NCBI RefSeq assembly: GCF_000741205.1
Contig: NZ_JGYW01000001.1
Coordinates: 167,645 to 231,644 of the forward strand
DNA: 64,000 nucleotides
Source: Bifidobacterium gallicum DSM 20093 = LMG 11596
Lineage (GTDB): Bacteria; Actinomycetota; Actinomycetes; Actinomycetales; Bifidobacteriaceae
Direction of reading: 5' to 3'
Translations under genes and position numbers: made by a program
Notes under the pieces: generated by a model
The model's input: the letters and a program-made list of their open reading frames with translations, nothing else
Databases searched by the model: none
Told to the model about the DNA's origin: nothing
Part shown: in pieces, positions 1 through 64,000 of the stretch
How positions within the stretch are numbered: position 1 is the first letter of the stretch
How the letters are laid out: each line of letters opens with the position of its first letter

Positions 1-684
1 CACGCCATCGGCCACCTCACGCAGGTTGTGCGGAGGAATGTTCGTGGCCATGCCGACGGCGATGCCCGACGAACCGTTGACAAGCAGGTTCGGGAAGCGC
101 GCCGGCAGCACGGTCGGTTCCTGCGTTTTGCCATCGTAGTTCGGCACAAAATCAACGGTATCTTTGTCGATATCGCGCACCATTTCCATCGACAGCGGCG
201 CCATACGGCATTCGGTGTAACGCATGGCCGCGGCCGGATCGTCGCCTGGAGAGCCGAAGTTGCCCTGCCCGTCCACGAGCATGTATCGCATCGACCACGA
301 CTGCGCCATACGCACGAGCGTGTCGTAGATGGCCGAATCGCCGTGCGGATGATACTTGCCCATCACGTCACCCACGACGCGCGAGCACTTGTTATATCCG
401 CGGTCAGGGCGGTATCCGCCGTCATACATCGCGTAGACGACGCGACGGTGCACGGGTTTCATGCCGTCACGCACGTCAGGCAATGCACGCTCAACGATGA
501 CCGACAGCGCATACGAAAGATACGATTCTCGCATTTCGACCTGCAGGTCCACGGGTTGGATGCGCTCCCCCGTCAACAGGCCGTAATCAGTGTTGTCGGC
601 TTCCTGCGGACTCAACGGTTCCATCGATCCGTCCGGCAGGTTCTGCGCGTCGGGCCCGTCATAGTTCTGAGGTTCGTCTGCCAC
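1..684 (-). CDS. gyrA: DNA gyrase subunit A (N-terminal part; gene runs off the left edge)
   Basis: Catalytic subunit of DNA gyrase, which cuts and rejoins DNA to introduce negative supercoils. Only the first 228 codons are inside the window. The GTG start at 684 is chosen because GGAAGG lies about 6 bases upstream and the next residues read [10 protein letters not shown]. The 5'-exonuclease/breakage domain is clear: the stretch [13 protein letters not shown] and the quinolone-determining segment [12 protein letters not shown] are present, with Ser and Asp intact as in susceptible enzymes. The active-site tyrosine sits in [11 protein letters not shown]. It lies 145 bases downstream of gyrB on the same strand, the usual actinobacterial gyrBA pair. 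Confidence 0.97.
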
Positions 685-829
685 TTGGTTTCCTTCCCAT
701 TCCGGCCGGCTTGCCGGGCCGCCTTCATGAATGGTTGTGTGAATTTTTTACGTTTTTTATTACTCCGGCACCCGCCATGGCCGCCGGGACTCTACTGCCC
801 CGGCGCCATACTGTGCGGTCGTGTTGCGA

Positions 830-2950
830 TCAGGCGTCGATCCACTTCGCGTTATGCGCGTTGCGCTGGATGAACAGGCGGCGCGGTTCCACTTCATCGC
901 CCATCAGCATCGAGAACGTCTCATCGGCCTGCAATGCGTCTTCAATGTGCACTTGCTTCAGGATGCGGTGCTCGGGATCCATCGTGGTTTCCCACAACTC
1001 CTGGTAGCTCATCTCGCCCAGACCCTTGTAACGCTGGATACCTTCGCCTTTGGGCAGCTGGCGGCCTGCGGCGCGGCCTTCAGCAAGCACGCGGTCACGT
1101 TCAGCATCGGTGTAGACGAAGTCATGCGGGCCCTTCGTCCACTTGAGTCGATACAGCGGCGGCATGGCCACATACACGTAGCCGGCCGTGATCATCGGGC
1201 GCATATAGCGGAAGAACAACGTCAGGTTCAACGTGGCAATGTGCGCGCCGTCCACATCGGCATCGGCCATGATGATGACTTTGTGGTAGCGCACTTTGTC
1301 AAGGTTGAAGTCTTCGCCGTAGCCGCCGCCGACAGCCGTGATCAGCGACTCGATCGTGTCGGACTTCATCATGCGGTCCAGGCTGGCGCGCTCGGTGTTC
1401 AAAATCTTGCCTCGCAGCGGCAAAATGGCCTGCGTGATTGGGTTGCGGCCCTGAATGGCCGAACCGCCTGCCGAATCACCCTCAACGATGAACAGTTCGC
1501 ACTCGGCCGGATCGTTCGACTGGCAATCCTTGAGCTTGTCGGGCATGCCGGCCGATTCGAAAATCGACTTGCGACGCGTGTTTTCACGCGCCTTCTTGGC
1601 GGCCAGACGTGCACGAGACGCTTCGATGGCCTTCTGGATGATGCTTTTCATCTCGTTGGGATGTGCATCGGCCCAGTCGCTGAGCTTGTCGTTCATCACG
1701 CGGATCACAAACGCACGCGCTTCAGAGTTGCCAAGCTTCGTCTTCGTCTGGCCTTCGAACTGCGGGTTCGTGAGCTTGACCGAAATGACCGCTGTCAAAC
1801 CTTCACGCACGTCATCGCCCGAAAGGTTGTCATCCTTGTCCTTAAGGATGTTCTTCTCACGCGCATACTTGTTGACGAGCGACGTCAACGCCGTGCGGAA
1901 GCCCTCTTCGTGCGTGCCGCCTTCAGTCGTTGAAATCGTGTTCGCGAACGTGTGCACAGACTCGGAATACGCCGTCGTCCACTGCATCGCGATTTCAGCC
2001 GAAATACCAATGCTGAGGTCCTCAGCCTCGAAATCAATGACATCGGGCTCCACAGGCGTGGACTTGCGCGTCTTGACGAGGAACTCCACGTAATCCTTGA
2101 TGCCGTTGAGATACTGGTAGGTCACGCTCTGATGTTCAGGCTTGTCTTGCGCCTCATCACCAGCCACTTCGTCACCGGCCAGGTCAGGTTCGCGCATGTC
2201 GGTCAGCGAAATCTTGAGTCCCTTGTTCAGGAACGCCATCTGCTGGAAACGGCTGCGCAACGTCTCAAAATCGTAGATTGTCGTCTCAAAAATTTGCGCA
2301 TCAGGCCAGAACGTGACGGACGTGCCCGTCGATTCATCGTCGCGCATCGGACGGCCCTGCTTGAGCGGCGCCGTAGGATGCTGGTCGATGTAGGTTTGCG
2401 TCCACACGTAGCCTTGACGGCGCACTTCAATGTCGACGCGCGTCGACAGCGCGTTGACGACGGAAATGCCCACGCCATGCAGGCCGCCCGACACGGCATA
2501 GCCGCCGCCACCGAACTTGCCGCCCGCGTGCAGCTTCGTCATCACGGTTTCCACACCGGACACACCTTCGCCCGGCACCTCATCCACAGGAATGCCTCGA
2601 CCGTCGTCAACCACACGGATGCCGTTGTCTGGCAGGATCGTCACTTCAATATGCGACGCGTATCCGGCCAAGGCCTCATCCACGGAATTGTCGACAATCT
2701 CATACACCAGATGGTGCAGGCCGCGGGGTCCCGTCGAACCGATGTACATGCCCGGGCGGATGCGCACAGCTTCAAGGCCTTCAAGCACGCGCAAATCGCT
2801 CGCATCATAATGGTCTGGGGAAAGCGTGTCATCCAGCTGAGCCGACTGGGTTTCCTCACTGACAGCGCCTGGTGCTTCAACAGGTGCTTGAGGTGTGGAA
2901 TCGGTTAGCTCGTTCGATTCAGGCAACGAATCGGATGCAAGATCTGCCAC
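830..2950 (-). CDS. gyrB: DNA gyrase subunit B
   Basis: ATPase subunit of gyrase. The 706-residue reading starts at GTG 2950, preceded by AGGAAGGA; an upstream ATG at 3034 would add 28 residues that look unlike the family. The N-terminal GHKL ATPase domain shows EIVDNSVDEALAG, DDGRGIPV and GGLHGVGISVVNALS. The transducer domain follows, then the TOPRIM domain with EGDSAGGSA, PLRGKILN and the metal-binding DADVDGAHI. The C-terminus carries QRYKGLGEM. Length is a little above the usual 640-680 because of an acidic N-terminal extension (about 45 residues before the conserved region). It is the last gene before gyrA in the leftward replication cluster. Confidence 0.97.
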   Translation of the reverse strand: MADLASDSLPESNELTDSTPQAPVEAPGAVSEETQSAQLDDTLSPDHYDASDLRVLEGLEAVRIRPGMYIGSTGPRGLHHLVYEIVDNSVDEALAGYASHIEVTILPDNGIRVVDDGRGIPVDEVPGEGVSGVETVMTKLHAGGKFGGGGYAVSGGLHGVGISVVNALSTRVDIEVRRQGYVWTQTYIDQHPTAPLKQGRPMRDDESTGTSVTFWPDAQIFETTIYDFETLRSRFQQMAFLNKGLKISLTDMREPDLAGDEVAGDEAQDKPEHQSVTYQYLNGIKDYVEFLVKTRKSTPVEPDVIDFEAEDLSIGISAEIAMQWTTAYSESVHTFANTISTTEGGTHEEGFRTALTSLVNKYAREKNILKDKDDNLSGDDVREGLTAVISVKLTNPQFEGQTKTKLGNSEARAFVIRVMNDKLSDWADAHPNEMKSIIQKAIEASRARLAAKKARENTRRKSIFESAGMPDKLKDCQSNDPAECELFIVEGDSAGGSAIQGRNPITQAILPLRGKILNTERASLDRMMKSDTIESLITAVGGGYGEDFNLDKVRYHKVIIMADADVDGAHIATLNLTLFFRYMRPMITAGYVYVAMPPLYRLKWTKGPHDFVYTDAERDRVLAEGRAAGRQLPKGEGIQRYKGLGEMSYQELWETTMDPEHRILKQVHIEDALQADETFSMLMGDEVEPRRLFIQRNAHNAKWIDA

Positions 2951-3107
2951 AGAGAATCCTTCCTGTGATTTAAGTCGCCACGAAGGTTCTCGAAAAGGGT
3001 GTATAGCCCTAAAACACGAGAAAATGCCCCTCATAGCGTTTCTCTACTAAGACAGGTAGTCTACTAGTCTCTAGGGACGTACGCTGTTCTTACGAACGCC
3101 TGAGATT

Positions 3108-3605
3108 TCACCGATTTGAGTGTTGTCCGGGGAAGCGTTTGGGATGCGCTTTGCCTTTGCGCGTGCGCTGCTGGTTGCCGGAAATGCGAATATCGGTGAT
3201 GTCGAGTCCTTGCAGCCGTTGCGGCACAACGCGATACAAATCGGGCATCATGTATTGCAGATGCGTGGCCCAAGCGGGCGATTCGACTCCTATATACAGC
3301 ACTCCGTCCACGAACCCTTGCACCCACGTATGCTGGGCGATCAGGTCGCCAACCACGCTGGCCCAATCCATGCGCAATTGCGCCGTTTTCATGTACGGCA
3401 ACCAGCCGTTGCGCTGTGCAATCTGTGCCATCACGCCACCAAACGCATTGGGGTCGCGGCCCGGTTGTCCAAACTCCTCAAACGCACGTTCATTGCGCGC
3501 ACGGCGGTCAGACAGCATTCCGGCCCGTTTGCTCAACCGCGTGAACACCTGCGCAGGCAGCTTGCGCTGGTCCAGTTTGAGCGTGACTGCAATCGGCTCA
3601 CTCAT
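3108..3605 (-). CDS. DciA-family replicative helicase loader (DUF721)
   Basis: 165 residues from ATG 3605 (GAGGAG a few bases upstream); an upstream ATG at 3677 lies inside recF and is not preferred. The C-terminal half has the DUF721/DciA fold signature around WASVVGDLIAQHTWV, then the strand-rich LYIGVESPAWATHLQYM. DciA-family proteins bind the DnaB helicase and help load it at the origin; the actinobacterial member sits, as here, directly after recF. The C-terminus is very basic (GNQQRTRKGKAHPKRF), consistent with DNA contact. The gap to recF is 10 bases, so it is almost certainly in the dnaN-recF-dciA transcript. Function is by family; the position strongly supports it. Confidence 0.85.
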   Translation of the reverse strand: MSEPIAVTLKLDQRKLPAQVFTRLSKRAGMLSDRRARNERAFEEFGQPGRDPNAFGGVMAQIAQRNGWLPYMKTAQLRMDWASVVGDLIAQHTWVQGFVDGVLYIGVESPAWATHLQYMMPDLYRVVPQRLQGLDITDIRISGNQQRTRKGKAHPKRFPGQHSNR

Positions 3606-3615
3606 AGCAGTCTCC

Positions 3616-4761
3616 TCATGCCAGCGGGGGTGATTGTGCAGCCAATTGCTGCACATCGACCACGTTGACGGGCACACCGGCCAGCTGGGGAATATCGGAT
3701 GCGGCTGCCACGGTCATGATGACCTGGTCTTGTTCGGCGGCAAAGGAAAGAATCTGGCCACGTCGCGACTCGTCAAGCTGTGCGAACACATCGTCAAGAA
3801 TCACGACCGGGTTATACGCATGGTATTCGGCTAGCAAACGGGTCAACGCCATCTTGAGGGCCAGAGAAATAGCCCACATCTCTCCGTTGGACGCGAACTC
3901 GTGCGCGTCCATGCCGTTGAGTTGCACGGACAGGTCGTCGCGCTGCGGGCCAATCAAATTGACGCCGCGCGACGTCTCTCCCGCGTACAACCGCTGGAAA
4001 TGGCGGCTGAGCGCGGCGGCGGGGTCGGCGTCGGTGAGCACCTCGTCAAAGCTCGGTTCGTACGTGAGCCGAGCCTGCTCAGCCGGGCCGGCGAGCTGGG
4101 AGTAGACGAGTGAAAACGGCTCAGCCAACCGCTGCACAAGCTGCTGACGGGCGCGAGTCAACGCGACACCTGCACTGATAAACTGGCCCGTCCAAACTTC
4201 AAGGCTCGCGAGCGCGGCGTTACGCGAGACCGTGTCGACTGGCTCGCCATGCTGCCCCAGCGACTTGAGCAGTGCGGCCCGCTGGCGCCCCACATGCTGT
4301 ACGTCTTGCAGCAGCTGCGCGTAGCCGGCAACGAGCTGGGAGCCGGCCTGGTCGAGGAAGCGGCGGCGTGCGGACGGATCGCCGGAAACGAGCCGCTGGT
4401 CGTCGGGGCTGAACGTGACGCTCGGCACTTGGCCGACAATGTCGCGCAGATAGAGTGAGGATCCCGAGTTGATGCGCGCCCTGTTCGCGCCTTTCGCACG
4501 AATCGTGGCCTCATAGGTGGCCGTGCGGTCCTGATGTTGCACGTTCGCGCGGATTGTGGCCGTTTGTTGGCCGCGTTGCACGAGCGGCAGTGAACTGGAT
4601 GTGCGATGGGACGAACCTGTGGAGAGCACTTCGATGGCCTCCACAAGGTTCGTTTTGCCCAACCCGTTGTGTCCTTGCAGCATTGTGATGCCGGACGGGA
4701 AGTCGAGCACCACTTCGTTCCAGGATCGAAAGTGGTCGAGCGCGAGTCGTGTGATGCGCAT
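3616..4761 (-). CDS. recF: DNA replication and repair protein RecF
   Basis: ABC-type ATPase that acts with RecO and RecR to load RecA at single-strand gaps. 381 residues, normal length. The Walker A motif GHNGLGKTN is at residues 30-38, and the Walker B region reads NPVVILDDVFAQLD with the D-loop following. Signature-type residues are in the SNGEMWAISLALKMALTRL stretch. Its ATG overlaps the dnaN stop codon by one base (TGATG), implying translational coupling. Downstream is the helicase-loader gene at 10 bases. Confidence 0.96.
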   Translation of the reverse strand: MRITRLALDHFRSWNEVVLDFPSGITMLQGHNGLGKTNLVEAIEVLSTGSSHRTSSSLPLVQRGQQTATIRANVQHQDRTATYEATIRAKGANRARINSGSSLYLRDIVGQVPSVTFSPDDQRLVSGDPSARRRFLDQAGSQLVAGYAQLLQDVQHVGRQRAALLKSLGQHGEPVDTVSRNAALASLEVWTGQFISAGVALTRARQQLVQRLAEPFSLVYSQLAGPAEQARLTYEPSFDEVLTDADPAAALSRHFQRLYAGETSRGVNLIGPQRDDLSVQLNGMDAHEFASNGEMWAISLALKMALTRLLAEYHAYNPVVILDDVFAQLDESRRGQILSFAAEQDQVIMTVAAASDIPQLAGVPVNVVDVQQLAAQSPPLA

Positions 4762-5885
4762 CAGCTGTTGTACCGCATTGGCACGAGCAGGTAGCGATAG
4801 TTCATGGATTCATCGCTGTCGTGTTCCTGCTGGCCATCGAATTCGACGGGTTTGACGGCCGTGGTCATCTTCATGCGCACATACGGTTCGGTGATTGCGC
4901 TGATGCCTTCAATCAGGTAGTTGGGATTGAACGCCACGGTGATGTCTTCGCCGTCCAGGTCGACGTCGAGGATTTCGCGGGCTTGCGATTCGTCGGCGGC
5001 GCCGGCTGTCATCGTGACTTCCTCGCCCGTAAAGATCATGCGGATCGGTTCGTTGCGGCCGGCGACGAGCGAGACGCGCTTGATTGCGCTGATCAGCTGC
5101 TGGCGTTCCACCACGGCATGGATCGGGTATTCGTCGGCGTAAAGGCGGTCGACTGCAGGGAATTCACCGTCAATCAGCTGCACGGTGGAGATGCGGCCCG
5201 CGTTTTGGATGCCGAGCAGCGTCGGGTTGGACGGGTCGAATGAGATGACCACGTTCTGGTGTTCGTCGAGCGAACGCGAGATGTCACGCAAATGGGTGCC
5301 GCGGATCAGTGCGGTCGCGTTGATGTCGTTGTCGTCAGGCGTCCAATGGAACAGGGCGCGCGAGAGGCGGTAGCGGTCGGTGGAGCTCAGTGTGACACGT
5401 TCGCCGTCGCACTGCATGCGTACTGCGGTGAGCACCTGGCGTGTGCCGTCATGGGAGACGGCGACGACGGCCTGGGCCACGGCCTGGGCGAACGTTTCGG
5501 CGTCGACTTGGCCGATTTGTGGCGGCAGCTGTGGCAGGTCGGGGTATTCGCTTTCGGGCATGAGCTGCATCGTGAACGTGGATTTGCCGCTTGTGATGCG
5601 CAGCGTGGAACCTTCGGTTGCCAAATAGGTTTTTTCCGAAGGCAGCATTTTGGAAATGTCGGTCAGCAGTTTGCCGAGCACGACCACGGCGCCTGGTTCG
5701 TCCACGCCGGCTTCAATGCGGTCACGAGCCGAAATCTCATAGTTGAATGCCGACAGGAACAGTGCTCCGTCTTTGGCTTCGAGCTTGACGCCAGCCAGGA
5801 TCGGCGAATTGGGGCGCGAATCGATGACGCGCGTGGTCCAGGCTGCGGCGTCGGCAAGCGATGTGGAATTGACTTCGACTTTCAT
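4761..5885 (-). CDS. dnaN: DNA polymerase III beta subunit (sliding clamp)
   Basis: Ring-shaped clamp that tethers DNA polymerase to DNA. 374 residues from ATG 5885 (MKVEVNSTSLADAAAW); a longer frame to 5963 would add 26 unlikely residues. The three-fold clamp repeat is visible, with typical segments SPILAGVKLEA, the PDLPQLP stretch and the C-terminal family ending YRYLLVPMRYNS. It is the first gene left of oriC, transcribed leftward away from the origin, and is coupled to recF by a one-base overlap. Confidence 0.96.
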   Translation of the reverse strand: MKVEVNSTSLADAAAWTTRVIDSRPNSPILAGVKLEAKDGALFLSAFNYEISARDRIEAGVDEPGAVVVLGKLLTDISKMLPSEKTYLATEGSTLRITSGKSTFTMQLMPESEYPDLPQLPPQIGQVDAETFAQAVAQAVVAVSHDGTRQVLTAVRMQCDGERVTLSSTDRYRLSRALFHWTPDDNDINATALIRGTHLRDISRSLDEHQNVVISFDPSNPTLLGIQNAGRISTVQLIDGEFPAVDRLYADEYPIHAVVERQQLISAIKRVSLVAGRNEPIRMIFTGEEVTMTAGAADESQAREILDVDLDGEDITVAFNPNYLIEGISAITEPYVRMKMTTAVKPVEFDGQQEHDSDESMNYRYLLVPMRYNS

Positions 5886-6185
5886 GCATTCCTCGGTTCG
5901 TTGATGGCTGTGCTGGGTCAAACGGTGTTCTGGCAATGTGCAGCACTGTGGTGAGGCGGCCAACGCGCCTGTTTGACTGCCATGCTCAATGCTTTGCGGC
6001 GCAAGCCGCCCTTCGTTCGTAGCGTTGGATGCGTGGCTGCCAAGCCGGCGTGGTGCAGTTTGGCGCTGACGTTGCTTAGGTCATTCTAGCCGGATTTGGC
6101 TCAGTGGTTTTGCGTTCAACGTGACGGTGCGCTGATGGTGATGATGAGCTTTCAGAACAGAACTAATCATCGTAATAATAAGCAC

Positions 6186-6427
6186 GGTGGATAAGTGGAT
6201 AAACGTTGAAAACCTTTGAAACGAATGAGTTATGCACATCGTGTGGATGTGGATGGCGCTGTGGATGGCATGTGCACAACTAGGGTAGTTATCCACAGGA
6301 TGAATGAGGGGTTAAAGTTATCCACATTTTTGTGGATTTCATCCACGGGTTGTCCACGGCAAATCGGCGAGTTATCCACCGGGTTTTGGGGCTTATTGTG
6401 TGGTTATGTGGATATGTCTGTGGATAA
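6186..6427. other. oriC: Replication origin, DnaA-box cluster between dnaN and dnaA
   Basis: This 790-base gap between dnaN and dnaA holds a group of DnaA boxes on both strands. Perfect TTATNCACA matches lie at 6230-6238 (TTATGCACA), 6289-6297 and 6318-6326 on the plus strand, and 6419-6427 on the minus strand. One-mismatch boxes lie at 6186-6194, 6194-6202, 6372-6380 and 6407-6415. An A/T-rich stretch at about 6150-6185 next to the boxes is a candidate unwinding element. The dnaA-dnaN gap is the classical actinobacterial oriC position. The rest of the gap (5886-6150) shows no gene. Confidence 0.85.
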
Positions 6428-6573
6428 CATATCGTCAAAATTGTCCCCAGCTGCGGCGTGTCGGGGGACAATCTGTCTCACATGTTGTACACATCGAGGG
6501 GGCGCCGTGCACATGTCGGTGGCGTGCCGGCGGACCGTGATGCGGCGGGGCGCAAGCGCCCGTTGCCCCAAGC

Positions 6574-6615
6574 AACAAGGCCGTTTTCGGGTGTTGTCCC
6601 GAAAACGGCCTTGTT
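6574..6615 (-). terminator. Perfect 18-bp hairpin terminator downstream of dnaA
   Basis: An exact inverted repeat with arms at 6574-6591 and 6598-6615 and a 6-base loop. Each arm starts or ends with AACAAGG/CCTTGTT. It lies about 60 bases past the dnaA stop and insulates dnaA transcription from the origin boxes. The T-rich tail is short, so termination strength is inferred from the stem. Confidence 0.75.
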
Positions 6616-6674
6616 ATGGCACTGAGCGCCGGTTACAGGGGTGCGGCGGTGGTCTGCCCGTTACGATGCTGTGG

Positions 6675-8318
6675 TCATTCCGCCGTGGGCTGCTTGAGGC
6701 GCACGGTGAGTTCCATGACGTGGTTGTAGATTTCCTGCTTCGAGCCCATTTCGTTCGTGATGCGGTCGCAATTGTGCATGACGGTCGTATGGTCGCGGCC
6801 GCCGAACACCTGGCCGATATCGACGAGTGACATGCTCGTCATTTCACGTGTCAAATACATTGCGATCTGGCGTGCCAATGCCACGTTCTTCGTGCGCGAA
6901 CGGCCTACGAGGTCGTCAAACGTCAAATAGAAGTACTTGGCCACTTGTCCGATGATGTCGGTGGGCTTGACTTCCACATTCGTGTTGTAATCCTTGAGCA
7001 CTTGCTCGGCCAGGATGCGCGTGATCGGCTGGTTGTTCAGCGTGGCCTGGGCCGTGACTCGCGTCAACGCCCCTTCCAGCTGGCGAATGTTCTCGGTGCA
7101 ATGCTCAGCGATCAGGTCCATCACGTCCCGTGGCACGTCGACCTTGTTGGTTTCGGCCATCATGCGCAAAATCGCGATACGCGTTTCCAATTCAGGCGGT
7201 TTGACGTCCACCACGAGACCTGATTCAAAGCGCGAAATCAGACGGTCCTCAAAGTCCCTGAGTTTCTTGGGCGCCACATCGGATGCGATCACGATGCGCT
7301 TGTTGTTTTGTTGCAACGTGTTGAACGTGTGGAAGAACTGTTCCATTGTCTGCGACTTGCCGCTCAAGAACTGGATGTCGTCAATCAACAGCACGTCCAC
7401 AGAACGGTAACGATGGTTGAACTCGCTCATCGGCTTGGCATCCGAGCCTTCAGGACGGATCGACTCGATGAACTCGTTCGTGAACTCCTCAGTCGTCACA
7501 TAGCGCACTTTGAGCGAGGGATCCTTGACGAGCGCATAGTTGCCAATAGCGTTGAGCAAATGCGTTTTGCCAAGTCCTGAACCGCCGTAAATACACAACG
7601 GGTTGTAATCACGCCCCGAACCTTCAGCCACGGCCAACGCCACCGTGCGCGCAAACTGGTTCGAGTCTCCAGGCACAAAGTTGTCGAATGTGGCGTTCTT
7701 GTTCAAATGCGTGGCCGGATCAAGCTGCGGCCTTGAAGTGCCCTGCTGGATATGCTGTTCGGGAATCGTCGTAGGAATCGGCAACTGGCCTTGCGTCACC
7801 GCGGCCTTATGCGCAGCCGGTTGCGTGGCCGGCGCCTGCGGCGTGGGCTTGGCCGCCTGGGCCGGACTGCTGGCCGGAGCGGTTTTGGTCTTTGGCGCAG
7901 GGGCTGATGGGGGAGCGGCAGCGGCGGTGGCCGTAGCGCTGATGTCTGGTGCGGGTGCCGATGCCGCTGGTTGCGCACCGGCGCTTGCGTCGTTGGTCTC
8001 CGTCCGGACCATTGGCATCATGCCTGTTTCGGCCACTTCGGCTGGCATGAGTTTGAATGCGGGGAACAAGTCCTTGCCGCCATTGGCCATCGTCAAGGCT
8101 TCAATCAGTGGAGTCGTGAGTTCGGTTTGCAAGACTTGCAATGTGGAAGGATTATCCACGCACATCACGATCGTCGGGCCATACACGGCTTCAGGAGTGA
8201 TGCTTTCGAGCCAGCCTTTTTGCCGGGCCGTCAAACCCGAATGCTGGCGCAACAGCAGCAACGCGTTCGCCCAGATTTGCGCCGCCTGCCCATTGGGGGT
8301 CTTGGATTGCTCACCCAT
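6675..8318 (-). CDS. dnaA: Chromosomal replication initiator protein DnaA
   Basis: AAA+ initiator that binds TTATCCACA boxes and opens oriC. The start is ATG 8318 (GAAGGA upstream), giving 547 residues; the frame is open to 8630 but the extra 104 residues are not DnaA-like. Domain I spans about residues 12-95. A long Ala/Pro linker (about 100-200) makes the protein longer than the usual 450-500. Walker A GGSGLGKT is at 245-252, and Walker B reads VDVLLIDDIQFL. Domain IV carries the signature GGRDHTTVMHNCDRI near the C-terminus. It is transcribed toward oriC and ends at the hairpin at 6574-6615. Confidence 0.97.
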   Translation of the reverse strand: MGEQSKTPNGQAAQIWANALLLLRQHSGLTARQKGWLESITPEAVYGPTIVMCVDNPSTLQVLQTELTTPLIEALTMANGGKDLFPAFKLMPAEVAETGMMPMVRTETNDASAGAQPAASAPAPDISATATAAAAPPSAPAPKTKTAPASSPAQAAKPTPQAPATQPAAHKAAVTQGQLPIPTTIPEQHIQQGTSRPQLDPATHLNKNATFDNFVPGDSNQFARTVALAVAEGSGRDYNPLCIYGGSGLGKTHLLNAIGNYALVKDPSLKVRYVTTEEFTNEFIESIRPEGSDAKPMSEFNHRYRSVDVLLIDDIQFLSGKSQTMEQFFHTFNTLQQNNKRIVIASDVAPKKLRDFEDRLISRFESGLVVDVKPPELETRIAILRMMAETNKVDVPRDVMDLIAEHCTENIRQLEGALTRVTAQATLNNQPITRILAEQVLKDYNTNVEVKPTDIIGQVAKYFYLTFDDLVGRSRTKNVALARQIAMYLTREMTSMSLVDIGQVFGGRDHTTVMHNCDRITNEMGSKQEIYNHVMELTVRLKQPTAE

Positions 8319-8551
8319 GGTCGTTCCTTCAGCTTCCTTAATGTCACGTCTCTTCATCAATGACCGTCGTAGCGAATGGCTGATGACGCGTTGCCGGGGC
8401 GTATCGGTCCCAATCGACGGGAAAGTATCGGTGGTTGATGCACTGACAGCACATGTCAGCCCATCCGGTTTCATTTCCAGCACGGCACCCACCATGCACA
8501 TGGTCGCGGTGTCGGAAACTAACAGCCTATATTTACACCTTGGCGCGGAAG

Positions 8552-8660
8552 TTATCCACATCGATGTGTGTTGAAAACACAGCAATTGTGAATAACATGC
8601 ATGTAATTTGGAAGTCCGGCCGGTTGGCAACGGCGAGTTTTCAACATTTTTTGTGGATAT
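8552..8660. promoter_or_regulatory. DnaA boxes upstream of dnaA
   Basis: The 590-base divergent gap between dnaA and rpmH contains DnaA-box matches at 8552-8560 (TTATCCACA), 8588-8596 (minus strand, TTATTCACA) and 8652-8660 (one mismatch). They are well placed for DnaA autoregulation of its own promoter, or as part of a split origin. The dnaA promoter itself could not be assigned with certainty. No additional gene is seen in the gap. Confidence 0.65.
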
Positions 8661-8910
8661 CTGTGTTTAGCCCGAGTATTGCGCCGATACGCCAATTGGC
8701 CCAAGCATGACCAGACTACGGACAGTGTCACCGGCAGGCATCGGCACAGTGGGCTGCCAACGGGGCGGTGATGGGCGGTTGTGATCGCCGGTTTTGGAGG
8801 CCTGAATCCGGGCATAAGTTGAAATCGGGTAGAGGTAGGGGTAGGTTAGGAGAGCTTGACTCATGAGGAGCCGTGCGTCAGCATGGCTAAAACTAACCGG
8901 GAGCATAACT

Positions 8911-9045
8911 ATGAAGAGGACATTCCAGCCTAACAACCGTCGTCGCCACATGAAGCACGGCTTCCGCGCTCGTATGCGCACTCGTGCAGGCCGCGCTCTG
9001 ATCAATCGTCGTCGCGCCAAGGGCCGCAAGGCTCTGTCCGCCTGA
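8911..9045 (+). CDS. rpmH: 50S ribosomal protein L34
   Basis: 44-residue, highly basic ribosomal protein beginning [19 protein letters not shown] and ending GRKALSA, the canonical L34 sequence and length. It is the first gene of the rightward operon rpmH-rnpA-yidD-yidC and is divergent from dnaA. The upstream CGGGAG supplies a ribosome binding site. Confidence 0.98.
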
Positions 9046-9068
9046 TTTTCCATACAGCGAAGTGTGAG

Positions 9069-9431
9069 TTGGAACGGCTCAGAAGTCATCAAGAGTTCGT
9101 CGCCGTGTTACAACGACGTCGCAACAAGGTGTCGTCGCATGATCTGGTAATGCATTATCGGATGCGCCCGACGCATCCGCAGCTCCAGGCTGATGCACCA
9201 GCGAGGCGTTTGGGCCTGGCTGTGTCGAAATCAGTGGGCAATGCAGTGGTGCGCAATGCAGTGAAACGGCGTTTCCGCGTGCTGGCCCGTACGTACGAAG
9301 ACGTGCTCCCGTTGGGATGCGACGTCGTCATGCGCGCCAAGCCGAGTGCTGCACATGCATCGTTCCAATCATTGGACTTGCAAGTCCACAAGCTGTTCAA
9401 GGCCATAGCGCAACAGATGGAGCAACAGTGA
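9069..9431 (+). CDS. rnpA: Ribonuclease P protein component
   Basis: Protein cofactor of RNase P, which trims the 5' ends of tRNA precursors. 120 residues. The start is a TTG at 9069 giving [14 protein letters not shown], the conserved family N-terminus; no in-frame ATG or GTG gives a better match. The family RNR signature is present in the stretch [18 protein letters not shown]. It lies 23 bases after rpmH, and its stop codon overlaps the GTG start of yidD. Confidence 0.93.
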
Positions 9432-9757
9432 CCTCCATGGCAGGGCGGGTGATGGTCCGGGGTGTACGTTGGTATCAACGTCGCATCTCCGCGACCACCC
9501 CGCCCTGTTGCCGTTATTGGCCGACCTGTTCCAACTATGCGATTGAAGCCATCGAACGCTTCGGCGCAATCCGTGGCGGCATGCTCACGGCTTTGCGATT
9601 ACTACGATGTCGCCCGTGGAGCGATGGTGGCGTCGATGATGTGCCGCAGCGCTTTTCGCTGTTCTATCGGTTCCGTTGGTCCAAAGCGTATGAAGAACCG
9701 CGCTATTGGACCGATTCGACGATACCCCCGGCTTCACACGGGAATGAAGACGATTGA
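9428..9757 (+). CDS. yidD: Membrane protein insertion efficiency factor YidD
   Basis: Small membrane-associated protein of the DUF37 family, 109 residues from GTG 9428. This start overlaps the rnpA stop (GTGA) and has GGAG 5 bases upstream; ATG 9437 is the alternative. The diagnostic cysteine motif [19 protein letters not shown] is present, followed by [16 protein letters not shown]. The family helps YidC/Sec insert membrane proteins. The order rnpA-yidD-yidC is the standard one. Confidence 0.93.
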
Positions 9758-9856
9758 CGGCCAACGCCACGCATCGGCGGCATTGGCGACTCACCTGCCC
9801 ATCGAATAGTGATTGCTCGATGAGGCGCGGCCCATCTCAAGGAGAAGAGACCCCGA

Positions 9857-10870
9857 ATGAATAACCAAGAATTCCTGCTTGATGGCGGATTCTGGGGTTG
9901 GCTCTACAAGCTGCTGACCCCAATTGAATGGCTCATGACGTGGATCATGAACCTGTTCCATGAGTTCCTGACGTTTATTGGCATGCCCCAAGTCGGAGCT
10001 TCCTGGGTACTGTCGATCATCTTCCTCGTGCTTGTGGTGCAGGCCTGCATCTTCCCGCTGTTCTACAAGCAGATGAAGTCGATGCGCCACATGCAGGCCA
10101 TCCAGCCCAAGATGATGAAGATCCAGAACAAATACAAGGGCAAGACGGATCAGGCCAGCAAAGACGCGATGCAGCGCGAAATGATGAAGCTGTATCAAGA
10201 CAACCACGTGAACCCTGCCGGTTCCTGCTTGCCGATGCTGATCCAGGGCCCTGTGTTCATGTGCATGTTCTATGTGCTCTCGGCCATCCCGTACATCGCC
10301 ATCGGCAAGCGTGACACGCTTGGCGCTTTTGACCAGGCCACGGCCAAGCAGTTCGCGGATACGCATTTCTTCGGCATCAGCCTGCAAACACGCTTCACCG
10401 ACCCGAGCACCATGGTCGGCGGCAAAGTCGTCATCGGCCTGTTCGTGGCGGCCATGTGCTTCTGCCTGTGGTTCATGCAGCGTTACACGATGAAGCACAA
10501 CACGGCGGCCGCTTCGATGAACAAGCAGACCGAAACCATGCAGAAGGTCATGCTCTGGGGCTTCCCGATCATGTACATCTTCTCGGGTATCGCCATGCCG
10601 TTCGCCGTGCTCGTCTACTGGTTGACGAACAACATCTGCAACTTGCTGCGCTCCGTGTGGCAGGTACATGAGTTCCCGACGCCGGGCTCCCCGGCTGCCG
10701 AGGCCAAGAAGCAGCGCGACCACGACCGTGAAAACCGTGTGCGCGCCAAGGAAGGCCGTCTCTCACTCGAGGAAGAAGAACTCGAACGCGCCAAGCAAGC
10801 CGAAGCTGAGCGTCTCGAAAAGGGCTTCCAACGTGAGCAGCCCAAGCGCAAGAACCGCAAGAAGAAATAA
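9857..10870 (+). CDS. yidC: Membrane protein insertase YidC
   Basis: Inner-membrane insertase of the Oxa1/YidC/Alb3 family, 337 residues, with an AAGGAGA ribosome site. Transmembrane segments are near residues 12-40, 50-70, 110-145, 180-205 and 225-250. The first cytoplasmic loop is basic and Met-rich. The family motif appears around NPAGSCLPMLIQGPVF. The C-terminal tail after residue 265 is long, charged and helical, ending KRKNRKKK; it could bind ribosomes, as in other Gram-positive YidC proteins. A hairpin terminator follows at 10901. Confidence 0.96.
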   Translation: MNNQEFLLDGGFWGWLYKLLTPIEWLMTWIMNLFHEFLTFIGMPQVGASWVLSIIFLVLVVQACIFPLFYKQMKSMRHMQAIQPKMMKIQNKYKGKTDQASKDAMQREMMKLYQDNHVNPAGSCLPMLIQGPVFMCMFYVLSAIPYIAIGKRDTLGAFDQATAKQFADTHFFGISLQTRFTDPSTMVGGKVVIGLFVAAMCFCLWFMQRYTMKHNTAAASMNKQTETMQKVMLWGFPIMYIFSGIAMPFAVLVYWLTNNICNLLRSVWQVHEFPTPGSPAAEAKKQRDHDRENRVRAKEGRLSLEEEELERAKQAEAERLEKGFQREQPKRKNRKKK

Positions 10871-10900
10871 CACGCAACGCGGCACAATACACCGCGCATA

Positions 10901-10934
10901 AGAGCCGATGGCCATAGCGTCATCGGCTCTTTTC
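10901..10934 (+). terminator. Hairpin terminator after yidC
   Basis: A 10-bp stem, AGAGCCGATG (10901-10910) with CATCGGCTCT (10921-10930), followed by TTTT. It closes the rpmH-yidC operon about 30 bases after the yidC stop. Confidence 0.8.
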
Positions 10935-11032
10935 AGTATTGTGGCATGGAATGACGCATGCCCTGATAGAGCCGTTGCTCTACACTGGGGTTGATTGTGT
11001 AAGACGTGGGTAAGGAATCAAGGAGTTTTCTC

Positions 11033-11581
11033 ATGGCACAAGATGAGGAACGTACACTCGAGCAACTCAACGAGGAAGCCGACATCGCTGCCGACTACCT
11101 TGAGGGATTGCTTGATATCGCTGACTATGAAGGGGATATTGAACTGGGCATCCGCAATGGACGTCCAATGATTCAGATCGTGGCCGATGACGATACCGAC
11201 ATCAAGCATCTGATTGGCCGTAACGGTGAAGTCGTGGACGCGCTGCAACAGTTGACGCGTTTGGCTGTACAGCAGGAGACCGGCGAGCGTTCGCATCTGA
11301 TCGTGGATGTGGACGGTTACCTCAAGCGTAAGCGTCAGCAGCTGCGCGACATGGCGCTTGACGCTGTGGACGAGGTGCAGGAAACGGGTGAGCCTGTGGA
11401 CTTGAAGCCGATGAACTCGTTTGAACGCAAGGTCATTCACGATGTGGTGCGCGATGAGGGTCTCAAGTCGCGCTCGCATGGTGAAGAGCCGAACCGTTAT
11501 GTGACTGTCTATCTCAAGCAGAATCAGAACGCTGAGGATGAGATTGACGAGGACATCGACGAGGAGTTCGTCGAAGAATGA
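11033..11581 (+). CDS. jag: KhpB/Jag-type RNA-binding protein (KH and R3H domains)
   Basis: 182 residues starting at ATG 11033 with AAGGAG upstream. A KH domain contains GRNGEVVDALQQLTRL (about residues 62-77) and an R3H domain follows, with the core FERKVIHDVV and SHGEEPNRYVTVYL. The N-terminal Jag_N domain of firmicutes is absent, as in other actinobacteria. The C-terminus is strongly acidic. KhpB binds RNA together with KhpA and affects cell elongation and division in Gram-positive bacteria. It sits in the conserved yidC-jag-rsmG-parAB order. Confidence 0.93.
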   Translation: MAQDEERTLEQLNEEADIAADYLEGLLDIADYEGDIELGIRNGRPMIQIVADDDTDIKHLIGRNGEVVDALQQLTRLAVQQETGERSHLIVDVDGYLKRKRQQLRDMALDAVDEVQETGEPVDLKPMNSFERKVIHDVVRDEGLKSRSHGEEPNRYVTVYLKQNQNAEDEIDEDIDEEFVEE

Positions 11582-11709
11582 TCCGAGGCTTGGCGGTGCC
11601 GTGGGCATCACCTCGCGTTGAAGACTGATGAAACTGATGAATGGGGCTTGCGCTTGTGGCGCGGGCCCCATTGTTGCGCGGTTGGTATTACAGCGGAAAG
11701 GGGCCGGTT

Positions 11710-12444
11710 ATGGCCGAGGATGATGAACTGCGGGATTCGGCGCTGCTGGCCGATGTGTTTGGTCCGGCGCTGCCCAAATTGCAGGCGTTCTATGCCAAGC
11801 TCGAGGCGGAAGGCGAGGAGCGTGGCCTGATTGGTCCGCGCGACCAGAACATTTTGTGGGAGCGCCATCTGCTCAATTCGGCGGCCGTCGTGCCGTTCAT
11901 GCGTCAAGCGTTTGATCATGCGCAGTTCAAGACTGTGGCCGATGTCGGTTCCGGTGGCGGATTCCCTGGGTTGGTGGCGGCAGCCATGCTGCCTGAGGCG
12001 CGGTTCACGCTGATTGAACCCATGGAGCGCCGTTGCGTGTGGCTCAATGAATGCATCGAAACGATGGAGCTCAATAACACGGTGGTCGTGCGTGCGCGCG
12101 CTGAAGAAGCGATTGGCGCATTGGAGCTTGCACATGGCCGCAAATCGAAGACTCCCGTGCCCGCTGAAGTGACCGAGTCAATCCGCCATCCGTTTACCGT
12201 TGTCACGTGCCGTGCCGTGGCACCGATGACCAAATTGGCTGCTTGGACGATGCCGCTTGTGGCCACTGGCGGTGAGCTTATTGCGCTCAAAGGCCGGTCA
12301 GCCCAAACGGAAATCGACAAAGCCTCCAAGCAGATCGCGAAGGTCGATGGTGTGCATCCGTGCGTTGTTGAGGCTCCTGTGGCTGATGGCCTGGAGCCCA
12401 CCCATGTGGTCATTGTCTCGAAACGGGGTAGTAAACGGCGTTGA
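11710..12444 (+). CDS. rsmG: 16S rRNA (guanine527-N7)-methyltransferase RsmG
   Basis: SAM-dependent methyltransferase (GidB) of 244 residues from ATG 11710; an upstream in-frame ATG at 11641 has no clear ribosome site. The SAM-binding glycine loop reads [16 protein letters not shown] and the acidic strand-2 region [10 protein letters not shown]. The family motif [16 protein letters not shown] is present. Loss of RsmG gives low-level streptomycin resistance in other bacteria. It sits 128 bases after jag. Confidence 0.95.
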
Positions 12445-12464
12445 TGCATGACGTTGCCAACAGG

Positions 12465-12645
12465 TTATCCACAGCGTGAGGATAACTGGAGTAAGTTATG
12501 CACATTGCGGTAAGCAGGCGTGGGGTGATGGCGAAAACCGTTGAAATGACAGCGATTATTAATCATAGAACACCGCATTCGGCAAGCGTTGTGCATAACG
12601 GTACCCACCAGTTATCCACAGTTGTCCACAGGCAAATGTGGATAA
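12465..12645. promoter_or_regulatory. Dense DnaA-box cluster in front of parA
   Basis: The 263-base gap between rsmG and parA holds five perfect TTATNCACA boxes: 12465-12473, 12496-12504, 12590-12598 (minus), 12612-12620 and 12637-12645 (minus). A one-mismatch box, TTGTCCACA, lies at 12622-12630. This is as dense as the dnaA-dnaN cluster. It may regulate parAB, titrate DnaA, or belong to a multipartite origin. The sequence between the boxes is A/T-rich at 12545-12575. Confidence 0.75.
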
Positions 12646-12707
12646 CTGATAAAGTCCATACAAACGATGAAACTTGACACCATCTATCTATGAGGAGGGA
12701 CGGCTTC

Positions 12708-13688
12708 GTGACCGAACAAGGGAATGACCCTGAGACCTTGGGCATGGAAAATGCCACCGAAACCATTCGGCGTATTTTTGCCGATGGCGGTTCCTCGGTC
12801 GGAGCGGAAATTGCCGATGAATCCACCCGTCTTGAGCAGCTCGGCCATGCCACATACACGCATCCACGCCAAACGCGGCGCATCGCTGTGGCGAACCAGA
12901 AGGGCGGCGTCGGCAAGACGACGACCACGGTGAACGTGGCTGCGGCATTGGCGCAGGGCGGTCTCAATGTGCTCGTCATTGACATGGATCCGCAAGGCAA
13001 CGCTTCCACGGCGTTGGGTGTCAAGCACACGTCGGGTGTGGCGTCTGTTTACGACGTGATTGAAGGCCGTAGCAGCATCGCTGAAGTCATGCAAACCTGC
13101 CCGGACTTTGAGAACTTGCAGGTCGTGCCCGCGTCGATTGATCTTTCGGGTGCCGACATTGAGTTGGCCGATATGCCGAACCGCAACAATCTGATGCGCA
13201 ACAAGCTTGATGAGTTTTTGGCGCAATCCGAAACGCACTACGACTATGTGATGATCGATTGCCCGCCAAGCCTTGGTTTGCTCGTGATCAACGCGATGTG
13301 CGCAGCCAATGAGATGCTGATTCCGATTCAAGCCGAATACTATGCGCTTGAGGGTTTGGGACAGCTGATCAACACGATCAGCCTTGTGCAGAAGCATTAC
13401 AATCCGACGTTGCTTGTGTCCACGATGCTCGTGACGATGTTTGACAAGCGCACGTTGCTGAGCCATGAAGTCTATGAGGAAGTCAAATCGCACTTCCCGA
13501 TGATTGTGCTCAACACCGTCATTCCACGTACTGTCAAAATCTCGGAAGCGCCAAGCTTCAACCAATCCGTGGTCACTTACGATGCGAAAGGCATGGGCGC
13601 CATCGCATATTGTGAGGCCGCGCTGGAAATCAACGAACGGTCGGAAGTGGTACTTAACACATTGCGTGCCAGGAAGAGCGAGGACTGA
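12708..13688 (+). CDS. parA: Chromosome partitioning ATPase ParA (Soj)
   Basis: Walker-type ATPase that moves ParB-parS complexes. 326 residues from GTG 12708 (GAGGAGGG upstream); ATG 12690 is less likely. The deviant Walker A motif KGGVGKTT is at residues 65-72 and Walker A' reads LVIDMDPQGN. The Walker B segment is YVMIDCPPSLGLL. An N-terminal extension of about 58 residues precedes the ATPase core. The stop is 4 bases before parB, so the two are one operon, behind the DnaA-box cluster. Confidence 0.96.
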   Translation: MTEQGNDPETLGMENATETIRRIFADGGSSVGAEIADESTRLEQLGHATYTHPRQTRRIAVANQKGGVGKTTTTVNVAAALAQGGLNVLVIDMDPQGNASTALGVKHTSGVASVYDVIEGRSSIAEVMQTCPDFENLQVVPASIDLSGADIELADMPNRNNLMRNKLDEFLAQSETHYDYVMIDCPPSLGLLVINAMCAANEMLIPIQAEYYALEGLGQLINTISLVQKHYNPTLLVSTMLVTMFDKRTLLSHEVYEEVKSHFPMIVLNTVIPRTVKISEAPSFNQSVVTYDAKGMGAIAYCEAALEINERSEVVLNTLRARKSED

Positions 13689-13692
13689 ACAG

Positions 13693-15195
13693 ATGGCAGG
13701 AAAATCAAGGCTTGGACGTGGTTTAGGCGCATTGTTCCCGTCATTGCCTGAAGAAAACGAACTTGAGCAGACCGTAGCCGTACCTGCTGAGCCGGCACAA
13801 CCGGCGACACCTCAAGCGCAATCGAAGCCTGAGCGCACTGGTTCAGCCAAGAAGGCTGCCACGAAGAAGGCCTCGGCGAGCACGGTGGCGACCGGTGAGG
13901 ATGCGGCGGCCACGTCGCAACCGCGGAAATCAACGGAATCGGACGGAGTTGTCTCGCCGTTGAGCTCGACGATCCCGTCGATGGGTGAGATGACGCGCAA
14001 TGCGGAAACCGTGTCGCGACTGTCCAAACCGATGACGCTGACGGTCGAAGCGGCCGAACATAAACTCGATGTGAAACCTGTTTCCCATGAAACATCGCGT
14101 GAAACAGAACAGGGCACCAAAGTCAAGCCAGCGCGTCGCGGGCGTGCCGTGATGCCTTCCGTCTCGGCGAGCACGCAGCATCCGAGCGACATGTTCTTTG
14201 ACGGCTCGCCGATTAACCCCAAGCTCACGCAAGCGGCGCGCGAGGCCGCAGCCGACGCGCGGGAACGCAATGCCGACGCAGCCATGCAACTCAAGCCTGT
14301 TGAGGGCGGGTACCTGGTGGAACTCAACGTTTCGGACATTGGACCGAACTTGCATCAGCCACGGATCACATTCAACGATGGCGAGCTTGAGGAACTGGCC
14401 AAGTCAATCAAGGAAGTCGGCGTGCTGCAGCCGATCGTCGTGCGCAAACGTCCCGCAGAACAGATTGAGCAGGCCCGTGAGCGTCTCGCACAGGCAGAAA
14501 CGGATCAAAAGGCAGGTGACCGCTTTGCGGACCGTCTGGACAGCGAATATGAGCTCGTCATGGGTGAGCGCCGCTGGCGTGCCACGCAGCTGGCGGGATT
14601 GACGACGATTCCGGCCATTGTCAAGACGACGGCCGACGACTACATGCTGCGCGACGCATTGCTCGAAAACCTGCATCGCGTGGCGCTGAACCCGCTCGAA
14701 GAGGCCGCCGCATACCAGCAGATGATCGACGAGTTCGGCCTGACCCAGCTTGAACTGTCCAAATCAGTGTCCAAATCGCGACCGCAGATTGCCAATACGC
14801 TACGCCTGATGAACTTGCCTGGCGCCGTGCAGAAGCATGTGGTGGCGGGCGAACTGTCGGCCGGCCATGCGCGTGCGCTGCTCGGACTGCCCAACGACGA
14901 TGAGATGGTCAAACTGGCCGAACGCATCATCAAAGAGGGCCTGTCGGTGCGCAGCGTCGAGGAAATCGTCTCGATGGCTGCGAAAACGGCCGACGGTGAA
15001 GGCGTGCGCAAGCACAAGACGAACCGCAACAACCTGTGGGCCGGCACACCAATCCAGCAGAACCTCGAACAGCGTTTCGCCACGAAGGTCTCAATCAAGG
15101 GCTCCCAAAAGCATGGACGCATTGAAATCGTGTTCTCAAGCCCCGAAGAAATGGAGCGCATCGTCGACCTGCTGATGACCACGCAGGCCGAGTAG
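13693..15195 (+). CDS. parB: Chromosome partitioning protein ParB (Spo0J)
   Basis: CTP-dependent clamp that loads at parS. 500 residues from ATG 13693 (MAGKSRLGRGLGALFPS, the conserved ParA-stimulating N-terminus). A low-complexity linker of about 180 residues follows, much longer than usual. The ParB N-domain starts near residue 205 with the GERRWRATQLAG CTP-binding motif, then the helix-turn-helix ELSKSVSKSRPQIANTLRLM. The C-terminal dimerisation region ends EMERIVDLLMTTQAE. A parS-like sequence lies inside the gene at 14079-14094. Confidence 0.95.
   Translation: MAGKSRLGRGLGALFPSLPEENELEQTVAVPAEPAQPATPQAQSKPERTGSAKKAATKKASASTVATGEDAAATSQPRKSTESDGVVSPLSSTIPSMGEMTRNAETVSRLSKPMTLTVEAAEHKLDVKPVSHETSRETEQGTKVKPARRGRAVMPSVSASTQHPSDMFFDGSPINPKLTQAAREAAADARERNADAAMQLKPVEGGYLVELNVSDIGPNLHQPRITFNDGELEELAKSIKEVGVLQPIVVRKRPAEQIEQARERLAQAETDQKAGDRFADRLDSEYELVMGERRWRATQLAGLTTIPAIVKTTADDYMLRDALLENLHRVALNPLEEAAAYQQMIDEFGLTQLELSKSVSKSRPQIANTLRLMNLPGAVQKHVVAGELSAGHARALLGLPNDDEMVKLAERIIKEGLSVRSVEEIVSMAAKTADGEGVRKHKTNRNNLWAGTPIQQNLEQRFATKVSIKGSQKHGRIEIVFSSPEEMERIVDLLMTTQAE
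14079..14094. promoter_or_regulatory. parS-like site inside parB (2 mismatches)
   Basis: TGTTTCCCATGAAACA differs from the parS consensus TGTTTCACGTGAAACA at two central positions. An additional half-site, CGTGAAACA, follows at 14098-14106. Chromosomal parS sites near or inside parAB are common. See also the sites at 37375 and 58728. Confidence 0.5.
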
Positions 15196-15244
15196 TCGCC
15201 CAGCGCCTGGCTTCCAGCTGGGAATCTTTACCAGCTTGATAGAG

Positions 15245-15284
15245 AAAAGGCCACAAATCTACCTGGATTTGTGGCCTTTTCTTA
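15245..15284. terminator. Bidirectional terminator between parB and trxB
   Basis: A perfect 15-bp stem (15245-15259 with 15266-15280), 6-base loop. The arms begin AAAAGG and end CCTTTT, so it can stop transcription from either side. parB and trxB converge here; the stretch 15285-15397 shows no gene. Confidence 0.85.
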
Positions 15285-15397
15285 TGTTCGCCGGGCTGGT
15301 GCAACCACGTCACGGATGAGGGGAGAAGACGAAGACGCGGGTTGGTGGGGCAGTGGCGCGCTTGTGGACCTGGTTGGGGTCGCAGGCCCAGCTAAGC

Positions 15398-16348
15398 TCA
15401 CTGGCCCAACGGTGCATCTTCGAGGTAGGACTGCACGTCGAGGGCGGCGCGGCAACCCATGCCTGCGGCCGAAATGGCCTGCATGTAGACGGGGTCGGCA
15501 CAGTCGCCGGCGGCGAATACGCCTTGCACACTCGTGCGCGTGGAAGCGCCATCCGTAAGGATATAGCCGCGCTCGTCAACGCGCAGCTGGCCGCCCAGGA
15601 ATCCCGTCTGCGGAATGTGGCCGACGGCCACAAACACGCCGTTGGCCGGCAGCGTTGTGCATTCGTTGGTCTTCACATTGCGCACCGTAACGGACTCCAC
15701 ACCCGTACCGTTCTCGTTGCCATTGACCGATTCGACCACCGAGTCGAGCACCATGTCGATTTTCGGGTTCTCAATCGCGCGGTCAACCATGATCTTTGAC
15801 GCGCGGAACTCGCTGCGGCGATGCACGAGCGTGACTGACGAACCAAAGCGAGACAAGAAATGGGCTTCCTCGAACGCGCTATCGCCGCCGCCAACCACCA
15901 CAATCGGCTTGTTGCGGAAGAAGAAGCCATCGCATGTGGCGCAGTAGGAGACGCCACGTCCGCCGTATTCCTCTTCGCCCGGCACGTCAAGATGGCGATA
16001 GCTCGCTCCTGTGGCCACAATCAGCGCCCGCGCGCGGAATTCGTCGCCACCGCTGACACGCACGACTTTCTCGGTGCCGTCGAGCGCCACGTCAATCACG
16101 TCATCGAATACGATTTCGGCGCCAAAACGCTCAGCCTGCCGCTGCATGTTTTCCATCAGGTCAGGACCAAGAATGCCGTCGGGGAAGCCAGGGAAGTTTT
16201 CGACTTCGCTCGTGTTGATCAGCTGTCCGCCAGGCGTCAACGCACCGGCGATAACGAGCGGTTTGAGTCCTGCACGGCTCAGATAGATGGCCGCCGTGTA
16301 GCCTGCGGGGCCTGAGCCCACAATAATCACATGTCGTGTTTCTGCCAT
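15398..16348 (-). CDS. trxB: Thioredoxin reductase (NADPH)
   Basis: Flavoenzyme that reduces thioredoxin with NADPH. 316 residues, typical length. The FAD-binding GSGPAG is at 11-16, the redox-active pair CATC at 136-139, the NADPH-binding GGGDSA at 153-158 and the C-terminal FAD motif GVFAAGDCAD is present. In this origin neighbourhood trxB normally follows murJ, as here. No thioredoxin gene is adjacent. Bifidobacteria use this system for oxidative defence because they lack catalase. Confidence 0.95.
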   Translation of the reverse strand: MAETRHVIIVGSGPAGYTAAIYLSRAGLKPLVIAGALTPGGQLINTSEVENFPGFPDGILGPDLMENMQRQAERFGAEIVFDDVIDVALDGTEKVVRVSGGDEFRARALIVATGASYRHLDVPGEEEYGGRGVSYCATCDGFFFRNKPIVVVGGGDSAFEEAHFLSRFGSSVTLVHRRSEFRASKIMVDRAIENPKIDMVLDSVVESVNGNENGTGVESVTVRNVKTNECTTLPANGVFVAVGHIPQTGFLGGQLRVDERGYILTDGASTRTSVQGVFAAGDCADPVYMQAISAAGMGCRAALDVQSYLEDAPLGQ

Positions 16349-16507
16349 GGTCCCACTTTAGGTGGCCCACAGCCCCCCGTGCATGCTGTTCACCGCGCGC
16401 TCAGCGAGCCACACAGCGGACCGCAATTGAACCGTACAGACTACAAGCAATCAACAGCGAATCGAGTCAAATCGCCACCAGACGCAGCACGCCATACAAC
16501 ACACAAC

Positions 16508-16542
16508 ACAAGCCGGGACGGCCACGTGCCGTCCCGGCTTGT
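16508..16542 (-). terminator. Terminator after the murJ operon
   Basis: A perfect 15-bp G/C-rich stem (16508-16522 with 16528-16542) with a 5-base loop, about 45 bases beyond the stop at 16588. It ends the nudix-DUF6049-murJ transcript before trxB. Confidence 0.8.
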
Positions 16543-16587
16543 CTCAAAAACTGCGACCTCGCCTTATGCAGCGCAGCATCGCCGCCT

Positions 16588-19500
16588 TTAGAACACCTGC
16601 ATCGATTCGATGTACAGCTGCCCACCCGGCAACGAGTCAATCGGCACCCACAGCAGCACGTCTTGCGTGTCTACGGCCTTGTTGAGCTTGACCTCGGTGG
16701 TGCCGCCATCGGCGAAGGTGAAGTCCGCCGCTTGCTGGCCTTGTGTGGGGTTGCCCGGCGAGTTCACAATAATCTGGCCATGACCGCCCGACGATTTGAT
16801 CGTGATGACGACTTTAGAGACCTTGTGCGGTGCATCCAGGCGCAAATAGTAACCAAAGCCCTGCTGGCCGTCGGGACGGTCAAGGAACTGCTGCGAAGCC
16901 ACTGGATACGCCGTGGTGTTCTCCGGTTCCTGCGTGGTTTGCGATGGTGTGGGCGTCGGTGAACTTGCTCGCTGATCATTGTTTTGCGGCACTTCGGCAC
17001 CCGAACGGTCACCGAATGGCACATCGTCCGAGTTCCAGGTCGGCCACGGGTTGTTGCCTTCTTCTGTGCGGAACGGCACCCGTCCTGTCGTCAACGCGTG
17101 CACGCCGAACCCGATCGCCAGTCCCAGCGCGAGCACGGCCGCCACAATCGCAATGACGCGCCCGCCCACTGGTGACTTGGCTTTCTTCCGTTTGGCAGCA
17201 TTCTCTTGCGGTTTTTCCTGCTTCTTCGGCGTCATGCGTGACTTCGGCGCAAAACTTGGCGGCAACGCCACCGGCGCAGGCGTCAACTCCGAGGGTGCCG
17301 TAGCGTTCGGCGTCCCAGCAGGCGGTTGACCGGATACCTGTGCGCCCGCGCTCGTACGCGCGGCATCGGTACGGATCGGATCCATATGCGTGGTATTGCC
17401 GAGGGCCGCATCCGACACTCCAGACGCTGCTCCAGCGCCCGCAATGCCCGCGCCTGCGCCCACAATCCCAGCAGACAAGCGCGTCGCAGTCCCGTTCGTA
17501 TCAGCCATGTCAGCCATGTCAGCCATGTCAGCCGTATCAGCCGCGCCAACAACTCCAGCTGCGCCCGCAACACCAGCAGCGTCCGCAACACCAACAGCGC
17601 CTGTGACTCCAGCATTGCGCATAGCGCTCGCGCTTCCAGCCACGACGGTCTGGTCCACGCTTTCCATCTCGCCCGTGCCGGCCAGCGATTCCAGGCTATG
17701 GCGGCCATGGCGCAACGCGCTCACATCCATGGGCGTCGTCATGCGGTTGGGCTGCATCGGCGCATACGTGTCGGTCGCGTCCGTAAACGCGCTGAACATT
17801 TCGGTGGCGTCTCGCGGGCTGACTTCATCACCCGATGATTCCTCGCCGTCACCCGTTCCGTTCATCAGCGCCTTGCTCGTGGCCCACAGTGCGCGGAACG
17901 AGTTGTCGGCCGCCGCGGCCTGCTCCTGCGCTTTGCGTTGCTCTTCACGGCGCGCTTCAATCTCGGCCGGATCAGGCAGTGGCGTATCACCAAAATCAAG
18001 CTGCGGCAACGTCTGTGATGAGGCGATATCGTCGGGCAGCGGCAGGATTTCGGCAGGCATCGCCGGCTTCATCGCCGCCCGCACAATCGAGCACGCGCCA
18101 TCATGCGATGACACATGCAGATCCTCGCGCGTCAGCGAATGCCACGGCTTGTGCGGTCCCAGCAGCAATTCAAGCTCGGTCAGCGTCAGCAGCGGCACGG
18201 TTGGCGTGCCATCTTGCGACAGGTTCAGACCGCGCTTGCAGATCACGGCAAATTCATCCGGGCATCCGGCCGGCAGCTTGCTCAGCGAACGCTGGCCAAG
18301 GCTTGCCATGCTCGGCGTGCGCGTCAACATGCCGTAGAGCACATCGGCAAGCTGGTTCACGCTGAGTTGTTCATCAGTGATGCCGGGTTGGGAACCTGAA
18401 GTGTCGGCCAACGCCGAGCATACGGGAGCGTCGGCGATCTGCACGCCGTTCCTCGTCACGCGCACGGTGTCGGTAGAAATGGCCGAATGCGTCAGGTGCT
18501 GCTTGTGCAGGTATCGCAGCGCGGTGCAAGCTTCGGCAATGACCGTGCGCATGCCTTCATAACTCAGCGGTGTGTCGGGCTTGCTCACGTATTCACTGAT
18601 GGACAGGCCCGGGTCGAGCTGGGTGACGACGAGCGCGATGCGGCCCACATGCTGCAACTGCAGCACGGGCGTGAACCGCGGGTCACGCGTGCGCGCCAGG
18701 AATCCCGCGAGCGCATTCGTGCCCGGCAGCACGGCCGCGTTGTTGACCAGGAACAGCTGGCAATCCTGCGACAGCACGCGATCGCTGGCTTTCCACGCTT
18801 GCAGGCCCGGCTCCTCGCGTAACGGCGAGACGAGCGTATAGCGATTCAGAACCGTATCTCCCAGATGGGGTTTCATTGTGTCCTCTGCTTCACCTTGCGG
18901 CCGCGTCGGGTGCACGGCCTGGCCCGGGTCAGGTTTTGCGGCTGTTGTTGCGTTGGTGACGTTGAGCCGCCCTTCATTGCCCTCTGCTGAAATCCTACCG
19001 GCGAGACTGCCCGTGTCATGCTCTTGGCGAGCGTCGAGTTCATTTTCTGGTGCAGGGTCTTGCGCGGGTTCAATCGGCACGTCACCCACCTGCTGGTCCG
19101 CGTCGGGTATTCCATTGATTTCTGTGGCTTGTTCAGTGGCTTTTGCACCTTTGCCAATGCGGCGTAGAAGCATAGCGCGCACGCTCGCGAGTTCGTCGCA
19201 GCGTAGCGCCCAGAGCATGACCACATAGATGACGAGCAGCACGATGCCAAACAGGCAGCAGGCGATGATTGCTTGGAACCAGCTCATGGATCCGTTGCCG
19301 CCGTCAAGGTGGATGCCGAGCAGATGGTAGATCGGGTTGGTCAGGCTCAATCCCACCACAATGGCCGCGCACATCGCCACGAACGATTTGCCATAGGTCA
19401 ATGCGATGCGTTTGCCGTCCAGGTTGCCGTTGAAGCGTTTGCGCAGCATGATTACGAGCGGAATGAATGAGAGTATGTATCCGATGCTGCCAGACAAGCC

Positions 19501-20811
19501 GAGCACGGTGACCCAATGCGTTGGCGGCAGCAGCGCCTGTCCGATGTACATGGCGGTCAGTTGCAACGTGAGCATGAGCGCCATGAACAGGAATGGTGAG
19601 CGTCCGTCTTCGAACGCGTAGAACGTGCGCTGGATGATCAGATACGCTGAGGCGAAGGGCAGTGCGAGCGCCAACGCCATGAGCGGTCCCGTGATCAGTA
19701 TGGCTTGGGGCACGGGCACCGAGGGCAGCAGCGCGCGGATCATGGGCAGTGGCATCACAATGAACGCGGCGGTGAAGAAGAACATGAGCAATCCCACGTT
19801 GCGTAGCGAGTTGCTGAGCTCTTCACGCGCGGCTGCGATGTTGTGTTCGGCCACGGCGTTGGAAATCAGTGGGAACACGGCGGTGGCCACTGATACGGCG
19901 ATCAGCGAGTAGGGCAGCATGTAGATCGTGTAGGCGTTTTGGTAGGTCGCGTTGCCTGCCACGTCGAGCTGGCTCAAATGCATGGTTTCCTGTGCCACGT
20001 GTGGCGCCGAGGTTGTCATGCGTGTGCTGAGCACGTTGGCGATCTGGTCGATGACCACAATCAGCAGGCTCCATGCGGCCACGGGGCCCATTGAACGCAA
20101 TCCGATGCCGTGGATGTCCCAATGCCAGCGGTAGCGGATGCCGATGCGCACGAGCGGTATGAACAGCACGAGGGCCTGGAATGCCACGCCCAATGTCCAT
20201 GCGCCGGCCGTCAAGGCGACTTTGTCTGGTGTCCAGAAGGCCAGTGATTCCTCGTTCGTATGCCCGAACATCGCGATGAACGCGATGAATCCCAAACAGG
20301 AGATGACATTGGCTCCCACGGAACTCCACGCGTAGGTCACGAAATGGTTTTTTGCGGCCAGGATTTGGCCGATCACCGTGTAGAGGCCATAGAAGAAGAT
20401 TTGCGGCATGCACCAGAGTGTGAACGCGTTCGTCAACGCAATCATGCCTTCGGAACCGTTGACGTAGAGCCGCGACAGCAGTGGTGTGGCCAGCATCATC
20501 AGCAGTGTGACGCCGGCAAGCAGCACCACGGCGAAGGTGATTAACGCGTTGAGACGGCGTTCGGCGTCCTTGTGTTTGAGCGTGCGCACAATCTGCGGCA
20601 CGAGTACGGCGTTGAAAATGCCGCCTGATACGAGCGTGTAAATGACTTGCGGGATCATGGAACCCGCTTGGTAGGCGTTTGCCGCGATGCCTGTGGTGCC
20701 CACAGCGGCCGCAAGCAAAATGGTGCGCAGCTGACCCGTGATACGGGAAGCAGCCGTGCCCGAGGCCATGATTAGTGAATTACGACCCAGACTCGATGCT
20801 TCTGCGCTCAT
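16588..20811 (-). CDS. murJ: MurJ-type lipid II flippase fused to a pseudokinase and an extracellular C-terminal domain
   Basis: 1407 residues from ATG 20811, whose ATGA overlaps the upstream stop. Residues about 1-545 are a MurJ/MviN flippase with about 14 membrane segments, moving lipid II across the membrane for peptidoglycan synthesis. Residues about 645-885 are a protein-kinase fold that lacks the catalytic residues: the HRDxKPxN loop is replaced by HSAISTDTV and DFG by DAP. It is therefore a pseudokinase, as in the mycobacterial MviN (Rv3910) family, where the domain binds the FHA protein FhaA once phosphorylated. A long Ala/Gly linker with an ADM tandem repeat follows, then one membrane helix (GRVIAIVAAVLALGLAIGF) and an extracellular beta-rich domain ending in YIESMQVF. 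Confidence 0.92.
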   Translation of the reverse strand: MSAEASSLGRNSLIMASGTAASRITGQLRTILLAAAVGTTGIAANAYQAGSMIPQVIYTLVSGGIFNAVLVPQIVRTLKHKDAERRLNALITFAVVLLAGVTLLMMLATPLLSRLYVNGSEGMIALTNAFTLWCMPQIFFYGLYTVIGQILAAKNHFVTYAWSSVGANVISCLGFIAFIAMFGHTNEESLAFWTPDKVALTAGAWTLGVAFQALVLFIPLVRIGIRYRWHWDIHGIGLRSMGPVAAWSLLIVVIDQIANVLSTRMTTSAPHVAQETMHLSQLDVAGNATYQNAYTIYMLPYSLIAVSVATAVFPLISNAVAEHNIAAAREELSNSLRNVGLLMFFFTAAFIVMPLPMIRALLPSVPVPQAILITGPLMALALALPFASAYLIIQRTFYAFEDGRSPFLFMALMLTLQLTAMYIGQALLPPTHWVTVLGLSGSIGYILSFIPLVIMLRKRFNGNLDGKRIALTYGKSFVAMCAAIVVGLSLTNPIYHLLGIHLDGGNGSMSWFQAIIACCLFGIVLLVIYVVMLWALRCDELASVRAMLLRRIGKGAKATEQATEINGIPDADQQVGDVPIEPAQDPAPENELDARQEHDTGSLAGRISAEGNEGRLNVTNATTAAKPDPGQAVHPTRPQGEAEDTMKPHLGDTVLNRYTLVSPLREEPGLQAWKASDRVLSQDCQLFLVNNAAVLPGTNALAGFLARTRDPRFTPVLQLQHVGRIALVVTQLDPGLSISEYVSKPDTPLSYEGMRTVIAEACTALRYLHKQHLTHSAISTDTVRVTRNGVQIADAPVCSALADTSGSQPGITDEQLSVNQLADVLYGMLTRTPSMASLGQRSLSKLPAGCPDEFAVICKRGLNLSQDGTPTVPLLTLTELELLLGPHKPWHSLTREDLHVSSHDGACSIVRAAMKPAMPAEILPLPDDIASSQTLPQLDFGDTPLPDPAEIEARREEQRKAQEQAAAADNSFRALWATSKALMNGTGDGEESSGDEVSPRDATEMFSAFTDATDTYAPMQPNRMTTPMDVSALRHGRHSLESLAGTGEMESVDQTVVAGSASAMRNAGVTGAVGVADAAGVAGAAGVVGAADTADMADMADMADTNGTATRLSAGIVGAGAGIAGAGAASGVSDAALGNTTHMDPIRTDAARTSAGAQVSGQPPAGTPNATAPSELTPAPVALPPSFAPKSRMTPKKQEKPQENAAKRKKAKSPVGGRVIAIVAAVLALGLAIGFGVHALTTGRVPFRTEEGNNPWPTWNSDDVPFGDRSGAEVPQNNDQRASSPTPTPSQTTQEPENTTAYPVASQQFLDRPDGQQGFGYYLRLDAPHKVSKVVITIKSSGGHGQIIVNSPGNPTQGQQAADFTFADGGTTEVKLNKAVDTQDVLLWVPIDSLPGGQLYIESMQVF

Positions 20812-23339
20812 TGGTCCCCATCTTTCTTCCTGTGAAATTGACGCCAAAGCCCTACGACGCCGAGCAGCACGGCGACCGCTACGAATGCGATGCCGCTTTT
20901 GTCGCTCAACCGCAGTGCGCTCGTGATTGTGGTGGTGTGTGCGGCACCGAACGGCAGGCCGTCCATGCCGAGCAACTGCACTTTGGCAATTGCTGTGCCC
21001 GTTGTGCTGGCGCGCACGGTGAACGTGACTTGCGCTTCCGATTTGGGCAGCACGTTGACTTCAGCGAACCGTGAGGTGACGAGTTCCATCGAATCCGTGA
21101 TTGAACTGATGCGCACATGCACGGCATAGGGCAGTGCGTTCGACACAGTCACGGGCAGGCTGGCTGTTTCACTGACCACCATGAGGCTGTCGGAACTTGA
21201 AATCGATACGGCTGCATACAACGCGTCGGCGAGTTGCTGGCCGGCTTGCGTAAGCGTGGTGCGCTGCTTGGCCGCAGGTGACATCGCGAGTAGTGCGAGC
21301 CCATCATGCGCGTTGAGCAATGAACGGCCCCAGGCTTGCACGCCCGTAGTTTCGTTCGTGGATGATCCGGCGGTGGAATCGGTTGTGGGGCTTGGTGAGG
21401 AATCATCATGATCATCGGAGGAAGCACCCGCGGACGGTGACGAACCTGATTGCATGATCGTGTCGAGGAAATGCTGGATGCGTTTGCGGCTGTAGCCGAG
21501 CTGGGAGAGCGCTGTCGTGACGGTCGCACAATCCAGCCCCGGATCTTGCGGCGCGAGCGCGGCGGCCTCGTCAGCTGAAGCCGTGGGCTCGACGGCAGCC
21601 AGCGAGGTCAAATCGGTCAGATTTAGCCACGACGCGTGGGCCAACGCGGCCATCAGCGCGCCGGCTTCGTCGGCCGTGGTCGACGCGTCCATGGCCGCCA
21701 ACAAATGACGATGCAAATACGGTTGTTCCATCTGATAGAACGCGCTCTGCGCGGCGAAACGGGCCACGCGACCGGCCGTGGTGCGCTCAGCGGAAGCTTG
21801 GGGCGACGTGGCGTGGCCGGATGCCAAACGCGAGAGCACGCTCTGCGCGGCGAGCACCTTGACGGAACCGGCGTCCGTGGGAACGTCATAAATGGACGTG
21901 TGCACGGTGGACGAGTCTTCCATATCAAAATCGTGCGTCGCGATGACCATGCCATAGCCTTGCTGGCGCGCCGTGTTGAGCGCCGCCAGCGTCCAATTGG
22001 CGTTCCCTTGCCAAGCCACGACAGGGCGTTGGGCCTGCTCATCGCCCATGACCTGGCGATACGCGCGCGTGGCTGTGTCGGCATGCCAAGCCGACATGGC
22101 GATGCCGGCCTGCTTGTAGAGCGAGGAGTCATTGACGGCCGCAAAGGCCGTGATATCGAAATTGGCGGGCTGCATGAGCGCCGACGCATGCGGCGTGCGC
22201 AATAACGAGAACACTTGCGGGTCACTGACGAGCTGCAGCTGCGGATACTTCGCGGACAACTGGTTTTTGGCGCGGATCTGCTGGGCGGCCTCGTCGGTGA
22301 GTGTGGCCAGCGAAGTGGACGGGGCGGAAGCGGACGGCGTGCTGGAGTTTGCCATGCTGCCCGTGCTGTCGATGCCGTTGGGGCCTGAGTTGGTGTTGTT
22401 GGCGTTATTGGTGGCGGTGGCGTTGGTGGCACGTGCAGGCGTTGCAATCAACGATTTGAGCGCAGTGGAGTCGAGTGTCCACGCGTTGGTCGTCACGGGC
22501 ATCGCGACCGTCAAGTCAAGCTTGGGTGTGTTGGCGCTGACCACGCCGTCTTGCGAGCGCGTGAGGAACGTGGTAGCGCGTACGGCACCGTTGTTGGGCA
22601 CGCCTGCAAGCGCGAGCAGTGCCGCGTTTTGCTCGTCAAGCTCGTCCGCGTTCGGTTCATACTCGACGGCTGCGGGACGTGGTCCCCATGTCGTCATGGC
22701 TTGCAGCGCGTCGCTGTCGGACGGCACGGTGATTGATACGGTGCGGCGCTCGTGGGCCGGCACAGTGGCGACGTTGGTGGCGCCGAGTTCGTCGGGAGTC
22801 GGGATTGGCGCTGTGCCTTGGGCCCATTCCTGGATGTCGGTGCGTGAGACGAACGCGTGCATGGTGTTCGTCATGAGCCGCAAAGTGCCGGCAGGCAACG
22901 TGGCGTCGGTGTCGTTCGTGATTGTGGCTTGCAGATGCACGCCTGATGATGGCGTGATGATGGCGCTCATCGCGTCAATGCTGACCGAAACGGCGGACGT
23001 GTTGGCGTTTGCGCCATCCTCGGGTTGTGTGATGCCGTTGGTGTTGCTGTCTGCGTTGGTAGTGTCGCTGTTGGCTGTTTGCGTGCCTTGCGCTGCGGCT
23101 GATGAAGGCAGGACCCAAGCGAGCATTGTCGCCACCATCATGGCCAGCACGGCGGCCAAGGCACGCATCAACGGGGCGGCCATGTGGCCAGCATGCGCTT
23201 GCGTGCCGCCTGTGCCGCTTGCCTCGGCCAGGCCGGTCGCATGGGCTGTGTTGGCCGGCTTCATTGGCTTGATTGGCTTGGCTGAAGGTCGGTCCACGGT
23301 TGTTATGCCTGTCTGTTGAGTTTCCTTGCGTACAGCCAC
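20808..23339 (-). CDS. DUF6049 family membrane protein
   Basis: Up to 843 residues. The start is uncertain: GTG 23339 overlaps the nudix gene by 37 bases, while ATG 23183 begins directly at the signal peptide MAAPLMRALAAVLAMMVATM. A Sec signal peptide, a large extracellular region rich in Ala/Ser/Thr and one C-terminal membrane helix (IAFVAVAVLLGVVGLW) before a basic tail fit the DUF6049 family, which has its gene between the Nudix and murJ genes in actinobacteria (Rv3909 in mycobacteria). Function is unknown. The position suggests a role next to the flippase in cell-wall assembly. Its stop overlaps the murJ start (ATGA). Confidence 0.82.
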   Translation of the reverse strand: MAVRKETQQTGITTVDRPSAKPIKPMKPANTAHATGLAEASGTGGTQAHAGHMAAPLMRALAAVLAMMVATMLAWVLPSSAAAQGTQTANSDTTNADSNTNGITQPEDGANANTSAVSVSIDAMSAIITPSSGVHLQATITNDTDATLPAGTLRLMTNTMHAFVSRTDIQEWAQGTAPIPTPDELGATNVATVPAHERRTVSITVPSDSDALQAMTTWGPRPAAVEYEPNADELDEQNAALLALAGVPNNGAVRATTFLTRSQDGVVSANTPKLDLTVAMPVTTNAWTLDSTALKSLIATPARATNATATNNANNTNSGPNGIDSTGSMANSSTPSASAPSTSLATLTDEAAQQIRAKNQLSAKYPQLQLVSDPQVFSLLRTPHASALMQPANFDITAFAAVNDSSLYKQAGIAMSAWHADTATRAYRQVMGDEQAQRPVVAWQGNANWTLAALNTARQQGYGMVIATHDFDMEDSSTVHTSIYDVPTDAGSVKVLAAQSVLSRLASGHATSPQASAERTTAGRVARFAAQSAFYQMEQPYLHRHLLAAMDASTTADEAGALMAALAHASWLNLTDLTSLAAVEPTASADEAAALAPQDPGLDCATVTTALSQLGYSRKRIQHFLDTIMQSGSSPSAGASSDDHDDSSPSPTTDSTAGSSTNETTGVQAWGRSLLNAHDGLALLAMSPAAKQRTTLTQAGQQLADALYAAVSISSSDSLMVVSETASLPVTVSNALPYAVHVRISSITDSMELVTSRFAEVNVLPKSEAQVTFTVRASTTGTAIAKVQLLGMDGLPFGAAHTTTITSALRLSDKSGIAFVAVAVLLGVVGLWRQFHRKKDGDQ

Positions 23340-24007
23340 GCTATCTTACGCTCATTGGGGTAACTCAACACATCATCGAGATCCGCGAAGTCCACCCAAA
23401 TGGCGTCTTCGGCTTCATGGTCGGGATCGCCGTCCACCGTGAGCTCCCCGCCAATCTGCCGCAGTGCAAAATGGTGCACCAATTTGTGCACGCGCTGGCT
23501 CGTACCTGTGAACCAATAGTCTATCGTGGCGATCGAATCGACGACTTCGCCAAGGATGCCTGTTTCCTCATGCACTTCACGCACAGCCGTCTGCTGTGGT
23601 GTTTCCCCTTTTTCAATATGGCCTTTGGGCAGACACCATTCAAGATGCCCGCTACGCGAATGGCGCGCAATGATCGCGACGCGTCCATGCTCGTCGAACA
23701 CGAGGCCGCCTGCTGAATATTCACGCACCACCGGCAGATCCTGGGCGTCAAGCGAGGCGAACTTGGCCGGCCGGTCGCCCATGCGTCTGGGCGGCATCAT
23801 GGCTGGTGTGGGATTATGCTGGGCTTCTTCGGCGCGCAAGCGTGCGGCAAGGTCGGAAGGTAACGGAATTGTGGCCTTCACCTCGGTTTCACCGGCTTGC
23901 GAGGTGTAGAGCAGCTTGTCTGGCTCGTCCGGATTTTGGGCATGGCTGGTCGCCGCATGTGCATGCATGCGAGCGACATCAGCCGGCGTTACCATGCTTC
24001 CCACCAT
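23303..24007 (-). CDS. Nudix hydrolase
   Basis: 234 residues from ATG 24007 (AGGA upstream); ATG 23995 is an alternative and the frame stays open to 24388 into the divergent cca gene. The complete Nudix box GHIEKGETPQQTAVREVHEE is at about residues 146-165, followed by TGI. The family hydrolyses nucleoside diphosphates linked to another group. The equivalent mycobacterial gene is mutT4, but substrate cannot be read from sequence. First gene of the nudix-DUF6049-murJ operon and divergent from cca. Confidence 0.9.
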   Translation of the reverse strand: MVGSMVTPADVARMHAHAATSHAQNPDEPDKLLYTSQAGETEVKATIPLPSDLAARLRAEEAQHNPTPAMMPPRRMGDRPAKFASLDAQDLPVVREYSAGGLVFDEHGRVAIIARHSRSGHLEWCLPKGHIEKGETPQQTAVREVHEETGILGEVVDSIATIDYWFTGTSQRVHKLVHHFALRQIGGELTVDGDPDHEAEDAIWVDFADLDDVLSYPNERKIAWLYARKLNRQA

Positions 24008-24078
24008 ACTCAAGGTCCTGTGCAGGTGGGGTGACGGTATGCTTGAAGGGCAGAAAGAACGAGCCGGAAAGGGTTGGC

Positions 24079-25569
24079 GTGGACTTCGAAGTATGGCCTG
24101 AAGCCATTGAATTGGGACGACTGTTCGCTCAGGAGGGTTACGAGCTCGCATTGGTCGGGGGGCCTGTGCGTGACCTATTGCTCGGCCGTCCCTCACATGA
24201 TCTGGATTTTTGCACATCGGCCACACCGGAGCAGTTTGAGCCGATTTTGCGTCGATATGGCAAAGACGGTTTTTGGGATATGGGACGCAAGTTCGGCACA
24301 CTCGGCGCATTGCGGCGTCGTGACGATGGCACCGAAGTGCAAATGGAAGTGACCACATACCGTTCCGACGTGTATGATCCCGATTCACGCAAGCCCGAAG
24401 TCAATTATGGCGATTCGCTTGAAGGGGACCTGTCGCGCCGTGATTTCACAGTCAATGCGATGGCGTTGCGCGTGCCCGACCTGGAATTCGTCGATCCGTT
24501 CGGCGGCGCATCTGACTTGCATAAGCAAGTGCTGCGCACGCCTGTCGATCCGCGCCAATCGTTTGACGACGATCCGTTGCGCATGATGCGCGCCGTGCGG
24601 TTTGTGGCCCAACTCGGATTCCACATCGCTCCCGAAACGGCCGAAGCGATGACCGACATGGTCGACCGCATTGACATTGTGTCCGCTGAACGCGTGCGCG
24701 ACGAACTGACGAAGCTGCTGCTGTCGGAGCGTCCACGCCTAGGGCTTGAAGCGTTTGTGGAATCAGGACTCGCGAACATCGTGTTCCCCGAAATCCCGGC
24801 ATTGCAACTGGAAATTGACGAACACCACCGTCACAAGGACGTGTTCGAACACACGATGATCGTGGTCGACCGTGCCGTGGCGTTGGAAACAGGCCCGGAC
24901 GGCCCCGTGCCAGGCCCTGACCTGACGTTGCGTTTGGCGGCCCTTGTGCACGACATTGGCAAACCGAAAACACGTCGGTTTGAGCCGGGTGGCAAGGTCA
25001 GCTTCCACCACCATGATGCCGTCGGCGCCAAACTCACACGCAAACGCTTGCGCGCATTGCGCTTCGACCATCATCTGGTCGATGACGTCAGCGAACTCGT
25101 GGATTTGCATTTGCGCTTCCACGGTTATGTGGACGAACCGTGGACCGACTCGGCTGTGCGCCGCTATGTCAAGGACGCCGGCCACCTCTACCACAGGCTC
25201 AACCGGCTGACGCGCGCTGATGCGACCACGCAAAACCGCCGCAAGGCCGCGATGTTCGCGCATGCGATGGATGAGATGGAAGCGCGTGTGACTCGGCTCA
25301 AAGAGCAAGAAGACATCGACGCGATCCGCCCGGACCTCAACGGCGACGAAATCATGGCCGAACTGGGATTGCAACCCGGCAAGATGGTGGGCCTGGCGCG
25401 CAAGCACATGCTTGAGTACCGGCTTGACAACGGCCCCGTGGACCATGAGACGGCGCTGGCCGAATTGCATCGTTGGTATGACGAGCTCAATGGTGGTGCT
25501 AGCGACGGCCAGACTGATGGTGCCAGCGGCGATGGTGGCGATAACGGAAATAGCAATACCAATAATTGA
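24079..25569 (+). CDS. cca: CCA tRNA nucleotidyltransferase / poly(A) polymerase family
   Basis: Adds or repairs the 3' CCA of tRNAs. 496 residues from GTG 24079 (GGAAAGGG upstream). The nucleotidyltransferase domain has LVGGPVRDLLLGRPSHDLDF with the metal-binding aspartates. The tRNA-binding domain includes DDDPLRMMRAVRF. An HD phosphohydrolase domain follows, with LVHDIGKPKT and the HH pair in KVSFHHHDAVGA. The tail is low complexity (Gly/Asp/Asn). The gene is often named pcnA in actinobacteria; CCA versus poly(A) activity is not decided by sequence alone. Confidence 0.93.
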   Translation: MDFEVWPEAIELGRLFAQEGYELALVGGPVRDLLLGRPSHDLDFCTSATPEQFEPILRRYGKDGFWDMGRKFGTLGALRRRDDGTEVQMEVTTYRSDVYDPDSRKPEVNYGDSLEGDLSRRDFTVNAMALRVPDLEFVDPFGGASDLHKQVLRTPVDPRQSFDDDPLRMMRAVRFVAQLGFHIAPETAEAMTDMVDRIDIVSAERVRDELTKLLLSERPRLGLEAFVESGLANIVFPEIPALQLEIDEHHRHKDVFEHTMIVVDRAVALETGPDGPVPGPDLTLRLAALVHDIGKPKTRRFEPGGKVSFHHHDAVGAKLTRKRLRALRFDHHLVDDVSELVDLHLRFHGYVDEPWTDSAVRRYVKDAGHLYHRLNRLTRADATTQNRRKAAMFAHAMDEMEARVTRLKEQEDIDAIRPDLNGDEIMAELGLQPGKMVGLARKHMLEYRLDNGPVDHETALAELHRWYDELNGGASDGQTDGASGDGGDNGNSNTNN

Positions 25570-25628
25570 CGGCGCAACCCGGTAAGCGGTAACGCGGGAG
25601 TCGGTGGCGTAACGCCGGTCTCATAACA

Positions 25629-25665
25629 GTGCCGCCCACCTCGAAACTTCCGAGGTGGGCGGCAC
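25629..25665. terminator. Terminator between cca and the LytR_C gene
   Basis: A perfect 15-bp G/C stem (25629-25643 with 25651-25665) around AAACTTC, lying between two convergent genes. Confidence 0.8.
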
Positions 25666-25689
25666 TTGAGTATCCGTTGTCAGCAGCGC

Positions 25690-26313
25690 TCAGGCCGCGT
25701 CATGCTCAGGTGCCTTCGGCACGTTCTTGAGCTGGTCAACGGCCAGACAGCCTTCAATGTTCGGGATCTCCTTGCCGGTCTTGGGCACGTCGGCCTCGTC
25801 ACGCAAGTCTTTGAACGTGTCGCCGAGCACCACGTCAATGAGCTTGTCTTGACGGTCGTCCATCACGAGCTGCGCGTCAGTGAAATTGCTGGCCAACGTG
25901 TAAGCCTCGGGAATCGCGTTACGGCCGAACTTGATTTGCGTGCGTTCCTGGCTGCCGCCCGAGTAATTGCCGATGTTCTTGACAACGAACTCGCGGTTCT
26001 CCAACGCCTGGCCCACGGCCTGCGCAAACCCCGTGAACTGCGTGCCGTTGAGCACTTCCACCGACACGGCCTTGTTCTCCATGTATTTGGGTTTGCTGCC
26101 ATCGGCGGCCGGCGAGACGCAGGGTACCTGCTGGCCGTAATTGGGCAGCGTGGCGCTCGTTTTGGACACGCCCAGACCGCCCACATGGAACACGAACAGG
26201 CAAGAGATGAACAGCGCCACGGCCAGCACGGCGCCGATGACCGTGAACACCACGGTCTGGCGGTGGCGCATGTAAGTCTGGCGAGCCATGGGTTCTTCGC
26301 TGTTTTGAGCCAT
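25690..26313 (-). CDS. LytR C-terminal domain (LytR_C) membrane protein
   Basis: 207 residues with an AAGGAAGGG ribosome site. One membrane helix near residues 20-45 (VVFTVIGAVLAVALFISCLF) is followed by an extracellular LytR_C domain: VSVEVLNGTQFTGFAQAVGQAL is the typical first strand-helix. The domain occurs alone or behind LytR-CpsA-Psr enzymes that attach wall polymers to peptidoglycan; here no LCP catalytic domain is present. Possibly a cell-wall accessory protein. Upstream (26314-26589) there is no gene, only short tandem repeats. Confidence 0.8.
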   Translation of the reverse strand: MAQNSEEPMARQTYMRHRQTVVFTVIGAVLAVALFISCLFVFHVGGLGVSKTSATLPNYGQQVPCVSPAADGSKPKYMENKAVSVEVLNGTQFTGFAQAVGQALENREFVVKNIGNYSGGSQERTQIKFGRNAIPEAYTLASNFTDAQLVMDDRQDKLIDVVLGDTFKDLRDEADVPKTGKEIPNIEGCLAVDQLKNVPKAPEHDAA

Positions 26314-26330
26314 TGCCCTTCCTTTGCTCT

Positions 26331-26589
26331 ATTTGCTCTATTTGCTCTAGTGACGTTGCTGCACGTTGCACGTTGCTGATGTGGCGCGTTGCCCTGCGAA
26401 CGGTAGTGCGCGGGGTGCGGGTTGCATCAGCGCAGTAGCCGGAGGGCACATATGTCATATGCCACTGTAACGGCTATAGCTGACCCACGCCAGAGTTGTT
26501 CGGTTTTGCCGGTGCGGTTGCGGTCAGGTCAGTCACCGCCCAGCTCACTTAGTGTCAACTCACTCACCGTCACTTCACTCACCGTCATC
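26331..26589. repeat. Short tandem repeats in the gap upstream of the LytR_C gene
   Basis: Two small direct-repeat runs: three copies of TTTGCTCTA near 26331-26350 and a partly duplicated TCACTCACCGTC near 26553-26587. No gene is seen in this 276-base gap. Confidence 0.5.
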
Positions 26590-27519
26590 TCAATTATCTA
26601 CCGGCACATCGCGATGAATGATCGGATATGCGGGCGCTGTGGCCATGATGATGCGGTCAGCCAGATTGCCCGTACGCCACGCGTCGCACACAGCTTGGCG
26701 CACAGCCGCGTTCGGCACAAACGCGACGACCGACGGCCCCGATCCCGAGACGAACGCTTGCGTGGCTCCAGCCGCCAGCGCGGCCTCAATGGCCTGACCC
26801 GAACGCGGATGCAGTGACACAGCCGCGCGCTGCAGATCGTTGAACCCGTCGCCGCCCAGCACATCAAACGACGTGTACACCTCGGGCGTCGGCAATTCCG
26901 CGCGGTATGCGGCCACGACCACTTCGCCCGCGAATCCTTGCTCGCGCAGCTCCCGCACAAGGTCGCTATTGGCATCCAGCGGCTCAATATGTTCACCGAA
27001 CCCTGTACCGCGCGCGTAACCGCCTGCCAGACAGAACGGCATATCCGCGCCAAGTTGCGCGGCCACGGGCTGCAGTTCGTCAATCGACCAGTTGAGCCCC
27101 CACAGCTCGTTGAGCGCGAGCAGTGTCGCAGCCGCGTCGACTGAACCGCCGCCCATGCCTGCGCCCACCGGAATGCGCTTGTCAATGCGAATTGACACGT
27201 CCGGTTCGCGCCCGGCCGCCTCGGCCAGCGCGAACAACGCGAGCACGGCATGGTTGCGCCGCAAATCCGCCGAAGACGACGCCAAATCGCCCAGATGGCG
27301 CCCAGTAATGTCGAGTGAAAACCCGATGCCCGGTTGTTTGGCCGCCACCGTTACCGTGTCATAAATGCCGAGCGCACAGTACACCGTGTCGAGCTCGTGC
27401 CGGCCGCCCCACTCCTCACGCCGCGCCCCCACATGCAACGTCAGATTCGTTTTCGCCGGTCCGTCCACGCGTACGGCCAATCCCCGCGTGCGGTCGCGCA
27501 GGTTCATGTCAACGTTCAT
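26590..27519 (-). CDS. ispE: 4-diphosphocytidyl-2-C-methyl-D-erythritol kinase
   Basis: GHMP-fold kinase of the MEP isoprenoid pathway. 309 residues from ATG 27519 (GGGGAG upstream). The ATP-binding motif PVGAGMGGGSVDAAATLLAL is at about residues 112-131, and the GHMP third motif FVSGSGPSVVAF is near the C-terminus. The gene order rsmA-ispE is conserved in actinobacteria; it is 70 bases downstream of rsmA. Confidence 0.94.
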   Translation of the reverse strand: MNVDMNLRDRTRGLAVRVDGPAKTNLTLHVGARREEWGGRHELDTVYCALGIYDTVTVAAKQPGIGFSLDITGRHLGDLASSSADLRRNHAVLALFALAEAAGREPDVSIRIDKRIPVGAGMGGGSVDAAATLLALNELWGLNWSIDELQPVAAQLGADMPFCLAGGYARGTGFGEHIEPLDANSDLVRELREQGFAGEVVVAAYRAELPTPEVYTSFDVLGGDGFNDLQRAAVSLHPRSGQAIEAALAAGATQAFVSGSGPSVVAFVPNAAVRQAVCDAWRTGNLADRIIMATAPAYPIIHRDVPVDN

Positions 27520-27589
27520 AACATTACTCCCCATCAAAGCGATCTGTCGGTCAGTGGGCCTGCTGCCCGTGGTGCTACTGCCCATGGCT

Positions 27590-28477
27590 CTACTGCACGT
27601 CGCGCACGGCTTGCGCGAGCCGGATAAACTCGCCGATCGTCAATGTTTCGCCGCGCCGCGTCGCATCGATCTGGGCGCGCTCAAACGCCGCTGCAGGCAC
27701 TTGCTTTTTCAGTGCCGCGTGCAGTGTTTTGCGCCGCTGCCCGAACGCCGCGTCAATCAGTTCAAACACGAATGCGCGGTCCACGTCCGTTCCGTAAGCG
27801 CCGTTGGCCGTCACGTCACCACCCTCGGCACGTTCAAACAGCACGAGCGCCGAGTCCACGTTCGGCGCTGGCCAAAACACGTTGCGTCCCACAAGTCCCG
27901 CACGTTCGGCTGTGCCGTACCAGGCGAGCTTCACGCTGGGTGTGCCATAGATTTTCGACCCCGGATCCGCGCACAGACGGTCAGCCACTTCTTTTTGCAC
28001 CATCACGAGGAACTTCGTCAGGTTGGGGAATCGCTCGAGCAGCGTCAACACAATCGGCGTGGCCACGTTGTACGGCAGGTTGGCCACGAGCGTGAACGGC
28101 TCTCCGTCAGCAAACTCAGGCAGCTGGGCCGCGCTGACTTTGAGCGCGTCTTCATTGATCACGCGGAATCGGTCGAGCGCGTCGGGCATAAACTCGCCAA
28201 TCGTGCGCGGCAACCGTTCGGCCACAGGCGGGTCGATTTCGACGGCTGTCACGTGCGCACGCGTCTCGAGCAGCGCGAGCGTCAGCGAACCAAGTCCGGG
28301 CCCCACCTCAAGCACGCGGTCGCCGGCCCCCACGCCCGCTTCGCGCACAATCCTGCGCACGGTGCCCGGATCGATCACAAAGTTCTGCCCAAACTTTTTC
28401 GTCGGGCTGATGCCCGCGTCCGCTGCGATGGCGCGAATATCCGCCGCTCCAAGCAACCTGCCCGTTTCGTCGTTCAT
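27590..28477 (-). CDS. rsmA: 16S rRNA (adenine1518-N6/adenine1519-N6)-dimethyltransferase
   Basis: KsgA-type enzyme dimethylating two adenines near the 3' end of 16S rRNA. 295 residues from ATG 28477 (GGGAGAGT upstream). Conserved segments: KKFGQNFVID, the SAM motif VLEVGPGLGSLTLAL, and the catalytic NLPYNVATP. It is 150 bases downstream of the RpfB-like gene, the same order as rpfB-ksgA-ispE in mycobacteria. Confidence 0.95.
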   Translation of the reverse strand: MNDETGRLLGAADIRAIAADAGISPTKKFGQNFVIDPGTVRRIVREAGVGAGDRVLEVGPGLGSLTLALLETRAHVTAVEIDPPVAERLPRTIGEFMPDALDRFRVINEDALKVSAAQLPEFADGEPFTLVANLPYNVATPIVLTLLERFPNLTKFLVMVQKEVADRLCADPGSKIYGTPSVKLAWYGTAERAGLVGRNVFWPAPNVDSALVLFERAEGGDVTANGAYGTDVDRAFVFELIDAAFGQRRKTLHAALKKQVPAAAFERAQIDATRRGETLTIGEFIRLAQAVRDVQ

Positions 28478-28628
28478 ACTCTCCCTTTGGCACTTGTTGA
28501 ACTGGTTTATTTTTTTGATTTCCGCAGAGGCTGCCCATAGGCCCTGCACCCATCAGCCACCACGATTCAATCTAGTACAGGCCACGCCTGCCGAGAGGCC
28601 CTTGGCATGCCTTGCAGCGAACGGACGA

Positions 28629-30230
28629 TCAGTACCAGTGCGGATTGCGGCTTTGCCACAGCTGCCATGCTTTGGATGGCGAACCGTAGTCGGCGCGTCC
28701 GGCGATGTATGCCAGACCCCAATCAATCTGGGCGGCCGCGTCGTCACGATAATACTTGCCATACGCCGCCATATTTTCGGGGAAATAGCATTGCGGAATG
28801 CCATAGGCCGGGCTTGTGGGGTTTTGCGCGTTCCAACGCCAGCCCGACTCATGGTTCCACAATTGCACGAGGTCGCTCCAGTTTTTACCCGTCCAACCGC
28901 GTTGCGCAGCAGCTCCAGCCGCATAGGCTTGGGCGGCACTGACCGAAGGTCGGAACAAGCGGCTGCCAGCACGCGCCTGCGCATCCGGGTCCGATGGCTG
29001 CGGTTGCGGCTGCGGCGTGGGCGTGGGTTTCGCGGGTGTTGTCGGTGTCGGCTTTGGCGTGGCCGTCTGCGTAGGTGTGGGCGTCGGTGTCGGCTTGGTC
29101 GTTGCACTGGGCGAGGCGCTCGGTTCAGGCGCGGAAGTGGCGGACTGCGACGGTGTGGGCGTTGCCTGCGGTGATGGATTATCCTGGTCGTCACCATCTG
29201 GCGTGTTTGACGTTCCGTCGTTGTTGTCGTCAGTGTTGTTCTCGCCAGTGCTGCTTTGGGTGTTGCCTGTATCGGTGCCGTTGCCGTCAGCCTCAGCAGT
29301 GTCGTTGCTATTGCTGTTGTCGCCGTTGTCACCGCTGGTATTGTCACTAGCCGACGGCGACGGTTCCGGCTCAGGTTCCGGTTCAGGGCCAATGGCCACA
29401 ATCGCGTCAATCGGCGTCTTCGTAATCTGTTGCGACAGCACGGTACGGTTTTCCTCATGGCCATCCACGTAGGTCACGCGATAGGTCGTGGTGCGCTCGC
29501 CCTCCACGCCAGGCTGTTCCACACGCGTTTGCCCCGGTTGCAATGTGGGATCCACGATTGTGCGCGTCTGGTAGGCGATCGGCTCGTGTTCCTCGATCTG
29601 GTCATGGGTCACGCGTTCCACGCGCAAAATGGTCGTCGTACCATCCTTATGCACGCTGACGCGGTCCTCTTTGCCCAACGTGATGCCCTTCGCATCAAGA
29701 ATCGACGCGGCCGGCAGATTACCGTTCTCCACAATGGAGCTTTTACCGTCGGCAATGACGGTGACGGGTCCGTTGGCGTTGATCACAATGCCGCCCGTGA
29801 GTCGGTTGTAGATGTTGTTGATGTCCACGCTGATGCGTGACGCGTCCACGTTGTTGGCTTCAAAGAAGCCAATCAGCTGTTCGGCGCTGTCGGCTACAGT
29901 CCAGAACGGCACTTCCTGGCCGTCAATCGAAATCGTCGTTTGGTAAGCGCTATTGACAGTGATGGTGGCATGATCGACCAAACCATCTGGCGAGTCAGAC
30001 GTGACAATGTCGTGCGTCTTGACTTGGATGCCCTGCTCTTCGAGCAACGCGTAGATGCTCGTCGCATAGGTTGTTACATGCGTGGTTTCACCATTGACGC
30101 TCAACGCCACGGCTTTGCGTGTGCTCACGCCAAACGCTATGCATGAGGCCAATGTCACCGCTACCGCCACAGTGGCCACGCGGATGCGCCGCAACACTGT
30201 CAAACGGTGTGGTGACCAACTTTTCGCCAT
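28629..30230 (-). CDS. RpfB-like cell-wall hydrolase (DUF348, G5 and lysozyme-like domains)
   Basis: 533 residues from ATG 30230, which has a perfect AGGAGG site. An N-terminal signal/anchor helix (RVATVAVAVTLASCIAFGV) is followed by DUF348 repeats (LSVNGETTHVTTYATSIYAL, and further copies), a G5 domain (about 215-280; EHEPIAYQTRTIVDPTL) and a long Ser/Thr/Pro/Glu linker with acidic EPEPEPEP. The C-terminal domain has a transglycosylase-like fold with WNHESGWRWNAQN and AYGIPQCY. It probably cleaves or remodels peptidoglycan, by analogy with resuscitation-promoting factor RpfB. It lies immediately before rsmA. Confidence 0.88.
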   Translation of the reverse strand: MAKSWSPHRLTVLRRIRVATVAVAVTLASCIAFGVSTRKAVALSVNGETTHVTTYATSIYALLEEQGIQVKTHDIVTSDSPDGLVDHATITVNSAYQTTISIDGQEVPFWTVADSAEQLIGFFEANNVDASRISVDINNIYNRLTGGIVINANGPVTVIADGKSSIVENGNLPAASILDAKGITLGKEDRVSVHKDGTTTILRVERVTHDQIEEHEPIAYQTRTIVDPTLQPGQTRVEQPGVEGERTTTYRVTYVDGHEENRTVLSQQITKTPIDAIVAIGPEPEPEPEPSPSASDNTSGDNGDNSNSNDTAEADGNGTDTGNTQSSTGENNTDDNNDGTSNTPDGDDQDNPSPQATPTPSQSATSAPEPSASPSATTKPTPTPTPTQTATPKPTPTTPAKPTPTPQPQPQPSDPDAQARAGSRLFRPSVSAAQAYAAGAAAQRGWTGKNWSDLVQLWNHESGWRWNAQNPTSPAYGIPQCYFPENMAAYGKYYRDDAAAQIDWGLAYIAGRADYGSPSKAWQLWQSRNPHWY

Positions 30231-30570
30231 GAGATCCTCCTGTGACTGGCGCCACGCCAAGCGGCATCCAAATCCCTCTCCATCCTTGCACATGGCGTAT
30301 GCATCTGCATAGAGGTAGTTCGCGAAATCATCGCACTATCACGCAACATCATGCATACAAGTCGACTACCACATTTGCAGTAGAAAATGTGGAAATTTAC
30401 GTAAGCTTCTACCCGGATTCGGGAAGAGTGTCGTACAACGATGCTTGCGGCGTGCTTGTCGACCAAATCTAAGACGGGTTATGGGGATCCTTGGACGCTC
30501 GGTAGGGGGGCAGCTTCGGAACGCCATGTATCGCGCACCACATGGCGCATGGGGACCTAAGTCGCGACCA

Positions 30571-30623
30571 GAAAAATAAAAAAAGGTCCTCGAGGTACGT
30601 CTCTGGCGCGTATCCTCGGGACC
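30571..30623 (-). terminator. Second terminator of the 6C-like RNA unit
   Basis: Minus-strand hairpin with a 14-bp stem interrupted by single bulges (30585-30623), followed on the minus strand by a run of seven T then ATTTTT (30571-30584). Placed 20 bases past the first terminator; a tandem back-up. Confidence 0.75.
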
Positions 30624-30634
30624 CGTTAGAAAAC

Positions 30635-30798
30635 AAAAGAAAAAGGGGGCGAGAGAGAAGGGGATATTCCCGCCCCCGTCAGACGAGGCTGGTTGGGGGG
30701 ATGCCTCGTCTGGATCAGGGTCCCATGGTTTGGGGATGCCCCTGATCTCTTACTCAGTGGTAAGTCGATCGATACGGATGACTCCGTAATGTTTTGGC
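30635..30798 (-). ncRNA. Probable 6C-type small RNA
   Basis: A transcript of about 160 nt on the minus strand is predicted from a strong promoter (TTGAAG, 17 bases, TACAAT) to a G/C-rich hairpin with a U tract. Reading 5' to 3' it has two short hairpins, then hairpin GATCAGGG...CCCTGATC (30747-30713) and hairpin CAGACGAGGC...GCCTCGTCTG (30712-30680). Their loops hold C-runs after GCAT: four in the first, six in the second (CCCCCC). The terminator hairpin GGGGGCG...CGCCCCC (30677-30645) is followed by TTTTTCTTTT. Paired stem-loops with six-C loops are the definition of the actinobacterial 6C RNA family. Family identity is inferred, since I could not run a covariance model. Confidence 0.6.
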
Positions 30799-30804
30799 AT
30801 AATT

Positions 30805-30833
30805 ATTGTACATTATGGAGCGCCGCTCTTCAA
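30805..30833 (-). promoter_or_regulatory. Promoter of the 6C-like RNA
   Basis: Minus-strand -35 TTGAAG (30833-30828), 17-base spacer and -10 TACAAT (30810-30805). Predicted start at about 30798. No coding region lies behind it, which fits an RNA gene. Elsewhere in the 30231-30924 gap no gene is seen. Confidence 0.65.
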
Positions 30834-30924
30834 CGCGTATACCGGCCTGCGGGGTCGGTTTCCGGCATGCCTAAGGGGGCATGAACCCGTGCGTTTGCAA
30901 AGCGCTGCACACATGATGTACAAG

Positions 30925-30998
30925 AGCCTCCTGTCGGGATCGAACCGACGACCTGCCGCTTACAAGGCGGCCGCTCTGGCCATCTGAGCTAAGGAGGC
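30925..30998 (-). tRNA. tRNA-Thr (anticodon UGU)
   Basis: 74-nt cloverleaf on the minus strand, GCCTCC pairing with GGAGGC in the acceptor stem and discriminator T. The D arm starts TTAGCTCAGATGG. The anticodon stem GCCGC/GCGGC closes loop CTTGTAA (anticodon TGT). The T arm has GGTTCGATCC. CCA is not encoded. A candidate promoter, TTGCAC-16-TATGCT on the minus strand, lies about 110-140 bases upstream (31108-31135). Confidence 0.95.
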
Positions 30999-31225
30999 AA
31001 TCAGCGGCACATGCCGCGAATCAAATCCGCAGCATGGCTTGCGCCACGTTCCATTGTGCACTGCATGCGCCGTTTCGCAAAATGCAGTTCACTGGCAACG
31101 AATCACCAGCATACCAGTATGCGCGACGAGTGCAAACGCGTCAGGCACGTCGCGCCTGTCGTGCGCGCCCGCGCGGGACGTAGGCTCTCGCGCGGACATG
31201 CGTCGTGCTGATTGTTAGCAGATTG

Positions 31226-32233
31226 TTACTTGTCGCCGGACGAGGCAGTGTCGTCCGAACCTGTCAGCGGTGCGCCGTTGGCGCCAATCGACGGCATCAC
31301 GCCAGCCACACCGACCTTGTCGGCGGGAAGTCCGATGGCTTTCAAGAACGCTTCCGTCATTGATGCTGTGGAAGCAGAGGCTGTATTCATATCCCAGAAA
31401 TGTCCATTGATCGTCACGGTCGGCGTAGTCATGGACCCCTTGAGGCTGCCTGACACATTCCACAGCTCTTCGCGCATCGGCGTATAGGTGTTGACTGAAG
31501 ACAGCCATGCGTCATAACCGCGCTGCGCCGCCGCTTCAGCGATTTCATGGTCGATGCCGGCCGATTCCACCTGCTCCACGAGTTGCTTGTTCGACACGGG
31601 TTCGTAGCCCGAACCTTCTTCCGGCTGGAAATCGGACTTGTAGAAGTTCGTCATCAAAGCGAGCAAATGTTCGGGATCATCGTCATGGTCGGCCACATAC
31701 AGCGCCATGTTGGCGGCACGGCTTGAATATTCGTCGGTGCTGAACCGGTCCATGAACGACATGAAATGCAGGTCCAGGTTGACCTGACCGGCCTTCATCA
31801 TCTTTTCAAGGTCCTGGTCGAGGTTGCGGTTGAGGCTGCCGCAACCCGGGCACATGAAGTCCATGTAGATGCCGATAGTCGGGGCATCCGCCACCTTCTT
31901 GCCGTAGCCGTCCTTCGACATGAGGATGCCACCTTGGTCGTCGGCATATTTGGGCTTCGTGCTGACATTCTGCAACGCGTTGTATGCCTCCTCTTTGGTG
32001 GAGGCCGTGGAAGTCGAGGATTGCGAATCAGCCGGGTGCAAGTTCCTATACACTGCCACGCCTGCCACAATCAGCAATGCGATCACCACAACAGCGACGA
32101 CAATCCCCACAATGGTCTGCTGCTTGCGTTCTTTGGCCGCCTGTTCTTCACGGGCCTTGCGTTGCGCCTGTTCGGCGGCGCGCCGCTCGGCGCGCGTTGC
32201 ACGCCGCTCCGTGTTCTTGCCGTTTTGGGCCAT
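31226..32233 (-). CDS. Membrane-anchored DsbA-like thioredoxin-fold protein
   Basis: 335 residues from ATG 32233 (AGGAAAGGA upstream). A highly charged cytoplasmic N-terminus (Arg/Ala/Glu-rich, about 1-38) is followed by one membrane helix (TIVGIVVAVVVIALLIVAGVAV, first 20 residues of it at 40-59) and an extracellular domain of the DsbA/Thioredoxin_4 type. The active site reads MCPGC, with Cys128 and Cys131. Near the C-terminus is the cis-proline context TPTVTINGHFWD. Probably a thiol oxidoreductase for secreted proteins. No partner VKOR or DsbB gene is next to it. Confidence 0.87.
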   Translation of the reverse strand: MAQNGKNTERRATRAERRAAEQAQRKAREEQAAKERKQQTIVGIVVAVVVIALLIVAGVAVYRNLHPADSQSSTSTASTKEEAYNALQNVSTKPKYADDQGGILMSKDGYGKKVADAPTIGIYMDFMCPGCGSLNRNLDQDLEKMMKAGQVNLDLHFMSFMDRFSTDEYSSRAANMALYVADHDDDPEHLLALMTNFYKSDFQPEEGSGYEPVSNKQLVEQVESAGIDHEIAEAAAQRGYDAWLSSVNTYTPMREELWNVSGSLKGSMTTPTVTINGHFWDMNTASASTASMTEAFLKAIGLPADKVGVAGVMPSIGANGAPLTGSDDTASSGDK

Positions 32234-32414
32234 CCCACGTGTCCTTTCCTCATTGGTATTGGCTCCGGTCATGGCCGGGGCAGTCTGCTTCCATGCTATC
32301 CATGACCGCAGGCAACCAATATGGCCGTTCGCGAACGCAACAACCCGCGCCAGCGCTCAACCATGGCTGCGCCAGTGTTCACGGGAACAGGAAAGGCATA
32401 TGGTCGCTTGGTCG

Positions 32415-34670
32415 CTACCACTGATTCCATTGCAGGGCGGCACCCAGTGGCGCCCAGTCAATCGGATTCGACGTGGCAAGCCATAGCGAAGCCAGCGCCA
32501 GCAGCACGATCCATACGCCAAGCAAAATGCGCGTATGCCACGCCATGCCTGCATGCCGTTGCGGCACGTTCCAGACCGTATGCGATGCCATCGTGCCCGC
32601 AGCCAGGCGCACGAGCTTGCCGCCGCCCACAGCCGCGCCCACAAACCAGCCAATGCCGCCCGCCGCGCCCAGCACCAATCCCGACAACGAGAGCGGCGCC
32701 TCGGCTGGCAACGGCAACGTCACAGCCGGCCAGCCATTGAGCGGTGTCATCGTCAATGGCAGCTGCAGCGCCCAACAGCCCGCGATGCCCACCACAGCGG
32801 CCACGGCCACAAACAGCAAACTCGCAGGCACGGCAAACAGCAGCGCATGCACCAGATGCCAAGGGTAGGTCGCCAGCCGCCGCAACACATCGGTACCGCG
32901 CCGCAACCCGCCGTGACGCGCCTGACGCTGGATTTGTTTGCGCGTGTTGAGTCCATACGCGGCCAGCAGCCACAGCATCAGACTCCCGGCCGCACCCGCC
33001 AGCGCAGGATGCGAAGCCGCCAGCACGCCCGTCACTAGCGCGATCGCCGCCAGCGGCCACCATGCGCCGCGCTGCAACCTCGCGACCTGCTCCGCTTCAA
33101 GCTGTTCGGGAGAGCCCAACGGCAGCCCACGCATGATGGCCGCGCCGTCTTCACCGTCTTCACCGTCCGCGCCATCTGCAGTGCTTGCGTTGCCCATACT
33201 GCCTGTATTGCCTGCGTTGTTCCCGCCGTACTGCATGCCAGCAAAACCGTTCGCCGCACCGACGTCGCCATCCGTCCGCGCGCTCCGGTCCGCTATCGAG
33301 TGCGGCTGCACAGGCTCAAATCCGGGCAGCATCGCGTCCGCCGGCCCGTTGGCCATGACCGTCGTCTCCGCGCCGGCTTGCCGTGCGGCGGGTGGCGTTG
33401 CGGTTCCCGGCACTACGGCGGGCATGATTGCTGTGGCGCCATCATGCGTCGGCTCAACGCGCCGTCGCGTGGGCTCACCTGCTGTCTGCTGCCACGGCGC
33501 TGTCAACGGCGCGCGCATCACTTGCGTCCACGCTGTTTCGCCCGGCTGTGCAGTAACTCCCGTTGGCGCCATGACTCTCGTCTGGCGATCCGCTTGTCTC
33601 GCCGCCGGCATGACCCGTGTGGGCGTCGCCATTCCCGCCACTCGCCTTGGCGCGCTGGCATTGATTGATGATTCCTGTGGTGGCGCTGGAGGCGCTGAAG
33701 CCACAGATCGCGCACCGCGCATACCAGGCTTCGTTCCAGCCCAACATGTACGCGGATTGGTGCCATCGGCACCTGCCTCAAAAGGGAGCATCACCCCTTC
33801 GCCGTCCCCATCGTCGCTTAACCAGGCGTCGGCCGTAATGGCCGCCAACAGTTCTTCGGGACCAATGCGCCGTGAGCGGTCGGGATGCAATGCGGCCCGG
33901 AACGCAGCCACCGTGCGCGGCGGCAAACCCGCCAAATCCGCATTGCCCGCAGCTTCGCGAGCCAACACCACATCCATCGGCGTCACGCCAAACACGGGCC
34001 TACCCGTCGCCGCGAACGCCAACACCGAAGCCAACGACCACCAGTCAGTCAATGCATCGGATTCAGCACCCTCCAAAATCTCAGGCGCAATGAATCCCGG
34101 CGTACCCATGACCAGACCCGTGCGCGTCACATGGCTTTCACCCTGACCCATGGCAATGCCAAAGTCCACGAGCACAGGACCCGCCATCGACACCATGATG
34201 TTCGTGGGTTTGATGTCTCGATGCACAATATCGGCATCATGCACAGCCTGCACCGCAGCGATCAGCCGGCTGGCCAAACGTTCCAGGTCATGGCCCACAT
34301 AGGGCCCATTGACTTTCACATCATCACGCAAATTGCGGCCATCAATCAGATCCGTCACAATGAACGCGAGTGAATCGTCCAGTTCCATATCGACGATGCT
34401 GCATACGCCCGGATCATGGATGCGTCGCAATGCCATGGCTTCGCGACGCAAGCGCTCGCGTGCCGTAATGCGTTCCCTGCCGTCGGGGTCATCAGCCAAC
34501 GGCTGGTCGTCATTGAGTGAGTCCAACAGGATCTTCATGGCATAAGCGTTGCCACCACCATCCTCGACCTTCCAGACCGAACCCATGGCGCCGGATCCGA
34601 GCCGGGAAATCAGCTCGTAGCCGCCCACCTCGTTTCCGGGCTCAAGATTCAATGCATGCCATTCACTCAT
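32415..34670 (-). CDS. Transmembrane Ser/Thr protein kinase
   Basis: 751 residues from ATG 34670. A complete Hanks-type kinase domain occupies about residues 15-285: glycine loop GSGAMGSVWK, Lys46 in YAMKIL, catalytic Asp152 in HRDIKPTN, DFG at 169-171, and the activation segment VTRTGLVMGTPGFIAPE. A low-complexity middle region (about 300-545) carries repeated TRVM/TQVM-like segments that might be phosphosites. The C-terminus has about four hydrophobic helices instead of PASTA repeats, so the sensor is not a muropeptide-binding ectodomain. The gene starts about 100 bases from the 53-bp dyad array at 34776-35175. The murJ pseudokinase in this window is one possible substrate type. Confidence 0.9.
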   Translation of the reverse strand: MSEWHALNLEPGNEVGGYELISRLGSGAMGSVWKVEDGGGNAYAMKILLDSLNDDQPLADDPDGRERITARERLRREAMALRRIHDPGVCSIVDMELDDSLAFIVTDLIDGRNLRDDVKVNGPYVGHDLERLASRLIAAVQAVHDADIVHRDIKPTNIMVSMAGPVLVDFGIAMGQGESHVTRTGLVMGTPGFIAPEILEGAESDALTDWWSLASVLAFAATGRPVFGVTPMDVVLAREAAGNADLAGLPPRTVAAFRAALHPDRSRRIGPEELLAAITADAWLSDDGDGEGVMLPFEAGADGTNPRTCWAGTKPGMRGARSVASAPPAPPQESSINASAPRRVAGMATPTRVMPAARQADRQTRVMAPTGVTAQPGETAWTQVMRAPLTAPWQQTAGEPTRRRVEPTHDGATAIMPAVVPGTATPPAARQAGAETTVMANGPADAMLPGFEPVQPHSIADRSARTDGDVGAANGFAGMQYGGNNAGNTGSMGNASTADGADGEDGEDGAAIMRGLPLGSPEQLEAEQVARLQRGAWWPLAAIALVTGVLAASHPALAGAAGSLMLWLLAAYGLNTRKQIQRQARHGGLRRGTDVLRRLATYPWHLVHALLFAVPASLLFVAVAAVVGIAGCWALQLPLTMTPLNGWPAVTLPLPAEAPLSLSGLVLGAAGGIGWFVGAAVGGGKLVRLAAGTMASHTVWNVPQRHAGMAWHTRILLGVWIVLLALASLWLATSNPIDWAPLGAALQWNQW

Positions 34671-34775
34671 GCGACCCATCGTAGCGAGGGGCAACAATCG
34701 CCGCAGCCCAATTACCAGTAAGGGAATTTTGCAACCAAGGGGATGTGCCTCTCAAAACCCACTCCCATCCCATAA

Positions 34776-35175
34776 ACGCACCTCCCCTGACCAGCCCGGT
34801 CAGGAAAACCGCACTTTCGCGCCACAAACTGCATCTCTCCTGACCGGTCTGGTCAGGAAAAACGCAGTTACGCCTCCGGAAGTGCATCTCTCCGTACCGG
34901 CCTGGTCAGGAAAACCCCGCCTTCCTCCCAAAAGTGCATCTCTCCCAACCAGGCTGGTCAGGAAAACCGCACTTTCGCGCCGCAAAATGTATCTCTCCTT
35001 ACCAGCATGGTCAGGAAAATTGCACTTTCCCGCCCCAAACTGCATCTCTCCTGACCGGCCTGGTCAGGAAAACTGCAGTTTCATCTCTGGAAGCGCATCT
35101 TTCCTGACCAAGCTGGTCAGGGTAACTACATTTGCGCCTCTAGAAGCGCATCTTTCCGTACCGGGCTGGTCATCT
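34776..35175. repeat. Array A: eight tandem dyad elements with a 53-bp period
   Basis: Eight units share the core [left half]-N5-GGTCA. The right half GGTCAGG starts at 34798, 34851, 34904, 34956, 35009, 35062, 35115 and 35168 (the last reads GGTCATC). Steps are 53, 53, 52, 53, 53, 53 and 53. Left halves are TGACC (units 1, 2, 6, 7), GTACC (3, 8), CAACC (4) and TTACC (5). Around the core the units share TGCATCTCTCC upstream and AAAA downstream. It lies between the kinase start and the channel stop. It is neither coding (period not a multiple of three) nor CRISPR. Confidence 0.85.
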
Positions 35176-35226
35176 GGGTGACGATTCGGCCGCTGTGTGT
35201 GGGCTGGAGCTGTTGGGGCTTGTGTG

Positions 35227-36405
35227 TTATTTGCGGCGCCGCGGGCTGTGATAGGTGCTTTGGCTGCTGTAACGGCGCTTGCGGCGCGTGGTGCCAGGCG
35301 TTGATGCGCTTGGCGACGTGGACTGCTGTGCGGATGGCGCCGATTCTTGCGAAGAGGTCGGGTCTTGCGAGGGGGTTGGGGTTTGCGTGGATGCGGACTG
35401 CTCACCTGATGGGTGAGTTGACGCGGTGTGGGCGGACGTGTGGTGGCCCAAAGTGTGGTCGATGTTCCGATTGACGGTTTTGTCGGGCTTGAACGATGGG
35501 TTGGATGCGTCGTTGGCAGTACTGGCTGCGTGGGTTTTGTCTACTGCACGGCTGACCAGATCGCTATGCGCTTGGGCGAGCGCAGCCGCCACTTCAACCG
35601 GCAAATTGCCGTTTTTGATGGCTTGATGCGTTCTCTTGCGTGCGCGTTTGTTGAATTGGCGCAATTGTTGAATCTCGGCATTGAGGTTCGACACGGTTTC
35701 CGTCAGTCGCAGCATCTCGGCCTGCATCAGGCGCGTTTCAGCCGTCGTGGGAGGTCGGGTCGCCGTGTCGTCGGCCACTTGCTGTTCTTCAGTGACGTTC
35801 TCACGGTGGATCTGGTCAATGATCCACGATGAAATCATGGCGGTTACAATACCGATCATTGCGATGCCTGTCAGCATCAAGCCCACAGCCACGCAACGGC
35901 CCATCACGGTCACGGGATGCACATCGCCGTAGCCGACTGTCGTCACCGTGACGAACGCCCACCATACGGCGTTGCCGAATGACGTGATGCTGGCTCCCGG
36001 CGCATTGTGTCCCACTGAGTATTCGGCCAATGCGCCCACATAGATCAACATTGAGAACATGCAAATGGCATACGCTGTGATGCGTCCGCGCACAGCCCCT
36101 CCGGCTGTGCGGTTGAAAATCTGCAGCATGGCGAGCAGTCGCAACAGCTGCAACGGTCGGAACACTGGTAGCACCAGTGTGAGCAGTAGCAGCAGGTTTT
36201 GTTTGAACCATTGCCATTTGTTCTCGGCCAAACGCCAGCACACAATGTAGTCGAGTACGTAAATGGCCCAGATCACGTCAATCACCACATTGCATGCGAG
36301 CGCATAGGAATTGCCCAATACGAGCCACGAATAGGCAAACAGGAATATGACTGATGAGATGAACATCGGTATATCAGTGAACTTGTGCCATTTCGCGAGA
36401 GTCAT
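35227..36405 (-). CDS. Voltage-gated-type potassium channel subunit
   Basis: 392 residues from ATG 36405. The N-terminal half has several membrane helices with an arginine-containing S4-like stretch (FRPLQLLRLLAMLQIF), a pore loop with the potassium selectivity filter TVGYGD, and a final helix (VGLMLTGIAMIGIVTAMISSW). A coiled-coil region follows (about 215-270, LRLTETVSNLNAEIQQLRQ), then a long Ser/Thr/Pro low-complexity tail ending in basic RRKRR. No RCK domain is present. A -10 TACAAT sits 7 bases before the ATG with no ribosome site, so the mRNA may be leaderless. Divergent from the GH3 gene. Confidence 0.88.
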   Translation of the reverse strand: MTLAKWHKFTDIPMFISSVIFLFAYSWLVLGNSYALACNVVIDVIWAIYVLDYIVCWRLAENKWQWFKQNLLLLLTLVLPVFRPLQLLRLLAMLQIFNRTAGGAVRGRITAYAICMFSMLIYVGALAEYSVGHNAPGASITSFGNAVWWAFVTVTTVGYGDVHPVTVMGRCVAVGLMLTGIAMIGIVTAMISSWIIDQIHRENVTEEQQVADDTATRPPTTAETRLMQAEMLRLTETVSNLNAEIQQLRQFNKRARKRTHQAIKNGNLPVEVAAALAQAHSDLVSRAVDKTHAASTANDASNPSFKPDKTVNRNIDHTLGHHTSAHTASTHPSGEQSASTQTPTPSQDPTSSQESAPSAQQSTSPSASTPGTTRRKRRYSSQSTYHSPRRRK

Positions 36406-36520
36406 GGTTAGATTGTAGGGGATGGCGCCGTGGCCTTTTTCTCGCTGCGCAAGGCCTGCACAGCATGGTGGCGGCATCGGTACCCGAATATGCGACGCAA
36501 CGGAAATGGGAAGTGAACAT

Positions 36521-39172
36521 ATGAGAACACACACGCAACCCACTGCTGAGTCTACGGATCCCACTCTCGCACGGAAGGCGGCGCTGCTGTCGGGGGCCTC
36601 ACAATGGCGCACGCGCGGTGACAGCGGGCTTGGCGTGCCCCCGATGCACATGAGTGACGGGCCCAACGGTCTGCGCAAACAAAGCGACACGGGCGACAAT
36701 CTTGGCATTGGCGAATCGTTACCGGCCACGTGCTTCCCGTCGGCGGTGACGCTCGGTATGGCGTGGGACGTGCAGCTTGCCGAGCGGATGGGGCGCGCGC
36801 TCGGGGCGGAAGCTCGCGCGCTCGATGTCAATGTGCTGCTCGGTCCCGGCCTGTGTCTCAAACGCAACCCGTTGTGTGGACGAAACTTTGAATATTTCTC
36901 GGAAGATCCGCAGATTGCGGGCCGAATCGCGGCAGGTCTCGTGCGCGGCATCCAGTCGAACGGCATTGCGGCCTGCCCCAAGCATTTCGCGGCCAACAGC
37001 CAGGAGTTGCGGCGCATGGCCAGCAATTCGGTTGTGGATGAGCGCACGTTGCGTGAGCTGTATTTGACGGGCTTTGAAATTGTCGTGCGCGAGTCGGCGC
37101 CCAAAGCGCTGATGACCTCCTACAACCGCGTGAACGGCACGTATGCCAACGAAAACGAGCATTTGCTGCATATCTTGCGTGACGAATGGGGATTTGACGG
37201 CATCGTTGTGTCGGACTGGGGTGGGTCGGACAACGAAGCGGCCGGCGTGCGGGCCGGAGCCAATATTGAAATGCCAGGTGCGGGGCTCGTGCCCGTGCGC
37301 GAGCTCGTCGAGGCTGTGGAGCGCGGTGAACTCGACGAAGCGTATCTGGATGCGCGCATCGCGGAACTCAAGAATGTTGCACGTGAAACACAGATTGAGC
37401 CCGAAACGCTGCGGCGGGATGAGCGGGACAGGCATGACAATCGGGACGGGCACGGCGAGCGTGACGAGCGTGACGGGCGTGATGAGCAGGGCGCCACTGG
37501 GGCTGAATCCGCGTCACCGGACGTACGCTCCCCGCAGCCTGCGCAGCCTGCGCCGTCCTCGCTGCCGTCGCTGCCCGAAGACATGCGCCGCGACCACCAG
37601 CAACTTGCCGTGGAGCTGGCAGAACAATGCGTGACGCTGCTGCGCAACGAATCGCACACGCTACCGCTGGGCGCCGACTCGCAGATTGCGGTGGTCGGTG
37701 ATCTGGCATGCACGCCGCGCTTCCAGGGCGCAGGTTCGGCGCAGGTCAACTCGACCGAGAGCGAGAGTCTGCTGCATGCGTTGACGCGTACCGATGGCGT
37801 GCGCGTCATGGGGTATGCCCAAGGCTACGAGCGCGACGGCAAATCGCATGTGCGTCTGATCCGCGAGGCCGCGCGTTTGTGCCGCAACGGTTATGTGAAT
37901 GCCGTCGTGGCTGTCGTCGGGCTGCCTGAATCCAAGGAATCGGAAGGCATTGACCGGTCCGACATGCGTCTGCCGCGCGTGCAGGACGAGCTTGTCAACG
38001 CGCTCGTGCGCACAGGCAAGCCCGTTATTGTTGTCCTCGTCGGCGGTTCGGCCATGGAGCTGCCCTGGGCCAACAATGTGGATGCGATCGTGTACGCGGG
38101 TCTGCCGGGTCAGGGAGGTTCGCGCGCGATCGCGAACGTGCTCGCCGGACACGCCGACCCGTGCGGCCATTTGACAGAAACGTGGCCCCTGCACTACGAG
38201 GATGTGCCGAGCGCCGGCATCTATCCGGCCGCCGGCCCGAACGCCGTCTACCAGGAGGGCCCGCTCGTGGGCTACCGCTATTACGAAACGGCCCACGTGC
38301 CCGTGCGGTTCCCGTTCGGCTTTGGCTTGAGCTACAGCGAGTTCGAATATCAGGATCTGCAAGTCACGCGCGAAGGCGCGTCCTGCACGGTGCGCAACGT
38401 ATCGAGCCGCGACGGCCTCGCGCTCGTGCAGCTCTACGTCACGCCCGCGCCGTCAGGCGGGGTGCCCGTCGCGCGCGAGCTCAAAGGGTTCGCCAAAGTA
38501 TTCGTGCCGGCCGGCGCCTCGGCGCGCGTCACAATCGCGTTCGACCGCTACACGTTCCGCCATTTCGACACGGCCTCGGGCCGCTGGCGCGTCACCTCGG
38601 GTGAGTACGGCGTCTCAATCGGCACGAACGCCCGTGACCAAATATTGACTTCTTCTATTTTTGTAGATGGCGACATGGCGGCCCAAACCCCCGATTCCGC
38701 GCTCGGTGCGTATCTGCAGGCACATCCCAAGCAAGTCACCACTTCGCAATTGGCCGCGTTGTTCGGCGGTGTGGACGTGCTGCGCCGTTGCCTTGTCAAG
38801 GAGTCGGCGCATGAAGGCGCTCCCGGCATGGTCATGACGGCCGATGACCCGTTGAGCAGTTGGCGCTGGTCGCGCAGCCTCATCGCGCGCGGCATCGCGC
38901 TGCGTTTGCACAGGCGCGCTTATGCGTCACTCAAAGGCGACGGGATTCCTGACCTCAACGCGTTCTTTGTGCTCTATGCCACGCCGAACGCGCTCAAAAA
39001 ACTTGGCGGCGGCCGCCTTGATCAGCCGATGGTCGATGCAATCGTGTCGATTGCCAACGGCAAAACAGTGCATGGTGGTGCCCGCTTGGTGCGTGCGTGG
39101 GTTGCCAATCGTCGCGCCAACCGTGCGATGCGGCGGCGTTTGAAAAATGAAGGAGCAGACGAGACGGACTGA
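36521..39172 (+). CDS. Glycoside hydrolase family 3 beta-glucosidase
   Basis: 883 residues from ATG 36521 (GGGAAG upstream); an in-frame ATG at 36422 is less likely. The GH3 N-domain shows MSDGPNGLRK, the acid-rich pocket KHFAANSQE and the nucleophile Asp232 in GIVVSDWGGSD. The C-domain (about 390-620) has PVIVVLVGGSAMELPW and the FnIII-like end. A hydrophilic Arg/Asp/Glu linker (about 325-355) is unusual for the family. No signal peptide, so it is probably cytoplasmic and acts on imported beta-glucosides. Its C-terminal 110 residues are beyond the usual GH3 end. A parS-like site lies within it. Confidence 0.9.
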   Translation: MRTHTQPTAESTDPTLARKAALLSGASQWRTRGDSGLGVPPMHMSDGPNGLRKQSDTGDNLGIGESLPATCFPSAVTLGMAWDVQLAERMGRALGAEARALDVNVLLGPGLCLKRNPLCGRNFEYFSEDPQIAGRIAAGLVRGIQSNGIAACPKHFAANSQELRRMASNSVVDERTLRELYLTGFEIVVRESAPKALMTSYNRVNGTYANENEHLLHILRDEWGFDGIVVSDWGGSDNEAAGVRAGANIEMPGAGLVPVRELVEAVERGELDEAYLDARIAELKNVARETQIEPETLRRDERDRHDNRDGHGERDERDGRDEQGATGAESASPDVRSPQPAQPAPSSLPSLPEDMRRDHQQLAVELAEQCVTLLRNESHTLPLGADSQIAVVGDLACTPRFQGAGSAQVNSTESESLLHALTRTDGVRVMGYAQGYERDGKSHVRLIREAARLCRNGYVNAVVAVVGLPESKESEGIDRSDMRLPRVQDELVNALVRTGKPVIVVLVGGSAMELPWANNVDAIVYAGLPGQGGSRAIANVLAGHADPCGHLTETWPLHYEDVPSAGIYPAAGPNAVYQEGPLVGYRYYETAHVPVRFPFGFGLSYSEFEYQDLQVTREGASCTVRNVSSRDGLALVQLYVTPAPSGGVPVARELKGFAKVFVPAGASARVTIAFDRYTFRHFDTASGRWRVTSGEYGVSIGTNARDQILTSSIFVDGDMAAQTPDSALGAYLQAHPKQVTTSQLAALFGGVDVLRRCLVKESAHEGAPGMVMTADDPLSSWRWSRSLIARGIALRLHRRAYASLKGDGIPDLNAFFVLYATPNALKKLGGGRLDQPMVDAIVSIANGKTVHGGARLVRAWVANRRANRAMRRRLKNEGADETD
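37375..37390. promoter_or_regulatory. parS-like site inside the GH3 gene (1 mismatch)
   Basis: TGTTGCACGTGAAACA matches the parS consensus TGTTTCACGTGAAACA at 15 of 16 positions. About 31 kb from the origin cluster, in the range where actinobacterial parS sites are found. Best candidate parS of this window. Confidence 0.65.
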
Positions 39173-39300
39173 ACCGGCCGCTAACTGGACGATTCGGCAC
39201 TAGAGCGAGGTTTGTGCAGTGTCGTCTGCATACTGAACAGGTTGAACGTCCAGTATTTGGTTGATGAAACGTTTTACTGAGACAAATCAGCTGAACCTGC

Positions 39301-39328
39301 TTGACGCGAACGCAAGTTTGTGTATAGT
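39301..39328 (+). promoter_or_regulatory. Promoter of the msmK-type gene
   Basis: A -35 TTGACG (39301-39306), 16-base spacer and -10 TATAGT (39323-39328). It gives a 5' leader of about 135 bases. No operator could be assigned. The rest of the 39173-39471 gap holds no gene. Confidence 0.65.
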
Positions 39329-39471
39329 GAAGGGAGCTCACTGGGGAGTTCTCCATGGGTCACGTCGAACAGTGGAGCCGCGTCGAAGGAGACGGCTGCA
39401 TGCGCGACAAATAAACAAAACCCCTTCACTACGGATCGTTCGGCACGTACCTGCCGATGAAAGGAACCATA

Positions 39472-40605
39472 ATGGCAGAAGTCATTTTCGATCATGTGAC
39501 TCGTATCTACCCGGGCAACGATAAGCCCTCGGTCGATGATCTCAATCTTGATATCAAAGATGGTGAATTCCTCGTTCTCGTTGGTCCTTCTGGCTGCGGT
39601 AAGTCGACGACGCTGCGCATGCTTGCAGGCCTCGAAGAAGTGAACAAGGGCCGTATTCTGATCGGTGGCAAGGATGTCACGACGATGCAGCCCAAGGACC
39701 GTGATATCGCAATGGTCTTCCAGAACTACGCACTGTATCCGCACATGACGGTGGCCGACAACATGGGCTTCGCCCTGAAGATCGCCGGCACGCCGAAGGA
39801 CGAGATTCGCAAGCGCGTGGAGAAGGCCGCTGAAATCCTCGACTTGACCGAGTTCCTTGATCGTAAGCCGAAGGCCCTTTCGGGTGGTCAGCGCCAGCGT
39901 GTGGCCATGGGCCGCGCCATCGTGCGTGAGCCGAAGGTCTTCCTGATGGATGAGCCGCTTTCGAACCTCGATGCCAAGCTCCGTGTGCAGACGCGTACGC
40001 AGATCGCCGCCCTGCAGCGCCAGCTCGGCGTCACCACGCTGTACGTGACGCACGATCAGACCGAGGCTCTGACGATGGGCGACCGCATCGCCGTCATCAA
40101 GCTCGGCATCCTGCAGCAGGTCGGCGCTCCGACCGAGCTGTATGATCGCCCGGCCAACGTGTTCGTGGCAGGCTTCATTGGCTCCCCGTCAATGAACATC
40201 AACGTGCACCCGGTCATCAACGGCGAAGCCAAGGTGGGCGAGGATACGCTCGCACTGCCGAAGGAGGCCGTCGCCAAGCTCACGCCGGAAGACAACAACC
40301 AGATCATCGTCGGCTTCCGTCCGGAAGACGCCTCGCTGGCTGCTCCCGACGACACGAACGCCTTCTCGCTGAAGGTCGTCAACGTTGAGGATCTGGGCTC
40401 CGATGGCTACATCTACGGCAACATCATCCAGAGCGATGCTGATAAGACCATGGACACCGGCTCGCTGATGTCCGATCAGAACAAGCTCACGACGATCCGC
40501 GTGAACCCGCGCGTGCTGCCGAAGATCGGCGATATCGTCAAGATCAAGATCAACCCGGCCAAGATGCACCTGTTCGCACCGTCGACCGAGCTGCGTCTGA
40601 ACTAA
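39472..40605 (+). CDS. msmK: Sugar ABC transporter ATP-binding protein (MsmK/UgpC type)
   Basis: 377 residues from ATG 39472 (AAAGGAA upstream). Walker A GPSGCGKST at 38-46, Q-loop VFQNYALYPHMTV, signature LSGGQRQR, Walker B VFLMDEPLSNLD and H-loop YVTHDQTEA are all present, followed by a regulatory OB-fold domain with GFRPEDASL. This class is the shared ATPase that powers several carbohydrate transporters whose permeases lie elsewhere in the genome. It stands alone here with its own promoter and terminator, which fits that role. Confidence 0.93.
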   Translation: MAEVIFDHVTRIYPGNDKPSVDDLNLDIKDGEFLVLVGPSGCGKSTTLRMLAGLEEVNKGRILIGGKDVTTMQPKDRDIAMVFQNYALYPHMTVADNMGFALKIAGTPKDEIRKRVEKAAEILDLTEFLDRKPKALSGGQRQRVAMGRAIVREPKVFLMDEPLSNLDAKLRVQTRTQIAALQRQLGVTTLYVTHDQTEALTMGDRIAVIKLGILQQVGAPTELYDRPANVFVAGFIGSPSMNINVHPVINGEAKVGEDTLALPKEAVAKLTPEDNNQIIVGFRPEDASLAAPDDTNAFSLKVVNVEDLGSDGYIYGNIIQSDADKTMDTGSLMSDQNKLTTIRVNPRVLPKIGDIVKIKINPAKMHLFAPSTELRLN

Positions 40606-40695
40606 TAGCTGATTTGCGCGTGCGGCGCTGGTACTGATGCCTTTCGGGGCGTCGGGAAGGCGCGGCGATCGCGGAAATTGCGACAAAGCGCAAGC

Positions 40696-40730
40696 AAGAA
40701 GGTCCCCAGCAATTGCTGTGGGACCTTCTT
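40696..40730 (+). terminator. Terminator after the msmK-type gene
   Basis: An 11-bp stem AAGAAGGTCCC (40696-40706) with GGGACCTTCTT (40720-40730); the loop itself contains CAGCAATTGCTG. It lies between two convergent genes and may work in both directions. Confidence 0.8.
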
Positions 40731-40859
40731 CGTTGTTGTGGAGCTTGTTGTTGCTGCCGGCAGGGGGCGCGGTGCCGGCGTGGTGGGCGTCAACGAACCG
40801 GCACCGCGCAAGTTACTGTGCCGGCTCAGCGCACGTCACTGCGCACGTCTCAGCGCATG

Positions 40860-42296
40860 TCACTGCGCCCAAACGGCCGTGTCGGGATCGTCTTCGGCAA
40901 AGTATCCGTCGCCGTCCTCACCGGCCGCCATTCCGGCCATACCGGAGTCGTAATACGTGGCCTGGTCGTCGATCACGCCCGAATCAGCCTCGGCGTTGAG
41001 CCGTTCCACGGTCTTCGAATCGAGCGAATACTTCGGCAGCACAGTCTTCACATAGCTTTCCACGGCCGCGGCCATCGGAATATCATGGCCAGCACGTTCA
41101 GCCAGATACCAACGATGTTCGAGCACTTCATGGAAGAACTGCGCTGGCTCGATCGACGTGCGGAACTCGCGCGGAATCATGCGCACAGTCGGCTCGAACA
41201 CCTCACGCATCCAATCCATCGCCACGACTTCCACATCTTCGCCTTCACGCCACGTTGAGGCACGGTAGGCGTCCAGATCGTTGAGCAGGCGTCGCGCCTG
41301 GTTTTCCTGCACGTCCAGGCCCGTCAGGCGCAGCAGCTTACGGTTGGCATAGCCCGCGTCCACCACGCGCGGCCGCACGAGCACGGTCTTACCGTCGGGC
41401 GTCGTGTTCATCTCGAGTTCGTCCACGTCAAAGCCCAGATTGTTGAGCTTGTTGACGCGACGTTCGACCTTCCACATTTCATCGGGGGAGAAGTTGCTGG
41501 TGTCGGTCAACGCGCTCCACAGCGAATGGTAGCGGTCAACAAGACGGTTGCCGACGGCGATTTCGTCGACGTCGGGAGGCAGCAGCTCACCCGAGCTCAA
41601 ATCCATGAGTTCGCCAATGATATTCGTGCGCGCCAAGTCAATATCGTATTCGCGCTGGCCTTCGGTCAGGTTGACCTGCAGCTCGCCCGTTTCGGCGTCC
41701 ACGAGGAACGCTGAGAACGCGTCGGCGTCGCGCAGGAACAGCACGTTCGCCAGCGATACGTCGCCCCAGTAGAATCCGGCCAGATGCAAGCGCACAATCA
41801 GCACGGCCAGTGCGTCGATCAGCCGTTCGGCCGTGTCGGGACGCAGCGTGCGTGCGAACAGCGCGCGGTAGGGCAGTGAGAATTTCAGATGTTTCGTCAC
41901 GAGGATCGCTTCAAGCGGTTCCCCGTTGCGATCATGCCGTCCCGTGACGACGGCGATCGGCTGCACGGTGGGCAAGTCCAGTTTTTGCAGTTGGCGCAGC
42001 ATCTCATACTCGCGTTCGGCAATGTTGCGTGTGATTTCCTTCATCGCATACACTTCGTCGCCCACGTGCACGAAACGCACGACGTGCCTGGAAATACCGC
42101 GCGGCAAGTTCACGAGCAGGTCCTTGGGCCATGATGACAACGGCAGTTCCCAAGGCAGCGTGAACATCTTGGGATCCGAACCCGACGCTGTGATCTTCAG
42201 TGAAGACGGTTCCGGCGTTTGGGCTGCGGGGTCTTCCGCCTTCACGCTCGTCGCTTTGAGCGCGCGTGGATCAAGCTGCTGTGCTTCATTACTCAT
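40860..42296 (-). CDS. DUF4032 / lipopolysaccharide-kinase-like protein
   Basis: 478 residues with an upstream AAGTGGGGG ribosome site. The middle region has a kinase-like fold: YAMKEITRNIAEREYEML carries an invariant-type lysine and Glu, LIVRLHLAGFYWGDVSLANV is the catalytic-loop equivalent (the usual HRD reads WGD), and AFLVDAETGEL occupies the DFG position. This matches DUF4032 with its N-terminal Kdo/WaaP-like kinase domain. The biochemical role is unknown. The C-terminus (about 440-478) is acidic and disordered. A monocistronic gene. Confidence 0.82.
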   Translation of the reverse strand: MSNEAQQLDPRALKATSVKAEDPAAQTPEPSSLKITASGSDPKMFTLPWELPLSSWPKDLLVNLPRGISRHVVRFVHVGDEVYAMKEITRNIAEREYEMLRQLQKLDLPTVQPIAVVTGRHDRNGEPLEAILVTKHLKFSLPYRALFARTLRPDTAERLIDALAVLIVRLHLAGFYWGDVSLANVLFLRDADAFSAFLVDAETGELQVNLTEGQREYDIDLARTNIIGELMDLSSGELLPPDVDEIAVGNRLVDRYHSLWSALTDTSNFSPDEMWKVERRVNKLNNLGFDVDELEMNTTPDGKTVLVRPRVVDAGYANRKLLRLTGLDVQENQARRLLNDLDAYRASTWREGEDVEVVAMDWMREVFEPTVRMIPREFRTSIEPAQFFHEVLEHRWYLAERAGHDIPMAAAVESYVKTVLPKYSLDSKTVERLNAEADSGVIDDQATYYDSGMAGMAAGEDGDGYFAEDDPDTAVWAQ

Positions 42297-42342
42297 AGAC
42301 CCCCACTTTAGCGCATGGGGTTCGGGTTTTCGCCCAAATGAT

Positions 42343-42374
42343 GGCGGCCTCTCACGTTTGGGTGAGAGGCCGCC
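42343..42374 (-). terminator. Terminator after the rlmB-type gene
   Basis: A perfect 13-bp stem GGCGGCCTCTCAC (42343-42355) with GTGAGAGGCCGCC (42362-42374) and a 6-base loop, just beyond the stop at 42384. Confidence 0.8.
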
Positions 42375-42383
42375 AAATAATGG

Positions 42384-43391
42384 TTATTTCTGTTGTAGCG
42401 ATCTGCCTTGGGCTGCTTCGCGTCGTGCACGCGCCACGGCGTACAACGTGATGCCTGCAGCCACGGAAGCGTTGAGTGATTCAACCATCGAAGTCATCGG
42501 GATGCCCGCGATGCAATCGCACGCTTCACGCGTCAAGCGAGACAGTCCCTTGCCTTCGGATCCGAGCACCACAATCAGCGGGTCGGTCTCAAAACCTGTT
42601 TGGCCCACTTCCTTCGAACCGCTACCGTCAAGGCCCACAGCGTAATAGCCGCGTTCCTTCAAGCCTTCAATGGCCTTCGTCAGGTTCACGACGCGTGCGA
42701 TCGGCATATGCGCGGCAGCTCCCGCCGACACCTTCCATGCGGCTGCCGTCACTGATGCCGAACGGCGCTCCGGCAAAATCACGCCGTTGGCGCCAAACGC
42801 TGCGGCTGAACGGATCACGGCGCCGAGGTTCTGCGGATCGGTCACGCCGTCAAGCGCAATGAACAGCGGTCGCGCGTTGATGCGCGCCGATTCGTTTGAG
42901 GCTTCTTGCATGGCGCGCGCCTTGCGTTCGGCGCGGTCGGCCAGCTCGTTGAGCGAGCTGTACTGGAAAGGCTGCGCCTTCATGATTACGCCCTGGTGAT
43001 GGCCGCCTTTGGCGATGCGGTCCATTTCCAGACGGTCGGCTTCAAGGATGTGCAGGCCCTGGATGCCTGCAAGACGCATGATTTCGCGCGTGCGATCGTC
43101 ATGCTCCAAACGTGCCGCCACATACAGCGTGCTTGCTGGCACGCTGACGCGCAACGCTTCGAGTACGGCGTTGCGGCCGATTACGAGGTCGTCGGAATCG
43201 GACGTGAACTTTGCCACGCGGCGGCGGGCAGCCAGACGCGGATCGGCGCGCGTGTGGCGTTCGGCCGCTTTCTTGGCCTTGTATGCCTTGTGATACACGC
43301 GGTCTTCGGCTTTGGGCGTGGGACCTTTGCCACGCAATTTGTTACGATGCTTGCCACCCGACCCCTTGGTCGGGCCTTTCTTCTGTGCCAT
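42384..43391 (-). CDS. rlmB: 23S rRNA (guanosine-2'-O-)-methyltransferase RlmB / TrmH family
   Basis: 335 residues from ATG 43391 (GATGGGAACC upstream); ATG 43403 is possible. A basic N-terminus (KKGPTKGSGGKHRNKLRGKG) precedes the L30-like substrate domain with VIGRNAVLEAL. The SPOUT knot motifs are complete: NLGAVIRSAAAFGANGVILP, then VVLGSEGKGLSRL and SLNASVAAGITLYA. The family methylates G2251 in 23S rRNA or tRNA; the rRNA role is favoured because of the NAVLEAL domain, but specificity is inferred. Confidence 0.88.
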   Translation of the reverse strand: MAQKKGPTKGSGGKHRNKLRGKGPTPKAEDRVYHKAYKAKKAAERHTRADPRLAARRRVAKFTSDSDDLVIGRNAVLEALRVSVPASTLYVAARLEHDDRTREIMRLAGIQGLHILEADRLEMDRIAKGGHHQGVIMKAQPFQYSSLNELADRAERKARAMQEASNESARINARPLFIALDGVTDPQNLGAVIRSAAAFGANGVILPERRSASVTAAAWKVSAGAAAHMPIARVVNLTKAIEGLKERGYYAVGLDGSGSKEVGQTGFETDPLIVVLGSEGKGLSRLTREACDCIAGIPMTSMVESLNASVAAGITLYAVARARREAAQGRSLQQK

Positions 43392-43646
43392 GGTTCCCAT
43401 CATCCCATCTGGCCAACCCAACGCGCGCATGCGCGCCGGGTAAGTGATGGCGTTGCTTTTCCATTGCTGCTGCCGTTTGCTGACAGGCAAAGGAACGGGG
43501 GTTTTATATGGAATAATGGGGGCGAATGCGTTCTGGGTTTGCTGGAACGCCCGTTGAACCGCGCAATCACGCCAGGACTTGGAGCTGCCAGGTCCGCTCA
43601 AGGCGTTTGATTGACAACTCCGCGGCGAACCCCAAGGAGAATTCCT

Positions 43647-46637
43647 ATGGAACAAGAAGTGGAAGAAAGGCCCGCGCCCGTTGAACCCCGCGTCGAAGCG
43701 CAGAGCCCCCAGGAGCAGCAGGAGGTGCAGGCGCAGCGCAAGCTGTTGGGTGATGTTGATCCGTCCACATCGGACGCCGCTGCGGTGGCCAAACTGCTCA
43801 ACGTCGATCCCAGTGTGGGCCTGTCGAGTGAGGAAGCCAAGCGCCGTCTGGCCAAGTTCGGCCCCAATGAGCTGGCCAGCGCGCCGCCTGTGCCCAAATG
43901 GAAGAAGTTCCTTGCACAGTTCAAAGATTCACTCGTGTACTTGCTGTTGGCCGCCACAGCCATCTCGCTGATTGCGTGGATCATTGAAAAAGCCGGCGGC
44001 CATGCTGAGGAAGCGTTGCCGTTCGACGCGATTGTGATTGTGCTGATCCTGATTGTCAACGCGATTCTCGGATACATCCAAGAAGCCAAGGCTGAGCAGG
44101 CCGTCAGCGCATTGAGCGAGATGACTGCGCCGACCACGAACGTGTTGCGTGACGGACGCGTGGTGCGCATCGCTACGACCGACGTGGTGCCAGGTGACGT
44201 GCTCGTGTTGGCCGAAGGCGACACGGTGTCGGCCGATGGCCGTTTGTTCGCGGCCGCCAGCTTGCGCATCGCTGAAGCGTCGTTGACGGGCGAGTCGGTG
44301 CCCGTGGGCAAGAAGCCTGAGACGTTGGAATCGGCCAAAGCATTGGGTGACCGCACGAACATGGTGTTCAACGGCACATCCGTCACGCAGGGCACCGGCC
44401 GTGCGATCGTGACCGGCACAGGCATGAACACGCAGGTCGGCAAGATTGCTGATTTGCTTTCTGCCACGGAAGACGATTCGTCGCCGCTGCAAAAGGAGAT
44501 GGACCACGTCTCGAAGATCCTTGGCATCGCCGTGTGCATCATCGCCGTAGTGGTGTTGATCGCATTGGCGGTGATGGAAGGATTCCATACCACGCAGGAT
44601 GTCATCGATTCGCTGCTGTTGGCCGTGTCGTTGGCTGTGGCGGCTGTGCCTGAAGGCCTGACAGCCATCCTGACCGTGGTGCTCGCATTGGGCGTGCAGC
44701 GCATGGCCATGCATCACGCAATCGTCAAGAAGCTGCATTCGGTGGAAACACTTGGTTCGGCTTCGGTGATCTGCTCCGATAAGACCGGTACGTTGACGAA
44801 GAACGAGATGACCGTCGAACGCGTCGTCACACCTTCGGGCGAAGTGCAGCTGACCGGCACAGGCTATGCGCCGGAAGGCAATCTGATCGGTCTGGACGGC
44901 ACTGCCGTGGTCGATCCGGTCCGTCATGAAGTGCTGGCCACGCTGGCCGCTGGCGCATTGGCCAACGATGGTGAATTGCGTGCTGGCGACAAGCCCGGCA
45001 CGTGGGATGTCATTGGTGACCCGACGGAAGTGTCGATCATTGTGGCCGCCAAGAAGACGCATGCCGATCGCGCATTCCAACGCTTCCAGCGTGTGGCCGA
45101 AATCCCGTTTACATCGGAACGCAAGCGCATGTCGATTATCGCGAAAGACACAACCGACAATGGTGATTTGACTGTATTCGCCAAAGGTGCTCCAGACGTG
45201 TTGCTGAGCTTCTGCAACCGCATTCTCGTGGACGGCGCTGTGCGTCCGATCACCGAGGGTGACCGCCAGGACATCCTGCATGCGGTGGACCGCTTGTCGA
45301 ACGAAGCCTACCGTACGCTTGGTGAAGCGTACCGTCCGCTCGAAACGCCAAAGCTTTCGGCTGTGCCCGGCATGAAGCTCAACGCCGCCGGCCAGGCAGC
45401 CGACGTGGCTGAACAGGCTGATGTGATTGAACATGACCTGATCTGGACGGGCATGGTCGGCATCATCGATCCGCCACGCGTTGAAGTGCGTGACGCCGTC
45501 GCCGAAGCCCACCGTGCTGGCGTGCGCACCGTCATGATCACGGGCGACCACCCGCTGACGGCTGCCCGCATCGCCTCCGACTTGGGCATCATCGACAAGG
45601 GTGGCAAGGCGCTGACTGGCGAACAGCTCGATGCGCTGCCTGATGAAGCCGCATTCGACAAGGCGACATCGCAAGTGTCGGTCTATGCACGTGTGGCGCC
45701 TGAACACAAGCTCAAGATTGTGGAATCCCTGCAGCGCCAAGGCAACATCGCAGCCATGACGGGTGATGGCGTCAACGACGCTCCGGCCGTCAAGTCCGCC
45801 GACATTGGTGTGGCCATGGGCATCACGGGCACGGAAGTGACGAAGGAATCGGCCAAGATGATCCTGGCCGACGACAACTTCTCCACGATTGTGGCCGCCA
45901 TTCGTGAAGGCCGTGGCATCTTCGAAAACATCCGCAAGTTCCTGCGCTACCTGCTGAGCTCCAACGTGGGCGAAGTGTTCACCGTGTTCGGTGGCGTGGT
46001 GCTCGCCGGATTCCTCGGCATCTCGCAACCGGGCACCCAAGGTGTGACCGTGCCGTTGCTGGCCACGCAGCTGTTGTGGATCAACCTGTTGACCGATGCC
46101 GCCCCGGCATTGGCCATGGGCGTGGATCCGATGACTGAAGATGTGATGAACCGTAAGCCGCGTAAGCTCACCGACCGCGTGATCGACGGACCGATGTGGG
46201 GCGACGTGATCTACATCGGCATCATCATGGCGATCGTCACGCTGATCGGCATGGACATGCATCTGTCGGGCGGTCTGTTCACGGACCGTTCGGTCGACCT
46301 GCAGGGCCACGACGCCCAGATGGTCGAAGCGCGCACGATGGCCTTCACGATTCTCGTGTTCGCCCAGCTGTTCAATGCGTTGGCTTCGCGCTCGCATCTG
46401 CAGTCGGCGTTTGTCGGGTTGTTCTCGAACAAGTGGTTGTGGGGCGCCATCGGTTTGTCGGTGGTGTTGCAGCTCGTTGTGATCTATGTGCCTGCGTTGC
46501 AGGTTGCATTCGGCACCACATCATTGCCGGCCGGAGCATGGCTTGAATGCATCCTGTTGGCTGCCGTGGTGCTCGTGGCCTCGGAGATCCGCAAGATCTT
46601 CCTGCGCATTGGCGACAAGCGCCGCCAGCATGCCTGA
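43647..46637 (+). CDS. Cation-transporting P-type ATPase, calcium type (P2)
   Basis: 996 residues from ATG 43647 with AAGGAG upstream. It has a cation ATPase N-domain (about 45-85), TGES at 214-217, the membrane motif PEGL at 335-338 typical of P2 (SERCA/PMCA-like) pumps, the phosphorylated Asp378 in DKTGTLTKNE, and the hinge GDGVNDAPA. Ten membrane helices can be seen; the last four are in residues about 780-985. The PEGL motif and lack of heavy-metal domains favour calcium export, although manganese cannot be excluded. A monocistronic gene ending at a hairpin (46725-46755). Confidence 0.92.
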   Translation: MEQEVEERPAPVEPRVEAQSPQEQQEVQAQRKLLGDVDPSTSDAAAVAKLLNVDPSVGLSSEEAKRRLAKFGPNELASAPPVPKWKKFLAQFKDSLVYLLLAATAISLIAWIIEKAGGHAEEALPFDAIVIVLILIVNAILGYIQEAKAEQAVSALSEMTAPTTNVLRDGRVVRIATTDVVPGDVLVLAEGDTVSADGRLFAAASLRIAEASLTGESVPVGKKPETLESAKALGDRTNMVFNGTSVTQGTGRAIVTGTGMNTQVGKIADLLSATEDDSSPLQKEMDHVSKILGIAVCIIAVVVLIALAVMEGFHTTQDVIDSLLLAVSLAVAAVPEGLTAILTVVLALGVQRMAMHHAIVKKLHSVETLGSASVICSDKTGTLTKNEMTVERVVTPSGEVQLTGTGYAPEGNLIGLDGTAVVDPVRHEVLATLAAGALANDGELRAGDKPGTWDVIGDPTEVSIIVAAKKTHADRAFQRFQRVAEIPFTSERKRMSIIAKDTTDNGDLTVFAKGAPDVLLSFCNRILVDGAVRPITEGDRQDILHAVDRLSNEAYRTLGEAYRPLETPKLSAVPGMKLNAAGQAADVAEQADVIEHDLIWTGMVGIIDPPRVEVRDAVAEAHRAGVRTVMITGDHPLTAARIASDLGIIDKGGKALTGEQLDALPDEAAFDKATSQVSVYARVAPEHKLKIVESLQRQGNIAAMTGDGVNDAPAVKSADIGVAMGITGTEVTKESAKMILADDNFSTIVAAIREGRGIFENIRKFLRYLLSSNVGEVFTVFGGVVLAGFLGISQPGTQGVTVPLLATQLLWINLLTDAAPALAMGVDPMTEDVMNRKPRKLTDRVIDGPMWGDVIYIGIIMAIVTLIGMDMHLSGGLFTDRSVDLQGHDAQMVEARTMAFTILVFAQLFNALASRSHLQSAFVGLFSNKWLWGAIGLSVVLQLVVIYVPALQVAFGTTSLPAGAWLECILLAAVVLVASEIRKIFLRIGDKRRQHA

Positions 46638-46724
46638 TGCCTGCTGCATGAGGTGTGATGGTTGATGCCTGACTGGGCGGCGGTACACACCGCTGCCTGA
46701 TTGGCATTGACCTGATTGGCATTG

Positions 46725-46755
46725 ATGAGCCTGGTCCACAGATGGGCCAGGCTCA
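46725..46755 (+). terminator. Hairpin after the P-type ATPase
   Basis: Stem ATGAGCCTGG (46725-46734) with CCAGGCTCAT (46746-46755), extended by G-T pairing. Just upstream, CCTGATTGGCATTGA is duplicated in part. The T tract is weak. Confidence 0.6.
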
Positions 46756-47150
46756 TTGTGTATATGCAGCTCTATGCAGATTTATGAAACGAACCACTGA
46801 AAAAACGTTGATTGCGTTGGCAGATAAGGCGATGGTTTCGCGCGGCCAAAAATCTCATGCGTACCCGAATGGTGTACAAAAAATGTCCAATACATGGTTA
46901 CAACGGGCGTTTGCGTGAACATTCACGTAGCATGTGTCGAAAGCGATGATGCATCGCTATGGTGACGACGAAGTCATCGGATGTACAGCGCCTACGGAGG
47001 GGTGGGTTCACGGGAATACAACATCAGCATAAGTGACGGCCTGTGGCTGCAAAGCTAGCGCGGACGTACGTATGGTGGTGATTGTTTCGCATAAGCCCAG
47101 TATCGTAAGCGTCCGTAGGCTTGTGACCAGTCTTACCATGAATCCCCCGC
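46756..47150. other. Gene-free stretch
   Basis: No convincing gene. It holds short dyads: AGCGATG-ATG-CATCGCT near 46940-46965 and GTGAA-CA-TTCAC near 46916. It ends at a strong plus-strand terminator at 47151-47189, so a short untranslated transcript is possible, but no clear promoter could be assigned. Confidence 0.4.
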
Positions 47151-47391
47151 GGGCGGCTGCATTCCACCCCATCTGCAGCCGCCCTTTTTGTGCGTATGCG
47201 GTAACACTACGGCGCTGTACATTGCTGTGGAAGGAGCGTTCGAGCTGCCGTCCACGGGTGGCACGCGCAACCTGTGGGCCGGTATGGTTGGCGCGCTCGC
47301 GCTGTTGCTGGCCATGGGCTTCCAAGTGGCCGCCACGCGCATGCTGCGTCGCGGATCATCCGCGTCAGCTGACGGATCAGCCGCGCAGTAG
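47119..47391 (+). pseudogene. Remnant of an LPXTG cell-wall-anchored surface protein
   Basis: The frame ending at 47391 encodes a textbook sortase anchor: LPSTGGTRNLWAGMVGALAL, the rest of the hydrophobic helix, then basic RMLRRGSS. Upstream of it there is only a TTG (47188) or GTG (47227) and an in-frame stop at 47116, so the surface domain is gone. A transcription terminator lies directly before the TTG. It is read as the last 40-70 residues of a decayed pilus or surface protein. Confidence 0.65.
47151..47189 (+). terminator. Strong plus-strand terminator without an adjacent gene
   Basis: A perfect 11-bp stem GGGCGGCTGCA (47151-47161) with TGCAGCCGCCC (47174-47184) followed by TTTTT. It is some 500 bases from the ATPase stop, which already has its own hairpin. 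It must serve another transcript, or insulate the LPSTG remnant. Confidence 0.75.
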
Positions 47392-47599
47392 CCCTGTCCA
47401 TGAATCCACCTGGGTTTGGGCCGGCCAAGCGCATGCGCTTGCGACCCGCATCCATGTAAACCCGTCCATCTGTGCGCCCACTCCGTCCCGGTTTGGACTG
47501 TGTGGGGATGGGCGGCTCTTGCGTGCAGTTTCCGGTGTCCATCACTGCATTTCAATTTGGACCGCATAGAAACGGCCAGATTGGGCGCTTGCAAGAGTT

Positions 47600-47646
47600 A
47601 GAGGCGCATGCTACAGAAATAACAAAAATCTGTAGCATGCGCCTCT
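47600..47646. repeat. Perfect 18-bp inverted repeat
   Basis: Arms at 47600-47617 and 47629-47646 are exact reverse complements around an A-rich 11-base loop (AATAACAAAAA). No T run follows on either strand, so a normal terminator is unlikely. No flanking target duplication was seen. Confidence 0.75.
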
Positions 47647-47687
47647 TGCGTTACGTTCGAGCGTTAGGTTGAGAGCCGGCCGGAAGC

Positions 47688-47819
47688 AATAAAAAACCCG
47701 GCAGCCGTGCGGTCGCCGGGAAGGAGAGAAGAAGAAAGAGAGAAGTTCAATTATCGGAAATCATGTGACTCCGTTCAGCCGGTAGGAGCCCTTACCGCCT
47801 GACAGTGTTCAGTATGGCG
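47688..47819 (-). ncRNA. Candidate small RNA on the minus strand
   Basis: A minus-strand terminator (stem CCCGGC/GCCGGG at 47697-47720, followed on that strand by TTTTTTATTG) has no gene in front of it, since dcd reads the other way. A -10 TACAGT (47831-47826) could start a transcript of about 130 nt. The predicted RNA has a hairpin CGGTA...TACCG and, alternatively, CCGCC...GGCGG. The -35 box is poor. No family match is recognised. Confidence 0.35.
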
Positions 47820-48005
47820 GCCAAAACTGTACGGAACTGTTGATTTTGCTGAATGTTTTCTTGGAAAATGTGGGAGAAACGTCGACGATGACAGGTTTGT
47901 GATCAACTTTTGACATCGCTGCGCCGAGGAATTGCCTATTTTTCATGCTCTGCGGTTACACTGAACTGCAGTTACCCATGAAATCGAATGCTTGGAGGAG
48001 GCGCC

Positions 48006-48587
48006 ATGCTGCTGTCCGATCGCGATATCAAATCCGCGTATGCGGATGGCCATATCTCTCTTGATCCGTGGACAGAAGAGAGGGTGCAGCCCGCGTCGAT
48101 TGACGTGCGTCTCGACCGGTTCTTCCGCCTGTTTAAAAACCATACCTATACGTATGTTGATCCGGCGGAAAATCAGGGAGAACTCACCGAAGAATACGAA
48201 GTGGCGCCCGACGAACCCTGGATTTTGCACCCGGGCGAGTTCGCGCTGGGCTCCACCTGGGAGTACGTCAAGCTGGACTCGACGATTGCCGCACGTCTCG
48301 AGGGCAAGAGCTCGCTCGGACGTCTCGGCATCCTCACGCACTCGACGGCCGGCTTTATTGACCCGGGATTTGAGGGGCACATTACGCTCGAATTGTCAAA
48401 CGTGTCGACGTTGCCCGTCAAACTTTGGCCCGGCATGAAAATCGGCCAGATGTGCTTCTTCCAACTCAGCTCACCGGCTGAGCATCCGTACGGCTCGCAA
48501 GTCACCGGATCGCACTATCAGGGACAGCGCGGGCCAACTCCGTCGCGTTCGTACGTGAATTTCTACAAGGCACAGATTACCGACTGA
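48006..48587 (+). CDS. dcd: dCTP deaminase (bifunctional dCTP deaminase/dUTPase type)
   Basis: Converts dCTP to dUTP or directly to dUMP. 193 residues from ATG 48006 (GGAGGAGG upstream). Conserved family segments: [26 protein letters not shown], the trimer motif [20 protein letters not shown] and [13 protein letters not shown] containing the catalytic glutamate. Actinobacterial members are typically the bifunctional form, which makes dUMP for thymidylate synthesis. Confidence 0.93.
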
Positions 48588-48650
48588 CTTGCGGGACGGC
48601 GCGGCCGGTTACCGTGCGTCACGTTGTCGTGTTGCTGAAGGGGCGTAATT

Positions 48651-49979
48651 ATGACGAATTCCGGAACTTCCCGTCCGACTGACGGACAACAACATTTATT
48701 GACTCCTCCCGATACTCCATCGCAGAGCCATGCGCATATGTCGGGCGCGTCACGTGAGGATAGGTCAAGCGACATCATCGACCATACGCTGCTGTTCCCG
48801 CCCACCGGCAACGGCGACTCGACGATGCCTACGCAAACCGTGCCCTCGCAGGTGGACGCCTCATATCTGGAGTTTCCCGAAACAACGGGACCTGAGCTGC
48901 CCGCCATTCAGCAAGCGCGAGTGGCCTCGTCCACGCCAATCACGTCCGATAATGCTGAGCTGAACGATGCCGATGCGGACGATGCTGAAGATTCGGATAT
49001 TTTTGAAACGGCCAACAAGCCTCGTCAACATCGCCGCCACGGTGACGAACCGGCCAAACGCGGCAACGGCAAGCGTATCGTCGTGGCCGTGGTTGCCGTT
49101 GTGGCTGCTGCGGGTCTTGTGGCCGGCGGCCTGTGGTGGTGGAATTCAAGCCGCGACAACGCGGCGAAAACGGCTGTGCTGAACGAATGCCTTGATGCGC
49201 AACACAACTACGACAGCGTTGCCGCGAGCCTGAAGAAAGGTGTGGACGGCACTACCACACTGGCCAAGCTCACTGCCAAGGATGTGACCGACGCGGCTAC
49301 GATCGAGAACTTCACGAAGGCCTTGAACGATGCACAACAAGCGCGCGATGCCAAGACCCCGGCACAATGCACGGCTGCAATGCCGTCGCAGGAGCTCGAT
49401 GAGACGCGCATTGCCTGGAACACGGCGACGCAGAACATAACGACGGCAAACGAGCAGTTGACCAAGACTTCACAAGCGTTGAGCCAATCCCAGGCCGCCA
49501 AAACGCTCGAAAACCTACGCAACGATTTGAACAACGCCGTCACCACGGCCCAAGAAGCCTACGATGCTTCGGCCGGACAGGTAGCCGATGAAGCGACGCG
49601 TGAATCCTTGCTCAAGGCGATCGACGATGCCAAGAAGCTTGCCGGTTCTGAGGAACTGACGGCTGATCAGGTCAAACAAGCCAAAGATGCGCTGACCAAG
49701 GCCAATGATGCTGTGCAAACCTCAATCACCGACCTCGCCAACGCGAACGCCGCCGCAGCCGCCGCTGCCGCGCAACAGCAGGCATTGGCCCAGCAACAAG
49801 CATTGGCCCAACAGCAGGCGTTGCAGAATCAGCAAGCGCTGCAGAACCAGCAAGCGCTGCAGAACCAGCAGGCTCAGCTGCCGCAGCAACCAGTCCAACA
49901 GGTCGCTCCCGGTGGTGACGCAGGCAACACGGGCGACGCGGGCACCGTCACCGACCCCAACGCCGGCGTAATCCAATAA
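48651..49979 (+). CDS. Single-pass membrane protein with extracellular coiled coil and Gln-rich repeats
   Basis: 442 residues, AAGGGG upstream. Residues 1-135 are hydrophilic and disordered, with acidic DADADDAEDSD. One membrane helix follows (about 140-162, IVVAVVAVVAAAGLVAGGLWW). Residues about 165-365 are an Ala-rich helical coiled coil with FIVAR-like ADEATRESLLKAIDDAKKL; there are two cysteines in the proximal part. The C-terminus has tandem five-residue repeats QQALA/QNQQAL, encoded by repeated DNA that could slip. No function is recognised; a cell-envelope spacer or adhesion role is possible. It is 63 bases after dcd. Confidence 0.75.
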   Translation: MTNSGTSRPTDGQQHLLTPPDTPSQSHAHMSGASREDRSSDIIDHTLLFPPTGNGDSTMPTQTVPSQVDASYLEFPETTGPELPAIQQARVASSTPITSDNAELNDADADDAEDSDIFETANKPRQHRRHGDEPAKRGNGKRIVVAVVAVVAAAGLVAGGLWWWNSSRDNAAKTAVLNECLDAQHNYDSVAASLKKGVDGTTTLAKLTAKDVTDAATIENFTKALNDAQQARDAKTPAQCTAAMPSQELDETRIAWNTATQNITTANEQLTKTSQALSQSQAAKTLENLRNDLNNAVTTAQEAYDASAGQVADEATRESLLKAIDDAKKLAGSEELTADQVKQAKDALTKANDAVQTSITDLANANAAAAAAAAQQQALAQQQALAQQQALQNQQALQNQQALQNQQAQLPQQPVQQVAPGGDAGNTGDAGTVTDPNAGVIQ

Positions 49980-50110
49980 TTCCGCACTTGTTGGGCTTGC
50001 GGCAGCCGCCAGCTTGCCCTATCTGCCAGTTTGCCCCGTGCCGCTCACGCCACGTTTTGGTGAGCTGATAGCAGCCGGCGCCCCGCGCGTTGCCTTGCAC
50101 TCATAAACGG

Positions 50111-50372
50111 CTCGAAATCCGTATCGTGTTTGTACCACGGTGGTACGAATGCGGTACGGATGGGTTGGATTTGTATCGTGTTTGTACCACGGTGGTACGT
50201 TGGCGCTACGGATTTTGGCTCGTTTGTATCGTGGTTGTACCACGGTGGTACATTGACGCTACTTTTTGCTCGAAATCCGTATCGTGGTTGTACCACCGTG
50301 GTACAGAAGCGGTACGTTTTGCCCCTATCTGTGTTGCGTTTGTACCACGGTGGTACAGAAACGATACAGGTG
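50111..50372. repeat. Array B: five perfect dyad elements with a 52-53 bp period
   Basis: The 15-bp dyad GTACCAC[G/C]GTGGTAC begins at 50132, 50184, 50237, 50290 and 50342, with steps of 52, 53, 53 and 52. Only the central base varies (C in unit 4). Flanks are also partly conserved: TATCGTG on the left and a CGGTACG-type element on the right that can pair with it, giving a longer imperfect hairpin. The array lies between the convergent membrane-protein gene and tadA. The core geometry, GTACC-N5-GGTAC, is the same as that of array A. The remainder of 49980-50451 has no gene. Confidence 0.9.
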
Positions 50373-50451
50373 GAGCGCCCAACCGCACGACAAGTCGACA
50401 AAACGGCAGATTTTCCGCTTCACCCCACCTCCAATTCGCCCCGCCCCCGCA

Positions 50452-50910
50452 TCACCCGCGCAGGCGGAAGAAGGCGGTGAGCAGTTGGGCGCATTCGGAT
50501 TCGCGGATGCCGCCGTAGACTTCGGGGTGCGCGCCAATATGGGGGTCACGCGGCAGGTCCCAGACCGACCCGCAGGCACCGAGTTTGGCATCCCACGCAC
50601 CGAACACGATGCGCCCCACATGCGTTTGCAGGCAAGCGCCCGCGCACATCGGGCACGGTTCGAGCGTGACCACGAGCGTGCAATCTTCGAGGTTCCAGCT
50701 TCCGAGCGTCGCCGCGGCCTCACGCATCGCTTCAATCTCGGCGTGCGCCAACGGATCGAGATTGCGTTCGCGCATGTTGTGTCCGCGCCCGATCACACGG
50801 CCGCCCGCGTCGAGCACGCACGCCCCAATCGGCACGTCGCCGTGCTGTTTGGCTTGAAGCGCTTGCGCAATCGCCGATTCCATCGCCTGCTCGGCCAGCT
50901 GCTTGTTCAT
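50452..50910 (-). CDS. tadA: tRNA-specific adenosine deaminase
   Basis: Deaminates adenosine 34 to inosine in tRNA-Arg. 152 residues from ATG 50910, a weak ribosome site. Zinc and catalytic residues are in HAE (His56, Glu58) and PCPMC (Cys86, Cys89), within the CMP/dCMP deaminase fold. RNHNMRERNLD-type substrate-loop sequence (here GHNMRERNLDPLAHAE) is typical of TadA rather than cytidine deaminase. It ends beside array B. Confidence 0.93.
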   Translation of the reverse strand: MNKQLAEQAMESAIAQALQAKQHGDVPIGACVLDAGGRVIGRGHNMRERNLDPLAHAEIEAMREAAATLGSWNLEDCTLVVTLEPCPMCAGACLQTHVGRIVFGAWDAKLGACGSVWDLPRDPHIGAHPEVYGGIRESECAQLLTAFFRLRG

Positions 50911-51108
50911 GACGTCCAGTCTACGTCTGACCTCGCTCTGCGTTCTGCTGTCCCATCCGCTCATGCACCCCCATCAATCTCCCGATTGCCGCTCACCGCG
51001 CGCTGTCCATCACATCGTCCTGTTCCCGTCCCACACCCCCTACGGGCAACACGCGCCCTGTACACTGAACAACAGACAGTATGCACCGACAACGCCGAGG
51101 GAGGTTCC

Positions 51109-53181
51109 GTGGAGGTATTCGAGCTCATCTTATGCATCGTGGCAGCAGTCGTGCTGTCCAGTTTCTTGAGCCGGTTCATTCCCAAAGTTTCCACACCGCT
51201 CGTGCAAATCGCGCTCGGTTTGCTGCTGCCCCAACTGCCGTTCATCCCCGACGTCACGCTCGATCCTGAGCTGTTCATGGTGCTGTTCATCGCGCCGCTG
51301 CTCTACCTCGAGGCGCATGACATCGACAAAGGCGCGCTACTCAAAACGTTGAGTTTGTCACTTTCGCTGGCTATCGGTCTGGCCGTCGCCACGATGGTCG
51401 CCGTAGGCTTCAGTTTGCATCTGATATGGCCCGTCGTACCGCTTGCGGCCGCGCTCGCGTTAGGTGCCGCGCTCGGTCCGACCGACGCTGTGGCCGTGTC
51501 GTCACTGAGTCACGAGGCTTCCCTTACGCAGCGCCAGGCCGGTGTGCTCAAGGGCGAAAGCCTGTTCAACGACGCTTCGGGCATCGTCGGTTTCCAGTTC
51601 GCGATTGCGGCCGCCGTCACGGGCCGTTTTGAAGTCGGGGAGGCCGTTGGCGAGTTCATCGTCTCGTTCTGCGCGGGTGCACTGTTCGGTCTCGTCATCG
51701 GCATGCTGGCCAACTGGATTTTTGAATCCATGCGTTCGCTGGGTTGGGAGACGACTACGACGCGCATTCTGTTGGAGCTGTTCCTCCCGTTCCTGCTTTA
51801 CATTGGAGCAGAAGTTATTCATGTCTCGGGTATTTTGGCCGTTGTGGCCGCCGGGCTCATCATACGATTCGACCGGACCGGCGTGGGACCGAATGTGGCG
51901 CGCACGAACATTGTGGCAACGAGTGTATGGGGTGTATTGAGTTTCTCGCTCAATGGCGCCGTGTTCATCCTGCTCGGCATGCTGCTGCCCGGAGCCATGC
52001 ACAACAGTTGGAACAACCCGGGCATCCAGAATTGGATGCTGCTCGGATGCATTGGGTTGACGGCGTTAGTGGTCGTTGGCATGCGGTTCCTGTGGGTGGC
52101 CGCCATGTTGCGCATCGCGCCGGACGCGACCACGCATCAACGACGTCGCATGACGAAGGAACGTTGGCGTTCTGCCGCTGTCATGACATTTGGCGGTCCC
52201 AAAGGCACAATCACGTTGTCGTTGATGTTCACAATTCCTTACACCATCGCAGCTGGGACCAAGTTCCCGATGCGTGATGAACTCATTTTCATTGCCAGCG
52301 GTGTGATCATTGTGACGCTGCTGTTGGCCAATTTCATGCTGCCGATACTGGCGCCAAACAGGGGCCATGACGATAGTCGAGAAATAATTCAAAAATCAAT
52401 CGAACTGCTGCGCAAAACAGTGGAAGAGCTGGCCCAACGCATCACACCCGAAAACAGAAGGGTCGTGATGATCGTGATTGATTCCTATACCAAACGCATC
52501 ACGCGACTCAAGCACCGCATCGGCACGGTGGACCCGGCGGGGCTCGAGCAGCTGCAGGTCGAGACGCTGGAATGGGAGAAGGAATATATCAAGCAGCAGC
52601 TCACGCAGATTCATGCCAAACCCGAGCCACTGACGGCCGAAGATCAGATGGATGAGGAAGCGTGCGAACGCATCCTTGACCAAATCATGACGACGCTGCG
52701 CCAGATTCATGACGAACGTGACGCGGGACAGCGCGTGTGGAAGCTGCGCGGACGTATGCGCGCGTTCACCAGGCGCGCCAAGCTGCTGACGAAACGTATC
52801 TCCGAGAAAATGCGCCGCACGACGCCGCTCGTGAGCGAAGATGAAATTTATGCGCACACGCGGCGCATGCAGTTGCACGCGATTGAGCATGTAATTGACC
52901 GGCTTTATGACGAAATGGCGTCGGACGACCATAAAACCGAGTTTTGTTCGACGCTGCTGCTCGACTACCGTCGCGCGGAAGCGGCGCTCAAGGCGCGGCC
53001 GAACGTCACCGATTCCACAGCGTTCATCAACGGACTCGACGAAGCCAAGCGCGAAGGGTTCAGCATTGAGCTGTCGATCATTCAGGACATGGTCGAGTCG
53101 GGCGATATTACGCGTGCGCAAGCCAGGCAGCTGCGCAAGAACGTGTATGTGATGAGCGTGGACGCCGACGCGGCGATCTGA
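51109..53181 (+). CDS. Na+/H+ antiporter (CPA1 family, NhaP/YjcE type)
   Basis: 690 residues from GTG 51109 (GAGGGAGG upstream); the open frame extends upstream to 50266 but overlaps tadA and array B and is not coding. About 12 membrane helices occupy residues 1-420, with the ion-binding ESLFNDASG and the GPTDAVAV motif. A large cytoplasmic C-terminal domain of about 260 residues is helical and charged, with KHRIGTVDPAGLEQLQVE. It exchanges sodium or potassium for protons. A monocistronic gene. Confidence 0.9.
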   Translation: MEVFELILCIVAAVVLSSFLSRFIPKVSTPLVQIALGLLLPQLPFIPDVTLDPELFMVLFIAPLLYLEAHDIDKGALLKTLSLSLSLAIGLAVATMVAVGFSLHLIWPVVPLAAALALGAALGPTDAVAVSSLSHEASLTQRQAGVLKGESLFNDASGIVGFQFAIAAAVTGRFEVGEAVGEFIVSFCAGALFGLVIGMLANWIFESMRSLGWETTTTRILLELFLPFLLYIGAEVIHVSGILAVVAAGLIIRFDRTGVGPNVARTNIVATSVWGVLSFSLNGAVFILLGMLLPGAMHNSWNNPGIQNWMLLGCIGLTALVVVGMRFLWVAAMLRIAPDATTHQRRRMTKERWRSAAVMTFGGPKGTITLSLMFTIPYTIAAGTKFPMRDELIFIASGVIIVTLLLANFMLPILAPNRGHDDSREIIQKSIELLRKTVEELAQRITPENRRVVMIVIDSYTKRITRLKHRIGTVDPAGLEQLQVETLEWEKEYIKQQLTQIHAKPEPLTAEDQMDEEACERILDQIMTTLRQIHDERDAGQRVWKLRGRMRAFTRRAKLLTKRISEKMRRTTPLVSEDEIYAHTRRMQLHAIEHVIDRLYDEMASDDHKTEFCSTLLLDYRRAEAALKARPNVTDSTAFINGLDEAKREGFSIELSIIQDMVESGDITRAQARQLRKNVYVMSVDADAAI

Positions 53182-53210
53182 GCTGGGCTGGCGGGCTGTA
53201 ACATCGCCGC

Positions 53211-53999
53211 TTACAACAAACCTGAAGCAATGTTGCATTCGAGCATCCACTGGCGCAGGTCGGCGAGCTCGTCCATGTTGACGGAATGGTCGAGCCCGCG
53301 GTACGTATGCTCGGTCAGGAACGTGTGCTCGGCTAGCCAGGCGCTCGTGGCCGCAACATCGTAACGCGGCACCACAGTGTCGGTGGCGTCGCCATGCCCG
53401 TAGAACGTGGGAATGTCAAGCTGCTCGAGTTTCGCGTCGTCGGGGAACGCCTCGCGCAACAATCCGGGCGCCAGGAAGCCAGACAGGCACACGGCCGCGC
53501 GGTATCGTTCGGCATGGATGCGCAACAGCTGGATTGCGAGCGCGCCGCCTTGTGAGAACCCGAGTGGCACAATCGGGCGTTCGTCGGGAATGTTGTTGGT
53601 GACCCACTCGTCGATGGCGACGGAAGCCGCGTAAATATCGCGGTCGAGGTCCTCGCCTGTGGGGATTGAGTCGTGGAACCAGCTGTACGCGCCGGGCTGC
53701 ATGCCGAACATCGTGCGCACCGGAGCTTGCAGCTCGAGCGGCGCGCGCAGCGAAACCCAATCATTGTAGGGCGCGACGTGCTGCATGAGACTGCCCAGGT
53801 CTTCCTCGTTCGACCCCCACCCGTGCAGCAGCAGCAACAGCGGACGTGACGGCGTGTTCGCGGTGCCCCCGCGCGACATGATGGCGTGCTTGACACGCAG
53901 CGGCTCGCCAAAGCGGCCCGGAACGACGTTCGACTCGCGGCCCGTAAGATTCGCAGGCTCGGTGCCGTCAGTGTTTGTTGTCATCGCGTTGTCTGTCAT
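53211..53999 (-). CDS. Alpha/beta-hydrolase of the phospholipase/carboxylesterase family
   Basis: 262 residues from ATG 53999; a TTG nine bases earlier is possible and the ribosome site is weak. The fold shows LLLLLHGWGSNEEDL with the oxyanion region, the nucleophile in PLGFSQGGALAI, Asp in GHGDATDTVVP and His in GLDHSVNMDEL: a complete Ser-Asp-His triad. No signal peptide. Similar to small carboxylesterases acting on short acyl esters; the substrate is not defined. It is the first of three consecutive minus-strand hydrolase-fold genes. Confidence 0.88.
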   Translation of the reverse strand: MTDNAMTTNTDGTEPANLTGRESNVVPGRFGEPLRVKHAIMSRGGTANTPSRPLLLLLHGWGSNEEDLGSLMQHVAPYNDWVSLRAPLELQAPVRTMFGMQPGAYSWFHDSIPTGEDLDRDIYAASVAIDEWVTNNIPDERPIVPLGFSQGGALAIQLLRIHAERYRAAVCLSGFLAPGLLREAFPDDAKLEQLDIPTFYGHGDATDTVVPRYDVAATSAWLAEHTFLTEHTYRGLDHSVNMDELADLRQWMLECNIASGLL

Positions 54000-54149
54000 A
54001 GCGCTCAATATACGCCGCTCGTGACGGTTCAGCCGCGTTGTTTACGGATTTCGCTGTGTTTTTTATTTCCGCGGCACCTGCCTAGCCGCTGCAGCCGCGC
54101 AGCCGAACGCGTTTCTGCTTGAACGCGAACCTTGCAAATCTAGAGCAGT

Positions 54150-55145
54150 CTAAAGCAAGCGTTGGTTGAACATGCGGTAGGGCGAGAACAGCACGTTGAA
54201 AATGTGCCGTTTGGCTGTGTCGTCGGTGACGGCGATCAGCAGGTTCAGCAGTTCGCTGGCGACGCGGCCCGTGAACGTCTGGCGTGAACGGATCAAATGC
54301 GTGCCGCGAGTTTTCCAGTTGTAGACGTAATGCTGCATCACGAACGGTTTGTCACTGTCGATGTAGGCCACGCTGCCGCGCGGATGGTCGTGGATGTTGC
54401 CCACAATCGACGATTTGGGAATGAACGTGTGGATTAGCGGGGCGATGCGGCGGTAGGCGTCGGTGTCGCGCAGTTCGGGAGCCAGACCGGGGCCGTCGAA
54501 ACTGCAGATGCACAGGATGCGCTGTTCAATGCCGGGCTGCTGTTCGGCGAGCGCGCGGCACGAGTATTCGGCGAGGTTGCCGCCTTTGGAATGTCCGCAC
54601 ACGATGATCGGACCGTCCCAGTCGGCCACGTTGCGTGCGAGGAATTCAGCCGCGTCAACTTGCGAACCGGTCGGCGTGACGAGCGAGAGTTCGAGTGATT
54701 CGTGCCAGCCTGTGACGGTCAGGTCGGTGGCGCGGAACGCGACGCACAACACGTTGTGGTAGGTCACGGCCAAGGCACCGAACTGTTGGGCGCCTTCGAT
54801 ATAAGATGCGCGGAAATCACGGAATTGCACGGGCGCGTAGCGTTGCGCATGTTTGACGAGCTGCGCGAGTTCAATGTCTTCCTTGTTTTCGAGTGAGACG
54901 AGTGTGCGCTGGCGTGCATCGGTGATGGTTGGTAGCACGGCGGCGTCGATGGCTTGGGAGAGCGGGAGCGGGGCAGGGGTGGCTGACGTAACTGGCGTGG
55001 CGGACGCGGGCTGCGCGGATGGCGTGGGCTGCGCGGGCTGGTACTCAAAGTTTGACATTTCGGCGAGCACGAGCAAGTCGAGCGCGTTCGGCTTGACTTG
55101 CTCGAACGAACGCTCGCCGTAATCATGCACATAATCCAGCAACAT
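54150..55145 (-). CDS. Mbeg1-like/DUF2974 lipase-fold protein
   Basis: 331 residues from ATG 55145 (AGAGG upstream). The opening LLDYVHDYGERSFEQVKPNA and later FRATDLTVTGWHESLEL match the DUF2974/Mbeg1-like family, which is a lipase-class-3 relative. The nucleophile elbow is IIVCGHSKGGNLAEYS. An Ala/Pro/Thr repeat (about 36-60) is inserted near the N-terminus. No signal peptide or membrane helix. Activity on lipids is inferred from the fold. The stop is at the start of a 150-base spacer. Confidence 0.82.
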   Translation of the reverse strand: MLLDYVHDYGERSFEQVKPNALDLLVLAEMSNFEYQPAQPTPSAQPASATPVTSATPAPLPLSQAIDAAVLPTITDARQRTLVSLENKEDIELAQLVKHAQRYAPVQFRDFRASYIEGAQQFGALAVTYHNVLCVAFRATDLTVTGWHESLELSLVTPTGSQVDAAEFLARNVADWDGPIIVCGHSKGGNLAEYSCRALAEQQPGIEQRILCICSFDGPGLAPELRDTDAYRRIAPLIHTFIPKSSIVGNIHDHPRGSVAYIDSDKPFVMQHYVYNWKTRGTHLIRSRQTFTGRVASELLNLLIAVTDDTAKRHIFNVLFSPYRMFNQRLL

Positions 55146-55192
55146 GGGGTGCCTCTGTTTCTAGCGTTGCTTGCGTTGCTAATGGTTGGTTT

Positions 55193-57226
55193 CTAGCGCT
55201 TCTCAAACCAAGCGGTCAGCGTGGTGCTGTGTGTGAGCGGCAGCACGTAGGACTCTTCAGTGGACAATGGTTCGGCGTGCGTCAGGTCGGTGCCGGGAGC
55301 GTGCTTCGGTGCCGTGCCGGGCGCGAACCAGCCGAGGAACTTGGCGTGACGGCCATGATGAGCATGGATTATGCCGTGGTCGCCTGCCGTGGCGTTGAGG
55401 AAGCCGAGCGCGTCACAAACGACTTCGGGTTTGGGAATCGGCATCGAATGAGCGCCTGGTTCATAGAACGAGACGAACGCTTCGTCCTCGTTGAGCTGAC
55501 CGATGCCACGGATTTCAACGCTCACGTCCACGTCGTTGAAGTGGCTGGCCGCTGTGCCTTGGTGCTGTTGGGCGAGCAGCGTCCAGTCCACGGACTCGTT
55601 GAGTGCCTGCTTGGGCAACGCGATGTTTGTGTAATAGGTTTGCGTGAGCGTGTTGCCTTCAGGGTCGAGCGTGCTGACGCGCGCGTCAATCGGATGCTTG
55701 CTTGGCTCGTTGGTTTCGGCGCGCAGCGTGACATGGTAGTCGCCCGAGTCGGGCACCCAGACGCTTTGCTCGCCTGTGGTGTCGTCGACGTACATCGCAA
55801 TGAAATTGTTCGTCTCGTAGAGCTTGTCGTCGATGCGGCCTTTGCTGATCGAACCCACCACAGCGCCGCCTCGATCCTTGACGGTGATCGATGCGGGACC
55901 ATACACGCTCAGGCGTGTGACGTCGGGCGTGGCACCTTGTTCAATATCAATGTTGTATTTGCAGCACAACATGAGCTTGATCAGGTATCCCTCCTCCTGA
56001 TGGGCTGCTGGAGCGTTGTGGCCATGGATCTCGTTGCGCAGGAAGAAGCCGAGGAAGTCGCGGAACGTGCCGGTGCCGTACTTCGCAAAGTCGGCGGCTT
56101 CGAGAGCAAGCGTGCGCCCGCTGACGGCGGCCAGATCGGTGAACAGCGTGAAGTACTGTGCGAACGTCAATGTGCCCGCATGTGAGAAGCGTTTGCGCTG
56201 GTACATCGTGGGAATGTCCGGGCAAATGTTATGCAGTTCGCGCTCCAGCGCATTGATTTCGGCATTGCCATGGAATGCGGGGAACTCCATGTGCGTCCAT
56301 TGTTTGAACATTGTTTGGAAGTCATCCAAGTATGTGCGGTAGTCGGCGTAGCGCGTGGCGATGCTCGGGAGATACAGGTCGCGGCCGAAACGGCGGATAC
56401 CCCAACCATATGGGGGAAGGCGCGGAATGTAATCTTCAGGGTTGATTACGTTGAAAATGTTGTCGAATGTGGCGCTGTTGTAGTCCTTGCGCATCGTCAC
56501 ACGGCTTGCCGAGAACGTGTAGGCATAGAGGCGGTCATGCGTCACGCCGAGTGACGTGTCTTCGTCAATCATGGCGGCGAGCGCGTTCGCAATGGCAGCT
56601 CCACGGCTGTGGCCAATGACCCAGAGTCTCGCGTCGCTCATGTCAATGTCATAGCGCTGAATATAGGTGCGCAAATCGCGGAACGCTTTTTCCGCCGTGT
56701 TCCAGAAGCCTTCGTGGTTCACCAAGCGTGAGAAGTCGCCGTCGGCGATTGAATCGGCCACTTCGGAGTTCGACAGCCATTCCGTGGTGTCGGAAGTGCC
56801 GCGCAGCATCATGATCACAAGTTCGCGTTCCGTGCCGTCAGTGTTATGCACATGACGATGGCCGAACGCATAACTGGCCTGGTCCACGTTGAGACGGTAG
56901 GCCACAGGGTTTTCATCGTTGAGATGGTAATAACTCGAAATGTCAATGTCTTCACAGCCGAGGTTGAAGAACGATTTGCGAATATACCGGTATTCGTTCG
57001 AGGGCAGATTCTTGTAGCCCGTCAGGCAAATGCCCATGGCCGACCATGCCATGTACGGGTTGTAGACGTTTGTTGGGGCGAAGAACCAGGAATCGTCGAA
57101 CGGGATTTCAATGTCGTTCTCGAAGCGCTCTTTCGCTTGGCCGCACATTTGGGCGAAATGCGACAGGAACGTGGTGGGTACCATCACGAGATTAGTGCTG
57201 TGCTGCTTGGCTTCTTGAGGTGTCAT
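55193..57226 (-). CDS. Lipase (class 3)-like protein with an InlB-type C-terminal repeat
   Basis: 677 residues from ATG 57226 (GGGAAGGA upstream); the frame is open to 57520 but the extra 98 residues look non-coding. The lipase-3 core has the elbow LWVIGHSRGAAIANALAA (about 205-222) and a 'FRGTS'-like LRGTSDTTEWLSN upstream. The C-terminal 60 residues resemble a Listeria-Bacteroides InlB B-repeat (KFLGWFAPG...LTAWFEKR). No signal peptide is seen, odd for a protein with such a repeat. It follows the GH13 promoter region and precedes the DUF2974 gene by 47 bases, so the two lipase-fold genes are probably co-transcribed. Confidence 0.8.
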   Translation of the reverse strand: MTPQEAKQHSTNLVMVPTTFLSHFAQMCGQAKERFENDIEIPFDDSWFFAPTNVYNPYMAWSAMGICLTGYKNLPSNEYRYIRKSFFNLGCEDIDISSYYHLNDENPVAYRLNVDQASYAFGHRHVHNTDGTERELVIMMLRGTSDTTEWLSNSEVADSIADGDFSRLVNHEGFWNTAEKAFRDLRTYIQRYDIDMSDARLWVIGHSRGAAIANALAAMIDEDTSLGVTHDRLYAYTFSASRVTMRKDYNSATFDNIFNVINPEDYIPRLPPYGWGIRRFGRDLYLPSIATRYADYRTYLDDFQTMFKQWTHMEFPAFHGNAEINALERELHNICPDIPTMYQRKRFSHAGTLTFAQYFTLFTDLAAVSGRTLALEAADFAKYGTGTFRDFLGFFLRNEIHGHNAPAAHQEEGYLIKLMLCCKYNIDIEQGATPDVTRLSVYGPASITVKDRGGAVVGSISKGRIDDKLYETNNFIAMYVDDTTGEQSVWVPDSGDYHVTLRAETNEPSKHPIDARVSTLDPEGNTLTQTYYTNIALPKQALNESVDWTLLAQQHQGTAASHFNDVDVSVEIRGIGQLNEDEAFVSFYEPGAHSMPIPKPEVVCDALGFLNATAGDHGIIHAHHGRHAKFLGWFAPGTAPKHAPGTDLTHAEPLSTEESYVLPLTHSTTLTAWFEKR

Positions 57227-57653
57227 GATCAGTCCTTCCCCTCTGTGCGGTATGCCTCCGGATTGTAAAGGCGCTGTCTGAAGCATGGCTGTAAACAAGC
57301 TAAGCGCGGATTTAGGGGCGGGTAGAGGGAGCGGAATTGCGTGCGGATTGAGAGGAGGATTGAGGTGTGGATTGTGGGCGGAGCTACACGCGGCTTGGTG
57401 TGTGGAGCTAGGGGAGGGTTGGTGTGGGGATGTGCGCGGATTTGTGTGGGAATGGTCGTGCTCGCAGTCAAATCTGTGGCGCACCGCGTAGGATGAACAC
57501 CAACAACTGCAATCAACCAACTGTGATCAGCGGCTAACAGTGACGCAGCGGGGCAGCGGCGCAGCGGTGTGGCAAACCACGGCGCATCGGTGAGCCGCAG
57601 GCCGCAAGTAGTGGCCGGTAATCGCAATCATGAACAACCGCAAGGAGTGTGAC
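57227..57653. other. Divergent promoter gap with a purine-rich degenerate repeat
   Basis: The gap between the lipase-like gene and the GH13 gene. At 57308-57460 the plus strand is G-rich with at least five imperfect copies of a GCGGATT/GGATTG element separated by 10-20 bases. No gene is seen and no operator of the LacI type was found. A direct repeat GCAGCGG follows near 57547-57562. Confidence 0.5.
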
Positions 57654-59474
57654 GTGACTTCGTTCAATCGCAAGGACCTTCCCGATGTCATCCGCACGAA
57701 CGGCGCGCGCCCGAACCCATGGTGGGCCAACGCTGTCGTATACCAGATTTATCCGCGTTCGTTCCAGGATTCGAACAACGATGGCATTGGCGATATCAAA
57801 GGCATCACAAGCCGTCTCGACTATTTGGCCGACCTTGGCGTCGACGTGGTGTGGCTGAGCCCCGTGTATGTGTCGCCGCAAGACGACAACGGCTATGACA
57901 TTGCCGATTACCAGGCCATTGACCCGATGTTTGGCACGATGGACGATATGGATGAGTTGCTCGCCCAGGCCCATGCGCGCGGCATCAAAGTCATCATGGA
58001 TCTCGTCGTCAACCACACGTCCGATGAGCATGCGTGGTTCCAAGCGTCGCGCAGCAAAGACGACCCGCATGCCGACTGGTATTGGTGGCGTCCGGCCCGT
58101 CCGGGGTTCGAACCTGGCACGCCTGGAGCCGAGCCGAACCAGTGGGGCTCGTATTTTGGCGGTTCGGCCTGGCAGTACGATCCCAAGCGCGGCGAGTACT
58201 TCCTGCACCAGTATTCACCGAAACAGCCTGATTTGAACTGGGAGAACCCCGCAGTGCGCCAGGCTGTGTACCGCATGATGAATTGGTGGATGGACCGCGG
58301 CATTGACGGTTTCCGTATGGACGTGATTACGCAGATTTCCAAAGTCACTGATGAATCTGGACGCCTGCCTGGCGAGCCCGGTTCCCATGTGGAAGACGGT
58401 CCCGTCAATGAGGAGGGCTACACGTCGGCGTTCGAGTTCTGTTCGGACGGTCCGCGTCTTGACGAGTTCCTTGAAGAGATGCGTCGTGAAGTGTTCGAAG
58501 GTCGCGAGGGCTATCTCAACGTCGGCGAAGCGCCGGGCGTGCACGCCGAGCGTAACGGCCAGATCACCGATCCGGGCCGCCGTGAGCTTGACATGCTGTT
58601 CCAGTTCGACCATCTCGGCATCGACCAGGTGGGGCCGAAATGGGTCACGAAGCCGTTCAGCGTGCGCGCTCTGCGTGAGCAAATGCGCCGCCAGCAGGAG
58701 GCTGTCGCCGAACGCGGGTGGACGAGTTGTTTCACGTGCAACCATGATCAGCCGCGCGTCGCCTCACGCTGGGGCGACGAGTCCGCACGTTCGGCCAAAG
58801 CGTTCGGTTTGCTGACGCATCTGCATCGTGGCACGCCCTACATTTACGAGGGCGAGGAACTCGGCATGACGAACGCCCATTTCACGTCGCTTGACCAGTA
58901 CCGCGACCTTGAATCCATCAACGCGTTCCGTCAGCGCGTTGAGGAAGCGCAGGTGCAAAGTGCCGAGTCGATGATGGATGGCATCGCGCTGATGGGCCGT
59001 GACAACGCGCGCACGCCGATGCAGTGGGATGACTCGCGCTACGCGGGTTTCATGGACGCCGATTCGTCAGCGCAGCCCTGGCTCGCCGTCAACAGCAACC
59101 ACGACCGGATCAACGCGGCCGCCCAGGTTCACGACGACGATTCCGTGTTCTCGTTCTACAAGAAGCTCATTGAATTGCGCCACGACAATCCCGTCGTGGC
59201 GGCCGGATCGTGGCGTCTCGTTGACGACGACGACGCGAGCGTGTACGCATTCGTGCGTGAGCTCGGCGTCGACCGCTTGCTGACCGTCGTCAACCTGACC
59301 GACCAGCCCGCTCGCGTACCGTCGTCCACTCTTCAATTGATTTCCGATCAATTCGAAGACGCCGCCGCGATCAAGCAAGCCGTTGTGCTCTCTACCACGA
59401 CTCCAGCGGGGTCGGCCTCAGGGCTGGCCGACGGCATGCTCGAACCATGGGAAGGCGTGCTGTTGCACCTGTGA
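57654..59474 (+). CDS. GH13 oligo-1,6-glucosidase / alpha-glucosidase
   Basis: 606 residues from GTG 57654, which has AAGGAG seven bases upstream; ATG 57630 lacks a ribosome site. The TIM barrel has the four GH13 regions: DLVVNHTSDEH, nucleophile Asp223 in GFRMDV, acid Glu292 in LNVGEAP and Asp365 in FTCNHDQPR. Valine directly after the nucleophile is the residue associated with alpha-1,6 (isomaltose) preference rather than maltose preference. No signal peptide: cytoplasmic use of isomalto-oligosaccharides is inferred. A parS-like sequence lies inside at 58728. A terminator follows. Confidence 0.92.
   Translation: MTSFNRKDLPDVIRTNGARPNPWWANAVVYQIYPRSFQDSNNDGIGDIKGITSRLDYLADLGVDVVWLSPVYVSPQDDNGYDIADYQAIDPMFGTMDDMDELLAQAHARGIKVIMDLVVNHTSDEHAWFQASRSKDDPHADWYWWRPARPGFEPGTPGAEPNQWGSYFGGSAWQYDPKRGEYFLHQYSPKQPDLNWENPAVRQAVYRMMNWWMDRGIDGFRMDVITQISKVTDESGRLPGEPGSHVEDGPVNEEGYTSAFEFCSDGPRLDEFLEEMRREVFEGREGYLNVGEAPGVHAERNGQITDPGRRELDMLFQFDHLGIDQVGPKWVTKPFSVRALREQMRRQQEAVAERGWTSCFTCNHDQPRVASRWGDESARSAKAFGLLTHLHRGTPYIYEGEELGMTNAHFTSLDQYRDLESINAFRQRVEEAQVQSAESMMDGIALMGRDNARTPMQWDDSRYAGFMDADSSAQPWLAVNSNHDRINAAAQVHDDDSVFSFYKKLIELRHDNPVVAAGSWRLVDDDDASVYAFVRELGVDRLLTVVNLTDQPARVPSSTLQLISDQFEDAAAIKQAVVLSTTTPAGSASGLADGMLEPWEGVLLHL
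58728..58743. promoter_or_regulatory. parS-like site inside the GH13 gene (2 mismatches)
   Basis: TGTTTCACGTGCAACC matches parS at 14 of 16 positions, with the complete left half and CACGTG centre. It lies about 52 kb right of the origin cluster. Third candidate parS of the window. Confidence 0.4.
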
Positions 59475-59544
59475 TGTGGTGGCGGTGCGGCTGTGGTGCA
59501 TATTGATTCACGTGCGCAGTCATCCCAAACCACGAAACAACAAT

Positions 59545-59583
59545 GACCGCTCTGTGAGATTCTTCTCACAGGGCGGTCGCTTT
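59545..59583 (+). terminator. Terminator after the GH13 gene
   Basis: A 15-bp stem (59545-59559 with 59564-59578, one G-T pair) with loop TTCT and a following GCTTT. It ends the GH13 transcript before ilvA. Confidence 0.8.
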
Positions 59584-59620
59584 GCCTGATGGGCCCCCGT
59601 GGCTTCTTAGAATGCTCAGC

Positions 59621-60886
59621 ATGGAACAAAAAGATGTGTTGCAAGCGATGAGGCGTGATCATGTGGCCGAACTCAAGTTGGCCGCTGAACGACTGGACGG
59701 AACAGCGAAGCATACGCAGATTATCGAGTCTCCCGTGCTCAGCGAGATGACAGGCCATCGCGTGCTGATGAAGCCTGAAAATCTGCAAGTCACCGGTTCG
59801 TTCAAGATCCGTGGCGCTTACAACAAGATCTCCTCATTGACTGATGAGGAGCTTGAACGCGGCATTGTGACGGCGTCCGCAGGCAATCATGCGCAAGGCG
59901 TGGCCTACGCGGCACGCGAGCGCGGCGCCAAAGCCACCATCTGCATGGCCGAAAGCACGCCGCCGCTCAAGGTCGACGCCACCAAAGCCTACGGCGCCAA
60001 CGTGGTACTGCATGGCAGCATGTTTGACGAAGCTGCAGCCTACGCGATTGAATTGAGCCAGCGCGACGGACTAACCTATGTGCCTCCGTTCGACGATTAC
60101 GAGGTGCTGTGCGGTCAAGGCACTGTCGCCATGGAAATCCTCGAAGACGTGCCCGATGTGACCGACATCATCGTGCCGCTGGGCGGCGGCGGCCTGGGCG
60201 CGGGTGTGGCGCTCGCCGTCAAGATGTTCCGCCCGGACGTGCGCGTGATTGGCGCCATTCCCGAAGGCTCCCCGGCGTTCCGCAAGTCGCTCGATGCGGG
60301 CCGTGTGATTGCGGCCGACCAGGTCGTGACTTCGGCCGAAGGTGTGGCCGTCAAGCGCCCTGGCGATTTGACATTCGCATTGCTCAACGAGTTCCTTGAC
60401 GACCTCGTTGAGGTTTCCGAGCGCGACATCAACGAGATGATCCTGCTGATGCTCGAAAAGCACAAGATGGTCGTGGAAGCCGCCGGTGCCGTGTCATTGG
60501 CAGCGCTCGAACATCTGAACTTGCGTTCGCGCAAGTTTGCCGCCGCCGAAGGTGAGCATGTGGTCGTGCCGATCCTGTCGGGCGGCAACATCGATACGGT
60601 TACGATTGGCGCCGTCATCCAGAAGGGCATGATCGCGCGCGGCCGCATCATGAACTTTGAAGTGGAGCTGCCGGATACTCCTGGCCAGCTGCTCAAGGTC
60701 GCTTCATTGCTGGCTCGTGAACGCGCGAACGTGATTGCGCTTGACCATGACCAGTTCAAGGCGTCGGGCCATTACACGAACGCTGTGGCATTGGGTGTGA
60801 CGGTTGAAACGAACGGTCCCGACCATATCGAAAGCATCCTCAATGCATTGCGCGCCGAAGGGTTCCAGCCGAAGCGCATTTACTGA
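59621..60886 (+). CDS. ilvA: Threonine ammonia-lyase (threonine dehydratase)
   Basis: PLP enzyme converting threonine to 2-oxobutanoate, the first step to isoleucine. 421 residues from ATG 59621; ATG 59612 is the alternative. The PLP lysine is Lys62 in GSFKIRGAYNK, the phosphate loop is PLGGGGLGAGVAL. A single C-terminal ACT domain (about 345-421) suggests allosteric control, with a domain order shared with short TdcB/IlvA types. A -10-like TAGAAT lies seven bases before the ATG and no ribosome site is seen, so the mRNA may be leaderless. Confidence 0.92.
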   Translation: MEQKDVLQAMRRDHVAELKLAAERLDGTAKHTQIIESPVLSEMTGHRVLMKPENLQVTGSFKIRGAYNKISSLTDEELERGIVTASAGNHAQGVAYAARERGAKATICMAESTPPLKVDATKAYGANVVLHGSMFDEAAAYAIELSQRDGLTYVPPFDDYEVLCGQGTVAMEILEDVPDVTDIIVPLGGGGLGAGVALAVKMFRPDVRVIGAIPEGSPAFRKSLDAGRVIAADQVVTSAEGVAVKRPGDLTFALLNEFLDDLVEVSERDINEMILLMLEKHKMVVEAAGAVSLAALEHLNLRSRKFAAAEGEHVVVPILSGGNIDTVTIGAVIQKGMIARGRIMNFEVELPDTPGQLLKVASLLARERANVIALDHDQFKASGHYTNAVALGVTVETNGPDHIESILNALRAEGFQPKRIY

Positions 60887-60962
60887 CCGCAAGAAATGGT
60901 GGTTTGTTCAACGATTTGTTGCGAATGCGGAAATAACAATAATCTGCTTGATACAGCGTAAA

Positions 60963-61000
60963 ATGAGGGGCGTGGATCTACGAAAATCCACGCCCCTCAT
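60963..61000. terminator. Terminator between ilvA and the sirtuin gene
   Basis: A perfect 15-bp stem (60963-60977 with 60986-61000) around an 8-base loop. Its arms start ATGAGGGG and end CCCCTCAT; it lies between two convergent genes. Confidence 0.8.
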
Positions 61001-61018
61001 GCTGTTGTTGCCCACGGA

Positions 61019-61774
61019 TCAGCTGTTGCTCGCGATAGTCTGACGCACGAGTTCGGGCAGCGCGACGGCGATGTCCTCGCGAATCAGGCGGTCGGCCAAG
61101 TAATCAAACTGCGTCTTGCCCATGTTCATGATCGTGATCGGAGTGCCGGCCTGGGCGGCGACGGGTACGACGGAAGCTGCGGGGAATACTTCAAGCGTGG
61201 AGCCGATAACCCACAGTTCGTCGGCTTCGGTCGCGGCCTTGAGTGCGCGTTCCATGGCGCCTTCGGGCAGTGCCTCACCGAAATAGACGACGTCGGTCTT
61301 GATCAGGCCATTGCACGGCATGTTGCCGCGGTAGGGCAGTGGGCGGCGGCAGTGCGGGTCGGGATGCTCGTCAAGCTCGTCCATGATCGCGGCCGTGTCG
61401 TACTTGGCGTGGCATGTCATGCAATGTGACGTGCCAATTGTGCCGTGCAAGTTGACGATTTTGCTGGGACTGTTGCCAGCTTTTTCGTGCAACGCGTCGA
61501 AATTTTGTGTGGCCAACAACTTGAGCATGCCAGCTTGCTCAAGATCGACGAGCGCCTTGTGAGCCGCGCCAGGCTGAGCCGTCCACACGGGCGATTCCTT
61601 TTGCCAACGCCACGAATACTCGCGGTCCTCCTTGTTGCCGAGGAACCGGTCGATGTCATAGACCGACATCTGGTCGGGATGCTTCGTCCACACGCCATCG
61701 GGCCCGCGGAAATCGGGAATGCCGGCCGATGTGGAGATGCCGGCGCCTGTCAATACTGCAATCTGCTTCACCAT
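61019..61774 (-). CDS. NAD-dependent protein deacylase (sirtuin)
   Basis: 251 residues from ATG 61774 (GACGGGAAC upstream). The NAD-binding GAGIS is at 10-14, followed by GIPDFRGPDG. Catalytic His110 is in VNLHGTIG, and the zinc cysteines are Cys118, Cys121, Cys142 and Cys154. The usual QNIDGLH motif reads QNFDALH, an unusual substitution near the NAD pocket. The family removes acetyl or other acyl groups from lysines. Cys142-Cys154 spacing is short but consistent with the family. Confidence 0.88.
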   Translation of the reverse strand: MVKQIAVLTGAGISTSAGIPDFRGPDGVWTKHPDQMSVYDIDRFLGNKEDREYSWRWQKESPVWTAQPGAAHKALVDLEQAGMLKLLATQNFDALHEKAGNSPSKIVNLHGTIGTSHCMTCHAKYDTAAIMDELDEHPDPHCRRPLPYRGNMPCNGLIKTDVVYFGEALPEGAMERALKAATEADELWVIGSTLEVFPAASVVPVAAQAGTPITIMNMGKTQFDYLADRLIREDIAVALPELVRQTIASNS

Positions 61775-61954
61775 GTTCCCGTCATACCACGATTTGCTGA
61801 GCCGGCGCGTAACTGTCCCCAATTGCGCAAATTTCCCATTCCCAATCCCGCACAGCCGTTGGCTGCCCGTCTTGCTCTATCCGTGCTCTACCCGTGCTGA
61901 GAACCGATTGGTTGATGGCTTGTATGGCCTTTGCCTGCCCGTCTCGTTTCCTTC

Positions 61955-62995
61955 CTGTACCATTCCCTTCCCATTGTTCTTACTCGCTTTACCCTCTCCT
62001 TACTCTCTCCCTCTTTTTCTCTCTCATCTTCCTGCGTTCTTCTGTACTGCGGGCTTTTCCCTTCCATCCTTCTTCACCTTTCCGGTCCTTCTTTAGTCTC
62101 TTCACGCTCTTCCGTTCTTCAGTCTCTTCACGCCCTTCCGTTCTTCTTCCCGTACTAGCCTCTCCTCTTCTTTTTCTTTCGTCCCTTTTCCTGCTTCCTT
62201 CCTCGCGTTCCTACTTTTGCCAGTTGTTTCCTCTCGTCGCTCCCCATTCCTTTGTCTCTTCTTCTTACGCTTCTTCCATCCATCCCTTTTCCTTGCTTGC
62301 CCCTTGCTTTTCCGTCCGGCATGGCAGCATGCGTTTTCGCATCCCCAATCTGTTCGTTCCTTTCCCATCCCATCACTTCCTGTCTTTCTGCTTCTTTCCC
62401 TTCTTTCGACTTTCCCATCTTTGTCTCGCCTCGTACCTCTCTACTTGCTTTTCCTCTTCTTCTGCCGTCTTTTCCTGCGGTCTTCTCTTCCTCTCTTCCT
62501 TCCTTCCTTTTGATTCCTTTCCGCTCTCGGTTCTTTCTTTCTTTCTCCCACTCTGCCTTCTCTTCGCTTTCCTCTGCCTGTTCATTCATCTCCCATCCCA
62601 TCGCTTCCTGTCTTTCTGCTTCTTTCCCTTCTTTCCCTTCTTTCCTTTTCGTTCCCTTCTTTCCCTTCTCTCCCTTCTCTCCCTTCTCTCCCTTCTCTCC
62701 TTCCTCTCCCTTTCGTTCCTCTTCTTGCCTCTTCTCTCTCGACCCTCTCTTGCCCACTGTGTCCTCTCTCCCCCCGCCTGTCTTTCCTTGCCGCTGTTCT
62801 TGCGGTCTTCTTTTCCTTTCCTTCCCCTTTTTCCTTTCTCGTCTCTTTCCTTTCTCGTCTCTTTTCTTTCTCGTCTCTTTTCTTTCTCGTTTCCCTCTTT
62901 CCTTCCCGTCCTCCCGTCTTTCTGTTCCTCCTTTTCTTGTTCTTCCCTTCTCCTTTATCTTTTTCCCTGGTTCCTTGTTTGTTTCTTGTTTTGCT
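61955..62995. repeat. About 1 kb pyrimidine-biased tract upstream of the rRNA operon
   Basis: For about 1 kb the plus strand is almost only C and T, with scattered purines. It contains short tandem repeats: CCCTTCTCT-type, period 9, at 62654-62692; TTTCTCG, period 16, at 62835, 62851, 62867 and 62883; and a 57-base near-duplicate (62350-62406 and 62578-62634). Long open frames on both strands are a consequence of this composition and not genes. There is no gene from 61775 to about 63430. Confidence 0.9.
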
Positions 62996-63000
62996 TGTGT

Positions 63001-63240
63001 GACACGCCGTTGTGGGGTGGTTTTGGGGTTGGTTGGGGTGGTTTGGGTGTTGTTGTGGGGTTGTTTTGGTTGGTTGCGACACGCCGTGGAGGGCTTGTGT
63101 TGGTTGGGTTTTTGTGTGGTGGGTTGCGGTTTTGGTGTGGGTGGTGTAGGTTTTTCTTTTGCTGCCGCTCACGGCTTGCCGGGGTTTTCCTGGTGTGGTT
63201 GGTGGGTGTGTGGTGGTGGTTTGAGAACTCAATAGTGTGT
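63001..63240 (+). other. G/T-rich stretch with quadruplex-type G runs
   Basis: Composition switches at 63000 from pyrimidines to G plus T. G runs lie at 63014-63017, 63025-63028, 63035-63038, 63045-63047 and 63057-63060, sufficient for a G-quadruplex on the plus strand. GACACGCCGT occurs twice (63001 and about 63081). It leads directly into the rRNA leader. Confidence 0.75.
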
Positions 63241-63250
63241 ACTGTACTAC
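63221..63250 (+). promoter_or_regulatory. Candidate rRNA promoter or leader antitermination element
   Basis: TTGAGA (63221-63226), 18 bases, TACTAC (63245-63250). The same stretch, TTTGAGAACTCAATAGTGTG, resembles a conserved leader/spacer motif of actinobacterial rRNA operons. It could be either. A further hairpin, CGTTCC...GGAACG, lies at about 63360-63382 in the leader. Confidence 0.4.
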
Positions 63251-63429
63251 TTCTTTTTTTAGCGAACCTTTTGTTTGGTTTTGTTTTTGATTGCCAGTCC
63301 GGTGCCTGCCCGTGTGGTGCCCGAGAGGGTTTGATTGGTGCCGGGGTTTTTTGTGTGTCCGTTCCTTGTCCTTAAGGGAACGGCCGTTGATTATATTGTT
63401 GTAGAGCCGTTTTTTGGCTTTCCATGATT

Positions 63430-64000
<571 letters not shown>

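What the first reader, a model, noticed from the sequence alone, without database searches (positions are those of the whole stretch)
50111..50372. Array B: five perfect 15-bp dyads spaced by exactly five helical turns
GTACCAC[G/C]GTGGTAC occurs five times with start-to-start steps of 52, 53, 53 and 52 bases (mean 52.5, that is 5 x 10.5). All copies therefore face the same side of the helix. The palindrome is invariant except for the central base, while the flanks drift, but the drift keeps a pairing outer arm in units 1 and 4 (with a G-T pair in unit 1). The period is not a multiple of three, so it is not a protein repeat. It lies between two convergent genes, so it is unlikely to be a promoter operator. 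An array of phased protein-binding sites or a hairpin-rich RNA both fit. I do not know a described element of this kind.
Basis: partly seen in the sequence, partly recalled or inferred. Interest (0 to 1): 0.85.

Follow-up and report, generated by a model that had tools for sequence, protein, structure and literature searches.

The report
Genome-wide lattice of helically phased dyads
A Bifidobacterium chromosome carries dozens of intergenic arrays of short DNA palindromes set about five (sometimes six) turns of the double helix apart, mostly in the half around the replication origin, which looks like a coded track for an unidentified DNA-binding protein, though a self-spreading repeat is not ruled out.

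Summary
The five dyads (cores 50132-50356, steps 52, 53, 53, 52) belong to a genome-wide family: 47 exact GTACCACNGTGGTAC cores (family B), and a sister family A, TGACCRGNCYGGTCA, with 154 sites within one mismatch ('Array A' here, 34788-35172). In the 42% of the genome I held, 40 arrays of 3-27 units contain 274 units. With no spacing assumed, 206 of 207 neighbouring steps are 51-54 or 62-63 bp, five or six helical turns, although linkers average only 49-57% identity. A and B units share one lattice; nine B arrays are dyad-symmetric five-site elements. Arrays lie outside predicted genes, have varied neighbours, and crowd the origin side (33 of 41 placed loci on 44% of placed DNA). The two halves of a B array pair less well with each other than with halves of other arrays, so hairpin RNA is disfavoured. 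Best reading: a DNA lattice for a cooperative, sequence-specific protein, perhaps a chromosome organiser. The protein is not identified, and a selfish REP-like repeat remains a serious rival. Of 112 genus genomes searched, only one other, apparently B. pullorum, matched the B pair pattern; none other matched A.

The parts
50121..50367 (.). B array: five 37-bp units (core dyad plus outer half-sites); global dyad at the centre of unit 3 (about 50244)
50121..50157 (.). B unit 1; core 50132-50146
50173..50209 (.). B unit 2; core 50184-50198
50226..50262 (.). B unit 3 (array centre); core 50237-50251
50279..50315 (.). B unit 4; core 50290-50304, central C
50331..50367 (.). B unit 5; core 50342-50356
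34788..35172 (.). A array on the same kind of lattice: eight cores of TGACCRGNCTGGTCA type, several of them imperfect, steps 53, 53, 52, 53, 53, 53, 53
48651..49979 (+). left neighbour of the B array: hypothetical protein with one likely membrane span (read by eye), no Pfam match; points at the array
50452..50964 (-). right neighbour of the B array: cytidine/deoxycytidylate deaminase family (tadA-like, by recall); points at the array

Best explanation
The arrays are a sequence-coded DNA lattice for a cooperative, sequence-specific DNA-binding protein. SHOWN: a 15-bp core dyad recurs every 51-54 bp, or 62-63 bp, so cores lie on about one helical face. Further conserved positions sit about one turn outward (offsets 13-18), and AT-rich positions recur at about 9-12 and 20-22 bp from the dyad. 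Two core families (TGACC and GTACC half-sites, with hybrids) share this lattice. Nine B arrays are symmetric about their central unit. Arrays are intergenic, dispersed, and concentrated on the origin side. INFERRED: a symmetric dimer (or pair of dimers) occupies each unit, neighbours touch across five turns, and the DNA between is bent. Inferred more weakly: the resulting stiff or looped fibres organise or mark the origin-side chromosome (insulation, compaction or coupling to division) rather than regulating particular genes. The family spreads between intergenic sites as arrays by an unknown route. Probability of a protein-bound DNA lattice about 0.75; the confidence below is for the lattice plus some host role.
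For: Spacing without a spacing filter: 206 of 207 steps under 70 bp fall in 51-54 or 62-63, one at 56. De novo search on C3, C8 and the window: 73 of 75 similar-palindrome pairs fall at 51-54, 62-63 or two-step sums. By contrast the same GTACC pair pattern in other genomes gives steps spread from 11 to 73 bp (91 loci). 38-bp linkers average 0.49 (B-B) and 0.57 (A-A) pairwise identity; a neutral simulation with assumed indel rates puts 10-51% of linkers off phase (change of 2 bp or more, not a turn) and 1-5% at +/-9-11 bp, against 6 of 207 (five at 51, one at 56) and 11 of 207. B symmetry: linker 2 versus linker 3 across 9 arrays is 0.66 identical as reverse complement, 0.41 direct. A-B junctions at 52 bp on C3 and C4 and 53 bp on C1. 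Intergenic 20 of 20. Origin bias 33 of 41 loci, binomial 2e-6, with dnaA on contig C1 inside the window and contigs placed by synteny. Neighbours include purL-, nusG/rplK-, rplQ-, gltX-, dtd-, pdxT- and mutY-like genes, so no evident regulon.
Against: No binding protein was found. The genome's only gene matching ParB_N is one on the origin contig, and three parS-like sites with 1-2 mismatches lie in the window. No binding data exist. Constant spacing could partly be inherited, because arrays are copied and steps are not independent. The 51- and 57-bp steps of B. pullorum do not fit exact phasing. The near/far boundary for the origin test, including a split of C4 at 200 kb, was drawn after seeing the counts, on a relative's gene order. 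Stretches taken from gaps on origin-side C4 (45 kb) and C9 (15 kb) held no units.
Confidence: 0.5

Rival explanations
1. A selfish REP/BIME-like repeat: the palindromes are recognised by an unidentified transposase or recombination process that copies arrays between intergenic sites. The phasing is a need of that enzyme's complex and has no host role.
For: Hundreds of units, intergenic and dispersed. In the 45 best alignments printed, similarity between arrays at different loci ends inside or within about 25 bp of an array edge, with one exception that includes flanking DNA (C3:60032 with C4). Very similar middle segments occur at different loci (L048 and L049). Found in one species plus a trace in B. 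pullorum. One array (L036) has a 9-nt word in both flanks.
Against: The REP-associated transposase family (PF01797) matches three genes, each beside an IS605 orfB (tnpB) frame by Pfam, so they look like ordinary IS605 elements; no array lies within 2.9 kb of the two on C3 and no exact core near the one on C5. Over 38 arrays, shared flank words are no longer than in shuffled flanks (36 of 300 shuffles reach the observed mean). No hairpin selection. Fixed phasing is not a feature I know of in REPs (recalled).
Confidence: 0.32
2. A functionless minisatellite: the constant period is inherited from one ancestral array and the arrays spread by recombination.
For: Adjacent units resemble each other and arrays are copied.
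Against: Cores are far better conserved than linkers. Length changes cluster at 0, +/-1 and +9/+10 bp. B arrays carry a global dyad. In A-A linkers two type-2 arms almost never meet (3 against 93 mixed and 38 type-1 pairs among 134 typed of 163).
Confidence: 0.08
3. A hairpin-rich RNA or multi-stem 3' UTR.
For: The window array folds to -152.9 kcal/mol, z -15.3, as one long hairpin. The unit hairpin pairs in 81.6% of cells against 21-49% when slid, and its covariation score exceeds most shuffles (9 of 500 reach it), carried by the outer pairs. On 81 B units offsets 13, 14 and 16-18 co-vary.
Against: Own halves pair less well than halves of different arrays: 20.8 against 24.5 Watson-Crick pairs of 38, and 4984 of 5000 permutations pair at least as well; with G-U 4860 of 5000. 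In family A several offsets anti-co-vary (z down to -5.3) though some conserved ones show positive z up to 4.4 (4.8 with G-U). Three of the five measures do not exceed shuffles. No Rfam match in the array at gathering scores.
Confidence: 0.05
4. An operator array of one regulator acting on neighbouring genes.
For: 15-bp dyads are typical of dimeric regulators (recalled).
Against: 15 B loci have unrelated, largely housekeeping neighbours and 4 lie between convergent genes; arrays reach 27 units.
Confidence: 0.05

Closest known systems
REP / BIME / REPIN repeats with RAYT (TnpA-REP)
   Same: Many short extragenic palindromes, singly or in arrays, in every gene orientation, dispersed (passages of PMC3733652)
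   Different: No RAYT-like gene apart from IS605 tnpA; no hairpin selection; five-turn lattice; GTAG foot on only 21 of 108 arms
Noc-binding sites and SlmA-binding sites (nucleoid occlusion)
   Same: Dispersed short palindromes; their depletion near the terminus is recalled (only the start of the abstract of PMC4331003 was seen)
   Different: Arrays of phased sites instead of scattered single sites; no extra ParB/Noc-family gene
   Same: Same core halves, tandem, similar period
   Different: Three exact cores, period 51 with one 57, different arms, no lattice in a 100-kb sample
Iterons and parS/parC partition arrays (recalled)
   Same: Phased protein-binding repeats
   Different: These mark one or few replicon loci; here there are dozens of chromosomal loci
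H-NS assembly on spatially organised sites (PMC5418058, start of abstract in a search listing only)
   Same: Idea that site spacing directs assembly of bacterial chromatin
   Different: Different motif and organism; here the phasing is written over hundreds of dyads

Membership tests
REP/BIME (RAYT-associated) | A REP-associated tyrosine transposase in the genome, usually bordered by REPs | tested here: not met
   PF01797: three matches in G000, each beside an IS605 orfB frame, not bordered by the dyads. A diverged RAYT below the cut-off cannot be excluded.
REP/BIME (RAYT-associated) | Stem-loop conserved by compensatory change | tested here: not met
   mixed per-offset results, where only outer arm positions co-vary
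REP/BIME (RAYT-associated) | High-copy, extragenic, dispersed palindromes | tested here: met
REP/BIME (RAYT-associated) | GTAG or CGTC tag at one end (PMC3733652, passages seen) | tested here: not met
   GTAG on 21 of 108 arm feet; CGTC somewhere in an arm of 14 of 54 units; no constant tag
Noc/ParB site system | A second ParB-family protein to bind the sites | tested here: not met
   One ParB_N gene, matched in two pieces at C1:181961-182320
Noc/ParB site system | Sites depleted near the terminus | tested here: met
   Terminus-side contig C5 (435 kb): 1 locus, 9.2 expected; boundary chosen after seeing the data
CRISPR | Near-identical repeats separated by unrelated unique spacers | tested here: not met
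   Linkers are mutually similar and carry conserved positions
IS/MITE | Target-site duplication at the edges | tested here: not met
   38 arrays, mean shared word 4.71 against 4.50 shuffled, 36 of 300 shuffles reach it; one array (L036) shares 9 nt
Described RNA family | Rfam match | tested here: not met
   only SSU rRNA, tRNA and msiK in the window at gathering scores

The most novel reading that the evidence does not exclude
A bacterial 'satellite chromatin': one Bifidobacterium species has written a five-turn phased lattice into its origin-side intergenic DNA, on which an unknown protein builds regular nucleoprotein fibres that define a chromosomal domain. This would be a sequence-programmed chromatin fibre evolved within a single lineage.
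Probability: 0.25. Interest if true: 0.88.

Novelty: new variant of a known kind. Interest (0 to 1): 0.66.

Why it matters
Helical phasing is usually inferred from a few operator pairs. Here one genome offers hundreds of sites whose spacing tolerates about 1-2 bp or one whole extra turn and little else, with natural hybrids of two half-site families. If a protein binds them, its cooperativity and its chromosomal role can be tested directly, and the case would show how quickly a bacterial lineage can acquire a chromosome-wide DNA code. If the arrays are selfish, it would be a palindromic repeat family that spreads without the transposase normally blamed.

Tried and rejected
REP-associated transposase: searched PF01797 in 19 genomes; only this genome matched, with three genes that sit beside IS605 orfB frames. 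An extra ParB/Noc protein: none by ParB_N (29 genomes). Hairpin RNA: tested by unit covariation, half-swapping and pair counting. Target-site duplications: none above shuffles. Plasmids and phages: no blastn match to the array. IMG/VR: pair patterns of B and A hit 46 and 35 stretches; their steps are spread over many values with 51-54 or 62-63 rare (1 and 4 steps). GTDB contigs: the B-pair pattern gave 91 stretches, all now seen by name; one is Bifidobacterium (B. pullorum DSM 20433). Records near the window's own genome may be left out by that tool. 13 of the 91 have a step of 51-54 or 62-63, none with more than three cores there. No such whole-collection scan was made for family A. De novo scans of 100 kb each of four relatives found no lattice. 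The empty site could not be read: nusG to rplK is 279 bp in G010 and 851 bp here by the same measure, but sequences are too far apart to show an edge, and in G074 nusG is not directly upstream.

Papers: search listings only for (one search listed nothing); passages by keyword in PMC12306157 and PMC3733652, neither of which mentions Bifidobacterium in the main text held. Searches for a described Bifidobacterium element showed none in what was listed; subscription papers and preprints are not held.

Caveats on counts: array chaining admits only lattice-like steps, so only searches count as spacing tests; one search looked mainly at stretches fetched because they held sites, plus C3, C8 and the window. 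C3 and C8 were themselves chosen because they had hits, and the stretches were set in gaps between known arrays, so the densities are not fair samples; the origin test rests. The A-site list was cut at 100 of 106 G/C-centred sites, so A sites on late C8 and C9-C12 are under-counted. C7, C12, C6 and C10 were not placed. The arm types were defined by me; 29 of 163 linkers could not be typed.

Full report
WHAT IS IN THE WINDOW. The five dyads are present exactly as reported. Each is part of a 37-bp unit: core GTACCACNGTGGTAC, with an outer half-site on either side (consensus GTANCGNGTTT before and AAACGCGNTAC after, 54 of the 65 units). A second array in the window, 34788-35172, has eight TGACCRGNCTGGTCA-type cores, several imperfect, at 52-53 bp.

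THE FAMILY IN THE GENOME. The window lies in a 2.00-Mb genome of 12 contigs (G000). It holds 47 exact B cores and none of the reversed control, and 154 sites within one mismatch of TGACCRGNCYGGTCA, control 3. Exact TGACC-N5-GGTCA cores number 106 with a G or C centre (control 3) plus 25 with an A or T centre (control 0); a few are lone sites that may be chance. In the stretches I held (848 kb), 40 arrays of at least 3 units contain 274 units, the longest 27 units over 1.7 kb (C3:19975-21698).

SPACING. Two tests did not assume a spacing. Scanning C3, C8 (nearly whole) and the window for pairs of similar palindromes 20-129 bp apart gave 75 pairs: 73 at 51-54, 62-63, or the sums 104-107 and 115-116; the other two (21 and 27 bp) are unrelated sequences. 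Distances between neighbouring core matches of at least 11 of 14 gave 207 steps below 70 bp: 51 (5), 52 (23), 53 (158), 54 (9), 56 (1), 62 (8), 63 (3). As a contrast, GTACC pairs of other genomes are spread from 11 to 73 bp (91 loci). Mean pairwise identity of 38-bp linkers is 0.49 for B-B and 0.57 for A-A. A simple neutral simulation at 0.50-0.60 identity and indel:substitution ratios of 0.02-0.1 predicts 10-51% off-phase linkers and 1-5% at a full turn; one search has 6 of 207 and 11 of 207. The excess at +9/+10 and the near-absence of 55-61 fit helical phase. The simulation's rates are assumptions, and copying of arrays makes steps non-independent.

ARCHITECTURE. Nine B arrays with five units in register have steps outer-53-53-outer, with the outer step 51-52 or 62-63 (one of the nine, L043, has a sixth unit; other B loci have fewer units). 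Linkers 2 and 3 are mirror images: across different arrays 0.66 identical as reverse complement but 0.41 direct. The central unit often carries TGCA feet in place of GTA (12 of 108 feet), and TGCA plus a T-run at the same offsets resembles the arm of family A. A and B units share a lattice: B to A at 52 bp on C3 (20205 to 20257) and C4 (187154 to 187206), and a B-like unit inside an A array on C1 at 53 bp; hybrid cores such as GTACCGGGCTGGTCA occur. In A-A linkers two arm types follow a rule: of 134 linkers with both arms typed (163 in all), 93 are mixed, 38 have two type-1 arms and 3 two type-2 arms; terminal arms are 31 type 1, 6 type 2, 10 unclear. AT-rich dinucleotides concentrate at about 9-12 and 20-22 bp from the dyad, with a smaller peak at 14-16.

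NOT AN RNA HAIRPIN. The window array folds extremely well as RNA (z -15.3), as an array with a global dyad would. But in nine arrays the two inner linkers of the same array form 20.8 Watson-Crick pairs of 38, against 24.5 for linkers of different arrays; 4984 of 5000 permutations pair at least as well as nature. Inner-arm offsets 8-15 within 65 B units do not co-vary, 17-18 do. The 81-unit set, which mixes in B-like units of A arrays, co-varies at 13, 14 and 16-18. In A units several offsets anti-co-vary (z to -5.3), while some conserved ones have positive z up to 4.4, or 4.8 with G-U. The unit-hairpin count shows a covariation score reached by 9 of 500 shuffles, carried by the outer pairs; the counts of changed pairs and pair types do not exceed shuffles. 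I read the outer covariation as two arm types, not as stem selection; this is an inference. Symmetry without complementarity within copies is what symmetric protein sites predict.

PLACE. On C3, C8 and the window 20 of 20 arrays overlap no gene of a simple home-made gene finder. B loci: 4 convergent, 8 tandem, 3 divergent; at L048 a predicted frame lies between two B arrays. Neighbours include purL-, nusG/rplK-, rplQ-, pdxT-, dtd-, gltX- and mutY-like genes, an IS605 orfB and an MFS gene (gene names from Pfam families by recall). Of 16 gene-to-array approaches, 8 show a terminator-like hairpin before the array (7 strong, 1 weak), none at the window locus (one search finds one there at chance level). 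Contigs were placed by synteny with the single-contig relative G063, from partial samples of both, with a few stray matches; dnaA lies at C1:174850, in the window. Of 41 placed loci (at least two exact cores, or any B core), 33 lie on 857 kb assigned to the origin side and 8 on 1078 kb assigned to the terminus side, binomial 2e-6. C5 has 1 locus, 9.2 expected. Gap stretches on origin-side C4 (45 kb) held no units, and of two on C9 one held none and one held eight.

DISTRIBUTION. Pair patterns: B in 2 of 112 genus genomes, A in 1 of 112. No lattice in 100-kb samples of four relatives. No blastn match in plasmids or phages.

MECHANISM. A symmetric dimer reading NNACC half-sites, two major grooves on one face, with further contacts one turn out and a neighbour five turns away, would make a regular fibre. 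A global dyad and mixed A/B lattices suit one protein, or close paralogues. The regional bias and lack of an evident regulon point away from gene control and towards chromosome organisation, or towards a mobile repeat with a target or survival bias. The known systems were tested feature by feature (membership table); none fits fully. No binding protein was identified.

VERDICT. A real, strong, genome-wide pattern. As a class it stands next to extragenic palindromic repeats, but phasing, lack of hairpin selection, lack of a recognisable RAYT and origin bias set it apart.

Noticed in passing
window 61925-62313 and 62353-63003: Long polypyrimidine tracts upstream of the 16S rRNA gene; similar tracts at C3:19295-19938 (just before the largest array) and C8:52637-52825 (polypurine); none in 100-kb samples of four relatives.
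   Followed up: partly
L160 and L165 (C3:31835, C3:138907) and L215 (C5:408573): IS605-like elements with tnpA and orfB (tnpB) by Pfam; the two on C3 are near-identical. PF01797 was absent from the 18 other genomes searched.
   Followed up: partly
L102, L144, L155, L156, L090, L109: Patulibacter contigs carry palindromic units with GTACC-N5-GGTAC cores, with TGTCGG-type arms where read, mostly at 70-73 or 60 bp; superficially like B units but at other periods.
   Followed up: partly
Bacteroidaceae, Prevotellaceae and Odoribacter loci (such as L071, L073, L101): Multi-copy GTACC palindromes at 23 and 46 bp (deer and reindeer Bacteroidaceae) and at 11, 41 and 52 bp (Odoribacter faecigallinarum), apparently independent repeat families.
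   Followed up: no
L312, L327, L299: Viral contigs with tandem TGACC-N5-GGTCA dyads every 29 bp (L312, L327) or at 33 and 65-66 bp (L299).
   Followed up: no
window 39414-39472: msiK RNA element (Rfam RF01747).
   Followed up: no
L041 about 5510-5850: Purine-rich short repeats between the B array and rplK.
   Followed up: no
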